Assembly (NCBI RefSeq): GCF_030758935.1
Contig: NZ_CP132333.1
Span: 1,674,992 to 1,738,991, forward strand
Source: Geothrix sp. PMB-07
GTDB taxonomy: Bacteria; Acidobacteriota; Holophagae; Holophagales; Holophagaceae
DNA length: 64,000 nt
Direction: 5' to 3'
Part shown: positions 1 to 64,000 of the stretch, in pieces
How positions within the stretch are numbered: the stretch's first letter is position 1
Layout: each line of letters begins with the position of its first letter
The notes under the pieces: generated by a model
Seen by the model: the letters and a program-made list of their open reading frames with translations, nothing else
What the model was told of the DNA's origin: nothing
The model's database searches: none
Position numbers and translations under genes: made by a program

Positions 1-896
1 TGGATGACCGCACCAACACGCTGATCATCACAGATCTACCCCGGCACATTTCGGTGGTTTCTGATCTGATTGATACCCTGGATGTTCAGATTCAACAGGT
101 CCAGATTGAGGCCCGGGTCGTTGAAGCGAATAAAAATTGGCAACAGCAGTTTGGTGTGAAGTGGCCTACCTCAAATAGTGGGTCAGTGGCCATTACGGGT
201 TCAGGTTCAAGTACAAGTAATCCTCCGTGGGTTGGGCCCAATGCCCCGTTCTGGAATGGTGTAAATATCAATAATCCCGATTCCAAGAACCAGGCCTGGG
301 CTGCATTTACCCCCGGCAAGGACGGATCGACCTCTATCGCCGCACCCTCTGGTGAATTGTGGCTGAGCTTCCTGAGCAATCGATTTAGCATCAACGCTGT
401 TCTTCAAGCCATGGAAAGCGAGGGCACACTTAAAATTGTGTCATCACCCAAAGTCGTGACGCAGAACAACAAGAAAGCCACGATCCTCAGCGGCGAAAAG
501 ATTCCTTACCCCACCCAGCAGGGTGGCGCTTCTGGTGGCGCCATCACGGTGGCCTTCATCGATGCCAACTTGCAACTTGATGTGACGCCCCAGATCACCA
601 ACGAAGGTACCATCATCATGGACTTGAAGGTCGAGAAGGCGGAAGCCGATTTCGGCCGCACGGTGAATGGAACACCAACCATTCTTCGAAAGTCCATCGA
701 GACTCAGGTCTTGGTTCGGGATGGCGGTACCGCTGTGTTGGGCGGTGTTTACATTACGAATACTGCTACTGGAACGAACGGCGTTCCCTTCCTCTCCAAG
801 ATCCCTTTGATTGGATTCCTGTTCCGGAACAACACCAAGCAGGATCAGAACGCCGAACTTCTGATCTTCATCACCCCGCGCATTCTTCGCCAATAG
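1..896 (+). CDS. pilQ: Type IV pilus secretin PilQ, C-terminal part (5' truncated)
   Basis: The reading frame is open from base 3 at the window edge to the TAG at 894-896, so the N-terminus lies outside. It begins with DDRTNTLIITDLP, a typical pre-secretin repeat ending, and continues through the secretin core (EARVVEANKNWQQQFGVKW, then VSSPKVVTQNNKKATI, then GGVYITNT and VPFLSKIPLIGFLFR) to the final LLIFITPRIL, the outer-membrane strand signature of the GspD/PilQ family. The family forms the outer-membrane ring through which type IV pili pass. A Ser/Gly/Asn-rich stretch of about 50 residues after the first motif is a likely variable loop. A strong terminator follows, so this is the last gene of its transcript, probably a pilMNOPQ cluster to the left (inference). 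Confidence 0.93.
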   Translation, partial: DDRTNTLIITDLPRHISVVSDLIDTLDVQIQQVQIEARVVEANKNWQQQFGVKWPTSNSGSVAITGSGSSTSNPPWVGPNAPFWNGVNINNPDSKNQAWAAFTPGKDGSTSIAAPSGELWLSFLSNRFSINAVLQAMESEGTLKIVSSPKVVTQNNKKATILSGEKIPYPTQQGGASGGAITVAFIDANLQLDVTPQITNEGTIIMDLKVEKAEADFGRTVNGTPTILRKSIETQVLVRDGGTAVLGGVYITNTATGTNGVPFLSKIPLIGFLFRNNTKQDQNAELLIFITPRILRQ

Positions 897-910
897 GCTG
901 GATACTTGAC

Positions 911-946
911 ATGGAAACGGCCCCTTGCGGGGCCGTTTCCATGTTT
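911..946 (+). terminator. Intrinsic terminator after pilQ
   Basis: A perfect 14-bp stem (911-924 with 929-942) with a TTGC loop follows the pilQ stop by 14 bp and is followed by GTTTG. The T-run is short, but the stem is perfect and lies between convergent genes, so it may act in both directions. Confidence 0.8.
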
Positions 947-960
947 GAAGCAAGCGGGAA

Positions 961-1161
961 TTACTTGGCGATGGGCAGGGTCCGCACCAGGCGCTTGCAG
1001 CTGTTGCAGAGGATGGTGAAGTTGTCGGCCTGCTCGAAGTGGTATTTGAAGCCGGGATCCTCGTCGACCTTCTCCAGGCGACCGAAGCGGTACTCGGCAA
1101 TGCGCACGCTCTGGGGGGCGGTCAGATCGGCGCCGCAGTGGGTGCAGGAGATGGCGGCCAT
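961..1161 (-). CDS. Small zinc-ribbon protein
   Basis: The 66-aa product has two CxxC knuckles, CTHC near residue 6 and CNSC near residue 52, separated by a charged segment, which is the layout of a structural zinc ribbon. The minus-strand start is preceded by AAGGAG at good spacing. No signal peptide or membrane segment is visible, so it should be cytoplasmic. The gene lies downstream of the small membrane-protein gene at 1187-1336 on the same strand, about 25 bp away, and may share its transcript. I do not recognise a named family. Zinc binding is inferred from the four cysteines only. Confidence 0.75.
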   Translation of the reverse strand: MAAISCTHCGADLTAPQSVRIAEYRFGRLEKVDEDPGFKYHFEQADNFTILCNSCKRLVRTLPIAK

Positions 1162-1186
1162 GCTTGCTCCTTGGGAAGGCTGTGCT

Positions 1187-1336
1187 TCATAGGTGGAAGA
1201 ATTTCCAGAGCCCCCAGCTTATCAGAGCCAGCGCGGCCAGGCCGACGAAGACCCGCAGCAGCACCTTGCCGAGGTGATATGCGACATAGATCACGATGAG
1301 CGCGGCCAGAATGGCCAGAATCAGTGTTGGGGTCAT
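1187..1336 (-). CDS. 49-aa hydrophobic membrane protein
   Basis: An ATG at 1336 opens a 49-codon frame ending in TGA at 1187-1189. The product begins MTPTLILAILAALIVIYVAY and is hydrophobic almost throughout, with one or two helices (about residues 3-20 and 28-44) separated by HLGKVLLR. The start overlaps the stop of the upstream dehydrogenase gene as ATGA, the usual mark of translational coupling, which supports a real gene despite its size. No family was recognised. It could be a small membrane-bound regulator or a lineage-specific protein. Confidence 0.62.
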   Translation of the reverse strand: MTPTLILAILAALIVIYVAYHLGKVLLRVFVGLAALALISWGLWKFFHL

Positions 1337-2202
1337 GAAGTCCGCCTGCCTTCCTTATTCCAATGGTGGAACCCCTTCTGCGCTGTGATTCCCGTATGGC
1401 CTGCATCGACCAGGGCCCTGAGGAGGGCGGGGGGCTGAAAGCGCGCTTCACCCGCAGCAGTGAGCCCTTCGGCGATGCGCAGCCGCAAATCGAGCCCCAC
1501 CCGGTCGGACAGTTCCAGGGGGCCTACGGGGTGGCCATAGCCCAGGGTCATGAGGGCGTCCAAATCCTCGGCGGAGGCGACACCAGCCTCCACGAGCCGC
1601 ATGGCTTCGAGTCCCTGGGCCAGGGCCATCCGTGCTGCGGCGAAGCCCGGTTGATCGCGAACCTGGACCACGCGCTTCCCCAGGGCTTTGCCCAGATCCC
1701 TGGCCTGCTCCACACACTTGGGCAGGGTGCCGGGCGCCACGGCCATTTCAACAACCGCCATGCGTGGCACGGGCACGAAGAGGTGGAATCCAACCAGTCG
1801 GCCGACGAGCCCTGATCGCCGGGCCAATTCCGTGATGGGGAGTGCCGATGTGCCTGATAGAAGCAACACGTCTTTCGGCCCCCACTCGCCTGCGGCGGCA
1901 AGGACAGGATGTTTGACCTCGATGTTTTCGGGGAGCGCCTCCAGGAAGGTAGCGGCTCCCTGCAAGGCCTCTGGGCCAAAGGCGGCGGCCGACAGCCGCC
2001 TGACGGCCATCGTGCGCGCCTCAGAGGAGAGCCGCTCCCGTTCCACGGCCCGGTCCCAGCGGGTGTGGATCCGCCTTAAACCTGCTTCTGCATGATGCTG
2101 GTCTCGTCCGAGCAGGCGAGTTTCGAGGCCACATTCCGCAGCCCATTGAGCCGCAGAGATCCCCAGGGTTCCGGGCCCCAGGATGGCCAAAGGCCCGGTC
2201 AT
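1333..2202 (-). CDS. 3-hydroxyacyl-CoA dehydrogenase family protein
   Basis: At 289 aa this is the usual length for single-function 3-hydroxybutyryl/3-hydroxyacyl-CoA dehydrogenases. The Rossmann loop is GPGTLGISAAQW (residues 9-20). ENIEVKHPVL follows, then LSGTSALPI, and GFHLFVPVPRMAVVEM carries the catalytic His of the GxHFFxPxxxMxLVE motif. The C-terminal domain contains GYGHPVGPLELSDRVGLD. The family oxidises 3-hydroxyacyl-CoA with NAD+ in beta-oxidation or butanoate metabolism. The first glycine-rich motif is GPGTLG rather than GAGTMG, a mild variation. The C-terminal stop overlaps the start of a 49-aa membrane protein. The gene diverges from the PP2C gene across about 150 bp. Confidence 0.85.
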   Translation of the reverse strand: MTGPLAILGPGTLGISAAQWAAECGLETRLLGRDQHHAEAGLRRIHTRWDRAVERERLSSEARTMAVRRLSAAAFGPEALQGAATFLEALPENIEVKHPVLAAAGEWGPKDVLLLSGTSALPITELARRSGLVGRLVGFHLFVPVPRMAVVEMAVAPGTLPKCVEQARDLGKALGKRVVQVRDQPGFAAARMALAQGLEAMRLVEAGVASAEDLDALMTLGYGHPVGPLELSDRVGLDLRLRIAEGLTAAGEARFQPPALLRALVDAGHTGITAQKGFHHWNKEGRRTS

Positions 2203-2266
2203 GCGCCTGCCTCCAAACCGAGAGAGGCCTGGTTGGCAAGATCTGAATCCAAGGGTGCTTCAGGCA

Positions 2267-2293
2267 TTGTTTCGCGCCTCCACCCGCTATGAT
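2267..2293 (+). promoter_or_regulatory. Possible sigma-70 type promoter for the PP2C operon
   Basis: TTGTTT at 2267-2272 and TATGAT at 2288-2293 are separated by 15 bp, slightly short of ideal. They lie in the divergent gap before the PP2C gene. The -10 hexamer overlaps the upstream in-frame ATG pair at 2289, so if this is the promoter, translation must begin lower, at the ATG at 2358. Confidence 0.35.
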
Positions 2294-2357
2294 GAACGGA
2301 AAGGGCCGTCAGTCCATCACCTCAACCCAGCCCAACACTCACGGGCCATCACGCCTC

Positions 2358-3278
2358 ATGCTCATCGATTACGCCGCCATCACGCACCCGGGCAAGATCC
2401 GGAAGAACAATGAAGATGCCTACCTGCTGAGCGCGCTGGACGGCGAAGAGCCCATCATCAATGGGCGGGCCAGGCCTCTGAAGGTCGGTGAGCCCGGCCT
2501 CCTGGTGGCGGTGGCCGATGGCATGGGCGGGGCCGCAGCGGGCGAAGTAGCCAGTCACGAAGGTTTGGCGGCGGTGTCGTTGTTCCTTTTTGGCCACTGG
2601 GGCCGACTGGCCCCTGAGAAAGTGGCTGAGACAGAACTCCTCAAGGCGCTGAAAACCGCCGTGGAACAGGCCAGTGACGCGGTGCTGCGGTATTCGGATG
2701 ATGACCGCACTGCCCGGGGCATGGGTTCCACCCTGACGGCGGCGGTGATTTGGCGGGGCGCGGTCTATGTCGCTCAGGTGGGTGATTCCCGGGCCTACCT
2801 GTTCAGGCAAGGTCGGCTGCACCAGATCACGGAGGATCAGACCCTCGTGAACGACCTGGTGGCTCAAGGCGCCCTCACGCGGGAGCAGGCGCGCGTCCAT
2901 CCCCAGCGCAACATGATCACCCAGGCGTTGGGATCACCTCAGCCCCTGCGAGTGGTGCTGACGCGCCTGGTCTTGCGCCGGGGAGATCGTCTGCTCTGCT
3001 GTTCCGATGGCCTGCACGGGGAAGTGCATGATGATCGCATCGAGGAAGTCATGGGTCAGGCCCTCAGCCCCCGTCGCAGCTTGGAGCTGTTGGTGGATGA
3101 AGCCCTCATCCAGGGCGGCAGGGATAACATCACGGCCGTGATTCTGGCCCTCAACGATCCCAGCCTGGCGCTGCCAGCGCCGGATGAAGGGCTTGATCTG
3201 TACCACCCCGACCTCACCTCCCGCGGACGCGGGTTGTGGGAGCGGTTTCTTCACTTGATTGGAGGCGGCGCCTCATGA
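2358..3278 (+). CDS. PP2C-type Ser/Thr protein phosphatase
   Basis: This is a soluble, metal-dependent PPM/PP2C phosphatase of the bacterial Stp/PrpC type. After the chosen ATG comes the classic opening ending HPGKIRKNNEDAYL, then VADGMGGAAAGEVAS (metal-binding Asp), RGMGSTLTAAVIWRGAVYV, VGDSRAYLFR, CCSDGLHGEV and finally GRDNITAVIL with the second metal-binding Asp. All the metal residues I can place are present. About 306 aa from this start; an in-frame ATG at 2289 would add 23 unconserved residues and falls inside a possible -10 box. The product removes phosphate from Ser/Thr proteins. No partner kinase is seen in this window. The stop overlaps the next start as ATGA, so the gene is coupled to the RdgC-like pair. 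Confidence 0.9.
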   Translation: MLIDYAAITHPGKIRKNNEDAYLLSALDGEEPIINGRARPLKVGEPGLLVAVADGMGGAAAGEVASHEGLAAVSLFLFGHWGRLAPEKVAETELLKALKTAVEQASDAVLRYSDDDRTARGMGSTLTAAVIWRGAVYVAQVGDSRAYLFRQGRLHQITEDQTLVNDLVAQGALTREQARVHPQRNMITQALGSPQPLRVVLTRLVLRRGDRLLCCSDGLHGEVHDDRIEEVMGQALSPRRSLELLVDEALIQGGRDNITAVILALNDPSLALPAPDEGLDLYHPDLTSRGRGLWERFLHLIGGGAS

Positions 3279-3886
3279 GCATGCTGCAGGGGAGTGTCTC
3301 CCTTAAACGCTTTCTGGTGTTGGGCCCGGTGCCCGATGAAAAAGATCTTCAGGCGGGCCTCGAACAGGATCAGTTCCGCCCCTTTCAGGATGGGCTCGAG
3401 GAAGAGCGCATGGGCTGGTGTGATTGGCGGAACCCGCTGATCACTCCGCCGGATGCCGATTGGGTCAGCCAAGAGCGCTTCGCGGTTTTCGCGCTGCGCA
3501 TCGACACGCGGCGCGTGCCGCCGGCCCTGCTGAAGGCCCATGTGGATCTGCGCCTGCAGACCCTGCAGAAGGAGAAGGACCTGGCCTTCGTGGGAAAGGA
3601 AGCTCGCATTTCTCTGGCCGACGAAGTGAAGGTGGAGCTTCTTCGGAAAGTATTGCCCTCGCCCAAAGTGGTGGAGGTGGCCTGGGATCTCAAGAATGGC
3701 ATCCTCTGGACCACGGCCTCGTCCAGCAAGGTCCAGGGGGCTTTGACCACGCTGTTCATCAAGTCCTTTGGGTGCGAAATCCACCCCCTGGCGCCCCTGG
3801 TGCTTTCGGGTCGGCTTTGCCCCGATCTTTCTGTGGAAGCCTTGATGGCATTGGATCCGCTCGATCTCGAACTTGAGGAGGCCTGA
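3275..3886 (+). CDS. RdgC-like protein, N-terminal half
   Basis: The start ATG at 3275 overlaps the phosphatase stop by 4 bp and is preceded by GGAGG. The roughly 203-aa product resembles the first part of RdgC, the ring-shaped DNA-binding protein that modulates RecA recombination: EERMGWCDWRNPL matches the MGW(V)PP region, ISLADEVKVELLRKVLP matches the conserved KDEVLHSLLPRAF helix, and DLKNGILWTTASSSK matches the following D-x-NGLIMVD strand. The RdgC C-terminal half is missing here and appears as the next gene. Assignment is by remembered similarity, not alignment. If right, the product acts on DNA as a two-chain RdgC. Confidence 0.62.
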   Translation: MSMLQGSVSLKRFLVLGPVPDEKDLQAGLEQDQFRPFQDGLEEERMGWCDWRNPLITPPDADWVSQERFAVFALRIDTRRVPPALLKAHVDLRLQTLQKEKDLAFVGKEARISLADEVKVELLRKVLPSPKVVEVAWDLKNGILWTTASSSKVQGALTTLFIKSFGCEIHPLAPLVLSGRLCPDLSVEALMALDPLDLELEEA

Positions 3887-3887
3887 G

Positions 3888-4436
3888 GTGAAGCCTCTCG
3901 AACTGATGGAACAAGGCCGTTTTCTCGGCGAGGAATTCCTGCTGTGGCTCTGGATGCGCAGCATGACTGAAGGGGGCGCCAGCGGCGAGGAAGGCGATGG
4001 CTCCGGTTGTTTCGTGGATGATGCCATCCAGCTCACCTCCGAGCGGGGTGAGGTGAAGGAAATTTCCCTGCGCAAGGGCAATCCCGCCGAAAGCCGCGAG
4101 GCCTTTGAATCCCTCGGCCGCGGCATGCGTCCTTCCAAGATGAAGCTGCGCATCCTCTCCGGCGATCTGGAATGGGTGTTCACCCTCAATGCCGCCACCC
4201 TGGACATGGGCACACTCAAGCTGCCGCCCAGCACGGGCAAGGCGCCGCACGAGCGGCTGCATGACCGCATCTTCCTGCTGGAGGAAGGCGCCGGGCACCT
4301 GGAGCGCCGCCTCAAGCTTTTCCTCCGCGCCCGGGCGGAAGATCCCGATGGGATGCTCGAAGCCATGCGCGGCTGGGTGCGCGTAGCCCGTTCGGGTGAA
4401 GCGCTCGCCAACGGCGAGGCGCCTTGGGAGGCCTGA
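3888..4436 (+). CDS. RdgC-like protein, C-terminal half
   Basis: Translation most likely starts at the GTG at 3888, 1 bp past the upstream stop, using the GAGGAGG that lies inside the end of the previous gene. The product is about 182 aa. It begins with LMEQGRFLGEEFLLWLWMRS and then has FVDDAIQLTSERGEVKEISL and MRPSKMKLRI, which resemble the second half of RdgC (the VTKLALDW strand region and preceding helix). No signal peptide or membrane span. Frame differs from the previous gene by +1, but the presence of its own ribosome-binding site argues for a real split rather than a sequencing slip. Function is inferred from position and weak similarity. Confidence 0.55.
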   Translation: MKPLELMEQGRFLGEEFLLWLWMRSMTEGGASGEEGDGSGCFVDDAIQLTSERGEVKEISLRKGNPAESREAFESLGRGMRPSKMKLRILSGDLEWVFTLNAATLDMGTLKLPPSTGKAPHERLHDRIFLLEEGAGHLERRLKLFLRARAEDPDGMLEAMRGWVRVARSGEALANGEAPWEA

Positions 4437-4441
4437 GACCC

Positions 4442-6106
4442 GTGCCGCTGGCCTGGGGCCTGCTGCTTCCGGTGTGCTTTGCCGCACCGGTGGCGCAGGA
4501 GCCGGCGCCGGTCATGGCCCAGGCCCGCACGCCGGAGGGCCGTACCGTCCTCCTGCGCCTGCAGTTCAAGAAGGGCCTCAGCGTGGAAGGCAAGGGCCTG
4601 CCGAAGGCCTTCTTGGCCAAAGGCGCTGATGGTGCCGGTTGGGTGGGGTTCGACAACCTGTCACCGGACGGAAAACGCTGGGCCTTGGCCGCGTTCTTTC
4701 CGGACGACCAATGGAGGCCGGAAGAGGTGCGGCATCGCGTGCGCTACGCCGAAATCGAATCGGTGTGGACCCTGGCGGCGCTGTTCACGGGGCACGGCCA
4801 GAACTACGACCGCCTCATGGCGGAAAATCCGGATTTTCCTGAAAAGCTGCGCGAAGGCGATGTCTGGCGCATCCCCCGCGGCCTGCTTTCAGTGGATCTG
4901 GGCGGCACGGGGCGCGGCCCCGACCGCACGCGGCCCGAGGATGAACTGGACGATGAGTCGCGGGTATCCGCCTACCGCGGCCTGCTGTCCTTCAGCGATG
5001 ACGCCCAGGGCAAGTTCGCGGCCTATCGCATGCGCAAGGGCGAGGCGCTGTACTCCAGCGTGGTCATCCGCTACACGGACCGCGTGGATCCCAAGGGGGT
5101 GAACGAACTGGCGGATCGCATCGCGAAACGCAGCGGCATCACCGATGTGCGCGGCATTCAGCCCGGCCAGCTCATCAAGATCCCGCTCGAGTTCCTGGCA
5201 GATCCCTTCCAGCCGGAGGGCAGTTCGCAGCTGGCGGAGGAGCGCGAGGTGCGCGCGGAGGTGCGCCGCATCGTGCGCGTGGAGGCCGGTCCCAAGCTCA
5301 AGGGCGTGCGCGTCATCCTCGACGCGGGCCACGGCGGCGTGGATCCAGGCGCCCGCGCCAACGGCATCTGGGAATCGGATTTCGTCTACGACATCGCCAT
5401 GCGCGTGCGCCGCCTGCTCGAACAGGAAACCGAAGCCCAGGTGAGCAGCACCATTCGCTATCCGGCCCTGGGTTTCAAGAGTCGCGAATCCATCACCACG
5501 CCCAGCCGGGCTGCGGACATCCTCACCACACCGCCCTTCGCCGTGGATGGTGAAAGCCCCACGGCCCTGAGCGTCAACCTGCGTTGGGTGCTGGCCAATG
5601 ATTGGTTCGCGGCCTTCCGCCAGGCCAAGGGCGATGCCCAGAAGACCCTCTTCCTGAGCTTCCACGCGGACAGCCTGCACCCTTCAGCCCGGGGCTCCAT
5701 GGTCTACGTGCCCAGCGCCGCCCTGGTGCCCAGCACCCATGCCATGGGGCTGGTGAAGGTGGGGCGCGTGGCTGAGGCCAAGCGCTCGGCCCGCGTGTCG
5801 TTCAGCAGCCGGGAGAAGCTTCAGGGCGAGGCCCGCAGCCGCCAATTTTCGGAAGCGCTCCTGAAGGCTCTGCAGAAGGAGCGCATTCCCGTCCATGCCA
5901 ACCGGCCCATTCGCAACGTCATCTACCGGGGTGGTGGCAAGTGGGTGCCCGCGGTCATCCGCTATAGCACCGGCGCCACCAAGGCCCTGGTCGAGGTGGC
6001 CAACCTCACCAACGAAGACGATGCCGCCAGCCTGCGTGATCCGGAATTCCGCGAGCGCTATGCGGCCGCGGTGGTGAACGCCATCCGGGCGTATTATCGG
6101 AAATAG
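4442..6106 (+). CDS. N-acetylmuramoyl-L-alanine amidase (Amidase_3) with LysM-like N-terminal region
   Basis: A signal peptide (PLAWGLLLPVCFAAPVAQ) follows the GTG at 4442; a TTG at 4424 is an alternative. The middle part has two LysM-like segments, YDRLMAENPDFPEKLREGDVWRIP and a later one ending IQPGQLIKIPLEFL. The C-terminal half is an Amidase_3 domain: VILDAGHGGVDPGA (zinc His), a Glu in GIWESDFVYD, LFLSFHADSLHP (zinc His) and LVEVANLTNEDD with the catalytic Glu. The family cleaves the amide bond between MurNAc and L-Ala of the peptide stem and acts in the periplasm in daughter-cell separation. About 554 aa, long for AmiC because of the N-terminal extension. It is the last large gene of the PP2C-RdgC run. 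Confidence 0.88.
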   Translation: MPLAWGLLLPVCFAAPVAQEPAPVMAQARTPEGRTVLLRLQFKKGLSVEGKGLPKAFLAKGADGAGWVGFDNLSPDGKRWALAAFFPDDQWRPEEVRHRVRYAEIESVWTLAALFTGHGQNYDRLMAENPDFPEKLREGDVWRIPRGLLSVDLGGTGRGPDRTRPEDELDDESRVSAYRGLLSFSDDAQGKFAAYRMRKGEALYSSVVIRYTDRVDPKGVNELADRIAKRSGITDVRGIQPGQLIKIPLEFLADPFQPEGSSQLAEEREVRAEVRRIVRVEAGPKLKGVRVILDAGHGGVDPGARANGIWESDFVYDIAMRVRRLLEQETEAQVSSTIRYPALGFKSRESITTPSRAADILTTPPFAVDGESPTALSVNLRWVLANDWFAAFRQAKGDAQKTLFLSFHADSLHPSARGSMVYVPSAALVPSTHAMGLVKVGRVAEAKRSARVSFSSREKLQGEARSRQFSEALLKALQKERIPVHANRPIRNVIYRGGGKWVPAVIRYSTGATKALVEVANLTNEDDAASLRDPEFRERYAAAVVNAIRAYYRK

Positions 6107-6124
6107 GCCGTGTAGGGAGAGACC

Positions 6125-6547
6125 ATGCGATGCCTCGTGCTGGCCCCGTGGCTGGTGCTGCTGCTCTTTGGCGCGGGCTGCCGGAAGCCGGAGCCTGTGG
6201 CGCGGCCGCAGGCCCAGCTCATCGTTCGATTTCTGGATCGGGATGCGGTGCTCGATCTGGCAGCGGTTCCCCCCGCAGGTCCCTGGCGAGTGATGAACGC
6301 GGGCCTGTGGGAACCCCTGGAGATCCGATGGAAGCCAGGCCCAGTGCCCATCGGCGCCGCCGTGGTGGGCCGCACGGCGCCGGACTGGGTGCTTCTGGAA
6401 GATCCGGCGCAGGACACTCACCGCGTGGTCATGCGCGGCCCCGGCCCCGAAGAACTCGCACGCCGCAATGAACGCATGGATCCTGATGAACGCGACGCCC
6501 TGGCCCTGCTGGGGGTGCTGTGGGCTTTGAGCTGGGCCCGGCACTGA
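6125..6547 (+). CDS. Putative lipoprotein, unknown function
   Basis: The 140-aa product opens with [19 protein letters not shown], a lipoprotein signal ending in the lipobox FGAGC, so Cys-19 should be lipidated. The rest is a short soluble domain with no motif I recognise. GGGAGAG lies at good spacing before the ATG, and the gene follows the amidase by 18 bp, so the two probably form one transcript and share the envelope. Confidence 0.6.
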
Positions 6548-6641
6548 ATGTCCCGGCTGGGTGGGTCATGGTTCGCTCGGGTCCGCTAGAATGGCCCTTC
6601 CCTTGATCGGCCTTCACGGCCCCACATGTGCTGAGGCATTC

Positions 6642-7139
6642 ATGACGACCAACCCCCTGGTGGGCATCCTGATGGGCTCCAAGAACGACTGGGAGACCAT
6701 GCAGCACACCGCTTCGACTCTGAAAGCCCTGGGCATTCCCTGCGAAGCCCATGTGGCCAGCGCGCACCGCACCCCGGAAAAAGTGGTCGAGTTCTGCAAG
6801 GGCGCCGAAGGGCGCGGCTTGAAGGTCATCATCGCCGCTGCCGGTGGGGCGGCTCATCTGGCGGGTGTCTGCGCCAGCAAGACCCACCTGCCGGTGCTGG
6901 GCGTGCCCATGAAGGGCTGGGCCACCGAGGGCATGGACGCGCTCCTCTCCACGGTGCAGATGCCCTCGGGCATCCCCGTGGGCACCCTGGCCATCGGTAA
7001 GGCTGGGGCCATCAATGCCGCCCTGCTGGCCACGTCGATCCTGGCGCTGGGTGATGCCGCCATCCGTGACCGGTATTTGAGCTACCGCCAGAGTCAGACC
7101 GAAAAGGCCTTGGCGGATGACGATCTGGTTCTGCCCTGA
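6642..7139 (+). CDS. purE: N5-carboxyaminoimidazole ribonucleotide mutase PurE
   Basis: PurE moves the carboxyl group of N5-CAIR to C4, giving CAIR in purine synthesis. The motifs are clear: [13 protein letters not shown] (phosphate loop), [11 protein letters not shown] with the catalytic His, [26 protein letters not shown] and [16 protein letters not shown]. The product is 165 aa from the ATG at 6642, the normal length; an upstream in-frame ATG would add residues with no conservation. No purK lies next to it in this window. A TAGAAT box at 6587-6592 could be the -10 of its promoter. The downstream gene mog begins 44 bp later. Confidence 0.95.
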
Positions 7140-7182
7140 TCCATTCTTCCAGGCCATTGGGGAATTCCTTGGAGCCCGAGCG

Positions 7183-7668
7183 ATGGAGCACGTGCATCTC
7201 ATCACCCTGTCGGATCGCGCGTCGCGAGGCGAGTACCAGGATCAATCAACGCCGCTGTTGACCGCTTGGCTCGAAGGGCAGGGTGTGAGGACCGTGAGCA
7301 CCGCGCTGATGCCCGACGATCCCAGTCTCCTGGAGGCTGATCTTCGCCACGCGGTGGCCCAGGGGGTGCCCCTGGTGCTCACCTGCGGGGGAACTGGATT
7401 CGGATTGCGGGACACCACCCCGGAGGCCTCTCGCCGCGTCATCGAACGGGAAGCGCCGGGCATCTGCGAATTGATCCGGGCCAAAGGCGGCCATCCTTTG
7501 GCCTTTGCGAGTCGCGCGGTCTGCGGCATCGCCGGCCGCACCGTGATCTTGAACCTCTCGGGCAGGCCCGCCGCGGCGCTGGAGCAGATCCAGTTGGCCT
7601 GGCCCCTGCTGGTTCACGGCGTGGCCGTTCTGCGCAAGGAAGCGGCGGCAGGAGGGCCCTGCACATGA
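7183..7668 (+). CDS. mog: Molybdopterin adenylyltransferase (MogA/MoaB family)
   Basis: The 161-aa product matches the MoCF-biosynthesis fold: HLITLSDRASRGEYQD at the N-terminus, then VLTCGGTGFGLRDTTPEA, the TGGTG nucleotide-binding signature, and LNLSGRPAAALEQI at the C-terminal end. The family adenylates molybdopterin before metal insertion. The ATG at 7183 follows GGAG; a longer frame runs back into purE and is not favoured. It ends in ATGA, overlapping the next small gene. No other molybdenum-cofactor genes are in the window, so assignment to MogA rather than MoaB is not decided. Confidence 0.88.
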   Translation: MEHVHLITLSDRASRGEYQDQSTPLLTAWLEGQGVRTVSTALMPDDPSLLEADLRHAVAQGVPLVLTCGGTGFGLRDTTPEASRRVIEREAPGICELIRAKGGHPLAFASRAVCGIAGRTVILNLSGRPAAALEQIQLAWPLLVHGVAVLRKEAAAGGPCT

Positions 7669-7880
7669 ATGTATGGGCGCGGATCAACCATGTGGGCTGG
7701 GTGCATCTCTGGCGGCAGCGCGAGGATTTCGAGGCGGCCGAGCCGTCCGCCCATTTCCTGAACGGCCGCACGGATCCCCGCTGGCTGGAACTCGCCCTTT
7801 CCGCCGAACAGAAGGCCCGGCTCGAGGCCGGAGATCTGGTGGAGCTGGAGGATCCCGGCTACTTCACCGACGAAACGTAA
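7665..7880 (+). CDS. Small acidic protein of unknown function
   Basis: A 71-aa frame starts at an ATG that overlaps the mog stop as ATGA. The product starts MNVWARINHVGWVHLWRQR, is rich in Trp, Arg and acidic residues, and has no Cys, signal peptide or membrane segment. I do not recognise a family. Coupling to mog is the only functional clue. Coding assignment rests on the overlap and even codon use. Confidence 0.55.
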   Translation: MNVWARINHVGWVHLWRQREDFEAAEPSAHFLNGRTDPRWLELALSAEQKARLEAGDLVELEDPGYFTDET

Positions 7881-7966
7881 AGGCCATGGGGCCATCCTGC
7901 CACCTCGGGGTGGGATGAAGCCGTCGCCCATGAGAAGGTTGAACCTGTCTGTTGATGAGGCCCGGA

Positions 7967-9025
7967 ATGACCGATGTGCAGTCGACCTTTCGCACCTTGA
8001 ACCGCCTGGTGGGCTTCACGCCCCTGTTGGCGTTGGATGTCCTCTACAAGGGCGAGCCGCGCCGCATCTATGCCAAGGCGGAGAATTTCAACTTCACCGG
8101 CAGCATCAAGGACCGCATGGCCCTGCACATCCTGCGAAGGGCCCATGCCAGCGGAAAACTCAGGCCCGGAGCTGCCATCGGGGAAGCCACCAGCGGCAAC
8201 ACGGGCATCTCCTTCTCGGCGTTGGGTCGGGCCCTGAACCATCCCGTGACCATCTTCATGCCGGACTGGATGAACCAGGAGCGCAAGGATCTGATCCGCT
8301 CCTTCGGCGCCGAGGTGCGCCTGGTGAGCGCGGCGGAGGGCGGCTTCCTGGGCTCCATCCGGCTCAGCGAGGAGTGGGCGGATCGGACGCCGGATGCCTT
8401 CCTGCCCCGCCAGTTCGCCAACGATGCCAACGTGGAAGCCCATGCCACCACCACGGGCCCGGAAATCTGGGCCCAGCTGGGTTCCCAGGGGTTGCGCCCC
8501 CAGGCCTTCGTGGCCGGTGTGGGCACGGGGGGCACGGTCATGGGTGTGGGGCGTTTCCTCAAAGCCCAGAACCCGGCCATCCAGGTGCATCCGGTCGAAC
8601 CCTCCAACTCGCCCACCCTCCACACGGGCCACAAGGTGGGGAAGCACCGCATCCAGGGCATCTCCGACGAGTTCATTCCCGCCATCGTGCAGCTGGATCA
8701 GCTCGACGACATCCTCTCCGTGGATGACGGCGACGCCATCCTCATGGCCCAGAAGCTGGCCAGCCGGGGCCTGGGCGTTGGCATCAGCAGTGGTGCCAAT
8801 TTCCTCGCGGCCCTCCAGGCCCAGGATCGGCTGGGTCGCGATGCGGTGGTGGTGACGGTCTTCAGCGACAGCAACAAGAAATACCTCTCCACCGATCTGA
8901 TGAAAGAGGAACCGGCCAAGGACGGTTTCCTCAGTCCCCAGATCGAACTCATCGGCCTCGGCCACTCCATCCGCGTATGCGAACTCTGCATCCAGGGCAA
9001 GCATGCCGCCGGGTGCGGCTGCTGA
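7967..9025 (+). CDS. Cysteine synthase / PLP-dependent beta-replacing enzyme with Cys-rich C-terminal tail
   Basis: This is a fold-type II PLP enzyme of the CysK/CysM family, which makes cysteine from an activated serine. The PLP lysine sits in [14 protein letters not shown], followed by [30 protein letters not shown] and [12 protein letters not shown]. All core motifs are intact. The chosen ATG at 7967 gives about 352 aa, longer than the roughly 300-320 aa of CysK. The extra residues form a C-terminal tail ending [15 protein letters not shown], with four Cys in the last 15 residues. That tail is unusual. It could bind a metal or act in sulfur relay. A related role such as cystathionine beta-synthase activity cannot be ruled out. 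Confidence 0.88.
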
Positions 9026-9027
9026 AT

Positions 9028-9756
9028 TCAGGCCTCTGAAGGCGAATCCACCTGCGCTTCCAGGCGCCGGAAGAGGGCCAGCAGGGCGCAGCTCAGCCAG
9101 AGATTCAGCATGCCGCTGGTGAGGTTGAACGCCCAGAAGGCTGGGTGTTTCAGCCGCAGCAGAGCTCCAGGAACCGAGTTCGGATCCGCTGAGGGCACCA
9201 AGCGCTCCATGGCCCAGATGGAGATCCCCTGGTAGACCAGGGCCACCAGCATCATGGCCAGCACAGCCTGAACGATCCGGGGCCAGTGCCGCGCCATGGC
9301 GGTCTGGCTCCACTTCAGGGCGGGCAGGAAGCCATCTCCACGCAGGAGCATGCGCAGGGGAGCCCAGCCGAACAGCGTCATGATCACGATGCCGGGAATG
9401 ATGAACAGCAGCACGCCGATGCCGATGGCCATGCTGATGCCAATGCGGGCGAGGAACGTCGGCAGCCAGCGCTGGTCGAAGGTTTCCCGCCATGCAGCGG
9501 TGTTCCGGCTCTCTGCGTCCAATTGCGCCTGGAACCTCGGGATGAAATACATCTCCAGAGGCAGCAGTCCGGCAAAGCCGAAGATGGGCTGGAGAAGCGG
9601 GTTCGGGCCTGCCCCAGCCGCCAACTCCAGGGCCGGGCCCAGTTGGGCCAGGGCCATGGCCAGGAACGCCAGGCCCAGGAACTGCCAGGGATGGCGGCGG
9701 AGCAGCGAAACGCCCTCGCGAAGGGCACCGAGGTGGGAGGGCAGGGGTGTGCGCAT
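9028..9756 (-). CDS. Multi-pass inner-membrane protein, unknown function
   Basis: The 242-aa product has several hydrophobic segments: WQFLGLAFLAMALAQLGPAL near residue 25, a re-entrant-like stretch near 60, IGISMAIGIGVLLFIIPGIV near 110, IVQAVLAMMLVALVYQGIS near 160 and a last one near 220. No catalytic motif is seen. The arrangement resembles the glycerophosphodiester-phosphodiesterase-membrane-domain/DUF975 type proteins, but I cannot assign it. It ends 2 bp after the cysteine-synthase stop on the other strand and diverges from yqgE across about 45 bp. Confidence 0.7.
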   Translation of the reverse strand: MRTPLPSHLGALREGVSLLRRHPWQFLGLAFLAMALAQLGPALELAAGAGPNPLLQPIFGFAGLLPLEMYFIPRFQAQLDAESRNTAAWRETFDQRWLPTFLARIGISMAIGIGVLLFIIPGIVIMTLFGWAPLRMLLRGDGFLPALKWSQTAMARHWPRIVQAVLAMMLVALVYQGISIWAMERLVPSADPNSVPGALLRLKHPAFWAFNLTSGMLNLWLSCALLALFRRLEAQVDSPSEA

Positions 9757-9800
9757 CCCTACAAGCCTACCGCCTGGCCTGGGCTATCATCATCGGCATC

Positions 9801-10313
9801 ATGTCGTACGAAGCACCTTGCCTCCTGGTGGCCAGTCCCGCCCTGCTGGACCCCAACTTCCTCCACACCGTGGTGCTCATCGTTGAGCACGACGAGGAGG
9901 GGGCCCTGGGGCTCATCCTGAACCGGCCCCTGCCCTTGGCCCTGGCCCAGGTCTGCGACGAAGGCGGCATGGCCTTCCGGGGCTCGGAGGAGGCCACTGC
10001 TTGGCGGGGTGGTCCCGTGGATCCCCAGCGCGGCATCCTGCTCTCCCAGGGCGGTCTGCCTGAGGAAGAGGACACGGTGGTGGACCTCACCCACTTCGTG
10101 AGCCACCGCAAGGATCTTCTGGAAACCTTGCTGGGCGATCCCACCGCCCACTATCGGCTGTTCCTGGGTTATGCCGGCTGGTCGCCTGGGCAGCTCGACC
10201 AGGAACTGGCCGTGGGCGCCTGGATGCGCCGCCCCTTGGTGTCCGAATGGCTCATGCACCCGGATCCTTCCGGCCTGTGGCAGGTGGCCCTGGCCAGCGG
10301 GGCCCACGAGTGA
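9801..10313 (+). CDS. yqgE: YqgE/AlgH family protein (DUF179)
   Basis: The start ATG at 9801 is chosen because the conserved region begins directly with [20 protein letters not shown]. The 170-aa product contains [34 protein letters not shown] and [17 protein letters not shown], all signatures of the UPF0301 family. The family is widespread, with a role in alginate regulation suggested in Pseudomonas but no firm biochemical function. Cytoplasmic. The divergent gene is the unknown membrane protein at 9028-9756; the photolyase lies 60 bp downstream. Confidence 0.9.
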
Positions 10314-10373
10314 TCTGAACCCGTCCAGGTTCCAAGGCCACCCTCGCGACCACGCCTCCGCTAGGCTCACCTC

Positions 10374-11783
10374 ATGCGAAGCATCGTGTGGTTCCGGGGG
10401 AAGGATCTGCGGCTGGCGGATCATGGGCCACTGGTGGAGGCGGTGGCCGCCGGGGAGGTCATCCCACTGTTTGTGCTGGACCCGTGGTTCTTCGCGGCGG
10501 AGCGGGCTCAGCAGCTGCCGCACAGGATGCAGTTCCTCCTGGAGTCCTTGAGGGCATTGGAGGCCAACCTGGCCCATCTGGGCTCCAGGCTCCTGGTGGT
10601 GCCAGGCCGCAGCGTGGAGGTGCTGCCGCGCCTGGCGGCCCGCTGGAAGGTGGACCAAGTCTTGGCCCATCGTTGGGTGGAACCCTTCGGCCGGGAGCGG
10701 GACCGCCGTGTGGCGCAGGGCCTGGCGCGGGAGGGCATCGCCTTCCGGCTGTTCGAGGGCGAAACCCTGCTGCCGCCTGGCACCGTTCGGAACGGGCAGG
10801 GGGCCATGTTCCGAGTGTTCACGCCCTTCAGCCGCGCCTGTGGGGTGAGGCTGGACCTCGGTGCGCCGCTGCTGGCTCCGCGCCGCCTGCCGCCGGTGCC
10901 GACCGACATCGAGGGTGCCACCAGCGGCATTCCCACTCTGCTGGACCTTGGGCTGTCGCCGAATCCAGGCCTTCAGCCCGGTGGCGAACGGGCGGCCCGG
11001 TCGCGGCTGAAGGCCTTCATCACTGGCCCCATCGAGACCTACGGATCAGACCGCGATCGCATGGATCGGCCCGGCACTTCGCGACTCAGCGCCGATCTGA
11101 AGTTCGGAACGCTCTCCGTGCGAACGGTGTGGCAGGCCGCCGCGGCTGTGGATGCAGGCGAATCCGTGCGGCGTTACCTCAACGAACTGCTTTGGCGGGA
11201 GTTCAGCCACCACCTGCTGTGGGAATGGCCAGAGCTTCTGAACAGCCCCTTCCGCCCAGAATTTGAAGGCTTCCCCTGGCGAGAGGATCAAGGGGCTTGG
11301 GAAGCCTGGACCCAGGGTCGCACCGGGTACCCCGTGGTAGATGCCGCCGCCCGGCAGCTGCTGGCGGAGGGGTTCGTCCACAACCGGGCCCGCATGGTGG
11401 CGGCCAGTTTCCTGACCAAGCACCTGCTGCTGGACTACCGCCGGGGTGAAGCGCACTACCTGCGCTGGCTCACCGATGGTGACTGGGCCCAGAACAACTC
11501 AGGCTGGCAGTGGAGCGCCGGTTGCGGCTGCGATGCCCAGCCCTGGTTCCGCATCTTCAACCCCGTGGCCCAGGGGCTGAAGTTCGATCCCCAAGGCGAC
11601 TACGTCAGGCGCTGGGTGCCGGAACTGGCGTTCTGCCCAACGGCCTTGATCCATGAGCCCTGGAAGGCGCCCAAGGCCCTGAGCGCTGCGTGGGACTACC
11701 CGGAGCCCATCGTGGATCATGCGGTGGCCCGGGAACGGTTCCTGGCCACGGCGAAAGGGCATCTCCGACGGGGGCAGGCCTGA
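10374..11783 (+). CDS. phrB: Deoxyribodipyrimidine photolyase
   Basis: The 469-aa product has the photolyase N-terminal antenna domain (MRSIVWFRGKDLRLADHGPL) and the FAD-binding domain. The signature WREFSHHLLWEWPELL, the region GYPVVDAAARQLLAEGFVHN and the segment WAQNNSGWQWSAGCGCDAQ followed by PWFRIFNPV are typical of class I CPD photolyases, the last including the electron-transfer tryptophans. It repairs UV-induced pyrimidine dimers using light. Cryptochrome function cannot be excluded by sequence alone. No SD is obvious. The downstream inverted repeat 11785-11817 overlaps the stop region. Confidence 0.92.
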   Translation: MRSIVWFRGKDLRLADHGPLVEAVAAGEVIPLFVLDPWFFAAERAQQLPHRMQFLLESLRALEANLAHLGSRLLVVPGRSVEVLPRLAARWKVDQVLAHRWVEPFGRERDRRVAQGLAREGIAFRLFEGETLLPPGTVRNGQGAMFRVFTPFSRACGVRLDLGAPLLAPRRLPPVPTDIEGATSGIPTLLDLGLSPNPGLQPGGERAARSRLKAFITGPIETYGSDRDRMDRPGTSRLSADLKFGTLSVRTVWQAAAAVDAGESVRRYLNELLWREFSHHLLWEWPELLNSPFRPEFEGFPWREDQGAWEAWTQGRTGYPVVDAAARQLLAEGFVHNRARMVAASFLTKHLLLDYRRGEAHYLRWLTDGDWAQNNSGWQWSAGCGCDAQPWFRIFNPVAQGLKFDPQGDYVRRWVPELAFCPTALIHEPWKAPKALSAAWDYPEPIVDHAVARERFLATAKGHLRRGQA

Positions 11784-11784
11784 T

Positions 11785-11817
11785 AGAGTGGAGTTGTTGA
11801 TTGTTTCTATCCACTCT
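11785..11817 (+). repeat. Inverted repeat between photolyase and ferredoxin genes
   Basis: AGAGTGGA at 11785-11792 pairs with TCCACTCT at 11810-11817 across a 17-nt AT-rich loop, followed by GCTTTAA. It may be a weak terminator for the photolyase or an operator for the ferredoxin gene 24 bp on. The long loop makes a simple terminator doubtful. Confidence 0.4.
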
Positions 11818-11841
11818 GCTTTAACGACTTATGGGTAACAC

Positions 11842-12123
11842 ATGCACATGGTTCGTTTCGATGGCAAAACCCCCGGCGCGGCGGAATGCGACCGGGAAAC
11901 AGCCTTGCTCGCCGCCAGCACCAAGGCCGGGGTGCCCCTCCCCCATCGCTGCGGGGGCCACGCCCGCTGCGGCACCTGCCTCGTCACCGTGGTGGAAGGC
12001 GCCGAGCACCTCAGCGAGAAGGGCGCCGCCGAATCCCGCGTGCTCCTGGCCCTGAAAGCCCAACCCGACCAGCGCCTGGCCTGTCAGACCTGGGCACGGG
12101 GTGACGTCCGGGTGACGTACTAG
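11842..12123 (+). CDS. 2Fe-2S ferredoxin
   Basis: The 93-aa product is a plant-type [2Fe-2S] ferredoxin. Cluster ligands are in HRCGGHARCGTCLVTV (C-x5-C-x2-C) with the fourth Cys in RLACQTWARG near residue 82. There is no signal peptide, so it works in the cytoplasm as an electron carrier. No reductase or oxygenase partner lies beside it. An ATG at 11842 and a second at 11848 are both possible. The next gene, recR, is convergent and ends 5 bp later. Confidence 0.87.
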   Translation: MHMVRFDGKTPGAAECDRETALLAASTKAGVPLPHRCGGHARCGTCLVTVVEGAEHLSEKGAAESRVLLALKAQPDQRLACQTWARGDVRVTY

Positions 12124-12128
12124 CGGCC

Positions 12129-12725
12129 TTAGACCAACCGCCGCCCTTCCATGGCACGGTCTAGAGTGAGTTCGTCGGCGTATTCGAGATCGCTGCCGAT
12201 CGGTAGGCCAAGGCCGATGCGCGTGGTGCGCACGCCAATGGGTTCGAGCATGCGGGCCAGCCAACTCGCGGTGGCTTCGCCATCCACCGTGGGGTTGGTG
12301 GCCAGGATGATTTCCTGGATGGCGCCATCTTCCAGGCGCTTGAGCAGTTCGCGGATGCGCAGCTGATCCGGCCCCACGCCGCGCAGGGGCGAGATGAGCC
12401 CCCCCAGCACGTGGTAGCGGCCCCGGAAATGCCCGCTGCGCTCGAAGCTGAGCACGTTGGAGGCTTCGGCCACGATGACCAGGCTGGCGGGGTCCCGGCG
12501 GGGATCCAGGCAGATGGGACAGATGGGTTGGTCGGTGAAGGCCCCGCAAACCTGGCAGAAGCCCACCTTTTCCGCCGCCTGCTGCAGCTGATGGGCCAGG
12601 TGGGCCATGGCCTCTGGGCCTTCCTTCAGAAGGTGCAGGGCCATTCTTTGCGCGGACTTGGAGCCCACTCCCGGGAGCTTCTGGAGGCTTTCGACCACGG
12701 CCTCGAGGGGCGGCGGCAGCTTCAT
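12129..12725 (-). CDS. recR: Recombination protein RecR
   Basis: RecR works with RecF/RecO to load RecA at gaps. The 198-aa length is standard. The N-terminal helix-hairpin-helix is LQKLPGVGSKSAQRMALHLL; the zinc-finger is CQVCGAFTDQPICPIC; the Toprim domain starts LVIVAEASNVLSFERSG and contains EIILATNPTVDGEATASW. YbaB lies upstream on the same strand, which is the common ybaB-recR pairing, here separated by a palindromic repeat of about 95 bp. Confidence 0.97.
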   Translation of the reverse strand: MKLPPPLEAVVESLQKLPGVGSKSAQRMALHLLKEGPEAMAHLAHQLQQAAEKVGFCQVCGAFTDQPICPICLDPRRDPASLVIVAEASNVLSFERSGHFRGRYHVLGGLISPLRGVGPDQLRIRELLKRLEDGAIQEIILATNPTVDGEATASWLARMLEPIGVRTTRIGLGLPIGSDLEYADELTLDRAMEGRRLV

Positions 12726-12752
12726 GACGTGGCCTCCGCGAAGGGAAAACGA

Positions 12753-12847
12753 TTCACCACGGAGGCACGGAGTTCACACGGAGAAAAGTGGAAGTGCCTG
12801 CTTCCCTCCGTGGTTCTTCTCGGTGTTCTCCGTGTCTCCGTGGTGAA
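12753..12847. repeat. Palindromic intergenic repeat (CACGGAG family)
   Basis: The left arm 12753-12785 (TTCACCACGGAGGCACGGAG onward) and right arm 12817-12847 (ending GTCTCCGTGGTGAA) are near-perfect inverted copies around a 31-nt centre. Inside each arm the unit CACGGAG recurs about every 10 bp. Such CACGGAG palindromes are scattered in many environmental bacterial genomes (recollection). It fills almost the whole recR-ybaB gap and would form a long hairpin in either strand. It has no ORF and may attenuate or stabilise the transcript. Confidence 0.78.
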
Positions 12848-12861
12848 CGTCATGAAAGCCC

Positions 12862-13164
12862 TCAGAGCCCGAGGCCGGGCAGGTTGAGGCCGGCGCCCAT
12901 GCCGCCCATCTGCTTCTTCATGGCCTCGTCGGTCTTGGTGGCGGCGTCGCGGAAGGCCGCCAGCAGCAGGTCTTCGAGCATGGAGGGATCCTCGGGATCC
13001 ATGGCGTCCTTGGCGATGGAAAGACCCACCAGCTCCTTGGAGCCGTTGAGAGTGACCTTCACCAGCTCGCCACCGGCGGTGCCTTCGACGCGCAGATTCG
13101 CCTGGGCCTCCGCCAGCTTGGCCTGCATCTGCTGGGCTTGTTTCATCAGAAACCGCATGTCCAT
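12862..13164 (-). CDS. ybaB: YbaB/EbfC family nucleoid-associated protein
   Basis: The 100-aa product matches YbaB: MRFLMKQAQQMQAKLAEAQ at the N-terminus, then VEGTAGGELVKVTLNGSKEL and a Met/Gly-rich tail KKQMGGMGAGLNLPG. The family forms DNA-binding dimers and usually sits before recR, as here. The ATG at 13164 has GGAGG at good spacing; a longer frame upstream overlaps the neighbour and is rejected. Confidence 0.93.
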   Translation of the reverse strand: MDMRFLMKQAQQMQAKLAEAQANLRVEGTAGGELVKVTLNGSKELVGLSIAKDAMDPEDPSMLEDLLLAAFRDAATKTDEAMKKQMGGMGAGLNLPGLGL

Positions 13165-13168
13165 GGGA

Positions 13169-13750
13169 TCAACCTCCAGGTGGGATGTCTTGGGGTGGGC
13201 AGGCCGGTTCCAGCAGGTGCGGCCAGTGAATCCGCCGCAGGCGCTTGGCCAGCCAGAGCATGAAGAAGTAGCCAACAGGCAGGGCCACCACGGTGCAGAT
13301 GGTCCCGCCGATGAGGTAGGACTTCAGAACGGGGCGCAGCATGGTGGTGGTGGCTTCGAAACCGTCCCAGGTAAGGAAGCTGCGCCAGCCGATGGCGTGC
13401 CAATCGACCTTGGCGAGGTTGGCGGCGGTGAACCGGCCTCGCACCAGGTTGCCCACCCAGGCGCTGGCGGTGGCGATGGGCACCATGGTCCAGGGATTGT
13501 TCACCAGCATGGCCATGATCATGAGCGGGCGATGAAGGCGGCGGAAGAGGATGCAGAAGAGGAACACCATGCCGGTGTGAAGGCCCAGGAGCGGATTCCA
13601 GGCGATGGAGAAGCCCAGGGCGAAACTCCAGGCCACCTGTTCCGGCGAGAGTTCCGGGTGCAGGATGTGCGCCTTGAGGCGGTTCCATAGGCCCTTGGGC
13701 GCGGCGGGAGCGGCCGTGGCCGGGCTTTGCTGTTCAATGGGATCAGTCAT
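13169..13750 (-). CDS. DUF2062 membrane protein
   Basis: The 193-aa product, from the ATG at 13750 that lies inside the thiL 3' end, carries DUF2062 features: HPELSPEQVAWSFALGFSIA, NPLLGLHTGMVFLFCILF and NNPWTMVPIATASAWVGN. Two to four membrane helices are evident. The family is often next to glycosyltransferases or cell-envelope genes, but its biochemical role is unknown. Here it is coupled to thiL by an 8-bp overlap and is followed by ybaB after 4 bp, so it is part of a thiL-DUF2062-ybaB-recR operon. Confidence 0.85.
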   Translation of the reverse strand: MTDPIEQQSPATAAPAAPKGLWNRLKAHILHPELSPEQVAWSFALGFSIAWNPLLGLHTGMVFLFCILFRRLHRPLMIMAMLVNNPWTMVPIATASAWVGNLVRGRFTAANLAKVDWHAIGWRSFLTWDGFEATTTMLRPVLKSYLIGGTICTVVALPVGYFFMLWLAKRLRRIHWPHLLEPACPPQDIPPGG

Positions 13751-14660
13751 GGGCGAAGTGGTCGAATCCAAGGTCCGGCAGGGGGCGCGGCCCATTCCCA
13801 TCATAGACGAGCAACGGCGCAGCCCCAGGTTCCTGGGCGCGACCCACGGGAATCAATGCCACTCCAAGGCGCCGCTCGAGGTCGTCCTGGGCCATGGCTG
13901 TGCCGAAACAGCGTGCGTAATCCTCGCCGCCGCGCAGCGCATCCTCATCCAGGCTCGATTCCACCGCGATGCTGAGGCCCGATGCCAGGGCCAGGTTGCG
14001 GAGGTCGCGGCTGAGGCCGTCCGAGAGATCGAGGCAGGCGTGGACTTCCGGCATGCCGGCCAGGCGAAGCCCCAGGCCCAGATTGGGGGAAGGCGCGAGA
14101 TGGGCCAAGAGGTCGGGATCGGGATGGTCCGCGTCCCACCGCTGTCCACCCTGGAGTTTGCGCAACCCGCGAAGGCTGGCGCCGGGACGCTGATCCACGA
14201 AGATGCGATCGCCGAGTTGAAGTCCATCCCGGCGCAGCCAGCGCCTGGCGAAACCAAAGGCGGTGAGGCCCAGCCCCAGTCCGGCTGGGCGCCCCACGGT
14301 ATCGCCACCGAGCACCTGGACCTGAGTTGCGCGGGACGCTGCGGCAAGCCCCTCCAGGAACCGCTCGAGCCAGGCACCATCAATCTCGGGCCCCAGGGCC
14401 AAGGTGAGGGTGTAGCCCACGGGTCTCGCGCCGGACGCATCCAGATCCGAGAGGTTCACGGTCAGCAGCTTTCTGGCCAGCAGGTCGGGGGGGTGCCAAT
14501 CCAGCCGGAAATGTTGATCCGATTCCATGAGGTCGGTGGTGACGAGCAGTGTTTCACCAGGCGGCGTGGGGGGCAGGGCGCCGCAGTCATCCACAAGCCC
14601 TCCGCCTCCAGGCAGCAAGGCCCGGATCCGGGCAAGAATTCCCGATTCCTCCAGGCTCAT
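13743..14660 (-). CDS. thiL: Thiamine-monophosphate kinase ThiL
   Basis: ThiL phosphorylates thiamine monophosphate to the active diphosphate. The 305-aa product from the ATG at 14660 (GGAGG upstream) has GLVDDCGALPPTP, LLVTTDLMESDQHFRLDW, NLSDLDASGARPVGYTLTLA and VQVLGGDTVG, the AIR-synthase-like ATP-binding acidic motifs, and HACLDLSDGLSRDL near the C-terminus. Longer frames upstream run through the divergent ferredoxin promoter and are not used. Other thiamine genes are absent here. Confidence 0.93.
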   Translation of the reverse strand: MSLEESGILARIRALLPGGGGLVDDCGALPPTPPGETLLVTTDLMESDQHFRLDWHPPDLLARKLLTVNLSDLDASGARPVGYTLTLALGPEIDGAWLERFLEGLAAASRATQVQVLGGDTVGRPAGLGLGLTAFGFARRWLRRDGLQLGDRIFVDQRPGASLRGLRKLQGGQRWDADHPDPDLLAHLAPSPNLGLGLRLAGMPEVHACLDLSDGLSRDLRNLALASGLSIAVESSLDEDALRGGEDYARCFGTAMAQDDLERRLGVALIPVGRAQEPGAAPLLVYDGNGPRPLPDLGFDHFAHD

Positions 14661-14793
14661 GGTTGGACCTCCGTCACAAGTCCAGTCTCCCACGCCGAGA
14701 GGGGCCAGGGGAGGCTTGGTCCTTGGCTGCGGCGATGCTAGGTTGGTTGGATCTGCCCACGACGGGCCCCATTTGAATCTCGAGGAGACGACC

Positions 14794-15048
14794 ATGGCCA
14801 TCACCAAAGTGTGGATCGAAGAAGGCTGCATCGTGTGCAACGCTTGCGAAGCCGAGTGCCCCGACGTCTTCCACGTCACCGACACCAGCTGCAACGTCAA
14901 TGGCTCCGTGCGTGAGGACGGCCAGGACACCGAGAACCGCGACGAGATGAGCCCCCTGTCCGGCAGCTACGGCACGGACCTGGAAGCCAGCATCGAGGCC
15001 GCCGCCGCCGGTTGCCCCGTGGAAGTGATCAAGTACGAAAAGGCCTGA
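14794..15048 (+). CDS. 4Fe-4S ferredoxin
   Basis: The 84-aa product contains CIVCNACEAECPDVF and a later Cys in AAGCPVEVIKYEKA. In single-cluster ferredoxins the CxxCxxC and the late CP supply four ligands; the extra Cys at ECP and one in DTSCNV could form a disulfide. GAGGAG precedes the ATG at 14794. Soluble electron carrier; no partner enzyme is adjacent. The upstream gap to the divergent thiL is 133 bp and should hold both promoters. Two strong hairpins follow. Confidence 0.9.
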   Translation: MAITKVWIEEGCIVCNACEAECPDVFHVTDTSCNVNGSVREDGQDTENRDEMSPLSGSYGTDLEASIEAAAAGCPVEVIKYEKA

Positions 15049-15051
15049 GCC

Positions 15052-15072
15052 GGAAACGGCGACGCCGTTTCC
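15052..15072 (+). terminator. Hairpin after ferredoxin gene
   Basis: A 9-bp perfect stem (15052-15060 with 15064-15072) with a 3-nt loop lies 3 bp past the stop. No T-run follows, so it may protect the mRNA end rather than terminate. Confidence 0.5.
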
Positions 15073-15080
15073 CTCAAGCG

Positions 15081-15108
15081 AAAGGGCGCCTTCGGGCGCC
15101 CTTTCTGC
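15081..15108 (+). terminator. Intrinsic terminator after ferredoxin gene
   Basis: A 10-bp perfect stem (15081-15090 with 15095-15104) with a TTCG tetraloop ends in CTTTCTGC. It lies between convergent ferredoxin and cheX genes; the stem ends in AAA/TTT, so it may serve both directions. Confidence 0.85.
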
Positions 15109-15127
15109 ATGAATCGGAAGAAGGAAC

Positions 15128-15589
15128 CTATTCCTTCAGGCCGACGTTGACTTCAAATTCGCCGAACTCGGTCTTGAAAGGAATGGCGATGCAGGGGACA
15201 TCGCCGCTGCGGCTGATCTTGTGGCCTTTGCCGACCACCACCGTGGGCACCGAAATGGAGAGGCTGAACCCATCCTGGATGAGCAGGCGCCGGGCATCCC
15301 CCACCACGATGTTGCCGATTTCGCCGATGGCATCCTCCACGCTCTTGTCCAGGGCGGTGATCTCCTCCATGAGCATGTTGCTGGCGATCTTGCAGGCCAG
15401 GTTCACCGGAAAACTGAGGATGATGGAGCCCGATGTATCGCCGGTGATGCCGATGATGGCCGAGATGTCGTAGGTGGTTATGAGGTCCTCCTTCACGGAG
15501 AGCCCCGCCTTCTCGGCCGCGATGCTGGCCATCATCTCCAGGCTGCGGAGGGTGGATTCAATGAAGGGATTGATGAATGCGACGTTCAT
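15128..15589 (-). CDS. cheX: Chemotaxis phosphatase CheX family
   Basis: The 153-aa product resembles CheX, which removes phosphate from CheY-P. The active-site motif is in VEDAIGEIGNIVVGDARRLL, where Glu and Asn are spaced ExxN as in the CheC/CheX family. ISAIIGITGDTSGSIILSFP and a C-terminal IAIPFKTEFGEFEVNVGLKE complete the fold. An ATG at 15589 fits conservation better than the longer frame. No other che genes are adjacent, though two chemoreceptors lie elsewhere in the window. Confidence 0.87.
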   Translation of the reverse strand: MNVAFINPFIESTLRSLEMMASIAAEKAGLSVKEDLITTYDISAIIGITGDTSGSIILSFPVNLACKIASNMLMEEITALDKSVEDAIGEIGNIVVGDARRLLIQDGFSLSISVPTVVVGKGHKISRSGDVPCIAIPFKTEFGEFEVNVGLKE

Positions 15590-15706
15590 GGGGCCCCATG
15601 GATGGACTGCATCCTCTTTCGGTCGAGGCACATCCTCGCATGACTTCTGGCATTGAGCGACCCGCCCAGTCGCGTCACCATGACCAGGACACCCGAGGAG
15701 TCACCC

Positions 15707-16156
15707 ATGCTGGACCGCCTGCAGGCCGATCTGAAGACCGCCATGTTGGCTCGGGACGCGGCCCGCACCCAGGTGCTGCGCATGGCCCTCGCCGCCTACA
15801 AGAACGAAGCCGTGGCCAAGGGCCTGGGGCCCCAGGGCGTGCTGGCCGATGCGGATGCCTTGGCTGTCTTCAAGCGGCTGGTGAAATCCCGGGAAGACAG
15901 CGTGGCCCAATTCGAGAAGGTGGGCCAAGGGGATCGGGCCTCCCAGGAGCGTGCCGAGATCGAGCTGCTTCGGCCCTACCTGCCGGCCATGATCGAGGGG
16001 TCGGCCCTGGAGGAGGCCGTGAAGGCGGCCATCGCCCAGAGCGGGGCGGCCTCCAAGAAAGACATGGGCCTGGTCATGAAGGCCCTCCAGGCCGCTCACG
16101 GCGGTGCCATTGATGGCAAGGCCGCCAGTGCCCTCGTGCAGAGCCTCCTGAATTGA
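15707..16156 (+). CDS. yqeY: GatB/YqeY family protein
   Basis: The 149-aa product matches the YqeY domain found at the C-terminus of GatB: DRLQADLKTAMLARDAARTQ at the start, EIELLRPYLPAMIEGSALEE in the middle and DMGLVMKALQAAHGGAIDGK near the end. The ATG at 15707 is preceded by GAGGAG. The family is thought to aid tRNA-dependent amidation but its free-standing role is unknown. Confidence 0.9.
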   Translation: MLDRLQADLKTAMLARDAARTQVLRMALAAYKNEAVAKGLGPQGVLADADALAVFKRLVKSREDSVAQFEKVGQGDRASQERAEIELLRPYLPAMIEGSALEEAVKAAIAQSGAASKKDMGLVMKALQAAHGGAIDGKAASALVQSLLN

Positions 16157-16162
16157 TGCTGT

Positions 16163-16205
16163 CCGGGGGGACCGCCTGCTCGCTTCGCTCGCGATGTCCC
16201 CCCGG
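16163..16205 (+). repeat. Long hairpin after yqeY
   Basis: CCGGGGGGAC at 16163-16172 pairs with GTCCCCCCGG at 16196-16205. The interior itself holds a small GCTCGC/GCGAGC-like palindrome. No T-run follows. It is either a transcript-end hairpin for yqeY or a REP-like palindrome. Confidence 0.55.
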
Positions 16206-16298
16206 GCCCCCATCCAAGGGCCAGCCGAAGCCTGGCCGTGGGATCTGAGGCCGCAGGAACAGTGGGGCATGGGCTAGACTTGAAGGTTCGAGGCCCCC

Positions 16299-18137
16299 AT
16301 GAAGCAATCCAAGCTCCTGATCCAGACCCTGCGCGAGACGCCGCGCGACGCTGACGTGGTGAGTCAGCAGCTCATGATGCGGGCGGGCATGATCCAGAAG
16401 GTGGCCGCCGGCATCTACAGCTACCTGCCCCTGGCTTTCCGGAGCATTCGCAAATTTGAGGAAATCGTCCGCGAAGAGCTGGCCAAGGATGGCTGCCAGG
16501 AGCTGACCATGCCAGCGGTGCTGCCTGCGGAGCTGTGGCAGGAGAGCGGCCGCTGGAAGTTCTACGGCGACGAGCTGCTGCGCTTCTGCGACCGCAAGGC
16601 CAAGGCCGAGGTGGCCGAGCGCCGTGCCCGGGGTGAGAAGCCCGATGAGCGTGAGTTCTACAACTTCTGCCTGGGCCCCACCCACGAGGAAGTCATCACC
16701 GACATCGTCCGCAAGAACGTGCGCAGCTACAAACAGCTGCCCATGAACCTGTTCCAGATTCAGACCAAGTTCCGGGATGAGCGCCGCCCCCGCTTCGGCC
16801 TCATGCGCGGCCGTGAATTCACCATGAAGGACGGCTACTCCTTCCACGCGGACGATGCCTGCGCCGACCGTGAGTACTGGGCGATGTTCAACGCCTACAA
16901 GCGCATCTTCGCCCGCCTTGGGGTGAAATTCCGTCCGGTGGAAGCCGATAGCGGCGCCATTGGCGGCAGCTTCACCCACGAGTTCCACGTGCTGGCTGGC
17001 AGCGGCGAAGACGCCATCCTCAGCTGCAATGCCTGCGACTACACCTCCAACATTGAGAAGACCGAGGCGCCCGCCTTGCCCGCGGGCGACCACGGAGCGG
17101 CCTTTGAGCTGAAGCGGGACCACTTCTGCACGCCAGGGGTGCTGGGTCAAGTGGAGCAGGCTGCCGGCATGAAGGACGCCGAGCACGACGGCATGCCCCT
17201 GGCTCAGACCAGCAAGTTCTTCCTGTACCGTGTCACGTTCGCGGACGGCGCCACCAAGCTGGTGGGGGCCGTGCTGCGCGGCGATCACGAAGTTAATCCC
17301 GTGAAGGTGAAAAACCACGTAGGCGCCGCCGAAATGGAGCTCATGCCCCTGGAGGAAGCCGAGGCCTTCACCGGCGCCAAGACCGGCTTCATGGGGCCGG
17401 TGGGCCTGAAGGACGTGCAGATGCTGGTGGACGCCAGCCTCAAGGGCGCGGTGAACCTCACCTGCGGCGCGAACCGGACGGACTACCACCACTTTGGCCT
17501 GGATCCCGCCCGCGACCTGCCGGGTTGCGCCTACGTCGACTTGCGCACCGCCTCCGAGGGCGATGCCTGCACCCGCTGCGGGAAGGGCAGCTACCAGGCA
17601 TTCCGGGGCATCGAGGTGGGGCAGGTCTTCAAGCTGGGCCTGAAGTATTCCAAATCCATGTCCTGCACCTTCCTCGACGAGCAGGGCAAAGAGAATCCCA
17701 TGGTCATGGGCTGCTACGGCATCGGCATCACCCGCACGGTGGCCGCGGCTGTCGAGCAGAACTACGATGCTGACGGCATCATCTGGCCCTGGCCCATCGC
17801 GCCTTACCAGGTGCACCTGGTCTGCCTGGATCCGGGCAGCGCCGAGGTGTCTGGCGTGGCCAGCCAGGTGGAGAAGGATCTGGAAGCCGCCGGTTTCGAG
17901 GTGCTGCATGACGATCGCGAGGGCCTGAGCCCGGGCGCCAAGTTCAAGGACGCCGACCTGCTGGGCTTCCCCCTGCGCCTCACCGTGGGCGCCAAGGGCC
18001 TGAAGGATGGCATCGTGGAACTGCGGGATCGCCGCACCAAGGACGTGATCAAGCTCAAGCCCGAGGCCGCTGTGGCAGAAGTCTCCACGGCCCGGGACCG
18101 CATCATGCAGGAACTGGAAACCGCAGGAGGCCGCTGA
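16299..18137 (+). CDS. proS: Prolyl-tRNA synthetase (bacterial type)
   Basis: This class II synthetase charges tRNA-Pro. The 612-aa product opens KQSKLLIQTLRETPRDADVV and contains QLMMRAGMIQKVAAGIYSYL (motif 1 region), THEEVITDIVRKNVRSYKQL, FRDERRPRFGLMRGREFTMK (motif 2) and MVMGCYGIGITRTVAAAVEQ (motif 3). An editing insertion of about 180 residues lies between motifs 2 and 3, as in the long bacterial form that clears Ala-tRNA-Pro. The anticodon-binding domain is C-terminal. The stop overlaps the start of the next gene by one base. Confidence 0.97.
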   Translation: MKQSKLLIQTLRETPRDADVVSQQLMMRAGMIQKVAAGIYSYLPLAFRSIRKFEEIVREELAKDGCQELTMPAVLPAELWQESGRWKFYGDELLRFCDRKAKAEVAERRARGEKPDEREFYNFCLGPTHEEVITDIVRKNVRSYKQLPMNLFQIQTKFRDERRPRFGLMRGREFTMKDGYSFHADDACADREYWAMFNAYKRIFARLGVKFRPVEADSGAIGGSFTHEFHVLAGSGEDAILSCNACDYTSNIEKTEAPALPAGDHGAAFELKRDHFCTPGVLGQVEQAAGMKDAEHDGMPLAQTSKFFLYRVTFADGATKLVGAVLRGDHEVNPVKVKNHVGAAEMELMPLEEAEAFTGAKTGFMGPVGLKDVQMLVDASLKGAVNLTCGANRTDYHHFGLDPARDLPGCAYVDLRTASEGDACTRCGKGSYQAFRGIEVGQVFKLGLKYSKSMSCTFLDEQGKENPMVMGCYGIGITRTVAAAVEQNYDADGIIWPWPIAPYQVHLVCLDPGSAEVSGVASQVEKDLEAAGFEVLHDDREGLSPGAKFKDADLLGFPLRLTVGAKGLKDGIVELRDRRTKDVIKLKPEAAVAEVSTARDRIMQELETAGGR

Positions 18138-18610
18138 TGGCAGAGGGGCGAGTTCACCTCACGACCTTCATCGAAGGCGTGCTGGTCCATGGCCAGCAGA
18201 CCCCTTTCGTCCTGCTGGTGCCCTCACCCCACAGCCCCCATCGAGGCTTGCTCATGCCGGCCCAGATCCCCTGGGCGCCAGGCTTCCTGCCGACCTCTCT
18301 GCTGAACGCCCAGATCGAAGCCGCTTGGGGCATGCCCTTCCGTTTCGTGGACAGCTCGGTGCTGCCCGTGGTGTTTGATGAACGCACCAGCCGGCTGCCC
18401 ACGCCATGGCTGCTGCGGCTTGAGGGCCTGGAGGGCCAGCAGCGTCTCTACCTCAGCCACCTCCTGCGCACGAAGGCGCCTGAAGACGAGCTGCCCCCCC
18501 CGCCTCCGGGCGGCCAGTGGTTCAGCGACAAGGGGCTGCAAAGCGCCGATCTGATGCCAGGCGTGCGGCGGCTCTGCCAGTCGGCGCTGCAGGCGGTCGC
18601 CGAGGTCTGA
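18137..18610 (+). CDS. Hypothetical protein coupled to proS
   Basis: The 157-aa product starts one base into the proS stop (TGATG). It has the pattern of a compact soluble domain (FLPTSLLNAQIEAAWGMPFR) and a Pro-rich linker PPPPPGG near residue 125. No Cys pairs, signal peptide or membrane segments. I recognise no family. Tight coupling suggests co-expression with proS but gives no function. Confidence 0.6.
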   Translation: MAEGRVHLTTFIEGVLVHGQQTPFVLLVPSPHSPHRGLLMPAQIPWAPGFLPTSLLNAQIEAAWGMPFRFVDSSVLPVVFDERTSRLPTPWLLRLEGLEGQQRLYLSHLLRTKAPEDELPPPPPGGQWFSDKGLQSADLMPGVRRLCQSALQAVAEV

Positions 18611-18635
18611 GGTTCTGCCAGGCTTCCGCTCATGA

Positions 18636-18666
18636 CGAAAATCGGCGCCGATGGCGCCGATTTTCG
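18636..18666. terminator. Bidirectional terminator between the proS operon and ndk
   Basis: A 14-bp perfect stem (18636-18649 with 18653-18666) with a 3-nt loop has A-rich and T-rich ends (GAAAATC / GATTTTC), so it can terminate transcripts from both convergent sides. Confidence 0.88.
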
Positions 18667-18690
18667 CGAGGGGCTTCGCCCCGGGAAGGC

Positions 18691-19110
18691 TCAGAACTGC
18701 TCGAACGCGTTGAAGAAGTAGCCGACCTCGAACCTGGCGCTCTCGGGCTTGTCGCTGCCGTGGGTGGCGTTGCGGCCGATGCTGGCACCGAAGCGCTTGC
18801 GGAGGGTGCCTTCGGCGGCATTGGCCGGGTTGGTGGCGCCCATGAGATCGCGCCAGCGCAGGATGGCGTTCTCGCCTTCCAGCACCATGAGGGCCACGGG
18901 GCCTTCGGTCATGAAGGCCTCCAGCTCGGCGTAGAAGCCCTTGCCCACATGCTCGTGGTAGAAGCCCTGGCAAATGGCGGGGGTGAGGCGGGTCAGCTTG
19001 AGGCCGACCACCTTCAGGCCGCTCTGCTCGATGGCGCTGATGATCTCACCGATGTGGCCGTCCTTGACGGCGTCGGGCTTCACGATGGCAAAGGTGCGTT
19101 CAACGGTCAT
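18691..19110 (-). CDS. ndk: Nucleoside diphosphate kinase
   Basis: Ndk equalises NTP pools using a phospho-His intermediate. The 139-aa product starts TVERTFAIVKPDAVKDGHIG, and contains KGFYAELEAFM, RDLMGATNPANAAEGTLRKR and the catalytic His in GRNATHGSD. The ATG at 19110 has GGAGG upstream; the longer frame adds six unconserved residues. It diverges from secA across about 140 bp. Confidence 0.97.
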   Translation of the reverse strand: MTVERTFAIVKPDAVKDGHIGEIISAIEQSGLKVVGLKLTRLTPAICQGFYHEHVGKGFYAELEAFMTEGPVALMVLEGENAILRWRDLMGATNPANAAEGTLRKRFGASIGRNATHGSDKPESARFEVGYFFNAFEQF

Positions 19111-19249
19111 GTTTCCTCCAGAATCCAAACAATCAGTCTGCCTTGGACGGGTAAAGTCGGCAACCGCGAAGCCTTGAAAGGTCGGACCAGCGCTGGGAAA
19201 CGGGGGGCCACCACGCTACAATCGATGGTTTACGCGACTGGACGGTTCC

Positions 19250-21868
<2,619 letters not shown>

Positions 21869-21897
21869 TCAGCCCTTTCTGTTCCAACCGGGAAAAC

Positions 21898-21929
21898 CGC
21901 AGGGGGCCTTTGCGCCCCCTGCGATTTTC
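21898..21929 (+). terminator. Intrinsic terminator after secA
   Basis: CGCAGGGGGC at 21898-21907 pairs with GCCCCCTGCG at 21914-21923, a 6-nt loop, followed by ATTTTC. Positioned 30 bp after the secA stop. Confidence 0.88.
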
Positions 21930-21967
21930 TTGAGCCATGGCCGCAGGCCCTGCTGCACACTAGGGGC

Positions 21968-22816
21968 ATGGAACTCATCGTCGTTACAGGACTGTCAGGG
22001 GCGGGGCGGCACTCGGTATTGGGCGCCCTGGAAGACAGCGGCTGCACGGCTTTGGACAATGTGCCGCCACGGCTGCTGGAGCCGCTGCTGGAATTGGAAT
22101 CCAAGTTGACGCCTGGCCACGAGCGGCTGGTGGTGGGCATGGACAGCCGCCAGGCGGATTTCGCGCTGGAGTTTGGCCCTCTCGTGGATCGGCTCCGTGG
22201 TGGCGACGTGCCGGTGCAGATCGTGTTCGTGGAGGCGGATGAATCGGTGCTGCTGCGCCGCTATTCCGAAACCCGGCGCCCTCACCACCTGGCCCTTCTG
22301 GGCACGGCGGGAGAAGGCATCCAGCGGGAGCGGGAGCTGCTGGCGCCCATCCGGGCCATGGCCACCACCATCCTCGATACGACGGGCCTGAGCCTCTCCG
22401 AGCTTCGGCTCCGCATCGCCTCGCTGGTGCCGCAGCTGCCCACGCGTGAGACGGCGGTCCGCCTGCTCAGTTTCGGCTTCAAGCGCGGCGTCCCCGCAGA
22501 TGCGGACGTGGTGCTGGACGCGCGGTTTCTGCCGAATCCCTTCTATGTGGAGGCTCTGAAGCCGCTCACCGGGCGGGACTGGGCCGTGCAGGAGTACCTG
22601 CTCGAGTCCCACGAATTTCGGGAGTTCCTGGAAAAGGCCGAGGCATGGCTGCGCTGGTCCCTGCCCCTGGTGCGCCAGGAGGGCCGCGCCTATCACACCC
22701 TCGCCATTGGCTGCACCGGCGGCCAGCACCGCTCTGTGGCACTCGTCGAGATGCTGGCCCACCGCCTCAAGGGCGATGTGGCGGCCCTGACCATCCGCCA
22801 CAGGGAACTGGACTGA
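21968..22816 (+). CDS. rapZ: RNase adapter / nucleotide-binding protein RapZ (YvcJ) family
   Basis: The 282-aa product has the N-terminal P-loop domain (VVTGLSGAGRHSVLGALEDS), DNVPPRLLEPLLELE, VVGMDSRQ and the C-terminal RNA-binding domain with SFGFKRGVPADADVVLDARF, NPFYVEALKPLTGRD and CTGGQHRSVALVEMLAHRL. The family adapts RNase E to small RNAs in enterics or binds nucleotides in Gram-positives. Here the Walker A Lys is Arg-14 and the next residue is His, a variant also seen as GAGR in actinobacterial relatives (recollection). The gene stands alone, without the PTS neighbours usual in Proteobacteria. Confidence 0.92.
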   Translation: MELIVVTGLSGAGRHSVLGALEDSGCTALDNVPPRLLEPLLELESKLTPGHERLVVGMDSRQADFALEFGPLVDRLRGGDVPVQIVFVEADESVLLRRYSETRRPHHLALLGTAGEGIQRERELLAPIRAMATTILDTTGLSLSELRLRIASLVPQLPTRETAVRLLSFGFKRGVPADADVVLDARFLPNPFYVEALKPLTGRDWAVQEYLLESHEFREFLEKAEAWLRWSLPLVRQEGRAYHTLAIGCTGGQHRSVALVEMLAHRLKGDVAALTIRHRELD

Positions 22817-22822
22817 GTTGGC

Positions 22823-23944
22823 CTAACTCTCGGTGAAGACTACGCCGTGCCGCGCCAGGTCTTCCCGGATGAAGTCCCAGGCCCCGGGCTCCTGGCCCAG
22901 GAATTCCGGCGGGCTGATGCCCTTGCGTGAGTAGCCGCCCTTGGCCAGCAGCCGCACCGCCGCCGTGCAGGTGTAGCCCGTGGTGCGGGCCATGGAGGTG
23001 GTGCGCGTGGTGCGGTCGTAGCGATCCAGCAGGTTCAGTTCTTTGCGCATGCGCTGGCCGTTCTTCTCGCCTTCCACCACCACCCGCATCACCGTGAAAT
23101 CCTCGTCGCCTTCCTCCATGAACCAGAGGGGGAAGAGCAGGGCGGTGGTCAGGTCCAGGGGGCTCACCTCCACGCCTCCCACCAGGATCTTGTCCTTGCC
23201 GAAGAAGCCCGATTCCCGGAGCATGCGCATCTTCTCGATGTGGCCGGGATAGCGCAGGGTTTTTTCCTTCATGGAAGGCACCTTGGGAAAGGTCTTGATG
23301 ATGCTGCGCAGGCCATCGGTGTTGAAGGATTCCAGCGTGCCCAGGCCCTCGAAATCCAGCAGCTCTGGTTCCGATAAGGCCGGCAGGGTGACCACGCGGC
23401 CATCCTTCACGTAGCGGGCGGGACGGGTGTATTCCTCGATGACATCGATGGGACTGAACCCGGCCTTGTACTCGTAGGGCCAGGTGCGGACCACGGGCAG
23501 GCCGCCCACCAGGCACTCGAAGGAGGTGATGCGATCCCACTGCCGGGAGAGGTCGCCCAGGATGAGGTTGCCGCAACCCGGCGCCACGCCGCAGTCCACG
23601 ATGGCCGTGAGGTTCTGGCGTTTGGCAAGGGCATCCAGCTCGAAGCAGTCCTCGTCGAAGAAGGAGATGTCCACCAGGGGTTTGCCGGCCTCCAGCACGG
23701 CTCGGGCCATGGCGAAGCCCATGAAGCCGGGCACGGCGCCTACCACGAGGTCCGCGTCTGCCACGGCTTCTGCCACACCCTCTGTGCGGGAGACATCCGC
23801 CAGCCGCGTGTCCGGTCCCGTCCCCCGCAAGCGGGCCAAGGCGCTGGGGGCGCGGTCCGCCACCGTGACCCGGAAATCCTGGCTGAGATCCTTGGCCATG
23901 GCGCCGCCGACGCGACCGGCCCCGAGAACGACGACATGGAGCAT
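22823..23944 (-). CDS. Saccharopine dehydrogenase / lysine 6-dehydrogenase family protein
   Basis: A Rossmann domain opens the product (MLHVVVLGAGRVGGAMAKDL), followed by VDISFFDEDCFELDALAKR, VDCGVAPGCGNLILGDLSRQ and VGGLPVV. The stretch IIKTFPKVPSMKEKTLRYPG with HIEKMRMLRESGFF closely resembles lysine 6-dehydrogenase-like proteins. The real start is the ATG at 23944 giving 373 aa; a much longer open frame upstream is antisense-like read-through of the permease. The family oxidises or condenses lysine-type substrates with NAD(P). It lies 17 bp downstream of an amino-acid permease, so a lysine or related amino-acid uptake-and-oxidation pair is likely (inference). Confidence 0.83.
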   Translation of the reverse strand: MLHVVVLGAGRVGGAMAKDLSQDFRVTVADRAPSALARLRGTGPDTRLADVSRTEGVAEAVADADLVVGAVPGFMGFAMARAVLEAGKPLVDISFFDEDCFELDALAKRQNLTAIVDCGVAPGCGNLILGDLSRQWDRITSFECLVGGLPVVRTWPYEYKAGFSPIDVIEEYTRPARYVKDGRVVTLPALSEPELLDFEGLGTLESFNTDGLRSIIKTFPKVPSMKEKTLRYPGHIEKMRMLRESGFFGKDKILVGGVEVSPLDLTTALLFPLWFMEEGDEDFTVMRVVVEGEKNGQRMRKELNLLDRYDRTTRTTSMARTTGYTCTAAVRLLAKGGYSRKGISPPEFLGQEPGAWDFIREDLARHGVVFTES

Positions 23945-23961
23945 ATGGACTCCTTTGGGAA

Positions 23962-25377
23962 TCAGGCTTTCACGCGGGGTTTCACCGCCAGGTACACGGG
24001 CCCACCCAGCGCCACCAGCAGGAGGCCAGGCCAGGAATAACTGGGACGGTAGATGAAGAGGGCGCCGACGATGGCGGTGGCGCCCAGGAGGTAGAGGGCC
24101 GGCACCACCGGATAGCCCCAGACACGCACGGGGCGGTCCAGTTCGGGCCGCCGCCAGCGCAGGAGGAAAACACCACCCACGGTGAGGATGTAGAAGAGGA
24201 TGGTGGGCAGCATGACGAAATCCAGCAGCTGCCCGTAGGTTCCCGTGAGGGTGAGCAGGCAGGTCCAGAAGGCCTGGATCCAGAGGCCGAAGGCTGGCAC
24301 GCCATGCGTGTTGAGCTTGGCAGCGCTGGGGTAGAAGAGGCCATCCTCGGCCATGCGCTGGTAGACCCGGGCGCCGGAAAGCACCAGGCCGTTGAGGCAG
24401 CCGAACATGGACACGAGGATGCTGCCAGCCATGATCAGCCCGCCGCCGCTGCCCAGTAGCACCTGCAGGGCCAGGCTGCCCACCCGGTCCTGGGGGGCGT
24501 TGGCGATCCCGGTGGGCCCAAGCACCTTCAGGTAGACGGCATTGGCCAGGAAGTAGAGACCGCAGACCGTGGTGGTGCCGATGAGCAGCGAGTAGGGAAT
24601 CGTGCGCTGGGGTTCCTTCACTTCCCCCGCGATGAAGGTGACGGAATTCCAGGCATCCGCGGAGAACATGCTGCCCGTCTGCACCACCAGCAGCGCGGTG
24701 AGGAAGGGCAGGGCGGGCGAGCCGTCCAGGGGCAGGAAGGGCGTCTGGACCGGGGCCACCGAGGGCTTCAGCAGCAGCCCCAGCAGGATCAGCGCGGCGA
24801 GGCCGCCGATCTTGGCGACGGTGAACAGGTTCTGGATGCGGGCGCCGAGCTTCACGCCGTAGAGGTTCACGGCGCTGAGGAACAGCACCACCGCGATGCC
24901 CGAGAGGCGCGAAGGCGTCAGTCCCAGGTGGTAGGGGCCCACACTGATGGCCTGGGTGACCCGCATCAGAGGCACGTCCAGGTGGGGGCCGATCCAAGCC
25001 GTGTCGGTGATGGCGGGGAAGAAGGAACCCAGATACTTGCCGAACCCCACGGCCACGGCGGCGATGGTGCCGCACTCGATGACCACGAAGAAGGTCCAGC
25101 CGTAGAGGAACCCGGCCACGGGACCGTAGGTTTCGCGGAGGTAGGTGTACTGACCCCCGGCCTGGGGGAACATGCCCGCCAGTTCACCATAACTCAGGGC
25201 CGCGAAGAGGGTGAGGATCGCCGTGAGGCCCCAGGCCGCCAGGAGGAAGCCCCCCGTGTGGCCCGTGCGGACCATGTCCGCCGCGACGATGAAGACACCG
25301 GAGCCGATCATGGAGCCGGCGATGAGCATGGTGGCGGAGAACAGGCCGACGTGGCGGCGGTAGCCGGGTGCGCTCAT
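23962..25377 (-). CDS. APC-family amino-acid permease
   Basis: The 471-aa product has about 12 membrane segments and the APC signature at the start: HVGLFSATMLIAGSMIGSGV with the substrate-binding GSG motif, then LSYGELAGMFPQAGGQYTYL and YGPVAGFLYGWTFF. The family imports amino acids with protons or exchanges them. ATG at 25377 was chosen because the conserved part begins just after it. Downstream on the same strand is the lysine-dehydrogenase-like gene, which suggests a lysine or polyamine-type substrate. mltG diverges 47 bp away. Confidence 0.9.
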   Translation of the reverse strand: MSAPGYRRHVGLFSATMLIAGSMIGSGVFIVAADMVRTGHTGGFLLAAWGLTAILTLFAALSYGELAGMFPQAGGQYTYLRETYGPVAGFLYGWTFFVVIECGTIAAVAVGFGKYLGSFFPAITDTAWIGPHLDVPLMRVTQAISVGPYHLGLTPSRLSGIAVVLFLSAVNLYGVKLGARIQNLFTVAKIGGLAALILLGLLLKPSVAPVQTPFLPLDGSPALPFLTALLVVQTGSMFSADAWNSVTFIAGEVKEPQRTIPYSLLIGTTTVCGLYFLANAVYLKVLGPTGIANAPQDRVGSLALQVLLGSGGGLIMAGSILVSMFGCLNGLVLSGARVYQRMAEDGLFYPSAAKLNTHGVPAFGLWIQAFWTCLLTLTGTYGQLLDFVMLPTILFYILTVGGVFLLRWRRPELDRPVRVWGYPVVPALYLLGATAIVGALFIYRPSYSWPGLLLVALGGPVYLAVKPRVKA

Positions 25378-25424
25378 AGGTTCCTTGGGTAGATGGATCC
25401 ACGCTACCACGGCATCCTGGAGGC

Positions 25425-26441
25425 ATGGCACGATCCTCGACTTCCCTCCGGCTTCTTCTGGCCACCCTCGTTCTCGCGGCGATTCCCGGCTTTGGGGGCT
25501 GGTGGGCCTGGAAGGGGCAGGGCCCCCTGCAGCAGGAAGCCACGGTCCTGGTGAAGCGGGGTGCCAACATCAACCAGGTGGCGGATCAGTTGGAGCGCGA
25601 TGGTGTCATCCGATCCGCTTCCCTGTTCAAGCTCTGGGCCCGGTCCCGCAAACTGCAGCTCATCCGCGGCGAGTACACGTTCAGCCCCCGCACCAGCCTG
25701 GCCGATGTGGCCGGAAAGCTTCGCCGGGCCGAGATCCACTACACCACCGTGTCCATTCCCGAAGGGGCCCACGCCTGGTCGGTGCAGAAACGGCTGAAGG
25801 ATTTCGTTCCCGAGGAGGTGTTCTGGACGCTGTGGAAGAGCCCCAGGCTGGCCAAGTCCGCCGGCTTCGAGCAGGCGGAAACCCTGGAAGGCCTCATCGC
25901 CCCCGCCACCTACAAGCTGCACCATGCCATGGAGCCGGAGGAGGTCATGCTCATGCTGGTGGAGGCCTTTCACAGCCAGGTGCGCCCCAAGTTGGAGGGC
26001 GGCGTGCTGCCCCCCTACGAGACCCTGATCCTGGCCAGCCTGGTGGAGAAGGAGACCAAGCTGGTGGAGGAGCAGCCGCATGTGGCGGGGGTCTACAAGA
26101 AGCGCCTGGACATCGGCATGCGTCTGCAATGTGACCCCACCAGCCTCTACGCCCGCTGGCTCAGCGAAGACCTGCGTTTCACCGCGCCGACTGTGGCTGA
26201 CATCCGCCGCTCTCACCGCTTCAATACGTATACCGTGAGTGGCCTGCCCCCCACGCCCATCGCCATCCCCAGCCCCACGGCCATCCAGGCGGCCCGGGAG
26301 CCCCTCGTGGGCAAGGATCTCTACTTCGTGGCCACGGGGAAGGGCGGCCACAACTTCGCGCCCACCCTGCGGGATCACAACCGCAACGTGGGGGTGTATC
26401 GCCAGGAAATCACCCGCCAGAAACGGGCTGCCCGTGGCTAA
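25425..26441 (+). CDS. mltG: Endolytic transglycosylase MltG (YceG)
   Basis: MltG cuts nascent peptidoglycan strands. The 338-aa product has an N-terminal membrane anchor (LLLATLVLAAIPGFGGWWAW), a LysM-like part, and the YceG catalytic domain with the active Glu in LILASLVEKETKLVEEQP, then YKKRLDIGMRLQCDPTSLYA and NTYTVSGLPPTPIAIPSPTA. These are the best conserved segments of the family. The stop overlaps the start of tlyA by 8 bp. Confidence 0.94.
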   Translation: MARSSTSLRLLLATLVLAAIPGFGGWWAWKGQGPLQQEATVLVKRGANINQVADQLERDGVIRSASLFKLWARSRKLQLIRGEYTFSPRTSLADVAGKLRRAEIHYTTVSIPEGAHAWSVQKRLKDFVPEEVFWTLWKSPRLAKSAGFEQAETLEGLIAPATYKLHHAMEPEEVMLMLVEAFHSQVRPKLEGGVLPPYETLILASLVEKETKLVEEQPHVAGVYKKRLDIGMRLQCDPTSLYARWLSEDLRFTAPTVADIRRSHRFNTYTVSGLPPTPIAIPSPTAIQAAREPLVGKDLYFVATGKGGHNFAPTLRDHNRNVGVYRQEITRQKRAARG

Positions 26442-27213
26442 GCAGCGGCTCGACCTGCTTCTGGTGGAGCTTGGCCTCTGCGAGACCCGCGCCAAGGCCC
26501 AGGCCCGCATCCTCGCCGGGGATGTGCTGGTGGAGGATCGTCCCATCACCAAGGCGGGCACGGCCGTGGATGAGGCCGCCATCATCCGACTGCGGGGCGA
26601 GGCCCTGCCTTTTGTGAGCCGAGGCGGCCTGAAGCTGGCTGGGGCCCTGGATCGCTGGGGCATCGATCCCAGCGGGCTCGTCTGTTTCGATGCGGGCTCC
26701 AGCACCGGGGGCTTCACGGATTGCCTGCTGCAACGAGGCGCCGCGAAGGTTTACGCCGTGGATGTGGGCACCAACCAACTGCACTGGAAACTCCGCAGCG
26801 ATGCCCGGGTGGTGTCCATGGAGCAGGTGAACCTCCGCACCTGGGATCCGAATGTCATTCCCGAAAAATGCGCCCTGCTGGTGGCCGATCTGAGCTTCAT
26901 CTCGCTGCGGCTGGCCATTCCACCTGTGTTGCCCAGCCTGCTGCCGGGGGCGGAGGCTGTGCTGCTGGTGAAGCCTCAGTTCGAGGCGGGCCGCGAGGAT
27001 GTGGGCGCCGGGGGCATCGTGCGCGATGGCGCCGTGCACCGGCGGGTGCTGGTGGACACCTGGGCCTTCTTCGCGGAAACCCAGTTGCGGCCGCAAGCCC
27101 TGGCCCTCAGCCCCATCAAGGGCGGGGAGGGAAACGTGGAGTTCCTCCTGCGCCTGCGGTTGGGAGCGGAGGCGGGCGACCTCGGCGCGGCTTTGGCGGC
27201 CCTGGAACTCTGA
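26434..27213 (+). CDS. tlyA: TlyA family rRNA (cytidine-2'-O)-methyltransferase
   Basis: The product from the GTG at 26434 is 259 aa. An S4 RNA-binding domain (AKQRLDLLLVELGLCETRAK, then ILAGDVLVEDRPITKAG) leads an FtsJ-type methyltransferase: FVSRGGLKLAGALDRWG, VCFDAGSSTGGFTDCLLQRG (SAM loop), VYAVDVGTNQLHWKLR and LLVADLSFISLRL. The family methylates 16S and/or 23S rRNA and is sometimes called haemolysin A. The GTG lies within the mltG 3' end, so translation is coupled. Confidence 0.93.
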   Translation: MAKQRLDLLLVELGLCETRAKAQARILAGDVLVEDRPITKAGTAVDEAAIIRLRGEALPFVSRGGLKLAGALDRWGIDPSGLVCFDAGSSTGGFTDCLLQRGAAKVYAVDVGTNQLHWKLRSDARVVSMEQVNLRTWDPNVIPEKCALLVADLSFISLRLAIPPVLPSLLPGAEAVLLVKPQFEAGREDVGAGGIVRDGAVHRRVLVDTWAFFAETQLRPQALALSPIKGGEGNVEFLLRLRLGAEAGDLGAALAALEL

Positions 27214-27237
27214 TCGGCGCCCCGTCCGGTTCCTGAT

Positions 27238-28602
<1,365 letters not shown>

Positions 28603-28607
28603 GGAGA

Positions 28608-30170
28608 CTAGAGGCTGGCCCAATCGGTCTGGATCACCGGGGCCGAGCCATGCTCAGGCATGGGAGCGGCTGCTTCATCCGGTTTTTGATTGGTGGACTG
28701 CCAGCGGCTGAAAACCTCCAGGGCGTTTTGTCGACCGGGACGGGTGCCATGGCCCGTGAAGGGCAGGAGGGCGGAAGGATCTGTGGCCGTGGCGTTGACC
28801 AGCACGAGGTCTGCCCGGCTCTCGCGCTGGAAACGCTGGATGGCGGCTCGATCACGGGTGTAGAGGCTGTGCGCCAGGCTGCCTTCGGCAGCGCCCAGCC
28901 AGCCCATGGCCTGATCGAGATCGCTGCAGGTGATGAGGTTCACCGTGGGCCCCAGCACGCGATGGCGGAACAGACCCATTTCCGGGGTGACACCCTCCCA
29001 CACACAGGGCTGCATGTAGACGCCATGACCCACGTTGCCCTTCACCTGGGCGGTGCGATGGGATTCATTCCACTGTTCTCCACCGGTGAGCAGGGTGGCG
29101 CCTTCAGCCTGGCCCTTCTCCCAATGCTCCCGGAAAGTGGTGGCTGTGCGGGCATTCAGGATGGGGCCGTAGGCCACATCGGGATCGCTGAGGGGATTGC
29201 CTACTTCCAGGCTGGCCACCTTGGCCAGGAAGGCTTTCTTGAAGGCCTCGGCGCAGTCTTGATGAAGGAGGATGTTGCCGAGGGCGACCTGTCCCTGGCC
29301 CGCCTGGCTGAAGGCGGCGAGGGCAGCGTCGGCCGCGGCCTGCTTGAGGTTCGCATCGGGCAGGATGACCATGAAACCTTTTCCCACCACTTCCAGGTTT
29401 GGCTGGATCAGGTTCCGGCCGCAGATCTCGCCCACATGGCGGCCCAGGTCGGCGGAGCCCACGAAGCTGAAGGACTGGAACAGGCCCTTGTCGATGCCGG
29501 CCAGAAAATGCTTGCCACAGCCAGCCCGGCCTCGACCGTTCACGGTGTTCACGACACCGTGGGGCAGGCCCGCCTCCATCATGGCGCGCAGCAACAGGTA
29601 GGCGGCCGTGGGGGCGTTGTCGCTGGGTTTCCACACCACCGTGTTGCCGCTGAGGATGGCCGGGAGGATCTTGCGGGCTGGAGCGGCCAGAGGCGAGCAG
29701 CCTGTGGCGAGAATGGCGCAGACGCCGAGGGGCCGACGGCGGGAACCCTTGGTCCTGGGGCGCTTCAGGATGGCTTCGGTTTCAGCGGCGAAGAAGGTGC
29801 AGGCCTCGATGGCTTGCCGGACTTCGCTTTCGGCCTCGCGGGGGGTCATGCCGATTTCCCGGATGATGATGCGTGCCAGCTTGTCCAGGTGGGCGGTCAG
29901 GATGGCCGCCGTCTGGCGGGCCACAGACTGGCGCTGAGCCAGGGGTGTATGAGACCAGGCGCCGAAGGCATCGGCTGCGGCCTTCGCGGCCCGAGCCACA
30001 TCCTTTTCGCCGCTGTCGGGGAACATGCCCACCAGATCGCGGCTGTCCACCGCCGACTTGGATTGGATGAGGGACAGGTCCCCCTCTACCTCTTTGCCGT
30101 TGATGACGTTGAACCCGATGACGCTTTTTCCCGCCGAGGCGGCATGGGGCGAGTTGGCTTTCAGATACAT
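28608..30170 (-). CDS. Aldehyde dehydrogenase family protein lacking catalytic Cys and Asn (pseudoenzyme)
   Basis: The full ALDH fold is present: GKSVIGFNVINGKEVEG at the start, the NAD pocket WKPSDNAPTAAYLLL, SFVGSADLGRHVG, and Glu of LEVVGKGFMVILPD. But the motif normally written NxGQxC reads QAGQGQVALGN, so the nucleophilic Cys is Gln (codon CAG at 29289-29291), and the PWNxP motif reads ATGCSPL, so the oxyanion-hole Asn is also changed. Closest in flavour to 2,5-dioxovalerate dehydrogenases. The start is set at the ATG at 30170, with CGGAG eight bases before; ATGs at 30218 and 30251 lack a Shine-Dalgarno. It ends 5 bp before a sensor kinase. Dehydrogenase activity is unlikely; NAD or ligand binding may remain. 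Confidence 0.85.
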   Translation of the reverse strand: MYLKANSPHAASAGKSVIGFNVINGKEVEGDLSLIQSKSAVDSRDLVGMFPDSGEKDVARAAKAAADAFGAWSHTPLAQRQSVARQTAAILTAHLDKLARIIIREIGMTPREAESEVRQAIEACTFFAAETEAILKRPRTKGSRRRPLGVCAILATGCSPLAAPARKILPAILSGNTVVWKPSDNAPTAAYLLLRAMMEAGLPHGVVNTVNGRGRAGCGKHFLAGIDKGLFQSFSFVGSADLGRHVGEICGRNLIQPNLEVVGKGFMVILPDANLKQAAADAALAAFSQAGQGQVALGNILLHQDCAEAFKKAFLAKVASLEVGNPLSDPDVAYGPILNARTATTFREHWEKGQAEGATLLTGGEQWNESHRTAQVKGNVGHGVYMQPCVWEGVTPEMGLFRHRVLGPTVNLITCSDLDQAMGWLGAAEGSLAHSLYTRDRAAIQRFQRESRADLVLVNATATDPSALLPFTGHGTRPGRQNALEVFSRWQSTNQKPDEAAAPMPEHGSAPVIQTDWASL

Positions 30171-30295
30171 GCCGGGCTCCGGAGCGGATGGATCCAGGAT
30201 AACCACAGCAAGTGCCATTCCTGCATCTGTTCCCGCAGGGACGGTTTCCATGGGCGCGCTTTCAGCCTGTACACTGGGGGATTGCCGGAGTCCAG

Positions 30296-31045
30296 GTGTT
30301 CGACAACCTCTCCATTCCCACCATCCTCGTGAGCTACGTGGCCCTGCTGTTCAGCCTCAGCGTCCACGAGGCCAGCCATGCCACGGCGGCCTACTGGCTG
30401 AAGGATGACACCGCTGCGCGGCTGGGGCGCATGACCCTGAATCCGCTGGCCCATATGGATCCGCTTGGGACCTTCGTGTTCCCGCTCCTCGGCATGGCCA
30501 CGGGCTTCCCCTTCATTGGTTGGGCTAAGCCGGTGCCCGTGGATCCGCGCAACCTGGACCGCCGTTTCTCCCAGCGGGGCGGCTATGCCCTGGTGGCCGC
30601 GGCTGGGCCCACCTCGAACATGATTCTGGCCCTGATCTTTCTGGGCATCCTCCTGGTGCTCGTCAGTGTGGTGGGGCTGCCCCCGGCCATGGAATTGCGG
30701 CTCTTTGGCCATGCGCTGCTGGCCCGCAAAGTCGAGAGCCTCCAGGCCCTGGAACTGGGCACAGGCATGACCCTGGCGCTGGCTCTTTGCGGGCGTCTGG
30801 TGCTCATCAACATTGGTCTGGCTCTGTTCAACCTCTTGCCCATGGGGCCCTTGGATGGAGCAGGCATCCTCCGGGGGATGCTGCCCTGGCGCTGGCTGCC
30901 GAAATTCGACCGGGTTCAGCCCTGGATGGGGGGCGTCCTCATTGTTTTGGCGCTCACGGGTCTGCTGGGCTATGTCATCGGCCCCGTCTTCGGGGTGATT
31001 CTCACTGCGATCGAATCGATCGCCCGCCTGATCCTAGGAGCTTGA
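30296..31045 (+). CDS. Site-2 protease family (M50) membrane metalloprotease
   Basis: The GTG at 30296 has GGAG at good spacing and gives a 249-aa product. The HExxH zinc motif is in LFSLSVHEASHATAAYWL inside the first helix, and the second metal site is in LLPMGPLDGAGIL (NxxPxxPxDG). Six or so membrane segments follow the compact S2P/SpoIVFB pattern, with FPFIGWAKPVPVDPRNL between them. Members cut membrane-embedded or membrane-proximal substrates. No PDZ domain is present, unlike RseP. trpS follows in 3 bp, a common genomic neighbour in some bacteria, and probably shares its transcript. Confidence 0.88.
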   Translation: MFDNLSIPTILVSYVALLFSLSVHEASHATAAYWLKDDTAARLGRMTLNPLAHMDPLGTFVFPLLGMATGFPFIGWAKPVPVDPRNLDRRFSQRGGYALVAAAGPTSNMILALIFLGILLVLVSVVGLPPAMELRLFGHALLARKVESLQALELGTGMTLALALCGRLVLINIGLALFNLLPMGPLDGAGILRGMLPWRWLPKFDRVQPWMGGVLIVLALTGLLGYVIGPVFGVILTAIESIARLILGA

Positions 31046-31048
31046 TCC

Positions 31049-32041
31049 ATGCAGCAGCGCGTTCTTTCCGGCATCCAGCCTTCGGGCTCTCAGCACATCG
31101 GCCACCTGGTGGGTGCCCTCGACAACTTCACGCGGCTGCAGGGCGAAGGCGAGGCCTTCTACATGATCGCGGATTGGCACGCCCTCACCTCGAAGTACGA
31201 ATCTGTCGAGGAGATCTGGCCCGCCACACAGGAGCTCACCGCCACCTATCTGGCGGCGGGGCTGGATCCCAACCAGGCCACGATCTTCGTGCAGAGCCTG
31301 GTGAAAGAGCACGCCGAGCTGCATCTGCTGCTCTCCATGGTGACGCCGCTCTCCTGGCTGGAGCGCGTGCCCACCTACAAGGAGAAGCTGCAGAACGCCG
31401 TGGCTGATCTGGGCAGCTACGGCTTCCTGGGCTACCCCCTGCTGCAGACCGCCGACATCATCATCTACAAGGCCGACAAGGTGCCCGTGGGCGAAGATCA
31501 GCTCTTCCATCTGGAACTGGCCCGCGAGGTGGTCCGCCGCTTCAACTTCCTGTTCAAGCGGGAAGTCTTCCCCGAGCCCGCGGCGGTGCTCACCAAGACG
31601 CCCAAGGTGCCCGGACTCGACGGACGGAAGATGTCCAAGAGCTACGGGAACTGCATCTATCTGCGCGACAGCAATGCCGACATCCTGGAGAAATGCACCC
31701 GCCAGATGGCCTCCGACCCGGCCCGTCTGCGCAAGACCGATCCCGGAAACCCAGACATCTGCCCCGTCTTCGAGTTCCACAAGCTCTTCAGTGATGCGGC
31801 CACGGTGGAATTGGTGAACACCGAATGCCGCCGCGCGGGCATCGGCTGCTTCGACTGCAAGAAGCGCGTGGCGGAAGCCATCACCCGCCGCGTGGAGCCC
31901 GTGCGCGAGAAGATCGAGGGGCACCTCGCCCGCCCCGGCGACATCGATGGGGTGCTCCGTGAGGGCAGCGCCCGCGCCCGCCAGGTGGCCGCGGAAACCA
32001 TGGCCGACGTGCGGGACGCCATGAAGATGCCGACCCTCTAA
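31049..32041 (+). CDS. trpS: Tryptophanyl-tRNA synthetase
   Basis: The class I synthetase has 330 aa, normal size. The HIGH box is GSQHIGHLVGALDNF, then FYMIADWHALTSKY, YPLLQTADIIIYKADKVPVG and the KMSKS loop GLDGRKMSKSYGN. The C-terminal half contains GCFDCKKRVAEAI. TAGGAG precedes the ATG. The gene follows the M50 protease by 3 bp and is followed by a tRNA-Lys gene with its own promoter. Confidence 0.97.
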   Translation: MQQRVLSGIQPSGSQHIGHLVGALDNFTRLQGEGEAFYMIADWHALTSKYESVEEIWPATQELTATYLAAGLDPNQATIFVQSLVKEHAELHLLLSMVTPLSWLERVPTYKEKLQNAVADLGSYGFLGYPLLQTADIIIYKADKVPVGEDQLFHLELAREVVRRFNFLFKREVFPEPAAVLTKTPKVPGLDGRKMSKSYGNCIYLRDSNADILEKCTRQMASDPARLRKTDPGNPDICPVFEFHKLFSDAATVELVNTECRRAGIGCFDCKKRVAEAITRRVEPVREKIEGHLARPGDIDGVLREGSARARQVAAETMADVRDAMKMPTL

Positions 32042-32062
32042 GAACAGGCGCAGAACGACCTC

Positions 32063-32090
32063 TTGCGTTCTTCACCGTCCCTGGTAGACT
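32063..32090 (+). promoter_or_regulatory. Promoter of tRNA-Lys
   Basis: TTGCGT at 32063-32068 and TAGACT at 32085-32090 are spaced by 16 bp, 11 bp before the mature tRNA 5' end, with a CTCG start region. It fits a tRNA promoter of the sigma-70 type. Confidence 0.5.
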
Positions 32091-32101
32091 TTTCTTCTCG
32101 T

Positions 32102-32178
32102 GGTCCCTTAGCTCAGCTGGTTAGAGCATCTGACTCTTAATCAGAGGGTCCCCGGTTCGAGTCCGGGAGGGACCACCA
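32102..32178 (+). tRNA. tRNA-Lys (anticodon CTT)
   Basis: A 77-nt cloverleaf with encoded CCA. The acceptor stem is GGTCCCT paired with AGGGACC, the D arm is GCTC/GAGC, the anticodon arm TCTGA-CTCTTAA-TCAGA gives anticodon CTT, reading AAG, and the T arm is CCGGTTCGAGTCCGG. It lies between trpS and a strong terminator, so it is a single-gene transcription unit. No second tRNA is present in the window. Confidence 0.97.
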
Positions 32179-32184
32179 CCACGG

Positions 32185-32214
32185 AGCCCGCAGATGAAAA
32201 TCTGCGGGCTTTTT
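32185..32214 (+). terminator. Intrinsic terminator after tRNA-Lys
   Basis: AGCCCGCAGA at 32185-32194 and TCTGCGGGCT at 32201-32210 pair perfectly across a 6-nt loop, followed by TTTT. Confidence 0.93.
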
Positions 32215-32343
32215 GCATTGGTCTGCATTCCGGTCACATCTTGCTGCTCTTCGCCTCTTGAGTTGAGGTGTTGCCGGTATATTTGATAGGCCCTGCATCC
32301 ATCCGGAATGGGGCTGAAACCCAGGAACGACGGGAGGATTACC

Positions 32344-33240
32344 GTGGATTTGAAGCGCACGATCATCGACCTCATGCCAGGCCCGCTGGTTCGGACCTTC
32401 GCCTCGCCGTACATCGCGGGGAAGGGCATCTCCAGCGGCGTGTCCAAGGCGGACGAGCTGAACAAGAAATCGGGCATCTATTCCACGGTGGATCTGCTGG
32501 CTGAGGAGGTGTTCAGCCGCGAGGATGTGGAAGCCACGGTCCAGGTCTACCTGCGCATGGTCGAGGCCCTGAAGGACCGCCCCTACGCCAGCATCAGCCT
32601 CAAGCCCACCTCGCTGGGCATCAACGAGAGCGAGGCCTACTGCCAGGAGAACCTGCGCCGCATCGTGTCCGCCGCCGCGGCCCACAAGATGCACATCACG
32701 CTGGACATGGAAGACCGCCAGTTCACGGATGTCACGCTGCGCATGTTCAAGGCCATCCGCGACGAGTTCGACAACTTCGGCATCGTGCTGCAAAGCCGCC
32801 TCTTCCGCACCCCCGAGGACATCAAGAACCTGCACAGCAAGCCCTGCAAGGTGCGCATCTGCATCGGCATCTACCGCGAAGCCGCGGACATTGCCCTGCA
32901 GGAAAAGCCGGACATGAAGGAGAAGCTCTTCGAGTACGTGCAGCTGCTCCTCGACCACGGCCACTACCCCGAAATCGCCACCCACGACGAACCCCTGGTG
33001 CGCCGCTGCATGGCCTACCTGGATCAGAAGGGCGTGGCCAAGAACGCCTATGAATTCCAGATGCTACTGGGCGTTCCCCGGCAGGAACTGCAGCAGGAAA
33101 TCGTGAAGCGGGGCCAGATCATCCGCCTCTATGTGCCCTTCGCGGAAGACTGGAAATACGCCGTGCACTACCTGAAGCGCCGTCTGGCGGCCAATCCCGC
33201 CATGGCCCTCATGGTCATGAAGAACATGTTCGGCAGCTGA
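32344..33240 (+). CDS. Proline dehydrogenase family protein
   Basis: The GTG at 32344 follows GGGAGG. The 298-aa product has the ProDH barrel features: SISLKPTSLGI, KMHITLDMEDRQFTD, FGIVLQSRLFRTPEDI, KVRICIGIYREAADIALQEK and YPEIATHDEPLVRRCM, with EFQMLLGVPRQ and RLYVPFAEDW near the end. It oxidises proline to P5C with FAD. The next step, P5C dehydrogenase, is not beside it, so this is the free-standing monofunctional type. Membrane association would be peripheral. Confidence 0.92.
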   Translation: MDLKRTIIDLMPGPLVRTFASPYIAGKGISSGVSKADELNKKSGIYSTVDLLAEEVFSREDVEATVQVYLRMVEALKDRPYASISLKPTSLGINESEAYCQENLRRIVSAAAAHKMHITLDMEDRQFTDVTLRMFKAIRDEFDNFGIVLQSRLFRTPEDIKNLHSKPCKVRICIGIYREAADIALQEKPDMKEKLFEYVQLLLDHGHYPEIATHDEPLVRRCMAYLDQKGVAKNAYEFQMLLGVPRQELQQEIVKRGQIIRLYVPFAEDWKYAVHYLKRRLAANPAMALMVMKNMFGS

Positions 33241-33322
33241 AGCATTTTTGGCGTTGGCGCCCCCCTGGGCCTTGGAGTAGTGTCCATCCGTGGGACCGTG
33301 TCCCACCCATCTGGAGATCCCC

Positions 33323-33517
33323 ATGAAGAAATTCCTGGCCCTCGCCCTCGTGAGTTCCTTCGCCCTGGTCGGCTATGCCGCCGACGAAAAGAAGCCCGAG
33401 CCCAAGAAGGCTGGCTGCGGCATGGCCTGCTGCGAGAAGAACAAGAAGTCCTGCAAGGACTGCCCCGACTGCAGCAAGAAGAAGGTCGAGAAGAAGGCCG
33501 AACCCAAGAAGGACTGA
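33323..33517 (+). CDS. Small exported Cys/Lys-rich protein
   Basis: Only 64 aa. A signal peptide (MKKFLALALVSSFALVGYAA) is followed by a chain of Lys, Glu and six Cys: CGMACC then CKDCPDC (C-x3-CC-x6-C-x2-C-x2-C). TGGAGA precedes the ATG at 33323. The pattern suggests a periplasmic metal-binding or disulfide-rich peptide. No known family comes to mind. It is a single-gene unit with its own terminator 25 bp later. Confidence 0.72.
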   Translation: MKKFLALALVSSFALVGYAADEKKPEPKKAGCGMACCEKNKKSCKDCPDCSKKKVEKKAEPKKD

Positions 33518-33542
33518 TCGCCCGAATCCAAGGCGTTCGACC

Positions 33543-33572
33543 AGCCCCGGGAACCTATCCCCGGGGCTTTTG
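33543..33572 (+). terminator. Intrinsic terminator after the Cys-rich gene
   Basis: AGCCCCGG at 33543-33550 pairs with CCGGGGCT at 33561-33568, followed by TTTTGCG. Positioned 25 bp after the stop. Confidence 0.83.
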
Positions 33573-33735
33573 CGTTCCCGTTCCATTCATGGTTGTCTGT
33601 TGGAATGAGCATGAAGCAGGAGCGAAATGCCACTTTGGCGAAGCCGAAGCCCGAAGGGCGCGGCACAGGGAGGCTCCGCCTCGGCAAGCACAGCGCGCCG
33701 GAGCGCGCCCAGCGGGTGATAGGCGGAGGTGACGC

Positions 33736-35580
33736 GTGAATGCTAGGACCTGGATTCCCGCCGCCACCCTTCTGGCTCTCACGGCCAGCGTCACGGCCGG
33801 TTGGATGTGGACACGGGAGGCCCCCCCGGCGCCCCAGGGCCAGGAGGCGGTGCCCGCTCCAAAAAACAAGCAGGGCCTGCGCCACGCCGCGCCCGTGCAG
33901 GTGCGACTGGTGGACCAGACGCCGCTGCTCACGGCCCGCAGCCTGTTGCCCCTGGCCACCACCCCCGAGGAAAAGCAGCTGGCCCTCCAGGCTGAGCGCT
34001 TGGGCAACCATTCGGTGGATCTCGCCTTTTCGGATGCCCTCCGCCGTGCGGCCACCACTCCGGTGCCGAAGACGCCGGAGCTGAAGGAGCTGGTGGAGGC
34101 CAAGGCCAAGGCGCTCTCCGCCGTGGAGGCGGGAGAGCAGCTGGTGGCGCGCCTTGCCAAGCAACTGGCTGTCGCGCCGGAATCCAAGAAGGATGTGTTG
34201 GAAGATCAGATCGACATCACCAAGGCCCAACTCGAACTGGACAAGGACGAACTGGAGACCGCTTCCAATGACCTTGCCCAGGCCGGGGGCGATCCCCAGG
34301 CCAAAATCAGGCGTCTGAAGGAAGCCCACGAGGCGGCGGATCGGGAATCGTCCCAGGCCATGGTTGCGGCCAAGCCTCCGAGCGCTTTCCAACCGGGCAG
34401 CTTCATCGGGAGGCTCTTGGAGTGGCGGCTTCAGCGCGACAAGTGTGCGCGCCTGGAAAAGGCTCAGGCCGAAGCTCAAACCAAGGAGCAGGCCCTGGTC
34501 AAACGTCGCGCCGAGATCGAGGCGCAGGCCAACAAGGAGAAGGATGAGCGCGAGGCCGCCCGCAGTGCTGCGTCGACGCTCATGAAGGGGGCGAGCCGGG
34601 GATTGGACCGGGACGAGGCGAAGGCTGCCGTTTCCTCCCTCAAGCAGTTCGGCGATGTGCAGCGCCGCCTGGCCAGCATGGCCCGGCGGATCCAGGATCA
34701 GCGGGGGCTGGCAGAGACCTATGGTACCTGGCTGGGCTTGGCGGATGGCTTTCGCAACGCCGCCCTGCACAAGCTGCTGACTCAAGGCCTGGAGATGCTC
34801 GGCGTCGTATTGGCAGCCTACCTGCTGGGCCTGCTCATCGACTGGATGCTCCATCATTCCAAATCATCCAAGGAGCGCACTTCTGCGGGCGCCTCGAAAT
34901 CCGTGCTGAAGGTGATCATTCGGGTGATCGCTGTGCTCGCCATCGGCTTTCTCATCGTGGGCATTCCCGCCCAGGCCACGACCATCTTCGGCCTTGCCGG
35001 CGCGGGCCTGACTGTGGCCCTCAAGGATTTCATCGTGGCCTTCTTCGGCTGGTTCATCCTCATGGGGAAGAACGGCATCCGGCTGGGCGATTGGGTGGAA
35101 ATCCGGGGCGTGGGCGGCGAGGTGGTGGAAATCGGGTTGCTTCGCACGGTGATTCTGGAAACGGGCAGCTGGGCCGATGCGGGCCATCCCACGGGCCGCC
35201 GCGTGGCCTTCGTGAACAATTTCGCCATCGAGGGGCACTTCTTCAACTTCTCCACCTCCGGCAAGTGGATGTGGGATGAGCTCAATGTGGTGATTCCCGC
35301 GGGCCAGGATCCCTACGCCACCATCGACGGCGTGCAGAAGCTGGTGGAGCAGCAGACCGAGGCCAATGCCAAGATCGCCGAGGCCGAGTGGCAGCAGACC
35401 GCGGCCCGCTACAAGGTGAAGGCCTTCTCGGCCGTTCCGGGTGTGCAAGTGATCCCCGGGGCCAACGGGATGGAGATTCGGGCCCGCTACCTGACGCGCG
35501 CCTTCGAGCGCCACGAGACCCGGCTGCGGATGAACCAGGCCGTGGTGGAGCTCATGCACGGCCCCCGGGCGGGCTCTTAG
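33736..35580 (+). CDS. Mechanosensitive ion channel (MscS family) with periplasmic coiled coil
   Basis: A signal/TM helix (WIPAATLLALTASVTAGWMW) is followed by about 300 residues rich in Lys/Glu/Ala heptads, a probable periplasmic coiled coil. The channel core begins with LEMLGVVLAAYLLGLLIDWM and VLKVIIRVIAVLAIGFLIVG, with the pore-lining FGLAGAGLTVALKDFIVAFF, then the beta domain IRLGDWVEIRGVGGEVVEIG. The order matches MscS/MscK-like channels that open under membrane tension. GTG start at 33736 with GGAGG. 614 aa, of which the long N-terminal domain is lineage-specific. Confidence 0.88.
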   Translation: MNARTWIPAATLLALTASVTAGWMWTREAPPAPQGQEAVPAPKNKQGLRHAAPVQVRLVDQTPLLTARSLLPLATTPEEKQLALQAERLGNHSVDLAFSDALRRAATTPVPKTPELKELVEAKAKALSAVEAGEQLVARLAKQLAVAPESKKDVLEDQIDITKAQLELDKDELETASNDLAQAGGDPQAKIRRLKEAHEAADRESSQAMVAAKPPSAFQPGSFIGRLLEWRLQRDKCARLEKAQAEAQTKEQALVKRRAEIEAQANKEKDEREAARSAASTLMKGASRGLDRDEAKAAVSSLKQFGDVQRRLASMARRIQDQRGLAETYGTWLGLADGFRNAALHKLLTQGLEMLGVVLAAYLLGLLIDWMLHHSKSSKERTSAGASKSVLKVIIRVIAVLAIGFLIVGIPAQATTIFGLAGAGLTVALKDFIVAFFGWFILMGKNGIRLGDWVEIRGVGGEVVEIGLLRTVILETGSWADAGHPTGRRVAFVNNFAIEGHFFNFSTSGKWMWDELNVVIPAGQDPYATIDGVQKLVEQQTEANAKIAEAEWQQTAARYKVKAFSAVPGVQVIPGANGMEIRARYLTRAFERHETRLRMNQAVVELMHGPRAGS

Positions 35581-35664
35581 CCGCCCCAGGCTGAGATTCA
35601 CTCGCGGCGGCCGCTGGTCCGATAACGCTCTTATGCGTGATCGCATGCGGCCGCAGGAGTTCCC

Positions 35665-36501
35665 TTGAATAGGATCTGGTTCCGCTGCCTGAGACTGGTC
35701 GGCCTGGCCTTTCTTGTCGCCTTGGGGGCCGGGGCCCAGACCACCGCAGGGCCTTTCCGTCTTGGCATCGCCCCCCACACCAGCACCCGCGTCATTCTGG
35801 AGATGTACCAACCTCTGCGGGCGCATCTGGAGAAGGCCCTGGGCATGCCCGTGGAGGTGCAGACGGCGCCGGATTTCACGGAATTCGCCCGGCGCGCCCT
35901 GCACCACGAGTACGACCTGGTGGTGACCACCGGACACCAGGCCCGACTGCTACAAACGGATGCGCACCACATTCCGCTGCTCACCTACAAAGCCGATTTC
36001 AAGGCGGTGGCTGTGGTGGTGGCCAAGTCCAGCTACAAGACGCCGAAGGATCTTCGCGGCACCACGACCATTGGCCTCAGCACCACCTCGCTCGTCACGC
36101 TCTGGGGGCAGCACTGGCTCAAGAGCCAGGGACTCTCCCAGGTGCCCGTGCGCTATGTGAGCGCAGCGGACAGTGTGGCCCAGCTGCTGCTGGCGGGCGA
36201 GGGCAGCGCGGGCTTCGTGTCTCTGGCCAACTTCCAGAAACTGCCGCCGGATGTGCAAGGGGCCCTGAGGCTGCTGGCGGAAAGCCCCGCCATGCTGGGA
36301 CGCGTCTATCTGCTGGATCAGGGTCAGGCGGCGAAGAAGGACCGGATCCTGAAGGAGCTTTGGGCCTTCGCGGAGTCCGAAGCCGGTCGGCAATACCTCG
36401 AGAAGAACAAGCTCGAGGGCTATCGCCCATTGAAAAAACGGGAGCTTGAATCCATGGATCCCTACGCGGCCGAAGTGCGGCAGACGCTCCAGCAGAAATG
36501 A
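35665..36501 (+). CDS. Phosphonate/phosphate ABC-type periplasmic binding protein (PhnD-like)
   Basis: A signal peptide (LVGLAFLVALGAGAQ) precedes a PhnD/PBP2-type binding fold: FRLGIAPHTSTRVILEMYQP, DFTEFARRALHHEYDLVVTT, GHQARLLQTDA, KAVAVVVAKSSYKTPKDLRG and SAADSVAQLLLAGEGSAGFV. The TTG at 35665 follows GCAGGAG. No permease or ATPase gene is adjacent. Instead its stop overlaps the start of a hybrid histidine kinase by 4 bp, so this binding protein is more likely a sensory input for the kinase than a transporter part. The ligand is unknown. Confidence 0.87.
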   Translation: MNRIWFRCLRLVGLAFLVALGAGAQTTAGPFRLGIAPHTSTRVILEMYQPLRAHLEKALGMPVEVQTAPDFTEFARRALHHEYDLVVTTGHQARLLQTDAHHIPLLTYKADFKAVAVVVAKSSYKTPKDLRGTTTIGLSTTSLVTLWGQHWLKSQGLSQVPVRYVSAADSVAQLLLAGEGSAGFVSLANFQKLPPDVQGALRLLAESPAMLGRVYLLDQGQAAKKDRILKELWAFAESEAGRQYLEKNKLEGYRPLKKRELESMDPYAAEVRQTLQQK

Positions 36502-38786
36502 GGTTCCATCCGCCCTGGCGCTCCATCCGTGGGCGCATGCTCATGGTGGCCCTGGCGGTCGAAGCGACCATGCTTACCCTGCTGGTGGCCAACAGCCTCC
36601 GCCTGCTTTCGGGCCACATGACTGAGCAGGCCGCCGATCACGTGGCCCAGCTGACGCCCGTGCTCAACGCGGCGCTGGTGGCGCCCGTGGCCCAGCGGGA
36701 CTACGCCACCGTGCAGGCCATCCTCGATGAAAGCCGGGCCGTGCAGGGCATCGACTACCTGGCCCTCGTGGATGCCAGCGGCCGTGTGGTGGCCGAGAGC
36801 GGCTGGGAACGCGGCCGTGCCCTGCCTACCCCTGACCGTGAGGTGCGCCTCTTCCGCGAGGGCGGGATTCCCCGCTTCAATGCCGCCACGCCCATTACGC
36901 TCGCCGGCCAGAAGTTGGGCACGCTCCATGTGGGCCTCAACCTCTCGAAGATCGTGTCGGCCCACCGGCAGATGCTCCGCCAGGGCGTGCTCATCGCGGC
37001 CTTCGAAGTGCTGCTGTCCGCAGGGCTGCTGGCCCTCCTGGGCTACTGGATGACGCGCCACCTGGCGGCGTTGACGCGGGCCAGCGAGGCCGTGGCGGGA
37101 GGCAACCTCACCCCGCCGCCCGTGGACGAGGGACCCGATGATGTGGGACGCCTGGGGGCGGCCTTCAATGCCATGTCGCGGGCTGTGGCCGAACGCATCG
37201 GCGAGCTGACCCAGGCCCGGGATCTGCAGACGGCACTTTCCCAGGAAGCAGAGCAGGAGCACGCCCGGATGCTTGCCCTGCTCTCTGTGATGGATCTGGG
37301 GGTGGTGTTTGTCGATCCTCGGGACCGCATCCTCTATGAGAACCCGGCTTTTCGGACAATGTGGCGCATGCAGACTGTGGAGGCCCCGGCTGGGAGGCCA
37401 TTCGCGAAGGCCGTTCCCGAGTTCTGCGTGTGGCACGGCGCCTGGAAGCGCCTCCGGGAAGAGGAAGCGGATCATGGTGAGATCCGTTTGGGCGATGGCC
37501 GGATCCTCACCCAGCGCAGCCATCTCGCCGTGGATCAGATGGGTCGGCCCCTGGGCCGCCTCTGGCTCTACGAAGATGTCACCGAAGCCCGCGGCATCGC
37601 CCAGACCCTCTTGGAGGCCAAGGAAGCGGCGGAACAGGGAAGCCGAGCCAAGGCTTCCTTCCTGGCCACCATGAGCCACGAGATCCGCACCCCCATGAAC
37701 GGCGTTTTGGGCATGACGGATCTGGCCCTGGCCGGTGATCTCCCTGCCGAGCAGCGCGAGCAGCTGGGCTGGGTGAAGTCCTCTGCTGAAAGCCTGTTGA
37801 CGATCCTCAACGACATCCTCGATTTTTCGAAGATCGACGCAGGCCACCTGGACCTGGAGAGCCACGCCTTCGACCTCCATCCCTTCCTGAGCGGTGTGCT
37901 GGGGCTGCAAGCCCGATCCGCAGAAGCCAAAGGCATCAGCCTGGATTGGGAAGCCATTGGTCCGCTGCCCGTGAGGGTGCTCGGGGATTCGGTTCGGCTG
38001 GGGCAGGTGCTCAACAACCTCATTTCAAATGCCATCAAGTTCACGAGCCAGGGGGGTGTTCGGGTGGCCGCCTCCCAAGAGCCGCGGCTGCCTGGCGATC
38101 CGGCAGACCGGGCCCGGCTCGTGTTCTCCGTGGTGGACAGTGGCCTGGGCATTCCCGAGGACAAGCTCAGCCACATTTTCTCGCCCTTCGCCCAGGCGGA
38201 TGCCTCCATCACGCGCAAGTACGGCGGTACCGGCCTGGGCCTGGCCATTGCGAAACAACTGGCAGATCTCATGGGCGGCAGCCTGCAGGTGCAAAGTGAG
38301 CTGGGTCGCGGCAGCACCTTCCACTTCCGGGCAGTCCTCCAAATCCTTGCGGCCGAAGCGCCGCGGCCCATCTCGGAGGCGCCGGTGACGGGCACTTCCG
38401 GGCTGGGTGCCTGTGTTCTGTTGGTGGAGGACACACCCGTCAACCAGGTGCTGGGCCGGACGCTGCTGGAGAAACAGGGCTTCCAGGTGGTGCTGGCTGA
38501 GGATGGCCTCGAGGCCTTGGCGGTCTTCCGGCGGCAGCCCTTCGACATCATCCTCATGGACATGCAGATGCCCAACATGGATGGACTGGAAGCCACGATG
38601 CGAATCCGCGATCTGGAGCGTTCCGAGGGGCGCGACCCGGTGCCCATCATCGCCCTGACGGCCAATGCCATGGAGAGTGACCGGAATCGCTGCATGAGGG
38701 CGGGCATGGATGGCTTCCTCGCCAAGCCCTTCCGCCGCAACGACGTGATGGCGGTGCTGGGGAGATTCCTCCGGCAGGCCCGATGA
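36498..38786 (+). CDS. Hybrid sensor histidine kinase with receiver domain
   Basis: Domain order in 762 aa: TM1 (MVALAVEATMLTLLVANSL), a periplasmic region of about 130 residues, TM2 (VLIAAFEVLLSAGLLALLGY), HAMP, a PAS-like domain (VFVDPRDRILYENPAFRTMW), HisKA with FLATMSHEIRTPMNGVLG, HATPase with VLNNLISNAIKFTSQ, VVDSGLGIPEDK and GGTGLGLAIAKQ, then REC with the phospho-Asp in IILMDMQMPNMDGLEA. The ATG overlaps the PhnD-like gene stop as ATGA, which supports the pair as one signalling unit. No DNA-binding output regulator is adjacent. Confidence 0.93.
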   Translation: MRFHPPWRSIRGRMLMVALAVEATMLTLLVANSLRLLSGHMTEQAADHVAQLTPVLNAALVAPVAQRDYATVQAILDESRAVQGIDYLALVDASGRVVAESGWERGRALPTPDREVRLFREGGIPRFNAATPITLAGQKLGTLHVGLNLSKIVSAHRQMLRQGVLIAAFEVLLSAGLLALLGYWMTRHLAALTRASEAVAGGNLTPPPVDEGPDDVGRLGAAFNAMSRAVAERIGELTQARDLQTALSQEAEQEHARMLALLSVMDLGVVFVDPRDRILYENPAFRTMWRMQTVEAPAGRPFAKAVPEFCVWHGAWKRLREEEADHGEIRLGDGRILTQRSHLAVDQMGRPLGRLWLYEDVTEARGIAQTLLEAKEAAEQGSRAKASFLATMSHEIRTPMNGVLGMTDLALAGDLPAEQREQLGWVKSSAESLLTILNDILDFSKIDAGHLDLESHAFDLHPFLSGVLGLQARSAEAKGISLDWEAIGPLPVRVLGDSVRLGQVLNNLISNAIKFTSQGGVRVAASQEPRLPGDPADRARLVFSVVDSGLGIPEDKLSHIFSPFAQADASITRKYGGTGLGLAIAKQLADLMGGSLQVQSELGRGSTFHFRAVLQILAAEAPRPISEAPVTGTSGLGACVLLVEDTPVNQVLGRTLLEKQGFQVVLAEDGLEALAVFRRQPFDIILMDMQMPNMDGLEATMRIRDLERSEGRDPVPIIALTANAMESDRNRCMRAGMDGFLAKPFRRNDVMAVLGRFLRQAR

Positions 38787-38924
38787 AGGGTGGACGGGTG
38801 TCCTCATTCCCTTGTGGTACCATGGTTTTTTGCGGCCAGCGGTTCCGCCCGCTCTGAACCTGGGCCGCTTGATTCTGGAAGGCCTGGCCAAGGCTCCGGG
38901 ATCCCTACCTCGTCCCGGAGACCC

Positions 38925-40556
38925 ATGATCTCGTTCTCGAATGTCAGCAAGCAGTACGGCAAGCAGATCCTCTTCATTGAGGCGGATTTTCAGCTCAACC
39001 CCGGCGAGAAGGTAGGCCTGGTGGGCCCCAACGGTGCCGGGAAATCCACCCTGTTCCGCATGATCATGGGCGAGGAATCGCCTGATGATGGCTCGGTGAC
39101 CCTGCCGAAGAAACTCACCCTCGGCTACTTCCGCCAGGAGGTAGATGAGATGTCGGGTCGGCCGGTGCTGGACGAGGCCATCGCGGGGAGCGGGCGCCTG
39201 GGTGATCTGCACCATGAGTTGATGGATCTGGAACACGCCATGTCCGATCCCGAGCGTGGCGACGAACTGGAGGCCATCCTGGAGCGCTTCGGCCACGTGC
39301 AGGAGGAATACCAGCACCTGGGCGGCTACGAACTGGAAGCCAAGGCACGGGCCTGTCTGCATGGCCTCGGCTTTGAGGATGCGCAGATCGATGGCGATGT
39401 CGGTGCGCTTTCCGGCGGCTGGAAGATGCGTGTCTCCATGGCCAAGGTGCTGCTGGGGAACTTCGACGTGCTGCTCATGGACGAGCCCACCAACCACCTG
39501 GACATCGAATCCATCCTCTGGCTGGAGACCTTTCTCAAGAACGTTCCCGCCACACTCCTGATGACCAGCCACGACCGCGATTTCATGAATCGCGTGGTGA
39601 CCAAGGTGTTGGAGATCGACGGCGGCGACATCGTCACCTACTCGGGCAATTACGATTTCTACGTGAAGGAGCGCGAGCAGCGCGAGGCCAATCAGGAGGC
39701 TGCCTACGCCCGCCAGCAGGCCAAGCTGGCCAAGGAGCAGCGCTTCATCGAGCGCTTCTCCGCGCATGCCGCCAAGGCCGCCCAGGTGCAGAGCCGCGTG
39801 AAGGCGCTGGACAAGATCGAGCGCATCGAACCACCCAAGCGCAGCCGGGTGGTGAAGTGGGATTTCCGCAGCCCGGGCCGTTCGGGTGACGACGTGCTGA
39901 TGACCGAAGGGCTCTGCAAGGCCTACGGCGCACGGAAGCTCTATGATCAGTTTGCCTTCCACATCCGCCGAGGTGAGCGGTGGTGTGTCATGGGCCGGAA
40001 CGGGGCGGGCAAGTCCACCCTGCTGAAAATGGTTTCGGGTGCCATCACGCCGGATGCAGGTACCGTGAAACTGGGTGCCAGCCTCAAGCTGGGCTATTTC
40101 TCACAGCAGGCTCTGGATCTGCTGAACCCCGAGCTGACGGTGATCGAGCAGATGCAGCAGGACTTCCCCATGGAAGGATTGGGTGTGCTGCGCAACCTGC
40201 TCGGCGCCTTCCAGTTCTCTGGAGACGACGTGGACAAGCGCATCCGCGCGCTATCCGGCGGCGAAAAATCGCGCCTGGTCATGGCCCGCATGCTCTTCGA
40301 TCCCCCCAACTTCCTTGTGCTGGACGAGCCCACCAACCACCTGGATCTGGCCACGAAAGAGATGCTCATCGAAGCGTTGAAGGATTTTGAAGGCACCATG
40401 CTCTTCGTGTCCCATGACCGTGAGTTCCTGCGCGGCCTGGCCAACCGGGTGCTGGAGCTGGGGGGTGAGGAGCACGATGGACCGCTGCTGTTTGGCGGAT
40501 CGTATGCTGAATATGTCGAACGCATGGGCCGCGAAGCGCCGGGCGTTCACAACTGA
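38925..40556 (+). CDS. ABC-F family ATPase
   Basis: Two ABC cassettes are fused without membrane spans (543 aa). The first has VGLVGPNGAGKSTLFRM and the signature GALSGGWKMRVSMAKVLLG, the second MGRNGAGKSTLLKMVSGAIT and RALSGGEKSRLVMARML, each followed by LxDEPTNHLD. The interdomain linker is charged, near RFIERFSAHAAKAAQVQSRV. The family acts on ribosomes (EttA/Uup/YbiT/YheS types) or drug resistance. Which subclass is not clear. ATG at 38925 with GGAG. A long open frame upstream is not used. Confidence 0.93.
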   Translation: MISFSNVSKQYGKQILFIEADFQLNPGEKVGLVGPNGAGKSTLFRMIMGEESPDDGSVTLPKKLTLGYFRQEVDEMSGRPVLDEAIAGSGRLGDLHHELMDLEHAMSDPERGDELEAILERFGHVQEEYQHLGGYELEAKARACLHGLGFEDAQIDGDVGALSGGWKMRVSMAKVLLGNFDVLLMDEPTNHLDIESILWLETFLKNVPATLLMTSHDRDFMNRVVTKVLEIDGGDIVTYSGNYDFYVKEREQREANQEAAYARQQAKLAKEQRFIERFSAHAAKAAQVQSRVKALDKIERIEPPKRSRVVKWDFRSPGRSGDDVLMTEGLCKAYGARKLYDQFAFHIRRGERWCVMGRNGAGKSTLLKMVSGAITPDAGTVKLGASLKLGYFSQQALDLLNPELTVIEQMQQDFPMEGLGVLRNLLGAFQFSGDDVDKRIRALSGGEKSRLVMARMLFDPPNFLVLDEPTNHLDLATKEMLIEALKDFEGTMLFVSHDREFLRGLANRVLELGGEEHDGPLLFGGSYAEYVERMGREAPGVHN

Positions 40557-40572
40557 GGATCTCGGATCGCTT

Positions 40573-40606
40573 CTTGATGCTGTGTGCCGAATGGGTGGGC
40601 ATCAAG
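40573..40606. repeat. Inverted repeat between convergent ABC-F and pseudouridine synthase genes
   Basis: CTTGATGC at 40573-40580 and GCATCAAG at 40599-40606 form an 8-bp stem with an 18-nt loop. No T-run follows. It may end both convergent transcripts, but support is weak. Confidence 0.35.
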
Positions 40607-40668
40607 GAATTCTGAAAGCGAAGGTCAGCGGAGAAGCGAGGAAAGCCGAGAAAAACCGACCGGTTATC

Positions 40669-41607
40669 TCAGCTTTCCGCCGCTTTCCCGATGCCTTGTC
40701 CGCTTTCGCGGAGCCGCAGCTCCGGTGGGGGTTGGCAGGTGAGGATGATCCGCTCGCCGGTGCGGGGATGGGTCAGCTCCAGCCGATGGGCGTGCAGCAG
40801 GTAGCCCAGGTCGCCGGGCAGGGCAGTGCTTCCGGGCCGCGGTGTGCCGCCTGGGCCGTAGAGGGGATCTCCCGCCAGAGGGTGCCCGGCCCAGGCCAGG
40901 TGGATGCGGATCTGGTGAGGGCGACCCGTGCGGATGTCCACGTCGATGAGCGCGGCGTTTTCCCGGCGTTCAAGAACGGTCACGCGGCTGAAGGAAGGCC
41001 GTCCCTGTGCAGAGGCCGCGTGGAGCACTCCCAGGGGAGGGTAGGGTACTTCCCCGATGGGCGCGTCGATCTCGAAGGTATCTGCCGAAGGCTGGCCGAT
41101 GCAGAGCGCCCGGTAGGTCTTGCGGGTGCCCGCCATCTGAAAGACCTGCTGGAGCGGCTTGCGGGTGGCGGCGGTGGGGGCGAAGAGCACGACGCCGGAG
41201 GTGCCCCGCCCAAGGCGGTGCATGGGACTGGCTTCGGGATGCCGCCGCCGCACCAGGGCGAGGAGTGTTTGGTCCTGATATTCGCCGCCGCCCGGCAGGG
41301 TGGGCAGACCGCTGGGTTTGGCCACGGCCAGAAGGTCCGTGTCCTCATAGAGGATGGCAGTGGCAAGAGGCGCTTCCGGCTCCACCCAGGGCGGGCGATT
41401 CCAGACCAGGCGCTGGCCAGCCCTGAGCAGATCCATCGGCGCGGCGAGCCGGTCGTCCAGGAACACCTGACCGGCGTGGATCCGCTCGAGCCACTCGGCG
41501 GTCGAGGCGCGGGGGTGCTTGGTCGCTAGGTGGGCGCACACGGTCAGTCCCGCCTCGGCGAGGCTGATCTGGTCCTGGTGGGAAGCGCCGTGGTTCGGCT
41601 CGGGCAT
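40669..41607 (-). CDS. RluA/RluD-like pseudouridine synthase with HRLG active-site variant
   Basis: The 312-aa product has an N-terminal RNA-binding-like stretch, then the pseudouridine synthase core LLAVAKPSGLPTLPGG, PMHRLGRGTSGVVLFA, KTYRALCIGQ, VDIRTGRPHQIRIHLAWAGH and PLAGDPLYGP. In the family the motif is HRLDxxTSG with catalytic Asp; here that position, residue 133, is Gly. Some plant and bacterial members also have HRLG (recollection), so activity cannot be assigned or denied. Otherwise it would isomerise uridines in rRNA or tRNA. It ends convergently with ABC-F. Confidence 0.86.
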   Translation of the reverse strand: MPEPNHGASHQDQISLAEAGLTVCAHLATKHPRASTAEWLERIHAGQVFLDDRLAAPMDLLRAGQRLVWNRPPWVEPEAPLATAILYEDTDLLAVAKPSGLPTLPGGGEYQDQTLLALVRRRHPEASPMHRLGRGTSGVVLFAPTAATRKPLQQVFQMAGTRKTYRALCIGQPSADTFEIDAPIGEVPYPPLGVLHAASAQGRPSFSRVTVLERRENAALIDVDIRTGRPHQIRIHLAWAGHPLAGDPLYGPGGTPRPGSTALPGDLGYLLHAHRLELTHPRTGERIILTCQPPPELRLRESGQGIGKAAES

Positions 41608-41645
41608 GGGATTCCACTGGTCGCCGAAAAGCAGGCTGGGGTGGA

Positions 41646-43181
41646 TTATCGCAGCCTGAACCTCTGCACGGTCTCCTTGAGGCCCTCAGCCACTTGGGAG
41701 AGCCCATCCGAGGTGGCGGCCACTTCGCGAACGGCGCCTGCCAACTGATGGGTGGCGCTGGCATTTTCATCCAGGCGGGAAGCGGTCTGATCCATGAGAC
41801 GGCCCACCTCTTGGCTGGTGTGGGCTTGGCCTTCGCTCAGATTCCCAATTTCGTGGATGCTGCCGGATACCTGGGAGATGCGGTCACGGATGGCCTCGAG
41901 GTGGTGCAGGGTCACGTCGACGCTGGCGGCCCCTTCGGCCACGGCATCCTGCATCGCGTGGATGGTCTCCTCGATCTCCTTGGCGCTTTGCCCGCTCCGC
42001 TCGGCCAGGATGCGGACTTCTTCAGCCACCACGGCGAACCCCTTGCCCTGGGCTCCGGCCTTGGCCGCCTCAATGGCTGCGTTGAGGGAGAGCAGGTTGG
42101 TCTGCCGGGCCAGCCCCTGGATCACCTTCACGGCCGAGACAATGCGGGCGGTGGCCTGCTGGATGGCCTGCATGCCGTGGGCGGTGCCGCGGCCGGTTTC
42201 GGCTCCCTGATCCGTATCGTGAACGGCTTCGTCGGTCTTGGAACTGGTCTGCTTGGCGTGGTTCGCCATGGACTCCACGTTGGCGTCCAGTTGTCGGAGG
42301 GCCTCGAGGACGTCGCGGCCAGCCCGGCGCAGGTCCTCTCCGGTCTTGGCGGTGACCTGGACCGTGCGGTTCATCTGTTCGGCGCTGGCGGCCAGTTCGG
42401 TGCTGCCCGATGCCACCTGCTCTGAAGCTTGGCCCATGTTGCCCAGGGCCATGTTGAGGTCGGACACCATGCGGTTGAAGGTGTCTGCCAGGTGGCCAAT
42501 TTCATCTTCGCTTTCTACCGGGGCCTTCACGGTCATGTCTCCGGTGGCCACGGTGTTGATGGCCGTGGACAGGTGATCCAGGGGCTCCAGGATGGCGGAT
42601 TTCACCCGGCGGGTGATGATGGCGCTGATGAAAATCAGCAGAAGGATGCCGCCGAGGATGGAGAGCAGGCGGATGTTGCGCTGGGTGCGGTACAGATCCG
42701 CGGTGGACATGGACACGCCGAAGGAGGCCACCAATTCTCCGGGCTTGCGGCCATTGAAGACTTCCACGCCAAAGGCGCCGTGGCACTGCAGGCAGGTCTC
42801 CTTCAGCCGCCCGGGGCTGAGCACGTAGATCTGCGGCTGGCCACTGGCGTCGATGAAATGTCCCACCCGCACGTCCATGGCGGGGTTGCTGTCGAAGTGG
42901 GCGATGCTGGCGCGCTCAAAGGCTTCGTAGGCGGGATCCTTCGTGAAGCGTCCGTTCAGGACGCGGTGGAAGGTCATGCCGCGGGCCTGGCAGTATTCCT
43001 CCGCATCCGCGTGGAACATGGACCGGGAAGCCACCGCCAGGGAACTCAGGTGATTCTCGAAAGCCTTTTCAGCTTCGGAGGTTTGGTAATAACTGACTCC
43101 CCAGATGACGAGACCCACCAGCACAGCCAGGGCGATGGACACCGGCAGGAAGAATTTCAGAGCCAGCCCTTTTCTTTTCAT
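41646..43181 (-). CDS. Methyl-accepting chemotaxis protein with c-type haem motif in the periplasmic sensor
   Basis: TM1 ([20 protein letters not shown]) and TM2 ([19 protein letters not shown], about residue 172) flank a periplasmic domain of about 140 residues that contains CLQCHGAF, Cys-130, Cys-133 and His-134, the CxxCH site for covalent haem. The domain looks like the Tll0287/DUF3365 type. HAMP follows, then the signalling region with the hairpin tip [20 protein letters not shown], and a C-terminal coiled coil. It should sense redox or a haem ligand at the membrane. The product is 511 aa. The divergent neighbour is a secreted Cache protein. The haem motif rests on the sequence; haem attachment is inference. 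Confidence 0.92.
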
Positions 43182-43245
43182 GGGAAGCCGCCCTTTGCAA
43201 AAATAAACGATAGGGAATAGCCTTCCCTTCGGTTTCCCATTGATG

Positions 43246-43273
43246 CGGGTTGAATAGTGAAACCCGTTTTTTT
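43246..43273 (+). promoter_or_regulatory. Hairpin plus T-run upstream of the Cache gene
   Basis: CGGGTT at 43246-43251 pairs with AACCCG at 43261-43266 and is followed by seven T. It faces right, 86 bp before the Cache gene start, yet no gene precedes it on that strand. It could be an attenuator or a terminator for an unannotated short transcript started between the divergent genes. Confidence 0.45.
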
Positions 43274-43359
43274 AATGCCTCGGTCCAGATTTAATACTCG
43301 AACCATGTGATGCCGTTGAGGTTTAGGCCCGATCTGGGTCACCGATGCTGGAGATATCT

Positions 43360-43818
43360 ATGCGGAAATCAGGAATTTCACTTCTATTGGCAGGGGTGCT
43401 CTTTGTCCCCCTGGCCGCCCAGACCCGTGATCAGGCCAAAACCTTCGTGAAGCAGGCCGTGGAGTTCGCCAAGAAGAATCCCAAGGAGAAATTCTTGGAA
43501 GAGGTCTCCGGTGTGAAGGGGCAGTTCCACTTCACCAAAGGGCAGAACAACGAGCTCTATATTTTCGTGTATGACCTCGAGGGCAAGGTGCTGGCGCATG
43601 GGGTCCGGCGCGAACTGGTGGGCGTGAATCGCTGGGCTGCCAAGGATCCGGATGGCAAGCCCTGGATCCAGGACTGGACCAAGCTCGTGAAGGAGAAGGG
43701 GAACGGCTGGATCGATTACAAGGAATTGAACCCCGCCCAGAACAACAAGGTTATGAAGAAGGCCTCCTTTGTGGAGCTCTCCAACGGCATGGTCATCGGC
43801 GCGGGCATCTACGAATAG
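43360..43818 (+). CDS. Secreted single-Cache (sCache_2-like) domain protein
   Basis: The 152-aa product from the ATG at 43360 (GGAG upstream) has a signal peptide (GISLLLAGVLFVPLAAQ) and then one Cache-type domain: QAKTFVKQAVEFAKKNPKEK, FHFTKGQNNELYIFVYDLEG, VLAHGVRRELVGVNRW, GWIDYKELNP and a terminal GMVIGAGIYE. The order is that of sCache_2 extracellular sensing domains, which bind small organic ligands, but here it is free and soluble. It diverges from a haem chemoreceptor by about 180 bp. A role as a ligand-delivery partner for that or another receptor is possible (inference). Confidence 0.85.
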   Translation: MRKSGISLLLAGVLFVPLAAQTRDQAKTFVKQAVEFAKKNPKEKFLEEVSGVKGQFHFTKGQNNELYIFVYDLEGKVLAHGVRRELVGVNRWAAKDPDGKPWIQDWTKLVKEKGNGWIDYKELNPAQNNKVMKKASFVELSNGMVIGAGIYE

Positions 43819-43870
43819 GCGCCTGGTTCAGGCTCCGGTGTAGGCTGTTTGGACTTCCACGGAGAAGCCC

Positions 43871-44551
43871 ATGCCCCTGCCCGGAGCCGCCGCCCGGCCG
43901 CCAACGCTCCCCTACCGCCGACCCCAGGAGGGCCGCGACTATTGGGTGGTGGACGGGATCCTGCCAGATGCCGAGGCCTTGGCGGCACGGCTTCGGTCTC
44001 GACATGAATGGGAACTGGGCTTTCCGCACACTCGGGAAACATGGCCCGGCATGCGCTCTCGACAAGCGTTGACGCTTGAGGAACTGACGCCCCTCGAAGC
44101 CAAGGTCAGGGAATTGACCGGCGCGAAGCGCCTCTGGGCCGAGACTGCCCCTGACGGTGCCTACCTCAACCACAACGTGGTGCAGGTGGTGGGAGCCCGG
44201 GAATCCGGCCCCCGCCCCCACACCGATTCCCGGAAGCTCTGCCGCTATGCCGCCGTGATCTACCTCACGCCCAGGCCGCCGGGAGCCACGGGCACCACTT
44301 TCTATCGCCTTCGCTATCCCAATGGCACCCTCGGCGGCAACCTCTGTGCGCCGCCTCACACCAACCTGCGCGAGGCGTTGGGCGTGGCTGGTCTGCCGCT
44401 CCAGGCCTGGCACCCGGAGCTGTCCATTCCCAATGTGTTCAACCGTCTGTTGCTCTACCGGGCAGACCTCGTCCATTCCGCCACGGGCTACTTCGGCCAC
44501 GACCTGCTCACGAAGCGCATGACGGCGCTGTTTTTCTGGATGGCCGAGTAG
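43871..44551 (+). CDS. 2OG-Fe(II) oxygenase-like protein (DUF6445 type)
   Basis: The 226-aa product has the facial-triad pattern HxD...H: RPHTDSRKLCRYAAVIYLTP and, later, LLLYRADLVHSATGYFG followed by RMTALFFWMAE. The middle GTTFYRLRYPNG fits the double-stranded beta-helix fold. The family is usually hypothetical (DUF6445); members probably hydroxylate or desaturate small molecules. It starts about 50 bp after the Cache gene, same strand. No terminator was seen between them. Confidence 0.75.
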   Translation: MPLPGAAARPPTLPYRRPQEGRDYWVVDGILPDAEALAARLRSRHEWELGFPHTRETWPGMRSRQALTLEELTPLEAKVRELTGAKRLWAETAPDGAYLNHNVVQVVGARESGPRPHTDSRKLCRYAAVIYLTPRPPGATGTTFYRLRYPNGTLGGNLCAPPHTNLREALGVAGLPLQAWHPELSIPNVFNRLLLYRADLVHSATGYFGHDLLTKRMTALFFWMAE

Positions 44552-44554
44552 GCT

Positions 44555-46402
44555 CTACTTCTTCACCTTGTTCAGCCGATCCACCAGTTTCTGGTCGATG
44601 TAGGCGGTTACCTCGGCGAGCTTCCCCGTGGCCTTGGCCAGCAGGTCGGCGCACTGGGCCTGCATGTCGGCCACGTAGGCCGCATCGGTGATGTCCTTGA
44701 GGTTGATCACCACGTTCCAGATGCCGCCGCGCACGCCCGCGAAGGCCATCTGGGCGCCCACGGCCGCATCGGTGATGGAGGCCACCTTGCCCAGGCGCGA
44801 GGCTTCGCCTGCCAGTTCCAGGGCCGCGTAGCTGGCCTTGGCGGTGTCCAGAGGCACGTCGATGGCCACCTTGAGACCCGCCTGCATGGCGGCCTGGCGG
44901 GCGGCCTTCTGCTCCGGCGTGGCGTCGGGGAGGCGGCGCGCGTCCATGAAGGCGTTGAAGGCGTTGGTGTCGGCGTCCACGGCCACCATGAGGCGATCCT
45001 TGAGCACCTGGGCCTGTTCCGCCACGGCGATGAGCTTGGCGTCCTTCTCCAGGTCCGCGCCGCCTTGGGCCAGGTTGGCCACCATGCTGGCGAGGGCCGC
45101 GCCCAGGCTGCCCGCCAGGGCCGCGATGGAGCCGCCACCCGGCGCCGGGGTGTCGCGGCTCACCTCGTCGGTGAAGGCGTGGACCTGCATGGAGACCAGG
45201 GCCTTGGGATCGTAGGTGGGCAGGCCCAGCACCTTCTTCTCGACCTCAAAGGGCGAGACATCCTCCAGGCCCATGGAGAAGACGGCGGTCTGCAGAATGT
45301 CCGACACCGGCACGCCCGTGGATTTGCCCATGGCCTTCAGGTAGTGCTTGCCCGAGGCGAGCAGGCACTGGAAGGGCACCAGGCCCACGATCTCGCTGCC
45401 CGTCACCACGAGGCCGCGCTCGTGGGCAAGGCTGCGGGCCTCTTCCAGCACGGTGTGGGGCGCGGTCTGCTTGTAGTCCGTGAGGTTGATGCTGATCTGG
45501 GCGCGGCGGTAGGTGTCCACGTACCAGCCGATGGCCTTGCAGTGATCGAAGATGCCCCGGCGGCGGACCTTCTGGCCCACGGGGTTGGCAGGATCCACAT
45601 CGTTCAGGCGCATGAGGCCGGGCAGGTCGTAGCCGTGGGCCTTGGCGCAGTGATCGATGGTCTCCTGGAAGGTGGCGCCCGTGAAATCGCAGTTGCCGCA
45701 GGGGAAGGAACCCTCGGCGTAGAAGATCAGTTCGCCAGCCTGGTAGTAGGGCTTCACGCGGCCACGGCGGGCCACACGGCCCTTCTCGCGCAATTCAAAG
45801 GCGATGTCCGTCGCATGATCTTTGCTGCCGGAATTCAGCGTGACGTTGTAGGCCACCAGGAATTCCCGGGCGCCGATGATGCAGGCACCGGCCGCCGGGT
45901 TGTAGGCAGCGGGGAAATCAGGCTGCCACTGGGGGTCCTGCAGCTTCTTCGCCAGGCCTTCGTATTCGCCGCGGCGCACTTCCGCCAGGTTGCGGCGCTC
46001 GGGCTTGGCGGCGGCGGCTTCGTAGAGGTAGACGGGAATGGCCAGCTCGCGGGCCACGCGCTCACCCAGGCGGCGAGCCAGCTCGGCGCATTCCTCCATG
46101 GTGACGCCCTCCACGGGCACGAAGGGCGTGACGTCCGTGGCGCCCATGCGGGGATGGGCGCCGTGGTGCTGGGTCATGTCGATGACCTTGGCCGCTTCGG
46201 CGATACAGCGGAAGGCGCCTTCCAGCACGGCTTCAGGTTCGCCCACGAAAGTGATGACGGTGCGGTTGGTGTCTGCGCCGGGATCCACGTCCAGCAGCTC
46301 CACTCCGGCGACGGCAGCGACGGCATCCGTCACCTGCTTGATCTTCGCGGCATCCCGGCCTTCTGAGATGTTCGGCACGCACTCTACGAGCTTGCGGGAC
46401 AT
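44555..46402 (-). CDS. ftcD: Bifunctional glutamate formimidoyltransferase / formimidoyltetrahydrofolate cyclodeaminase (FTCD)
   Basis: The product links histidine breakdown to folate. The N-terminal transferase domain has VECVPNISEGRDAAKIKQV, DVDPGADTNRTVITFVGEPE, MTQHHGAHPRMGATDVTPF and INLTDYKQTAPHTVLEEA; the cyclodeaminase domain follows with HAFTDEVSRDTPAPGGGSIA and FNAFMDARRLPDATPEQKAA. The two activities are fused in one 615-aa chain, as in animals and some bacteria, rather than on two genes. The start ATG at 46402 has GGAGGAG upstream; longer frames run into a palindromic repeat. No hutH/U/I genes are near. Confidence 0.93.
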   Translation of the reverse strand: MSRKLVECVPNISEGRDAAKIKQVTDAVAAVAGVELLDVDPGADTNRTVITFVGEPEAVLEGAFRCIAEAAKVIDMTQHHGAHPRMGATDVTPFVPVEGVTMEECAELARRLGERVARELAIPVYLYEAAAAKPERRNLAEVRRGEYEGLAKKLQDPQWQPDFPAAYNPAAGACIIGAREFLVAYNVTLNSGSKDHATDIAFELREKGRVARRGRVKPYYQAGELIFYAEGSFPCGNCDFTGATFQETIDHCAKAHGYDLPGLMRLNDVDPANPVGQKVRRRGIFDHCKAIGWYVDTYRRAQISINLTDYKQTAPHTVLEEARSLAHERGLVVTGSEIVGLVPFQCLLASGKHYLKAMGKSTGVPVSDILQTAVFSMGLEDVSPFEVEKKVLGLPTYDPKALVSMQVHAFTDEVSRDTPAPGGGSIAALAGSLGAALASMVANLAQGGADLEKDAKLIAVAEQAQVLKDRLMVAVDADTNAFNAFMDARRLPDATPEQKAARQAAMQAGLKVAIDVPLDTAKASYAALELAGEASRLGKVASITDAAVGAQMAFAGVRGGIWNVVINLKDITDAAYVADMQAQCADLLAKATGKLAEVTAYIDQKLVDRLNKVKK

Positions 46403-46517
46403 GGCTCCTCCAGATCCCCCGAGTCTAGCAGTGGCGCGGCCCGGAACCCCGTGGACGGAGGTCACAGTGAACCGTGCCCCGGGAAATTTGACGCACTGTA
46501 AGAAAGGGGTCTTTCGG

Positions 46518-46587
46518 CCACGGATGAACACAGATGAACACGGATGACTGGCTGCCTTTATCTGTGTTCATCCGTGTTCATCGGTGG
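46518..46587. repeat. Palindromic intergenic repeat (CACGGATGAACACGGAT family)
   Basis: The left arm 46518-46547 (CCACGGATGAACACAGATGA onward) and right arm 46560-46587 (ending GTTCATCGGTGG) are inverted copies around a 12-nt centre, with a GATGAACAC unit repeating at 10-bp steps. It resembles an interspersed palindrome known from many environmental genomes (recollection) and is related in plan to the one at 12753-12847. It contains the stop codon and final codons of the neighbouring nucleotidase gene. Confidence 0.8.
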
Positions 46588-47484
46588 CTCATTTTTTACG
46601 CCGCTGACCACATGCCCCGTGGGGCCCACTCGGGCGGCGGTGTCGCAGTAGCCGGTCTGGTCATCGAAGAAGAAATCAGGCTCGAACTCGCGGAGGAAAT
46701 CCGCCTTCTCCAGGCCACCCAGGAACATGGCCTCATCCACCTGGATGTCCCAGGCCATGAGGGTGCGGATGGCCCGCTCGTGGGCGGGAGCACTGCGGGC
46801 GGTGACCAGGGCGGTGCGAATGCGCATGGGCGCGCTCGCGGGCTGCGTTTGCAGTGGTTTCAATGCCTCTAGCAAAGGCTTGAAGGGGCCCGGGGGCAGG
46901 GGGATGCCTGCCCTTTCGATCTCGTGTTTCTGGAAGGCTGCCAGACCGCTTTTCGCGTAGATGCGCTCGGCCTCATCGCTGAAGAGCACAGCATCACCGT
47001 CGAAGGCGATGCGGATTTCATCGGGGTGCCGGTCTGCGGCCTGGGCGCTGTGGGGATAGACCCGCGCGGCTGCAAAGCCTGCGTTGAGAGCCGCCCGCAC
47101 ATCCTCTTCTTTGGCGGAAAGGAACAGGTGGGCACCCAGGGAGGTGAGGTACGGGTAGGGGTTCCGGCCCCGGGTGAACACCCCGCGCTCCAACTGGAGG
47201 TTCGCCTCCTGGGCGCTGCGGAATACGCGGAGACCGCTCACCGGATCGTTGCGGGACAGAATCACCACCGCCACGCGGTTCTCACCATCGGCATTGAAGC
47301 CGAGCAGTTTCTTCACCAGAGGGAAGGCCACGCCAGGCTGGGCGGGCACATCCAGGCGCGAGAGCTGCAGCTCCATGTAGGCCCGGTCGTCGGCCTCCTC
47401 GAAGACCCGGTTCTCCTCCTCGAAATCGAAGAGGGCCCGGGATGAGATGGCCACGACGAGCTTGCCTGCCAGGGATTGGGACAT
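46558..47484 (-). CDS. 5'-nucleotidase (cytosolic NT5C1-like family)
   Basis: The 308-aa product resembles the cytosolic 5'-nucleotidase I family: LVVAISSRALFDFEEENRVF with the nucleophile-type Asp, RIAFDGDAVLFSDEAE, RTALVTARSAPAHERAIRTL and EFEPDFFFDDQTGYCD. These are the HAD-like acidic motifs. The family removes phosphate from AMP/IMP-type nucleotides. The last 11 or so residues (NEPPMNTDEHR) are encoded inside a palindromic repeat, so the C-terminus looks recently fixed by a repeat insertion. It diverges from a cysteine-desulfurase gene. Confidence 0.85.
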   Translation of the reverse strand: MSQSLAGKLVVAISSRALFDFEEENRVFEEADDRAYMELQLSRLDVPAQPGVAFPLVKKLLGFNADGENRVAVVILSRNDPVSGLRVFRSAQEANLQLERGVFTRGRNPYPYLTSLGAHLFLSAKEEDVRAALNAGFAAARVYPHSAQAADRHPDEIRIAFDGDAVLFSDEAERIYAKSGLAAFQKHEIERAGIPLPPGPFKPLLEALKPLQTQPASAPMRIRTALVTARSAPAHERAIRTLMAWDIQVDEAMFLGGLEKADFLREFEPDFFFDDQTGYCDTAARVGPTGHVVSGVKNEPPMNTDEHR

Positions 47485-47534
47485 GCCCTAGGGTAGCGGA
47501 GGAGTCCCGCCCCGGGAGCCGGTAGACTGAAGCC

Positions 47535-48593
47535 ATGCCCCGTTTCTATTTCGACGCCAACGCCTCGGCCCCGCCCCATCCGGAGGCGGTGGAAGCCGTG
47601 CGCAGGGCCATGGCCGAGGACTGGGCCAACCCCACGAGCACCCATCGCGATGGCCAGCGGGCGCGGTTCCGTCTGGAGGAAGCCCGCCGTGAGCTGGCCG
47701 CTTCCCTGGGTGTGGCGCCAGGAGAATTGGTGTTCTGCGCCAGCGCCTCCGAGGCCCTGCACCTGCTGCTGCGGGGCCTGCAGTCGGCCTTGGGCGACCG
47801 TCCGGCGGCGGTGTTCCCGGGCGAGCACAGCGCCTGCCTGAACCCACTGAGGGACTGGGCGCGGGTGGCCTGGCTGCCGGAGCTTCCCGCCGAATGCGGC
47901 ACGGTGGTGCAGATGGCGGCCAACAACGAGACCGGCATCCTTTACGCCATGCCGACGGTATTGGATGCGGCGCGCATCAAGGCCGGTGAGCTTGTTCGCA
48001 TCAAAGATTGTTGCCAGGCCTGGGGCAAGGTGCCGGTGGACTTGTCTGACTGCGATGCGGCAGTGTTCAGCGGCCACAAGATGGGCGGCCCCCGCGGCGC
48101 GGCCCTGCTGTGGATGAAACCGGGACTCCCCTGGGAGGCCGTGATGGAAGGGCCCCAGGAGCGTCGCCGCCGTGGCGGCACGGAGGATCTGCCCGCCATC
48201 CTGGGCCTGGCGGCCGCCGCCCGCCACCTGCCGGAACGGCTTGCCATGAATGCGGCCTTGGTCCCGCTGCGGGATCATTTCGAAGCGGAAATCCTGTCCT
48301 GGGGCCGCGGCATGGAGATCATCGGCGGCGATTCGCCTCGCCTGCCCAACACCAGCTGCCTGCTCTTCCGAGGCAGGAATGGCGAAGGACTGCATGCCTC
48401 CTTGGATCTGGCAGGATTCGCCGTGAGCACTGGCAGCGCCTGTCACAGCGGCTCTGTGAAGCCCAGCCACGCCATCACCGCCTTGGGCTACAGCATGGAT
48501 GAGGCGCGGTCGGTGCTCCGATTCTCCATGCTTCCGGAGACGCGGGCCGATGAGGTGGAATCCCTTCTCACGGCCCTCAAGCGGTTGGTCTGA
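47535..48593 (+). CDS. NifS-like cysteine desulfurase / class V aminotransferase
   Basis: The 352-aa product has YFDANASAPPHPEAVEAV, the PLP-site strand with FSGHKMGGPRGAALLW (Lys), and the active Cys in VSTGSACHSGSVKPSHA. These match cysteine desulfurases, which release sulfur from cysteine for Fe-S clusters or thio-modification. It is somewhat shorter than IscS (about 400 aa) and has no iscU or other suf gene beside it, so a specialised role is possible. TtcA, which needs sulfur, lies 11 kb away. Confidence 0.87.
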   Translation: MPRFYFDANASAPPHPEAVEAVRRAMAEDWANPTSTHRDGQRARFRLEEARRELAASLGVAPGELVFCASASEALHLLLRGLQSALGDRPAAVFPGEHSACLNPLRDWARVAWLPELPAECGTVVQMAANNETGILYAMPTVLDAARIKAGELVRIKDCCQAWGKVPVDLSDCDAAVFSGHKMGGPRGAALLWMKPGLPWEAVMEGPQERRRRGGTEDLPAILGLAAAARHLPERLAMNAALVPLRDHFEAEILSWGRGMEIIGGDSPRLPNTSCLLFRGRNGEGLHASLDLAGFAVSTGSACHSGSVKPSHAITALGYSMDEARSVLRFSMLPETRADEVESLLTALKRLV

Positions 48594-48625
48594 ATGACCT
48601 GGATGGAACCTGACGCGGAGCAAGC

Positions 48626-50311
48626 ATGATCGAACACGTCCTTTTCTTCTTCGCGCACAACCCGCTGCTGATGCTCTTCGCGGTGGTGGCCCTGGGCTAT
48701 CCCATCAGCAAGATCCGCATCGCTGGAGCCTCCTTCGGCATCGCGAGCATCCTCTTCGCGGGCATCGCCCTCGGGGCCCTGGTGATGGCGCCGGGGCTGG
48801 ATCCTGGCCTGAAGAAGGACATCTCAAAGGAGATGAAGCTGGTTTATGAGCTGGGCCTGGCCGTGTTCGTCTACGCCATGGGGCTGTCCATCTCCCACAG
48901 CTTCTGGGCCGCCTTCAGCCGCGAGGGCATGAAGAAGAATGCGGTGGTCTTCCTGGTGATGCTGGCCTCGACGGGCTTTGTGGTGCTGCTGGCCCACCTC
49001 ATGGGTTTCAACGCCCGCTACGCCGCGGGCCTGCTCACGGGCAGCTTCACCAACATGCCCGCCCTGGCCGGTGTCATCGAGCGCGTGAAGACCATGACCG
49101 GCGTGGGTCCGGTGGAGTTGGCTCAGCCCACGGTGGCGTCGGCCATCGCCTATCCCATCGGTGTGCTGGTGCCCATGCTCATCATCATGGTCAGCGCGAA
49201 GGTGTTCCGCGTGAACCTGAAGGAGGAGGCCGATGGCCTCAAGGATTACCAGACGGGCCATCAGAAACTGGAAGTCTGGACCGTGCGCGTGACCAGGCCC
49301 GAAGCGGAGGCCTTGAGCAAGCACGACATCCGCTCGCCCCAGAACCTGCATGTGGTGTTCGGCCGCGTGCTGCGCAAGGCAGAGCTGTTGATCCCCGGGA
49401 CTGATTTCCGGCTGAAGGTGGACGATCTCGTGACCGTGGTGGGGGCCCCGGAGGATCTGCAGAAGGTCGAAGCCCTCATCGGCGAACGCAGCCACGTGGA
49501 ATTGGACCGCGATCAGAGCGCCCTGGATGCCACGCGGGTCTTCGTATCGCGCTGGGATGTGGTGGGCGTGCCCCTGAGAAAACTCGATCTCATCAACCAG
49601 TACGGCGCCATCGTCACCCGCGTGCGGCGCGGCGACCTCTGGTTCGTGCCCGATGGGGATACGGTGCTGGAACTGGGCGACCGCGTTCGCGTGACCACCC
49701 GCCGAGACAACATCGAGGCCATCGAGGAGTTCTTTGGCGACAGCTACCGCGATCTCAGCGAGGTGAGCTTCCTCACCTTCGCCATGGGCCTGGCGGCGGG
49801 CTTGGCGCTGGGCCAGCTGCCCATTCCCCTGAGCCACGGCATCATCTTCAAGCTGGGGTTTGCGGGAGGTCCCCTGGCCGCCGCCCTGGTGCTGGGCCGC
49901 TTCCATCGCATTGGGCCCCTGGTGTGGAACTTCCCCTACAGCGCCAACCACACCATCCGGCAGTTTGGCCTGGTGCTGTTCGCCGCGGGCATCGGCGTGA
50001 TCTCGGGTGAGGGTTTCCGCGCCATCGTATCGAAGAACGCTTCGGTGCTGCCGCTTTTCATGGGGGCCGCGTTCCTCGTCTGTTTCATGGCGGATTCTCT
50101 GACCATGGTGCTGGGCTACAAGGTGTTCCGCATTCCGCTCAACGTGATGTTCGGGATCCTGGCAGGGACGCACACGCAGCCCGTGGTGCTGGGCTATGCC
50201 AACCACCAGACCGGCAATGAGCTGCCCAACGTGGGTTTCGCCACGGTCTACCCCCTGGCCACCATCCTCAAGATCGTGCTGGCGCAGGTGCTGTTGGCGC
50301 TCATCACTTGA
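48626..50311 (+). CDS. AspT/YidE-type transporter with two RCK_C domains
   Basis: The 561-aa product has about 5 hydrophobic segments at each end and two TrkA-C-like domains in the middle (WTVRVTRPEAEALSKHDIRS ... DDLVTVVGAPEDL and the second at LDLINQYGAIVTRVRRGDLW). The first half begins MIEHVLFFFAHNPLLMLFAV. The order matches AspT aspartate:alanine exchangers and the YidE/YbjL proteins. Substrate not known. It ends 8 bp past the end of the convergent NIT-domain chemoreceptor gene. Confidence 0.88.
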   Translation: MIEHVLFFFAHNPLLMLFAVVALGYPISKIRIAGASFGIASILFAGIALGALVMAPGLDPGLKKDISKEMKLVYELGLAVFVYAMGLSISHSFWAAFSREGMKKNAVVFLVMLASTGFVVLLAHLMGFNARYAAGLLTGSFTNMPALAGVIERVKTMTGVGPVELAQPTVASAIAYPIGVLVPMLIIMVSAKVFRVNLKEEADGLKDYQTGHQKLEVWTVRVTRPEAEALSKHDIRSPQNLHVVFGRVLRKAELLIPGTDFRLKVDDLVTVVGAPEDLQKVEALIGERSHVELDRDQSALDATRVFVSRWDVVGVPLRKLDLINQYGAIVTRVRRGDLWFVPDGDTVLELGDRVRVTTRRDNIEAIEEFFGDSYRDLSEVSFLTFAMGLAAGLALGQLPIPLSHGIIFKLGFAGGPLAAALVLGRFHRIGPLVWNFPYSANHTIRQFGLVLFAAGIGVISGEGFRAIVSKNASVLPLFMGAAFLVCFMADSLTMVLGYKVFRIPLNVMFGILAGTHTQPVVLGYANHQTGNELPNVGFATVYPLATILKIVLAQVLLALIT

Positions 50312-52220
50312 TGCGGTAGCGGGAGACTTCCTGCAGCAAGTGTTTGGCTTCTTCATCCAGGGCGGCCGAGGATTCGTCGGCGGCGCTCACCAGGGTGGCG
50401 TTCTGCTGGGTGGCTGTGTCCATGTGGGCCACCGCCTGATTCACCTGATCGAGGCCGATGCTCTGCTCCTGCGTGGCGGTGGCGATTTCGGAGAGCAGGC
50501 TGGAGACGCGGCCCACGCTGGCCAAGACTTCGTGCATGCGCTCTTCCGCTTGGGAAGCCAACTCCGTGCCCACCTGGGCGCGGTCCACCCCGGCCTGGAC
50601 GAGGGTGCGGATCTCCCGCGAAGCATCGCTGCTGCGCTTGGCCAGGATGCGCACTTCACCTGCCACCACGGCGAAGCCCCGGCCATGCTCGCCCGCACGG
50701 GCGGCTTCCACGGCGGCGTTGAGGGCCAGCAGGTTGGTCTGGAAGGCGATCTCATCCACCAGGGAGGTGATTTCCGCGATGCGGGTGGAGGCCTTGCGCA
50801 CCTCCTCCATGGTGGCCATCACCTGGTGCACCATGTCGCCACCGGCCTGGGTGAGTTCGCAGGCCTGTTGAGCCTGGTCGCTGGATGTCGCCGCGGCGGT
50901 GGCGGTTTGTTTCACGGTGGAGGTCAGCTCTTCCAGGCTGGCGGCGGTCTCCTCCAGACCAGCCGCCTGCTGCTCCGTGCGCGAGGCCAGGCCCCGGTTC
51001 CCGCTGGAGATGCCCGCGGCGGTCTCGGCGATGGTGCCGGCCGAGGCCTGGATCTGGCCCACGAAGGTGGCGAGATTTTCCGCGAAGTGGTTGTAGGCCG
51101 AGGCCACACGGCCCAGCTCATCGTGACTGTCCTGGCGGATGTGGCGGGTGAGATCCGCCTCGCCCATGGCGATGTCCTCCATGCTCGCCGCGAGGTTGCC
51201 CAGGGAGCGGGAGGTGGAGCGGATCACGGCCACCACCGCCACGAGGGTGAGGCTCCACACGAACAGGGTCGCCATGAGGGCGCCGCGCAGGGCCGACTGG
51301 GCCTCGGCCTGCAGGCGCTGCGAGAGGGCGGACAGATCCGCGGCCAGGCGGTCATCCACTTCTTTCAGTGCGTTGATGCGATCCGTGGACACCTTGAACC
51401 AGTGGGCTGGATCCACTCCGAAATTCCCCGTGGCCACCTTCTCGAAGGCCAGGGCTCGGATGCGCGTGACTTCGTCCACGGACGGGCCCGATACCTTGTC
51501 CTTGAAGAAGGCCGCCTGGGCCGGTGTGGCGGTGGCGCGGAACTGGGCGAAGTAGACCTCCTGGGCTGCGCCGAGGGCGGCGAAGCGCGCAAACAGGCCC
51601 TCGCCGAAGCGGCCTGCCGCAAGGACGTTGCTGAGCGTGGCCCGCTCCACGCCAGCCTTCTCCTTGCCTTGCATGAGGTTCACGTACGCGTGGCCCATGT
51701 TGGCGAGGGCCACATCCTGGCTGAGGTTGGGAATCTGTCCCGCCACCGCCAGCCAGGCGCCGATGAGGCCGGTGTAGTAGGTCAGGTGTTCCTGAACGCT
51801 GGTTTTCAACAGGCTGGCGGCCTCCCGGCGCTGGTTGAGCGACTCGAGTTCCTTCCGTCCCTTGGCCAGCAGGCCCTGGAACTCCGGGCCATAGGCGTCG
51901 GCCTGGAAGTCGCCGAGGAAGGTCTCCAGCTCGGCCCTTCGAGCCTCCGTGTCCTGGCGGCGGGCTTTCACCTCGTCGCCGAAGGTGGCGCCCTGGCTGC
52001 CCAGGAAAAGGGCCGTCGCGCCCCGTTCCTTCTGGAGCTCATGCACCAGGGGGCTGATGCGGGTGGCCAGCACCGCCAGGCGATCCAGGCGGGCCATGGC
52101 CCGGGCCTCCTGAGCGTGGCGCAGGGTACTGTCCACGCTGTAGAACGCGAACCCGGCCAGGGGAAGAATCAGCAACGCTGCCAGCTTGGCCTTGAAGGGC
52201 ATGCGGTCGAGAAGGCTCAT
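50304..52220 (-). CDS. Methyl-accepting chemotaxis protein with NIT sensor domain
   Basis: A 638-aa chemoreceptor. TM1 (LAALLILPLAGFAFYSV) precedes a long periplasmic domain of about 270 residues with the NIT signature HELQKERGATALFLGSQG, the nitrate/nitrite-sensing fold. TM2 (ALMATLFVWSLTLVAVVAV) leads to HAMP and the signalling tip VDEIAFQTNLLALNAAVEAA. The NIT domain senses nitrate or nitrite in studied receptors; here the ligand is inferred. The C-terminus ends in a coiled coil without a pentapeptide tether. Convergent 8-bp overlap with the AspT-like transporter. Confidence 0.9.
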   Translation of the reverse strand: MSLLDRMPFKAKLAALLILPLAGFAFYSVDSTLRHAQEARAMARLDRLAVLATRISPLVHELQKERGATALFLGSQGATFGDEVKARRQDTEARRAELETFLGDFQADAYGPEFQGLLAKGRKELESLNQRREAASLLKTSVQEHLTYYTGLIGAWLAVAGQIPNLSQDVALANMGHAYVNLMQGKEKAGVERATLSNVLAAGRFGEGLFARFAALGAAQEVYFAQFRATATPAQAAFFKDKVSGPSVDEVTRIRALAFEKVATGNFGVDPAHWFKVSTDRINALKEVDDRLAADLSALSQRLQAEAQSALRGALMATLFVWSLTLVAVVAVIRSTSRSLGNLAASMEDIAMGEADLTRHIRQDSHDELGRVASAYNHFAENLATFVGQIQASAGTIAETAAGISSGNRGLASRTEQQAAGLEETAASLEELTSTVKQTATAAATSSDQAQQACELTQAGGDMVHQVMATMEEVRKASTRIAEITSLVDEIAFQTNLLALNAAVEAARAGEHGRGFAVVAGEVRILAKRSSDASREIRTLVQAGVDRAQVGTELASQAEERMHEVLASVGRVSSLLSEIATATQEQSIGLDQVNQAVAHMDTATQQNATLVSAADESSAALDEEAKHLLQEVSRYRIK

Positions 52221-52274
52221 GGCTTCTCCTGCGGAGAGGGCTCAGGAACCTGTCGGCTGAAAGATCAGGAGTGA

Positions 52275-53426
52275 TTAATCCGATATTCCCGGCAGAGGCC
52301 GCCCATCCGGGGACTGGGCCCAGCGGATGCCCAGCCAGGAGGCCGCAGTGGGGGCCAGGTCCCACAGGGGCACTTGCCCCAGGGAACCGCGCCCGGCGCC
52401 CAGAATCAGCAGCCAAGTGTGCATGCTTTGGGTTTCCGAGCTGTAGGCATGGGCTCCCTGACGACCGTGGTGCTCGTCGGCCTCCTCCCGGCTGGAGCGG
52501 GCCTTGGACAGCCACTGGCCCTCCGGCGCCAGCACCACGAGATCACCCACCCGGGGGTTGGCGGCGAGGTGGTATCTGGCGGGGACCGCAGCGCGGGGCC
52601 AGGCCTTGAGGCCAGCCTGATGGAGGCGGGCCAGGGCCTTCTTGGCCTCGGATGGGTGCTTCAGATACACGTAGGCGCTGCCGCCGTGGGTGATGAGATC
52701 GCAGCCGATGCCATCCAGCACCGAGGGCAGGTGGACGCGCTTGCGCATGGGCGTCATGCCGTGGTCCGCCGCGATGATCACGCGCAGGCCCGGATGCTCC
52801 GTCAGCATGTGCTGCAGCCAGGGTGCGAGCTGGTCATCCATCTGCTTCAGCTTGCCAGTCACGTCCTGACTGCGGGGTCCATGCAGATGCCCTTCTTCGT
52901 CGGTGCCGGAGAGGTAGGTCATGACGAGTCCGGCGCCTTCCTTGAGGGCGGCTTCGCTGAAGGCCAGGGCTTCTGAATCCGGCCGGCCCAGGCGAAACAC
53001 CTCGGCGCGCCAGGGGCTCACGCCTTCCCAGGGGCCCGTGGCACCCACCCACTGGAACACCGCTGTGCGCACACCGCTGCGGGTGGCGGCCACCCAAAGC
53101 GGTTCGCGCTGCAGATCCTCCACACGGGAAGCCGTGGGCACCAGCGTCTTCGTGCCGGGGTCGAGGTAGCCGTTGGCCACCACGCCGTGGTGCTCGGGCC
53201 AGCACCCTGTGGCCATGGTCACATGTCCATTGAACGTGGTGGCCGGGAAGGGGGGCAGCCCTTCGCCCCGGCGCCCCTGCTCGGACAAGGCCCACAGCTT
53301 CGGCATGGTGCGGGCCGTGAACTGATCCGCGCCCAGCCCATCAGCGCTCAGCATCAGTACGGGCGGCGCGGCCTGAAGGGTGGCCGAGAGGACGAAGGTG
53401 AGGGCGAGAACAGCTAGGGCACGCAT
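52275..53426 (-). CDS. NPP-type alkaline phosphatase / nucleotide pyrophosphatase superfamily protein
   Basis: A signal peptide (MRALAVLALTFVLSATLQA) precedes the phosphodiesterase domain: VLMLSADGLGADQFTA, PPFPATTFNGHVTMATG with the Thr nucleophile, the metal-binding SGTDEEGHLHGPRSQDV and IIAADHGMTPMRK. These metal-ligand residues define type I phosphodiesterases/NPP. The periplasmic enzyme should hydrolyse phosphodiesters or nucleotides. The ATG at 53426 was chosen for the signal peptide. 383 aa. It diverges from rlmI. Confidence 0.85.
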   Translation of the reverse strand: MRALAVLALTFVLSATLQAAPPVLMLSADGLGADQFTARTMPKLWALSEQGRRGEGLPPFPATTFNGHVTMATGCWPEHHGVVANGYLDPGTKTLVPTASRVEDLQREPLWVAATRSGVRTAVFQWVGATGPWEGVSPWRAEVFRLGRPDSEALAFSEAALKEGAGLVMTYLSGTDEEGHLHGPRSQDVTGKLKQMDDQLAPWLQHMLTEHPGLRVIIAADHGMTPMRKRVHLPSVLDGIGCDLITHGGSAYVYLKHPSEAKKALARLHQAGLKAWPRAAVPARYHLAANPRVGDLVVLAPEGQWLSKARSSREEADEHHGRQGAHAYSSETQSMHTWLLILGAGRGSLGQVPLWDLAPTAASWLGIRWAQSPDGRPLPGISD

Positions 53427-53500
53427 TCCCAAAGGGTAGCAAGCTCTGAAGGAAAAGCCCCTGGCAACGCTGGGCTGGAAGGTCCAGCTATCCTGGAACC

Positions 53501-54691
53501 ATGAGCACCCCACGCTGGCCCTATCCGTTGTTGCGTCTCAAACCCGGCAAGGAGGGTTTGATTTCCAAGCGCCATCCCTGGGTCTACTCCGGGGCCCTGG
53601 CCAAGCCCTCTGAGGTGCACCTGGTGCGCCTTGCCGATGATTCGGGCATGGTGCTGGGCGTGGGCACGGCCAGTCCGGCCAGTGCCCTGGCGGCACGGAT
53701 CTTCCGCTTCGAGGACGCTCCCTTGGACGAGGCCTTCTTCCGCCACCGCTTCGAGTCGGCCCTGGCCCTGCGCAAAGAGTTGGGCCTGTGGGATCCCGAA
53801 GGCGGCTGCCGCTGGATCTTCGGCGAAGGCGACGGCCTGCCGGGCCTGGTGGTGGATCGCTACGCCTCGGCGCTGGTGCTGCAGGTGGGCACGGCGGGCC
53901 TGGAGATTCTGCGGGATACCTGGTGGCCCATCCTTTTCGAGATCGGCAAGCGGGAAGGCATCACGGCCTTCGTGGAGCGCAGCCAGTCGGGCCGCCGCGA
54001 AGAAGGTCTCGATCCCGTGAACCGCCTCCTGAAAGGCAGCCTCGGCGGGCCGATCACGCTCAAGGAAGGCGGCGCGACTCTCAGCGTGGACCTGCTGCGG
54101 GGGCAGAAGACCGGCTTCTTCCTGGATCAGCGGGAACATCGCCTCCAGCTGGGGCGCGTGTCGAAGGACAAGCGCGTGCTCAACGCCTTTGGCTACACCG
54201 GCGGGTTCAGCATCCACGCAGGGTTGGGCGGGGCGGCAGAAGTAGCCACCCTCGACATCAGCGCCCCGGCCCTGGATCAGGCCGAGCGCGACTGGGCTGC
54301 CAACGGCCTGGACCCCGCGAAGCACCTGCGCATGGAAGGCGATGCCTTTGAGTTGATGCGGCAGCTGGAACCCATGGGCTGGGACCGTGTGATCGTGGAT
54401 CCGCCCGCTTTCGCCAAGCAGCGCAAGGATGTGGACAAGGCCTTCAAGGCCTACAAGGATGTCTTCCGCCTGGGCGCGCGCGCCACGGCGCCTGGCGGCA
54501 TGCTGTGGTGCTTCTCCTGCAGCCAGAACCTGGACCGCCTGCGCTTCCAGGAAGCCGTGTGGACGGCCCTGCTGGAGGCGGGCCGCGAAGCCCGTGTGTT
54601 GGCGCATCTCGGCCAGCCCAGCGATCATCCCTATGCCCTGAATCATCCCGAGGGCTTCTACCTCAAGGGCCTCTGGCTCAGCCTGGATTGA
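53501..54691 (+). CDS. rlmI: 23S rRNA m5C methyltransferase of the RlmI type
   Basis: The 396-aa product has a PUA N-terminal domain (LKPGKEGLISKRHPWVYSGA), the EEHD-like GDGLPGLVVDRYASALVLQV and a class I methyltransferase core: NAFGYTGGFSIHAGLGGAAE (SAM loop), VIVDPPAFAKQRKDVDKAFK and the catalytic Cys in CFSCSQNLDR. RlmI methylates C1962 of 23S rRNA. A second Cys-adjacent motif fits m5C enzymes. The Yip1-like gene follows by 15 bp. Confidence 0.92.
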   Translation: MSTPRWPYPLLRLKPGKEGLISKRHPWVYSGALAKPSEVHLVRLADDSGMVLGVGTASPASALAARIFRFEDAPLDEAFFRHRFESALALRKELGLWDPEGGCRWIFGEGDGLPGLVVDRYASALVLQVGTAGLEILRDTWWPILFEIGKREGITAFVERSQSGRREEGLDPVNRLLKGSLGGPITLKEGGATLSVDLLRGQKTGFFLDQREHRLQLGRVSKDKRVLNAFGYTGGFSIHAGLGGAAEVATLDISAPALDQAERDWAANGLDPAKHLRMEGDAFELMRQLEPMGWDRVIVDPPAFAKQRKDVDKAFKAYKDVFRLGARATAPGGMLWCFSCSQNLDRLRFQEAVWTALLEAGREARVLAHLGQPSDHPYALNHPEGFYLKGLWLSLD

Positions 54692-54705
54692 CATCGGAGG
54701 CTCCG

Positions 54706-55500
54706 TTGGAAATCGATCCCTACGCTCCGCCCCGGGCGACGTTGGAGGATATTCCTCCACCCACCACCACCCGGGGAGAATGGATTCCGTTCGAGGACGA
54801 GACCCGCTATCCATCTTTCGGCCAGAGGATTTTGGAGACTTTCCGCTGGATCTTCCGTGAGCAGGAACGCGCCGCTGCTGGGTTCCGCGATGGCGATGCC
54901 CTGGGTGCGCCCATCGGGTTCATCTGTCTGCTGGGCTACCTGCCCGCGGTGATTCCGGGGCTGTTGGGCGCCTTGTGGCCGCGCCAGCCCCTCTGGATGG
55001 CCTGGATGCACCTTCCGGCACCACGTCCTGCCGAGGGTTTTCTGTTGTTGATTCCCATCGTGTCCATCGTGGTCTTCGCGCCGGTGGGGTTGATCCTGGG
55101 CGGGCTGATCGGCGGCCTCCTGAACCATGCAGGGCTCTGGCTGGTGCGCGGAACAAAGCAGGGGCACGGCCTGGTGGCGACGTTGCGCTCCACGCTCTAC
55201 ACGGCGGCCGTGCTGTCCTGGGTCATGCTGCCGCTCAACCTCGCCAAGTCGATTCCCGGGATTCCGGGCCAGGTGTTTGAACTTCTCGCCCTCCTGGTCT
55301 CGGTCCTCCTGCCTGCGAGCTACCAGGGCTACCTGCTGGCCAGGACTCACCGGGTGGAGACTTGGCGCGGGGTGCTGGGCGCCTGGCTTCCAGGCCTGGC
55401 GGCCCTCGTCTGCCTGGGCACCTGTGCCGGGCTGGCCTACTGGTTCGCGGGGGATGCCGTCCGGGAGATGTTCAAACAGGCGCGTCCCGGGATGTTCTGA
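54706..55500 (+). CDS. Yip1-domain membrane protein
   Basis: The TTG at 54706 has GGAGG 5 bp upstream. An N-terminal cytoplasmic part (YAPPRATLEDIPPPTTTRGE) leads to about five membrane helices: FICLLGYLPAVIPGLLGALW, LLLIPIVSIVVFAPVGLILG, and three others including LNLAKSIPGIPGQVFEL. The residue pattern fits the Yip1/DUF1282 family, whose role in bacteria is unknown. It follows rlmI by 15 bp. Confidence 0.72.
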   Translation: MEIDPYAPPRATLEDIPPPTTTRGEWIPFEDETRYPSFGQRILETFRWIFREQERAAAGFRDGDALGAPIGFICLLGYLPAVIPGLLGALWPRQPLWMAWMHLPAPRPAEGFLLLIPIVSIVVFAPVGLILGGLIGGLLNHAGLWLVRGTKQGHGLVATLRSTLYTAAVLSWVMLPLNLAKSIPGIPGQVFELLALLVSVLLPASYQGYLLARTHRVETWRGVLGAWLPGLAALVCLGTCAGLAYWFAGDAVREMFKQARPGMF

Positions 55501-55506
55501 AGGCCC

Positions 55507-56325
55507 CTAGCGACCTTCTGACGCAGTCTTCGACCAGGCGCCGGAATACTGCGGCGTGCGCCTCGCCAGCCAGGCGTCCAGTCCCTCGCGCAGGTCCGCG
55601 GTGGGAGCCACGCGGGCGAACTGCTCGCTTTCCACCAGCAGGCCCTCGGCGATGCTCAGGTTGATGCCACGGGTCACGGCCGTGAGGATGGTCGAGATGG
55701 CGAGAGGGGAGTGGCGGAGGATGCGCTGGGCCAGGGCGCGGGCGGCGGGCAGCAGTTCGGCGTGCGGCAACACCTGGTTGATCAGGCCCAGCTCCAGGGC
55801 CCGCTGCGCCGAAAAGGGGTCGCCCGTGAGGAGGTGTTCCAGGGCCCGTTTGCGGCCCGCCAGGCGAGGAAGGCGCTGGGTGCCGCCGAAGGTGGGGGGC
55901 ATGCCCAGGTTGATTTCGGGCTTGGCAAAAGTGGCTCGTTCGCTGGCGATGGCGAGAGGCGCGGCTTCGGTGACTTCGCATCCGCCTCCGTAGGCCAGGC
56001 CGTTCACGGCAACGATGATGGGTTTCTTGAAGGCCTCGATGCGGGCCGTGAGCCGCTGGCCTCGGGCCACGAAATCGCGCACGGCCACGTCGGCCCCGCG
56101 GGCGACACTTTGCGAAAATTCGGCGATATCGGCTCCCGCCGAGAAGGCGCGATCCCCGGCGCCTGTGAGGATGAGGGCACCCACGGTGGTGTCCCCTTCG
56201 AGGGCGTCGAGCAGCGCCAGCAGGTGGTCGATGAGGGCGTAGCTGAGGGCGTTCAGTTTCTCGGGTCGGTTGAGGGTGAGGGTGGCGATGCGGTCCGCGG
56301 ACTGCAGGGTGACGAGGTCGGACAT
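55507..56325 (-). CDS. Enoyl-CoA hydratase/isomerase family protein
   Basis: The 272-aa product carries the crotonase oxyanion motif FSAGADIAEFSQS, the first catalytic Glu in AYGGGCEVTEAAPLAIAS and the second in FAKPEINLGMPPTFGGTQRL. Both Glu of hydratases are present. It hydrates enoyl-CoA, or acts as an isomerase. The start at 56325 lies opposite tetR, and an operator-like palindrome at 56380-56401 lies between, so the TetR protein probably controls it. With the 3-hydroxyacyl-CoA dehydrogenase at the left end, it points to fatty-acid use. Confidence 0.9.
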   Translation of the reverse strand: MSDLVTLQSADRIATLTLNRPEKLNALSYALIDHLLALLDALEGDTTVGALILTGAGDRAFSAGADIAEFSQSVARGADVAVRDFVARGQRLTARIEAFKKPIIVAVNGLAYGGGCEVTEAAPLAIASERATFAKPEINLGMPPTFGGTQRLPRLAGRKRALEHLLTGDPFSAQRALELGLINQVLPHAELLPAARALAQRILRHSPLAISTILTAVTRGINLSIAEGLLVESEQFARVAPTADLREGLDAWLARRTPQYSGAWSKTASEGR

Positions 56326-56379
56326 GAGGGCTCCCGGGTTGGATGGTGTCCGTCCACGATGCCGTTCTGGAGGCAGTGC

Positions 56380-56401
56380 GTATACTCACTGTTCGGTATA
56401 C
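56380..56401. promoter_or_regulatory. TetR-type operator-like palindrome
   Basis: GTATAC at 56380-56385 and again at 56396-56401 frame a partly symmetric 22-bp site containing CACTGTTCG, located 55 bp before the enoyl-CoA hydratase start. It abuts the MITE-like element directly. Its shape fits a TetR-family half-site pair, but the centre is imperfect. Confidence 0.5.
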
Positions 56402-56718
56402 CTAGGAGCGTGTCCAAGTCATCGACAGGAGCCGCATTGTTGGCAAAGGGCGTTCAGGCAAGGAAGTGGGCGCAGGGCGGTGCGGGTTCACCGTTCAAGC
56501 CCGGTGACGCCGCATGGATGCCCTTTGCCAACAACCCTTCGGGCAAGGGCGGCAGCCGTCGGGATGCTGCGTCAAGCTCCTCGACCTTGGGGCCACCAGA
56601 TATCAGTTCGTCTCGCGTATCGGCGAAGCCGATACCGAGAGGGCCTTCGTCGCTTTCCTTGCCTCCCTCGGCTGGCGCCCCTGTGCGGCCCTCAGCCATG
56701 ACTTGGACACGCTCCTAG
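56402..56718. mobile_element. MITE-like element with 21-bp terminal inverted repeats
   Basis: CTAGGAGCGTGTCCAAGTCA begins the left end (56402-56422) and its exact complement ends the element (56698-56718). Each end includes CTAG, which can be read as a 4-bp target duplication of the YTAR type used by IS5-group elements (inference; CTAG is its own complement, so this cannot be proved). Inside lie a second 15-bp inverted repeat (56437-56451 with 56520-56534) and a hairpin at 56617-56635. No transposase frame exists; short open frames crossing it look non-coding. The right end is 4 bp from the tetR start codon. Confidence 0.78.
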
Positions 56719-56722
56719 ACCC

Positions 56723-57316
56723 ATGCCCCGAACCGCCCAACCCACCCGCGACCGCATCATCGAAGCCGCCAGCAAGCTCTTCTACAGCGAGGGCATCGGC
56801 GGCGTCAGTGTCGATGCGGTGGCCGAGCGGGCCGGGGTGACCAAGCGCACCCTCTACTACCACTTCCTCAGCAAGGACGATCTCATCGCCGCCTATCTGG
56901 AGGGCCGTGACCAGCCGAACCTGGCCCTCATGGCGCGCTGGTTCAAGGAGGCCGAGGGAGGCCCTGCGACGAAGGCGCAGGCCATCTTTATTCACCTCGC
57001 CAAGGCCGCCCGCCATCCGAAATGGAAGGGTTGCGGCTTCTTGCGCACCATCGCTGAATTGGCGGCCATGCCCGGGCATCCAGCCGTCAAGATCGGCGCC
57101 CGCCACAAGCGGAGTTTCGAGACTTGGCTGGCCCGGGAATTCGCGGATCAGGGTGAGGACACTGCGGCCGAATTGGCTCGGCACATTGTGATTCTGCTGG
57201 ATGGGGCCTTCTCAGCGGCTTTGACCCATCGGGATGCCGCCTACCTGGAGGCCGCAGGCCGCGCCGCCAATCAACTGGTGGCTTCAGCTCAGGCCGGACG
57301 GAAACGACGACGCTGA
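56723..57316 (+). CDS. TetR family transcriptional regulator
   Basis: The N-terminal HTH of this 197-aa protein is RDRIIEAASKLFYSEGIGGV with SVDAVAERAGVTKRTLYYHF, a classic TetR DNA-binding domain. The C-terminal ligand/dimer domain has GCGFLRTIAELAAMPGHPAV and ends in an Arg/Lys tail. It is probably a ligand-regulated repressor of the divergent enoyl-CoA hydratase and of itself. Its start codon lies 4 bp after the MITE-like element, with no Shine-Dalgarno sequence seen there, so translation and expression may be altered by that insertion. Confidence 0.9.
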   Translation: MPRTAQPTRDRIIEAASKLFYSEGIGGVSVDAVAERAGVTKRTLYYHFLSKDDLIAAYLEGRDQPNLALMARWFKEAEGGPATKAQAIFIHLAKAARHPKWKGCGFLRTIAELAAMPGHPAVKIGARHKRSFETWLAREFADQGEDTAAELARHIVILLDGAFSAALTHRDAAYLEAAGRAANQLVASAQAGRKRRR

Positions 57317-57323
57317 GGGGCCT

Positions 57324-57708
57324 TCAGCGTGCGGGCGGGATGGAGAGGACCGGTGAGGGGCGGCTGGGGTCTTGCTGCATGAAGGCGTAGAGTTCGCGAT
57401 GCTGGCGTTTGTCCGTGGCCTTGAATTCCAGGCGGACCTTCTTAGCCACTGCCAGGGACAGCAGCTTCAGGATCGCCTCATCGTCGTACCCAATCACTTC
57501 CACCGTGGCCCCGGGGTAGGCCCCGCCGGGCCTGATCCTGGGCGACCATGGCCCGCAGCATCTCCTGGGGCGTCAAGGCCCGCTTGGGCAAGTTGAGGCG
57601 AGGCTTGGCCGGAGGCGGGTCCGGCGTCGGGCTCTGGGATGGATTCGGCGGCTTGGCTTCCTGCCCGGAAAGGCAGGCCGCCACCAGGAGGGCCCACAAA
57701 GCTCGCAT
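57324..57708 (-). pseudogene. Frameshifted small lipoprotein gene
   Basis: The ATG at 57708 opens MRALWALLVAACLSGQEAKP, a lipoprotein signal with Cys-12 in VAAC, then a Pro-rich linker and RALTPQEMLRAMVAQDQA, after which the frame meets a stop at 57478. One base shift near 57500-57530, in a run of C and G, continues into an open frame ATVEVIGYDDEAILKLLSLA with KKVRLEFKATDKRQHRELYA, ending at TGA 57324-57326. The joined product would be about 127 aa. No family recognised. It may be a true pseudogene or a base-call error in a GC-rich run. Confidence 0.6.
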
Positions 57709-57773
57709 GACTCAGGGATGGCGCGTGACGGGCGAAGGTTCCTTGACCCAGGCCCCGTGCCAGCAGGCGGGGG

Positions 57774-59273
57774 CTACTTCTTGACGGCCCCTTCGATGAA
57801 CGCTGAAACATCCTTCTTGAGCTGGACCAGACTCTTCTCGTCGATGTACATCATGTGCCCAGCCTCATAGAAGCCGAGACTGATGCGGGCATGGGCCGCG
57901 GGATCCAGGCGCATGTGCGAGAGGGTGTACTGGGTGGCGAAGTAGGGCGTGGCGACATCGTAGTACCCGTTGGCCACGAACAGCTTCATGAACGGATTCT
58001 TGGCGAAGGCCTGGCGCAGGGCGTCGCTGGTGTCGGCGTAGCGGCCATTGGCGCCCCAGTCCCAGCGCCCAACGCCGCCGCCGAGGATGAAGTATTCCTG
58101 GTCCGATGTGTAGCCCAGTTCGCGGCGGACATAATCGTTGAAGGCGGCGGTGTAGGGCGGGCGGATGGCCGTCATGCTGGGATCGAATTCCGGGGAATCG
58201 GAGACGCCGCTCGCATCCACGCCCTTGAAGCGGCTGTCCAGGCGGCCCACCACGCGATCTTCGGCACGGAGCAGTTCCTTGTAGAAGGTGCTGTCCTGGA
58301 TGCGGAGGTTGGCGCGGAGGACAAAGGCCTTGTCGAGGCCCGTGAGCCGGGCGAGCTGCGTGGCGATGGCCTCGCGCTCGGCCGCCGACAGGGCATCTCC
58401 CTTGTTGAGCGCCGTGGTGTAGGCGCCTGCGGCGAAGGCTTCGGCCTCGCGGAGGGTGGCCTGCAGATCCTTCTGAAGCTCGGGCGCGAGGCGATGGTGG
58501 TAGTAGGCCGTGGCCGTGTAGGTAGGCAGGTAGAGCGGGTAGGGCAGGTCGTTGCCCACGGCGAAGGCGTGGGTTTGGAAGTTGAGGATGGCGCTCACGA
58601 GCACGATGCCGTTGAAGGCGATGCCTTTTTCGATGAGGTGGCCGGAGAGGCCTGCGGCGCGGGTGGTGCCGTAGCTCTCGCCCACGAGGAAGAGGGGAGA
58701 GCTCCAGCGGTTGGCGCGGCCCAGGTAGAGGCGGATGAATTCGCCCACGCTTTCGATGTCGCCCCTCACGCCGTGGAATTGGGAGGCGAGCTCCGGTTTG
58801 GCCGCGCGGCTGTAGCCCGTCCCCACGGGATCGATGAAGACCAGGTCGGTCTGATCCAGCCAGGTGGCGGGGTTGTCCACCACCTGGTAGGGCGGTGCGG
58901 GCATGAACCCTTCAGACCCCATCCTCACCCGACGGGGGCCGAGGGCGCCCAGATGCAGCCAGACGCTGGCGGAACCCGGCCCGCCGTTGAAGCTGAACAT
59001 GAGCGGACGCTTCGAGGCTTCGGCGCCATCCAGCGTGTAGGCCATGTAGAAGACATCGGCTTCCTTCTCGCCCGCGGCGTTCTTCAGGGGCATGAGACCC
59101 GTGGTCACCGTGTATTTCAGGGTCTTGCCACCCAGGGCCAGGGTGTGGGAGGTCACCGTGGGCTTCTCGTCGGCCTTCACCTCGCCTTTGACGTCGGCCT
59201 GCTTGTCCGCGGGCTTCCCTGGTACCTGGGCGACGAGGGCGGGGAGGCAGAGCAGACTCAAGGCTGCGCGCAT
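57774..59273 (-). CDS. Serine carboxypeptidase-like peptidase (family S10)
   Basis: A signal peptide (MRAALSLLCLPALVAQ) is followed by a Lys/Asp linker and the S10 fold: RPLMFSFNGGPGSASVWLHL (oxyanion GGPG), VFIDPVGTGYSRAAKPELAS, the nucleophile in FLVGESYGTTRAAGLSGHL, the catalytic Asp in VANGYYDVATPYFAT and His in GFYEAGHMMYIDEKS. The family removes C-terminal residues or acts as an acyltransferase; secreted or periplasmic. 499 aa. The ttcA gene ends 9 bp upstream, so the two could share a transcript. Confidence 0.92.
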   Translation of the reverse strand: MRAALSLLCLPALVAQVPGKPADKQADVKGEVKADEKPTVTSHTLALGGKTLKYTVTTGLMPLKNAAGEKEADVFYMAYTLDGAEASKRPLMFSFNGGPGSASVWLHLGALGPRRVRMGSEGFMPAPPYQVVDNPATWLDQTDLVFIDPVGTGYSRAAKPELASQFHGVRGDIESVGEFIRLYLGRANRWSSPLFLVGESYGTTRAAGLSGHLIEKGIAFNGIVLVSAILNFQTHAFAVGNDLPYPLYLPTYTATAYYHHRLAPELQKDLQATLREAEAFAAGAYTTALNKGDALSAAEREAIATQLARLTGLDKAFVLRANLRIQDSTFYKELLRAEDRVVGRLDSRFKGVDASGVSDSPEFDPSMTAIRPPYTAAFNDYVRRELGYTSDQEYFILGGGVGRWDWGANGRYADTSDALRQAFAKNPFMKLFVANGYYDVATPYFATQYTLSHMRLDPAAHARISLGFYEAGHMMYIDEKSLVQLKKDVSAFIEGAVKK

Positions 59274-59282
59274 GGGGGCTCC

Positions 59283-60158
59283 TCAGGGGTGGATGGCCGC
59301 CTTGGGGGAAGGGGCGCGGCCGGGGGAGGGCGCGCCTGTGGCTGGACCGGAGGCGCCGAGGCTGAGATCCAGCAGATGGGTCAGTTTGACGTTGCCCATG
59401 GCGCCGAGCATCGAAGCCTTCAGCCGCGGGATGGTGGTCTCCATGGAGGCGACGAGCTCCTTCACCTGCTTGCGCCGGCTCTCCAGGCTGGAGCAGCCGC
59501 AAAGCGGGCAGCCGCAGGGCACGATGGGAAAGCCGCGCAGCCAGGCGTAGCGCTGCAGGTCCTTTTCCTCGCAGGTGCCCAGGGGGCGTATGACCGTGTT
59601 GGCGCCGTCATCGCTGACCAGACGCAGGGGCATGGTGCTGAGTCGGCCCTCGAAGAACAGGTTGATGAGCAGGGTCTCGATGAGATCGTCCAGATGGTGC
59701 CCAAGGGCGATCTTGGTGAAGCCCTGCTGCTTGGCGAAGGAATAGAGCACCCCGCGCCGCAGCCGCGAGCAGATGATGCAGGGCAGCTCTTCCGGCTTGG
59801 CGCGCACCATCTTGTCGATGGGCGCCGGGATGAGGTGGTGGGGCACGCCCAGGCCCTCGCAGGTTTCAGCGATGGGATCGGGATTGAACTGGGGGAATCC
59901 GGGGTCGACGGTGGCCGCCTCCACGGTGAACGTGACGGGAGCGCGCCTGCGCAGGCGCTCCAGGACATCCAGCAGCGCCCAGGAATCCTTGCCGCCGCTC
60001 ACGGCCACCAGGATGCGGTCGCCGTCCTCGATGAGCCGGTGCTGGGCATTGGCTTCACCCAGCCGCCGCGCGATCTTGCGCTCCAGCTGGGGAAGGGTCT
60101 TGAGGTCCTCCTCCGTGGGCGGCAGGGCCAGGCTGGGGAGGGCGCAGGGGTTGCTCAA
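59283..60158 (-). CDS. ttcA: tRNA 2-thiocytidine synthetase TtcA family
   Basis: The PP-loop ILVAVSGGKDSWALLDVL activates tRNA C32 for thiolation. Further motifs are LPCIICSRLRRGVLYSFAKQ and HHLDDLIETLLINLFFEG, with CGCPLCGCSSLESRRKQVKE near the end. The Cys pairs fit the [4Fe-4S] site of TtcA. The start is a TTG at 60158 that overlaps the Rrf2 stop as TTGA, which suits the 291-aa family size. The C-terminal tail is Pro/Ser-rich. Its Fe-S need fits control by the Rrf2 regulator in front. Confidence 0.9.
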   Translation of the reverse strand: MSNPCALPSLALPPTEEDLKTLPQLERKIARRLGEANAQHRLIEDGDRILVAVSGGKDSWALLDVLERLRRRAPVTFTVEAATVDPGFPQFNPDPIAETCEGLGVPHHLIPAPIDKMVRAKPEELPCIICSRLRRGVLYSFAKQQGFTKIALGHHLDDLIETLLINLFFEGRLSTMPLRLVSDDGANTVIRPLGTCEEKDLQRYAWLRGFPIVPCGCPLCGCSSLESRRKQVKELVASMETTIPRLKASMLGAMGNVKLTHLLDLSLGASGPATGAPSPGRAPSPKAAIHP

Positions 60159-60661
60159 ATGACGCCGCAGGCCTTCCGCTCGCCGCGGATCAATTGGCCC
60201 TGGACGTCTTTCACGTACTCGGGACAGGTGCAGTCGGGACAGCTGTTGCTGGAGGTTTCGGAGCAAAGATCGGCGAAGGTGACCTTCTCCATGAAGGCGG
60301 AGATGTGATCGGAAAGGCGGTTCCAGAGCAGGCGGCTCATGCGCTCGTCAGCCATCAGGGCCTTGTTGGCTGCCTTGGGGTCTTCCTTCGCCACGGCGTA
60401 GAAGCTGCTGTCGGTCAGGCGCAGCACCTCGCCCACGCTCACCTGGTTGCAGGGCCGGGTGAGGATGTAGCCGCCCTTGGGGCCGCGAACGCTGGCCACC
60501 ACGCCAGCCTTTTTCAACTTGTTGAAGATCTGCTCGAGAAAGGGCAGGGAGAGCTTCTGTCGCTCAGCGATCACGTGCAAAGGCACGGGCTGGCCGTGGC
60601 TGTGGTGGGCCAGGTCGAACAGGGCCTGCATGCTGTACCTGCCACGGGCAGAAATCTTCAC
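60155..60661 (-). CDS. Rrf2 family transcriptional regulator with Cys cluster
   Basis: The winged-helix of this 168-aa protein begins MKISARGRYSMQALFDLAHH and includes LSLPFLEQIFNKLKKAGVVA and VRGPKGGYILTRP. The C-terminal part has FADLCSETSSNSCPDCTCPE, four Cys spaced C-x7-C-x2-C-x1-C, unlike the IscR C-x5-C-x5-C pattern but able to hold an Fe-S cluster. It likely senses Fe-S status or NO and controls itself and ttcA, whose start overlaps its stop. A palindrome lies just upstream. Confidence 0.92.
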   Translation of the reverse strand: MKISARGRYSMQALFDLAHHSHGQPVPLHVIAERQKLSLPFLEQIFNKLKKAGVVASVRGPKGGYILTRPCNQVSVGEVLRLTDSSFYAVAKEDPKAANKALMADERMSRLLWNRLSDHISAFMEKVTFADLCSETSSNSCPDCTCPEYVKDVQGQLIRGERKACGVI

Positions 60662-60692
60662 GAGGGCTTCTCCAGGGCTCCAGGCTAGTATT

Positions 60693-60711
60693 CTTGATCG
60701 ATTGAGTCAAG
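60693..60711. promoter_or_regulatory. Palindrome upstream of the Rrf2 gene
   Basis: CTTGA at 60693-60697 and TCAAG at 60707-60711 are 9 bp apart, 32 bp before the Rrf2 ATG. A TTGACT on the minus strand overlaps it, so the site could cover the -35 of its promoter and give autoregulation. The symmetric part is short. Confidence 0.4.
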
Positions 60712-60749
60712 TTTAGGGGCGCTGCTAGAGTGAGGGGCAGGAGACCCCG

Positions 60750-61337
60750 ATGAAACCTGTGTTTCCAGCTCTGGGCGCCCTGCCTCTTGGCACCCTGGTG
60801 GCGATGGCTCAGACCCCCGTAGGGGTGGCTTCGCCCCCGGGAAAGCTGCCCGCGGGACCTCTGCTGGACACCCGGGACAGCAAGGCCCTGCTGTTGGGTG
60901 AAACCACGGCCCAGGCCATCCTGGCTCACCGAACGGTGTTCCGGGACAACCTGGCCAAGCTGAGACTCAGCGACGAGCTGAAAGCGCGCTGGAAGGCCGT
61001 TCAGCGGCCCTTCACCTTGGTGGCGGTGTTTGGTTCCTGGTGCGGCGACAGCCACCGCGAGCTCCCCGAACTGCTGGCCCTGGAGGCCGAACCGAACCCC
61101 TTCATCGAGGTGCACTACCTCGGCGTCAACCGCGACAAGGTGCTGAGCCCCAAGGCTTGGCCGAAGGGGTGTCTGTCCCAGGGCGTGGATCGCGTACCCA
61201 CCTTCTTTCTCTTTGCCACACGGCCCGGCGGAACCCAGAGACTGGTGGGCGCCGTGGTGGAAACCCCGCCGAAAAAGGGCCAACCCATGGCGGAAGCCCT
61301 GGTGGAACTGCTCGAGGCTGGCCTGCGGTCCAACTGA
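60750..61337 (+). CDS. Thioredoxin-fold protein with a single active-site Cys
   Basis: The product has a probable signal peptide (ALGALPLGTLVAMAQ) and a thioredoxin-like domain where the usual WCxxC reads GSWCGDSHRELPEL, with Cys-98 and Ser-101. DRVPTFFLFATRPGG gives the cis-Pro segment. A CxxS site cannot reduce disulfides by the classic dithiol cycle, but may act as a trap or in glutathione-type exchange. 195 aa. It is likely periplasmic. The peptide-binding genes follow about 45 bp later. Confidence 0.82.
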   Translation: MKPVFPALGALPLGTLVAMAQTPVGVASPPGKLPAGPLLDTRDSKALLLGETTAQAILAHRTVFRDNLAKLRLSDELKARWKAVQRPFTLVAVFGSWCGDSHRELPELLALEAEPNPFIEVHYLGVNRDKVLSPKAWPKGCLSQGVDRVPTFFLFATRPGGTQRLVGAVVETPPKKGQPMAEALVELLEAGLRSN

Positions 61338-61382
61338 GTCGGGAATCACGAAGGACTCCAAACCTCCGATGAGGAGAGGATC

Positions 61383-62948
61383 ATGCATTGGCCTTCCTTC
61401 ATCCTGGCGTTCAGCCTGTGCTCAGGCCTCTGGGCTGGGGAAACGATTCGCTACGCCGTCAAGGAATGGACCACGCTGAACCCGCTGCTCATGTCCCGGA
61501 ACACCGATCCCGAAGCGGTGGACTTGCTCTTTGATCGGTTGGTGACCGTTGACGCCAAAGGGGAATTCATTCCTGAGCTGTTGGAATCATGGACCCTTCT
61601 CAAGGGTGGCCGCGAGGTGGTGCTGAAACTCCGGCCGGGCCTGGTCTGGCAGGACGGGAACCCCATCGAGGCAGAGGATCTGGTCTTCACCTGGAAAGCC
61701 ATGAGGCATCCCCGGGTGATGGAAACGGCCTCCATGGCGGGCGGGGTGCCCAGCCTGGACAGCGTGACCGCCGAGGGACCCTTGACGGTGCGAATCCGGC
61801 TGAAGCGTCCCAGGGGCACCCTTCTGGCGGATCTCTATGCCTTTATTCCGGTGCCTCGCCACCATTACCAGGTGGGCAGCAGGCCGCGGGAGGCCGCGGT
61901 GAATTTCGCTCCGGTGGGATCGGGGCCCTACCGAGTGGTCGGCAAAGCCACCATCCACCGGGTATTGCTGGAGCGGTGGGACGGTTACCGAGGCGCACAT
62001 CCTGGTTCCGCCGCCGCTCTGGAACAGGTCGATGCGAATGGGATCACCGCTGATCTTCCTGCATTCCAGGCGGAGCGTCTGCACTTTGCGCCGGTGGATC
62101 CGCTGGCCTACTACCTGGTGCGGAAGGGCGCCCGGGGCCTGGGATTGGTCCAGGCGATGTCGCTTCCCCAGGCTTCCTTCGAGGCTTTTTTTCTCAACTG
62201 CGATTCACGCCACAGCTTGCTCGGGGATTTGGCCATCCGCAAAGCGGTGGCTGAGTTGGTTCCATGGCAGCAGTTGGCCAGGGCCCGGCGGTTCTTCCCC
62301 AGCCGCCTCGCCACGAGCTTCTGGCCTCCCGAGAGCTGGGCCTACAATCCGACTCCCCGCCCGCTGCCTCAGGTGGCGAATGCGGCGGCCATCCTGGAGG
62401 CAGCGGGGTGGAAACTGGGGCCGGATGGCATCCGTCAGGATGCCCGCGGGCGGCGTCTCAGCCTGGTGGTTCACGATGGGGCGCCTTCGCCCAAGGAGAG
62501 TTCGGCCCGCCGGATGGTGGCCTTGGCCGCCCAAGTCGGAATCCACATCGATCTGCGGCCCGGATCGCTGCGCGATGTGTTCGAGAAAGCCACCCAGCGT
62601 GACGGCGATTTGTGGGCTTTCGGTTGGGCCCTCTCCCTGGATCCGGATGTGCACAGCCCTCTGTTCACGCGGGAAGGGTTTCTGACCAAGGCGAACGTGA
62701 GCAGCTTCCTGAATCCGGAGATTGATCGCAAGTTCGATGAGGGTCGGCACACCATGGATCCCGAAGCGCGGAAACGGATCTACCAGGAGATCGCCGAGCT
62801 CATCTACCAGTACAAGCCCGTCATCCCCATCAACTATCGGCAGACGCGGGTGCTGATCCATCGACGTTTGCATGGCGTCGTCTTCGATCAGCTGGGCCAA
62901 AGTTCCGGATTCTGGCCCGGTCGCAGAGGCTGGGTGCTCGGGAGCTGA
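61383..62948 (+). CDS. Peptide/nickel-type ABC substrate-binding protein (SBP family 5)
   Basis: A signal peptide (PSFILAFSLCSGLWA) opens the 521-aa product, followed by the family 5 signature: TLNPLLMSRNTDPEAVDLLF, LKLRPGLVWQDGNPIEAEDL and VFTWKAMRHPRVMETAS. The final part includes VIPINYRQTRVLIHRRLHGV. It binds peptides or similar ligands in the periplasm. GAGGAGAGG precedes the ATG. No permease or ATPase is in the window. A close paralogue follows. Confidence 0.9.
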   Translation: MHWPSFILAFSLCSGLWAGETIRYAVKEWTTLNPLLMSRNTDPEAVDLLFDRLVTVDAKGEFIPELLESWTLLKGGREVVLKLRPGLVWQDGNPIEAEDLVFTWKAMRHPRVMETASMAGGVPSLDSVTAEGPLTVRIRLKRPRGTLLADLYAFIPVPRHHYQVGSRPREAAVNFAPVGSGPYRVVGKATIHRVLLERWDGYRGAHPGSAAALEQVDANGITADLPAFQAERLHFAPVDPLAYYLVRKGARGLGLVQAMSLPQASFEAFFLNCDSRHSLLGDLAIRKAVAELVPWQQLARARRFFPSRLATSFWPPESWAYNPTPRPLPQVANAAAILEAAGWKLGPDGIRQDARGRRLSLVVHDGAPSPKESSARRMVALAAQVGIHIDLRPGSLRDVFEKATQRDGDLWAFGWALSLDPDVHSPLFTREGFLTKANVSSFLNPEIDRKFDEGRHTMDPEARKRIYQEIAELIYQYKPVIPINYRQTRVLIHRRLHGVVFDQLGQSSGFWPGRRGWVLGS

Positions 62949-63022
62949 GCGCGCCAATGGAGGCAGTTCCCACCCGGGCCGGGACTCACGACGAAGGCCA
63001 AAGGCACCGATTTAGGGGCATG

Positions 63023-64000
63023 ATGCACTGGCGTACCTTCGCTTTCACCCTCAGCCTTCTTTCCGGTCTCTGGGCCGGTGGAGACGTGATTCATGTGGCC
63101 GTGAATCCTTGGACCACCTTGAATCCCCTGATCCTGTCCCAGGATACCGATGTGGAGATGGCGGACCTGCTGTTCGACCGTCTGGTCACCATCGATGCGA
63201 AGGGCGCCTACATTCCCGAATTGCTGGAGTCGTGGAAAATCCTCCCGGGCGGCCGAGAGGTGATCCTGAAATTGCGGCCGGGGATGACTTGGCATGATGG
63301 CACTCCCATCGAGGCGGAGGATCTGGTCTTCACCTGGAAGGCGCTGAGGCTTCCGCGGGTCCGGCAGATCGCGGACACGGCTGGCGGGGTGACCAGCTTT
63401 GAGGACTTGAAGGCCGAGGATGCCCACACGGTGAGGATTCGCCTCCGGCGGCCCCGGGGCACCCTCCTCTCGGACCTCTACAACTTCATCCCGGTTCCCC
63501 GCCATCGCTACGAAGTAGGCCCCAAGCCGCTTCAGGATGCTGTCAATTTTGCGCCGATCGGCTCTGGTCCCTACCGGGTGGTGGGAAAGGGCAGTGCCAC
63601 AGAGGTGCGCCTGGAGCGCTGGGATGGCTACCGCGGGGCGCACCCGGGGCAGGCTACCGGGTTCATCTTGATGCAGCTGGGCAACGTGAAGGCGCTGAGC
63701 CTGATGCAGCAAGACCAGCTTCACTACGCGGGAGTGGGTTCCCTGCGCTACTACCTGGTGCGCAAGGGCGCCCAGGGCGCAGGCCTGGTGCAGGCTGTAT
63801 CGGTGCCCTTGGCCACCTTCGATGCGCTGATCCTCAACTGCGATTCAAAGCACAGCGTGTTGGGCGATCCCACCCTCCGGCAGGCTCTCTATGAACTGCT
63901 GCCCTGGGAAGAGCAGGCCAAGGTCCGACGCTTCTTCCCGGCCCGGTTGTCGACCAGCTTCTGGCCACCAGAAACCTGGGCCTACGACCCCACACCGCGT
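63023..64000 (+). CDS. Second SBP family 5 ABC substrate-binding protein (3' truncated)
   Basis: The frame starts MHWRTFAFTLSLLSGLWAGG, closely like the preceding gene's start, and is open to the window edge at 64000. It keeps the same blocks: TLNPLILSQDTDVEMADLLF, LKLRPGMTWHDGTPIEAEDL and FWPPETWAYDPTPR at the cut. An ATG pair exists at 63020-63025; the second is chosen for AGGGG spacing and to match the paralogue. About 326 of the expected 520 residues are visible. It is a tandem duplicate, so the two probably share a transporter elsewhere or bind different ligands. Confidence 0.88.
   Translation, partial: MHWRTFAFTLSLLSGLWAGGDVIHVAVNPWTTLNPLILSQDTDVEMADLLFDRLVTIDAKGAYIPELLESWKILPGGREVILKLRPGMTWHDGTPIEAEDLVFTWKALRLPRVRQIADTAGGVTSFEDLKAEDAHTVRIRLRRPRGTLLSDLYNFIPVPRHRYEVGPKPLQDAVNFAPIGSGPYRVVGKGSATEVRLERWDGYRGAHPGQATGFILMQLGNVKALSLMQQDQLHYAGVGSLRYYLVRKGAQGAGLVQAVSVPLATFDALILNCDSKHSVLGDPTLRQALYELLPWEEQAKVRRFFPARLSTSFWPPETWAYDPTPR

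Follow-up and report, generated by a model that had tools for sequence, protein, structure and literature searches.

The closest solved relative of the protein considered here is ALDHTt, an aldehyde dehydrogenase (ALDH) of Thermus thermophilus, for which the structures PDB 6FK3, 6FJX, 6FKU, and 6FKV have been reported (Hayes et al. 2018, PMC6127216). According to that report, the ADP half of NADP+ is contacted by Lys182, Thr156, Ser184, Ser240, and Arg342, with Glu185 at the 2' phosphate, and the nicotinamide half by Glu404 and Leu262. Lys182 is also named there among the catalytic residues, and Holophaga foetida appears in Table 1 of the same paper (PMC6127216). Human ALDH16A1 is described as an ALDH pseudoenzyme (PMC10650815, PMC8160307), and this mammalian protein is the one ALDH pseudoenzyme named in the portions of the literature consulted; inactive ALDH2 is cited as an allosteric regulator in a review (PMC10211241). 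For the kind of protein described below, we found no bacterial ALDH pseudoenzyme among the titles and abstract openings of the open-access literature searched.

The window (the whole 64,000-nucleotide stretch of Geothrix sp. PMB-07 DNA that was analysed) contains, at 28608-30170 on the minus strand, a gene for an ALDH-fold protein of 520 amino acids, which an earlier note on this DNA had taken for a pseudoenzyme. This claim is borne out, as the places of the catalytic Cys, the oxyanion Asn, and Glu404 are changed in all 23 full-length copies of its clade (from here on, the dead copies) and the gene is under purifying selection. Our preferred reading, to which we give a probability of roughly 0.58, is that the protein is a retained, non-catalytic pseudodehydrogenase of the ALDHTt type that, judged from its residues, would bind an adenine nucleotide.

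Catalytic residues are replaced and the ADP-half contacts are kept

The ALDH reading frame is open from 28608 to 30251 (minus strand), and alignment places the conserved start at M28, at position 30170, in agreement with the earlier note. The protein matches the Pfam profile Aldedh (PF00171) with 312 bits against a cut-off of 23, over residues 71-502 and profile positions 17-439 of 461. In a sequence search, ALDHTt (PDB 6FK3) was matched with an E-value of 3.6e-99 by the window protein and of 5e-192 by the intact Geothrix rubra copy, and by sequence the window protein is of the ALDHTt type. The earlier assignment to the 2,5-dioxovalerate dehydrogenases was mistaken: the models for 2,5-dioxovalerate/alpha-ketoglutaric semialdehyde dehydrogenase (NF052305 and NF042993), despite being the top-scoring NCBIfam equivalogs, reach 237 and 238 bits, where 750 and 770, respectively, would be required. 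We also note an antisense frame of 560 amino acids (28650-30332, plus strand) that is open across the whole ALDH gene; the matched region is likewise spanned by open antisense frames in at least four orthologous loci (L021, L023, L024, and L025). Frames of this kind often occur in GC-rich genes, and annotation could be misled by them.

The nucleophile (Cys295 of ALDHTt, Cys302 of ALDH2) is replaced in the window protein by Gln321, encoded by CAG at 29289-29291 (minus strand) and aligned with the Cys of the GQRCTS motif of intact relatives, as the earlier note had read. Among the 23 dead copies, this place is occupied by Pro (15), Gln (2), Ser (2), Leu (2), Thr (1), or Ala (1), whereas Cys is found in 16 of 16 intact copies. 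The absence of Asn from the PWNxP region was likewise read correctly: the NNFP region of intact Geothrix copies corresponds to a remodelled oxyanion loop, T183-G184-C185-S186-P187 (29691-29705, minus strand), in which Cys185 stands at the place of the oxyanion Asn. Asn is present at this place in none of the 23 dead copies, which have Ser, Ala, Thr, Ile, or Cys. T183, G184, S186, and P187 of the new loop are invariant among them, and position 186 is Phe in all intact copies. The FVGS motif, listed in the earlier note as a kept element, is indeed present in the window protein, but intact copies have FTGS, so that its Val belongs to the change. The nicotinamide-ribose Glu (Glu404 of ALDHTt) gives way to R431 in the window protein (28959-28961, minus strand); the dead copies have Gln (16), Pro (4), Arg (2), or His (1) here, and the intact copies have Glu in 16 of 16. 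The general base place (Glu268/Glu261) is Glu in three dead copies, including the window's, and Asp in the other 20, and E287 is Glu or Asp in all 23.

Two segments are shortened and a third is better conserved than in intact copies. First, the oligomerisation hairpin (residues 152-173; 29733-29798, minus strand) is poorly conserved and has 17-24 residues in the dead copies compared with 29 in 16 of 16 intact copies, i.e. it is 5-12 residues shorter; identity over stretch 151-175 is 0.44 in dead and 0.87 in intact copies. Second, a deletion of about five residues lies in the PFGG/aldehyde-anchor region (residues 497-502; 28746-28763, minus strand), which has six residues in all 23 dead copies compared with 11 in 15 and 10 in one of the 16 intact copies. 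Further, the C-terminal tip TDWASL (residues 542-547; 28611-28628, minus strand) has an identity of 0.88 in dead compared with 0.63 in intact copies, and the tail preceding it has 0.21 in dead copies.

The sites that would hold the ADP half of the cofactor are, by alignment to the ALDHTt contacts (PMC6127216), K208-P-S-D211 at the adenosine ribose (Lys182, Ser184, and Glu185 of ALDHTt; 29619-29630, minus strand), G265-S266 at the pyrophosphate (Ser240; 29454-29459, minus strand), and R368, also at the pyrophosphate (Arg342; 29148-29150, minus strand). K208 (the Lys192/Lys182 equivalent) and the equivalents of S210, S266, and R368 are each invariant across all 23 dead copies, every one of which has Asp or Glu at position 211. 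The Leu262 equivalent is Leu in 19 and Val in four. The Thr156 place is Ala in all dead copies and also in 16 of 19 intact rows (three rows being counted twice), so this position is uninformative. Because the residues contacting the ADP half are invariant, cofactor binding without chemistry is plausible. The retained residues sit in a strongly conserved part of the fold, and they may have been kept for folding. Further, as Lys182 is listed as catalytic in the ALDHTt report (PMC6127216) and its equivalent is kept, not every catalytic residue has been lost.

Intact, dead, and missing copies occupy one locus in Geothrix

The locus is marked by a divergent M50 metalloprotease gene (Pfam Peptidase_M50; 30296-31045, plus strand), and by trpS (31049-32041, plus strand; matched in 41 of 47 Geothrix genomes). 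On the other side lies a convergent gene for a TlyA-like S4/FtsJ methyltransferase (26434-27213, plus strand), which adjoins the M50 gene where the ALDH gene is absent. Among the 47 Geothrix genomes, 23 have a full-length dead copy (the window's own counted in), two have a copy with Cys changed to Gly (G010 and G064), and six have an intact copy at the same locus (G001, G011, G019, G020, G027, and G065). In G034, a C-terminal fragment that does not cover the Cys lies at a contig start. The site is empty, with tlyA followed directly by the M50 gene, in 10 genomes (G006, G007, G008, G009, G015, G018, G024, G025, G035, and G060), and thus the gene is dispensable in places. No close orthologue was found in the remaining five (G005, G026, G029, G030, and G069), where the site was not seen whole. 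Dead, Cys-to-Gly, or intact copies are present in 31 genomes; in 30 of these, judged by coordinates, trpS is divergent and no more than about 1 kb away. In G020 it had no match at 1e-60, yet the same trpS and M50 families lie on its contig. The simple gene caller missed the M50 gene or trpS in a few loci (e.g. G013, G023, G036, and G063).

A second close copy was found in none of the 47 Geothrix genomes, and the paralogue search in the window's own genome returned no close one, the next best ALDH having 25-27% identity. Orthologues with an intact Cys at the same place, which the earlier note had named as evidence against its idea, do exist, in the six Geothrix genomes and in other genera. The loss of Cys, the recurrence of which in related genomes had been proposed as a check, does recur: Cys is gone in 23 of 23 full-length copies, though it is replaced by Gln in only two of them.

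Several other genes near the locus were considered. An amino-acid permease gene and a saccharopine-dehydrogenase-like gene form a tandem pair (22823-25431, minus strand) that is conserved near the locus in many Geothrix genomes, also where the ALDH gene is absent. We rejected a role in lysine or proline catabolism, since the saccharopine-dehydrogenase-like, permease, and proline dehydrogenase genes are also present in most empty-site genomes. At 33290-33517 (plus strand) lies a gene for a short protein that is rich in Cys and Lys, has an apparent signal peptide, and lacks a Pfam match; this gene adjoins proline dehydrogenase in many Geothrix loci, and its product may be an exported peptide that binds metal. 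In the intact Geothrix clade (L048 and L049), a conserved Pro/Lys-rich protein of 62 amino acids without a Pfam match is encoded downstream, together with BshC- and BshB1-like genes. A bacillithiol link was rejected, as these Bsh-like genes lie near intact copies and none was seen beside dead copies; the BshC-like match is partial and, at 81 of 266 bits, is under the NCBIfam cut-off.

The dead gene is under relaxed purifying selection

Pairwise dN/dS (NG86) is 0.14-0.27 for 11 dead pairs compared with 0.04-0.18 for six intact pairs, and 0.29 for the Cys-to-Gly pair; the neighbours give 0.03-0.21 (TrpS), 0.05-0.38 (M50), and 0.07-0.16 (TlyA). The protein branches of the dead clade are longer, and the dead gene has a higher rate of evolution than its intact relatives or most of its neighbours. 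We conclude from the ranges and branch lengths that selection is relaxed but present: the dead gene is under purifying selection. There is no internal stop in any of the 23 full-length dead copies, and the dead clade is invariant at 157 of 520 positions. When the G028-G000 pair was simulated under neutrality, 1.4% of 2000 runs remained free of stops, and mean protein identity was 27% compared with the 85% observed. Taken with this result, the absence of Cys from all 23 full-length copies is not a matter of chance.

These results bear on the possibility that we are looking at a gene in decay, in which the loss of a partner oxidoreductase (described below) made catalysis useless and the frame is now disappearing. 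Its faster evolution than that of intact copies, its absence from at least 10 Geothrix genomes, the fragment at a contig start in G034, and the poor conservation of tail, hairpin, and linker would all fit. However, a decaying frame accords poorly with the dN/dS range of the dead pairs, with the freedom of all 23 full-length copies from stops, with the neutral simulation, and with invariant positions and others re-fixed to new residues. We therefore regard decay as distinctly unlikely.

We next compared conservation along the protein; because the intact set spans several genera and the dead set one genus, only the pattern along the protein can be compared, and the segment boundaries were chosen after the alignment was viewed. 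Segment 28-100 and the tip 542-547 are better conserved in the dead than in the intact copies, their values each being reached in 12 of 520 circular shifts. The opposite holds for the hairpin (27 of 520 shifts from below) and most strongly for the tail 518-541 (6 of 520 from below), while neither segment 201-258 (53 of 520 from above) nor segment 446-517 (57 of 520 from below) stands out. Both groups are conserved at 168 positions, and at 16 of these the majority residue differs between them. Such switched positions make up 10 of 45 in the cofactor-cleft segments that we defined (176-226 and 262-292) compared with 6 of 123 elsewhere (Fisher p = 0.0017), and nine of the 16, T183 and S186 of the new loop among them, are invariant in the dead clade.

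The clustering of new residues near the cofactor cleft could also be expected if the remodelled pocket had retained some other chemistry, e.g. hydrolysis or non-covalent redox, as could a replacement loop with fixed Thr, Gly, Ser, and Pro, the kept equivalent of Lys182, and an acidic residue at position 287 throughout. Set against this are the loss of the nicotinamide-ribose Glu and the residues at the nucleophile place, which, being Pro in most dead copies and one of five others in the rest, do not look like a new catalytic residue. Another chemistry is thus, in our estimation, very unlikely.

Loss of catalysis in the wider family and a probable DAO-family partner

A family-level search of 77 genomes returned a match in 48. 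The ALDH tree groups the 23 dead copies in one clade, and likewise the dead and the two Cys-to-Gly copies together (100% support each); in the trees, all Geothrix copies form one clade and those of genus g16 a separate clade (100% each). The copies examined from genera g17, g20, g22, g23, and g215 are intact at the positions inspected. In genus g16, Arg replaces Cys in five of five copies, Asn is lost in four of five, and the Glu404 equivalent is kept in five of five. As the dead Geothrix and g16 clades are separate, catalysis was lost at least twice in the family. Four of five g16 copies have also lost the pyrophosphate Ser, so the argument from the ADP half is not transferable to g16. Pairs from g16 have dN/dS values of 0.17, 0.31, and 0.40 compared with 0.03 and 0.05 in g20, and evidence of constraint is weaker in g16. 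An M50 or trpS marker lies beside the gene in g16, g17, g20, g22, g23, and g216 and was not seen in the g215 contig.

Two individual copies are worth noting. In G437 (genus g216, L233), Cys is kept and the oxyanion Asn is Val, perhaps an early stage of the same loss. The g16 copy of G435 (L229) is on a long branch, with Arg at the Cys place and a Cys one residue earlier. Unlike the other four g16 copies, it has the deletions in the hairpin as well as in the anchor region; this may be parallel erosion or contamination, the contamination of that genome being 8%.

Outside Geothrix, the ALDH gene is accompanied by a gene for a DAO-family FAD oxidoreductase (PF01266). By coordinates, this gene is divergent from and adjacent to the ALDH gene in 16 of 17 ALDH-bearing non-Geothrix genomes, the exception being G428; the gene caller alone grouped it in 8 of 14 loci and left the ALDH gene uncalled in three. 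The DAO gene is found in 23 of 30 non-Geothrix genomes of the family, seven of them without the ALDH gene, and had no match at an E-value of 1e-30 in 46 of 47 Geothrix genomes. The sole match is in G005, the only Geothrix-labelled genome to have one; it has a partial trpS match and no close ALDH orthologue, and may be misplaced or mixed. The pair would have acted in two steps, an amine or amino acid being oxidised to an aldehyde and this in turn to an acid, and Geothrix would have lost the first (DAO) step before most of the genus lost the second (ALDH) step. DAO is also missing from the intact Geothrix clade, so losing the partner was not immediately fatal to the enzyme. Further, the dead g16 copy adjoins the DAO gene in five of five genomes (by coordinates); there catalysis was lost with DAO present, and partner loss is thus not the only route. 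Overall, DAO loss is neither a sufficient nor a necessary trigger.

With regard to the order of events, a SecA+TrpS tree rooted on another family of the class places the intact clade as sister to the other sampled Geothrix, with support (read off without re-rooting) of 86% for the non-intact group, 61% for the intact clade, and 26% for the dead copies plus G009. A further tree, in which the outgroup joins beside G031 and the intact clade comes to lie within the rest, was not used for rooting, and two others were set aside, one being unrooted and one having an outgroup branch of length 7. Because the outgroup attaches elsewhere in that further tree, we give this order of events as likely.

The neighbourhood in g16 also suggests that the sole function of a dead copy might be that of a subunit, stabilising or regulating some other ALDH or oxidoreductase that is active, which is a known mode of pseudoenzymes, with inactive ALDH2 as an example (PMC10211241, PMC10650815). 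In Geothrix, however, candidates for such a partner are lacking among close ALDH paralogues in the window's own genome and among DAO matches in all but one genome, and the hairpin through which subunits would be expected to associate is eroded. We consider a purely subunit role highly improbable for the window protein.

The adjacent PAS histidine kinase is found in a subset of species

Downstream of the ALDH gene lies the gene for a PAS sensor histidine kinase of 454 amino acids (27238-28602, minus strand). Its ATG, at 28602, is 5 bp past the ALDH stop and on the same strand, a spacing that can be read directly and that agrees with the earlier account. The product matches the PAS, HisKA, and HATPase_c profiles, as expected from that account, whereas its description as having almost no periplasmic sensor relies on two hydrophobic stretches with about 10 residues between them, judged by eye only. 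Orthologues of the kinase (664 bits and more) were found in only six of 47 Geothrix genomes (G000, G028, G061, G066, G023, and G004), in all of which the gene adjoins a dead ALDH. No kinase was found at an E-value of 1e-90 in the genomes of 17 of the 23 full-length dead copies, some of these genomes being incomplete. When the G034 fragment is counted as dead, the kinase is present in 6 of 24 genomes with a dead copy and 0 of 23 others (Fisher one-sided p = 0.013, with kinship ignored). Neither the species trees nor the ALDH tree unite the six kinase-bearing species in one clade.

It had been proposed that the dead ALDH is the soluble sensor of this kinase, binding NAD(H) or an aldehyde-like ligand and passing the signal on. 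The binding half of this proposal is plausible, given the invariant ADP-half residues. The tie to the kinase finds no support as a rule: conserved linkage, the lack of which had been regarded as telling against the idea, is confined to the six genomes, and we reject the kinase as an obligatory partner. The close spacing on one strand, the occurrence of the kinase solely beside dead copies, and its apparently minimal periplasmic loop all speak for a sensor role, and since the kinase was never found without a dead copy, a functional link in a subset is possible. The same gene is nevertheless kept in the 17 other species, where the kinase cannot explain it; the kinase-bearing species are scattered; and the kinase may be a single insertion between the ALDH gene and tlyA that was often lost. 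As an account of the protein in general, a kinase sensor seems to us improbable, and the kinase is at most a partner in a subset of species.

Discussion

Returning to the reading of the dead copies as non-catalytic, nucleotide-binding proteins, we propose the following course of events. The Geothrix lineage would have lost the DAO partner, and most of the genus also lost the nucleophile, the oxyanion Asn, and the nicotinamide Glu. The dead protein, its hairpin and anchor region shortened, was nonetheless kept by selection. It retains the C-terminal tip, the N-terminal portion of the coenzyme domain, and, within the cofactor cleft, the ADP-ribose half, and a newly fixed TGxSP loop takes the place of the oxyanion loop. 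Most probably, it would bind without catalysis an adenine nucleotide, be it NAD(P)(H), ADP-ribose, or a different ligand that carries ADP, and this would set the shape of the protein or its contact with a partner, in which case the protein would act as a binding or regulatory protein. A bolder, unlikely extension is that the Holophagaceae made an ALDH-fold sensor at least twice, and that the Geothrix version reads the adenine-dinucleotide state of the cell without any chemistry, through the ADP half and the TGxSP loop, and signals to changing partners and with the PAS histidine kinase wired in for one subset.

Within this one genus, a single locus may hold an intact copy, a Cys-to-Gly copy, or a copy that is fully dead yet under selection, or it may be empty. 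This series makes the question of what an enzyme does once its chemistry is gone testable among close orthologues, and a possible contributing cause, the loss of the FAD partner, is visible.

Compared with known systems, the window protein resembles mammalian ALDH16A1 in being an ALDH without catalytic residues that is proposed to work by binding (PMC10650815, PMC8160307). It differs from ALDH16 in that the latter, as seen in the structure of the bacterial LsALDH16, has an extra large C-terminal domain (PMC8160307), whereas the Geothrix protein has the length of a single ALDH; unlike ALDH16, it is of the ALDHTt type by sequence and has intact orthologues at the same locus in related species. 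ALDHTt itself is an active tetramer with Cys295, Glu261, and Glu404 (PMC6127216). Intact Holophagaceae copies share with it a long C-terminal extension, whereas the window protein lacks the equivalents of Cys295 and Glu404, has a shortened hairpin, and is without the LQLAQ part (the tail crook) of the tail.
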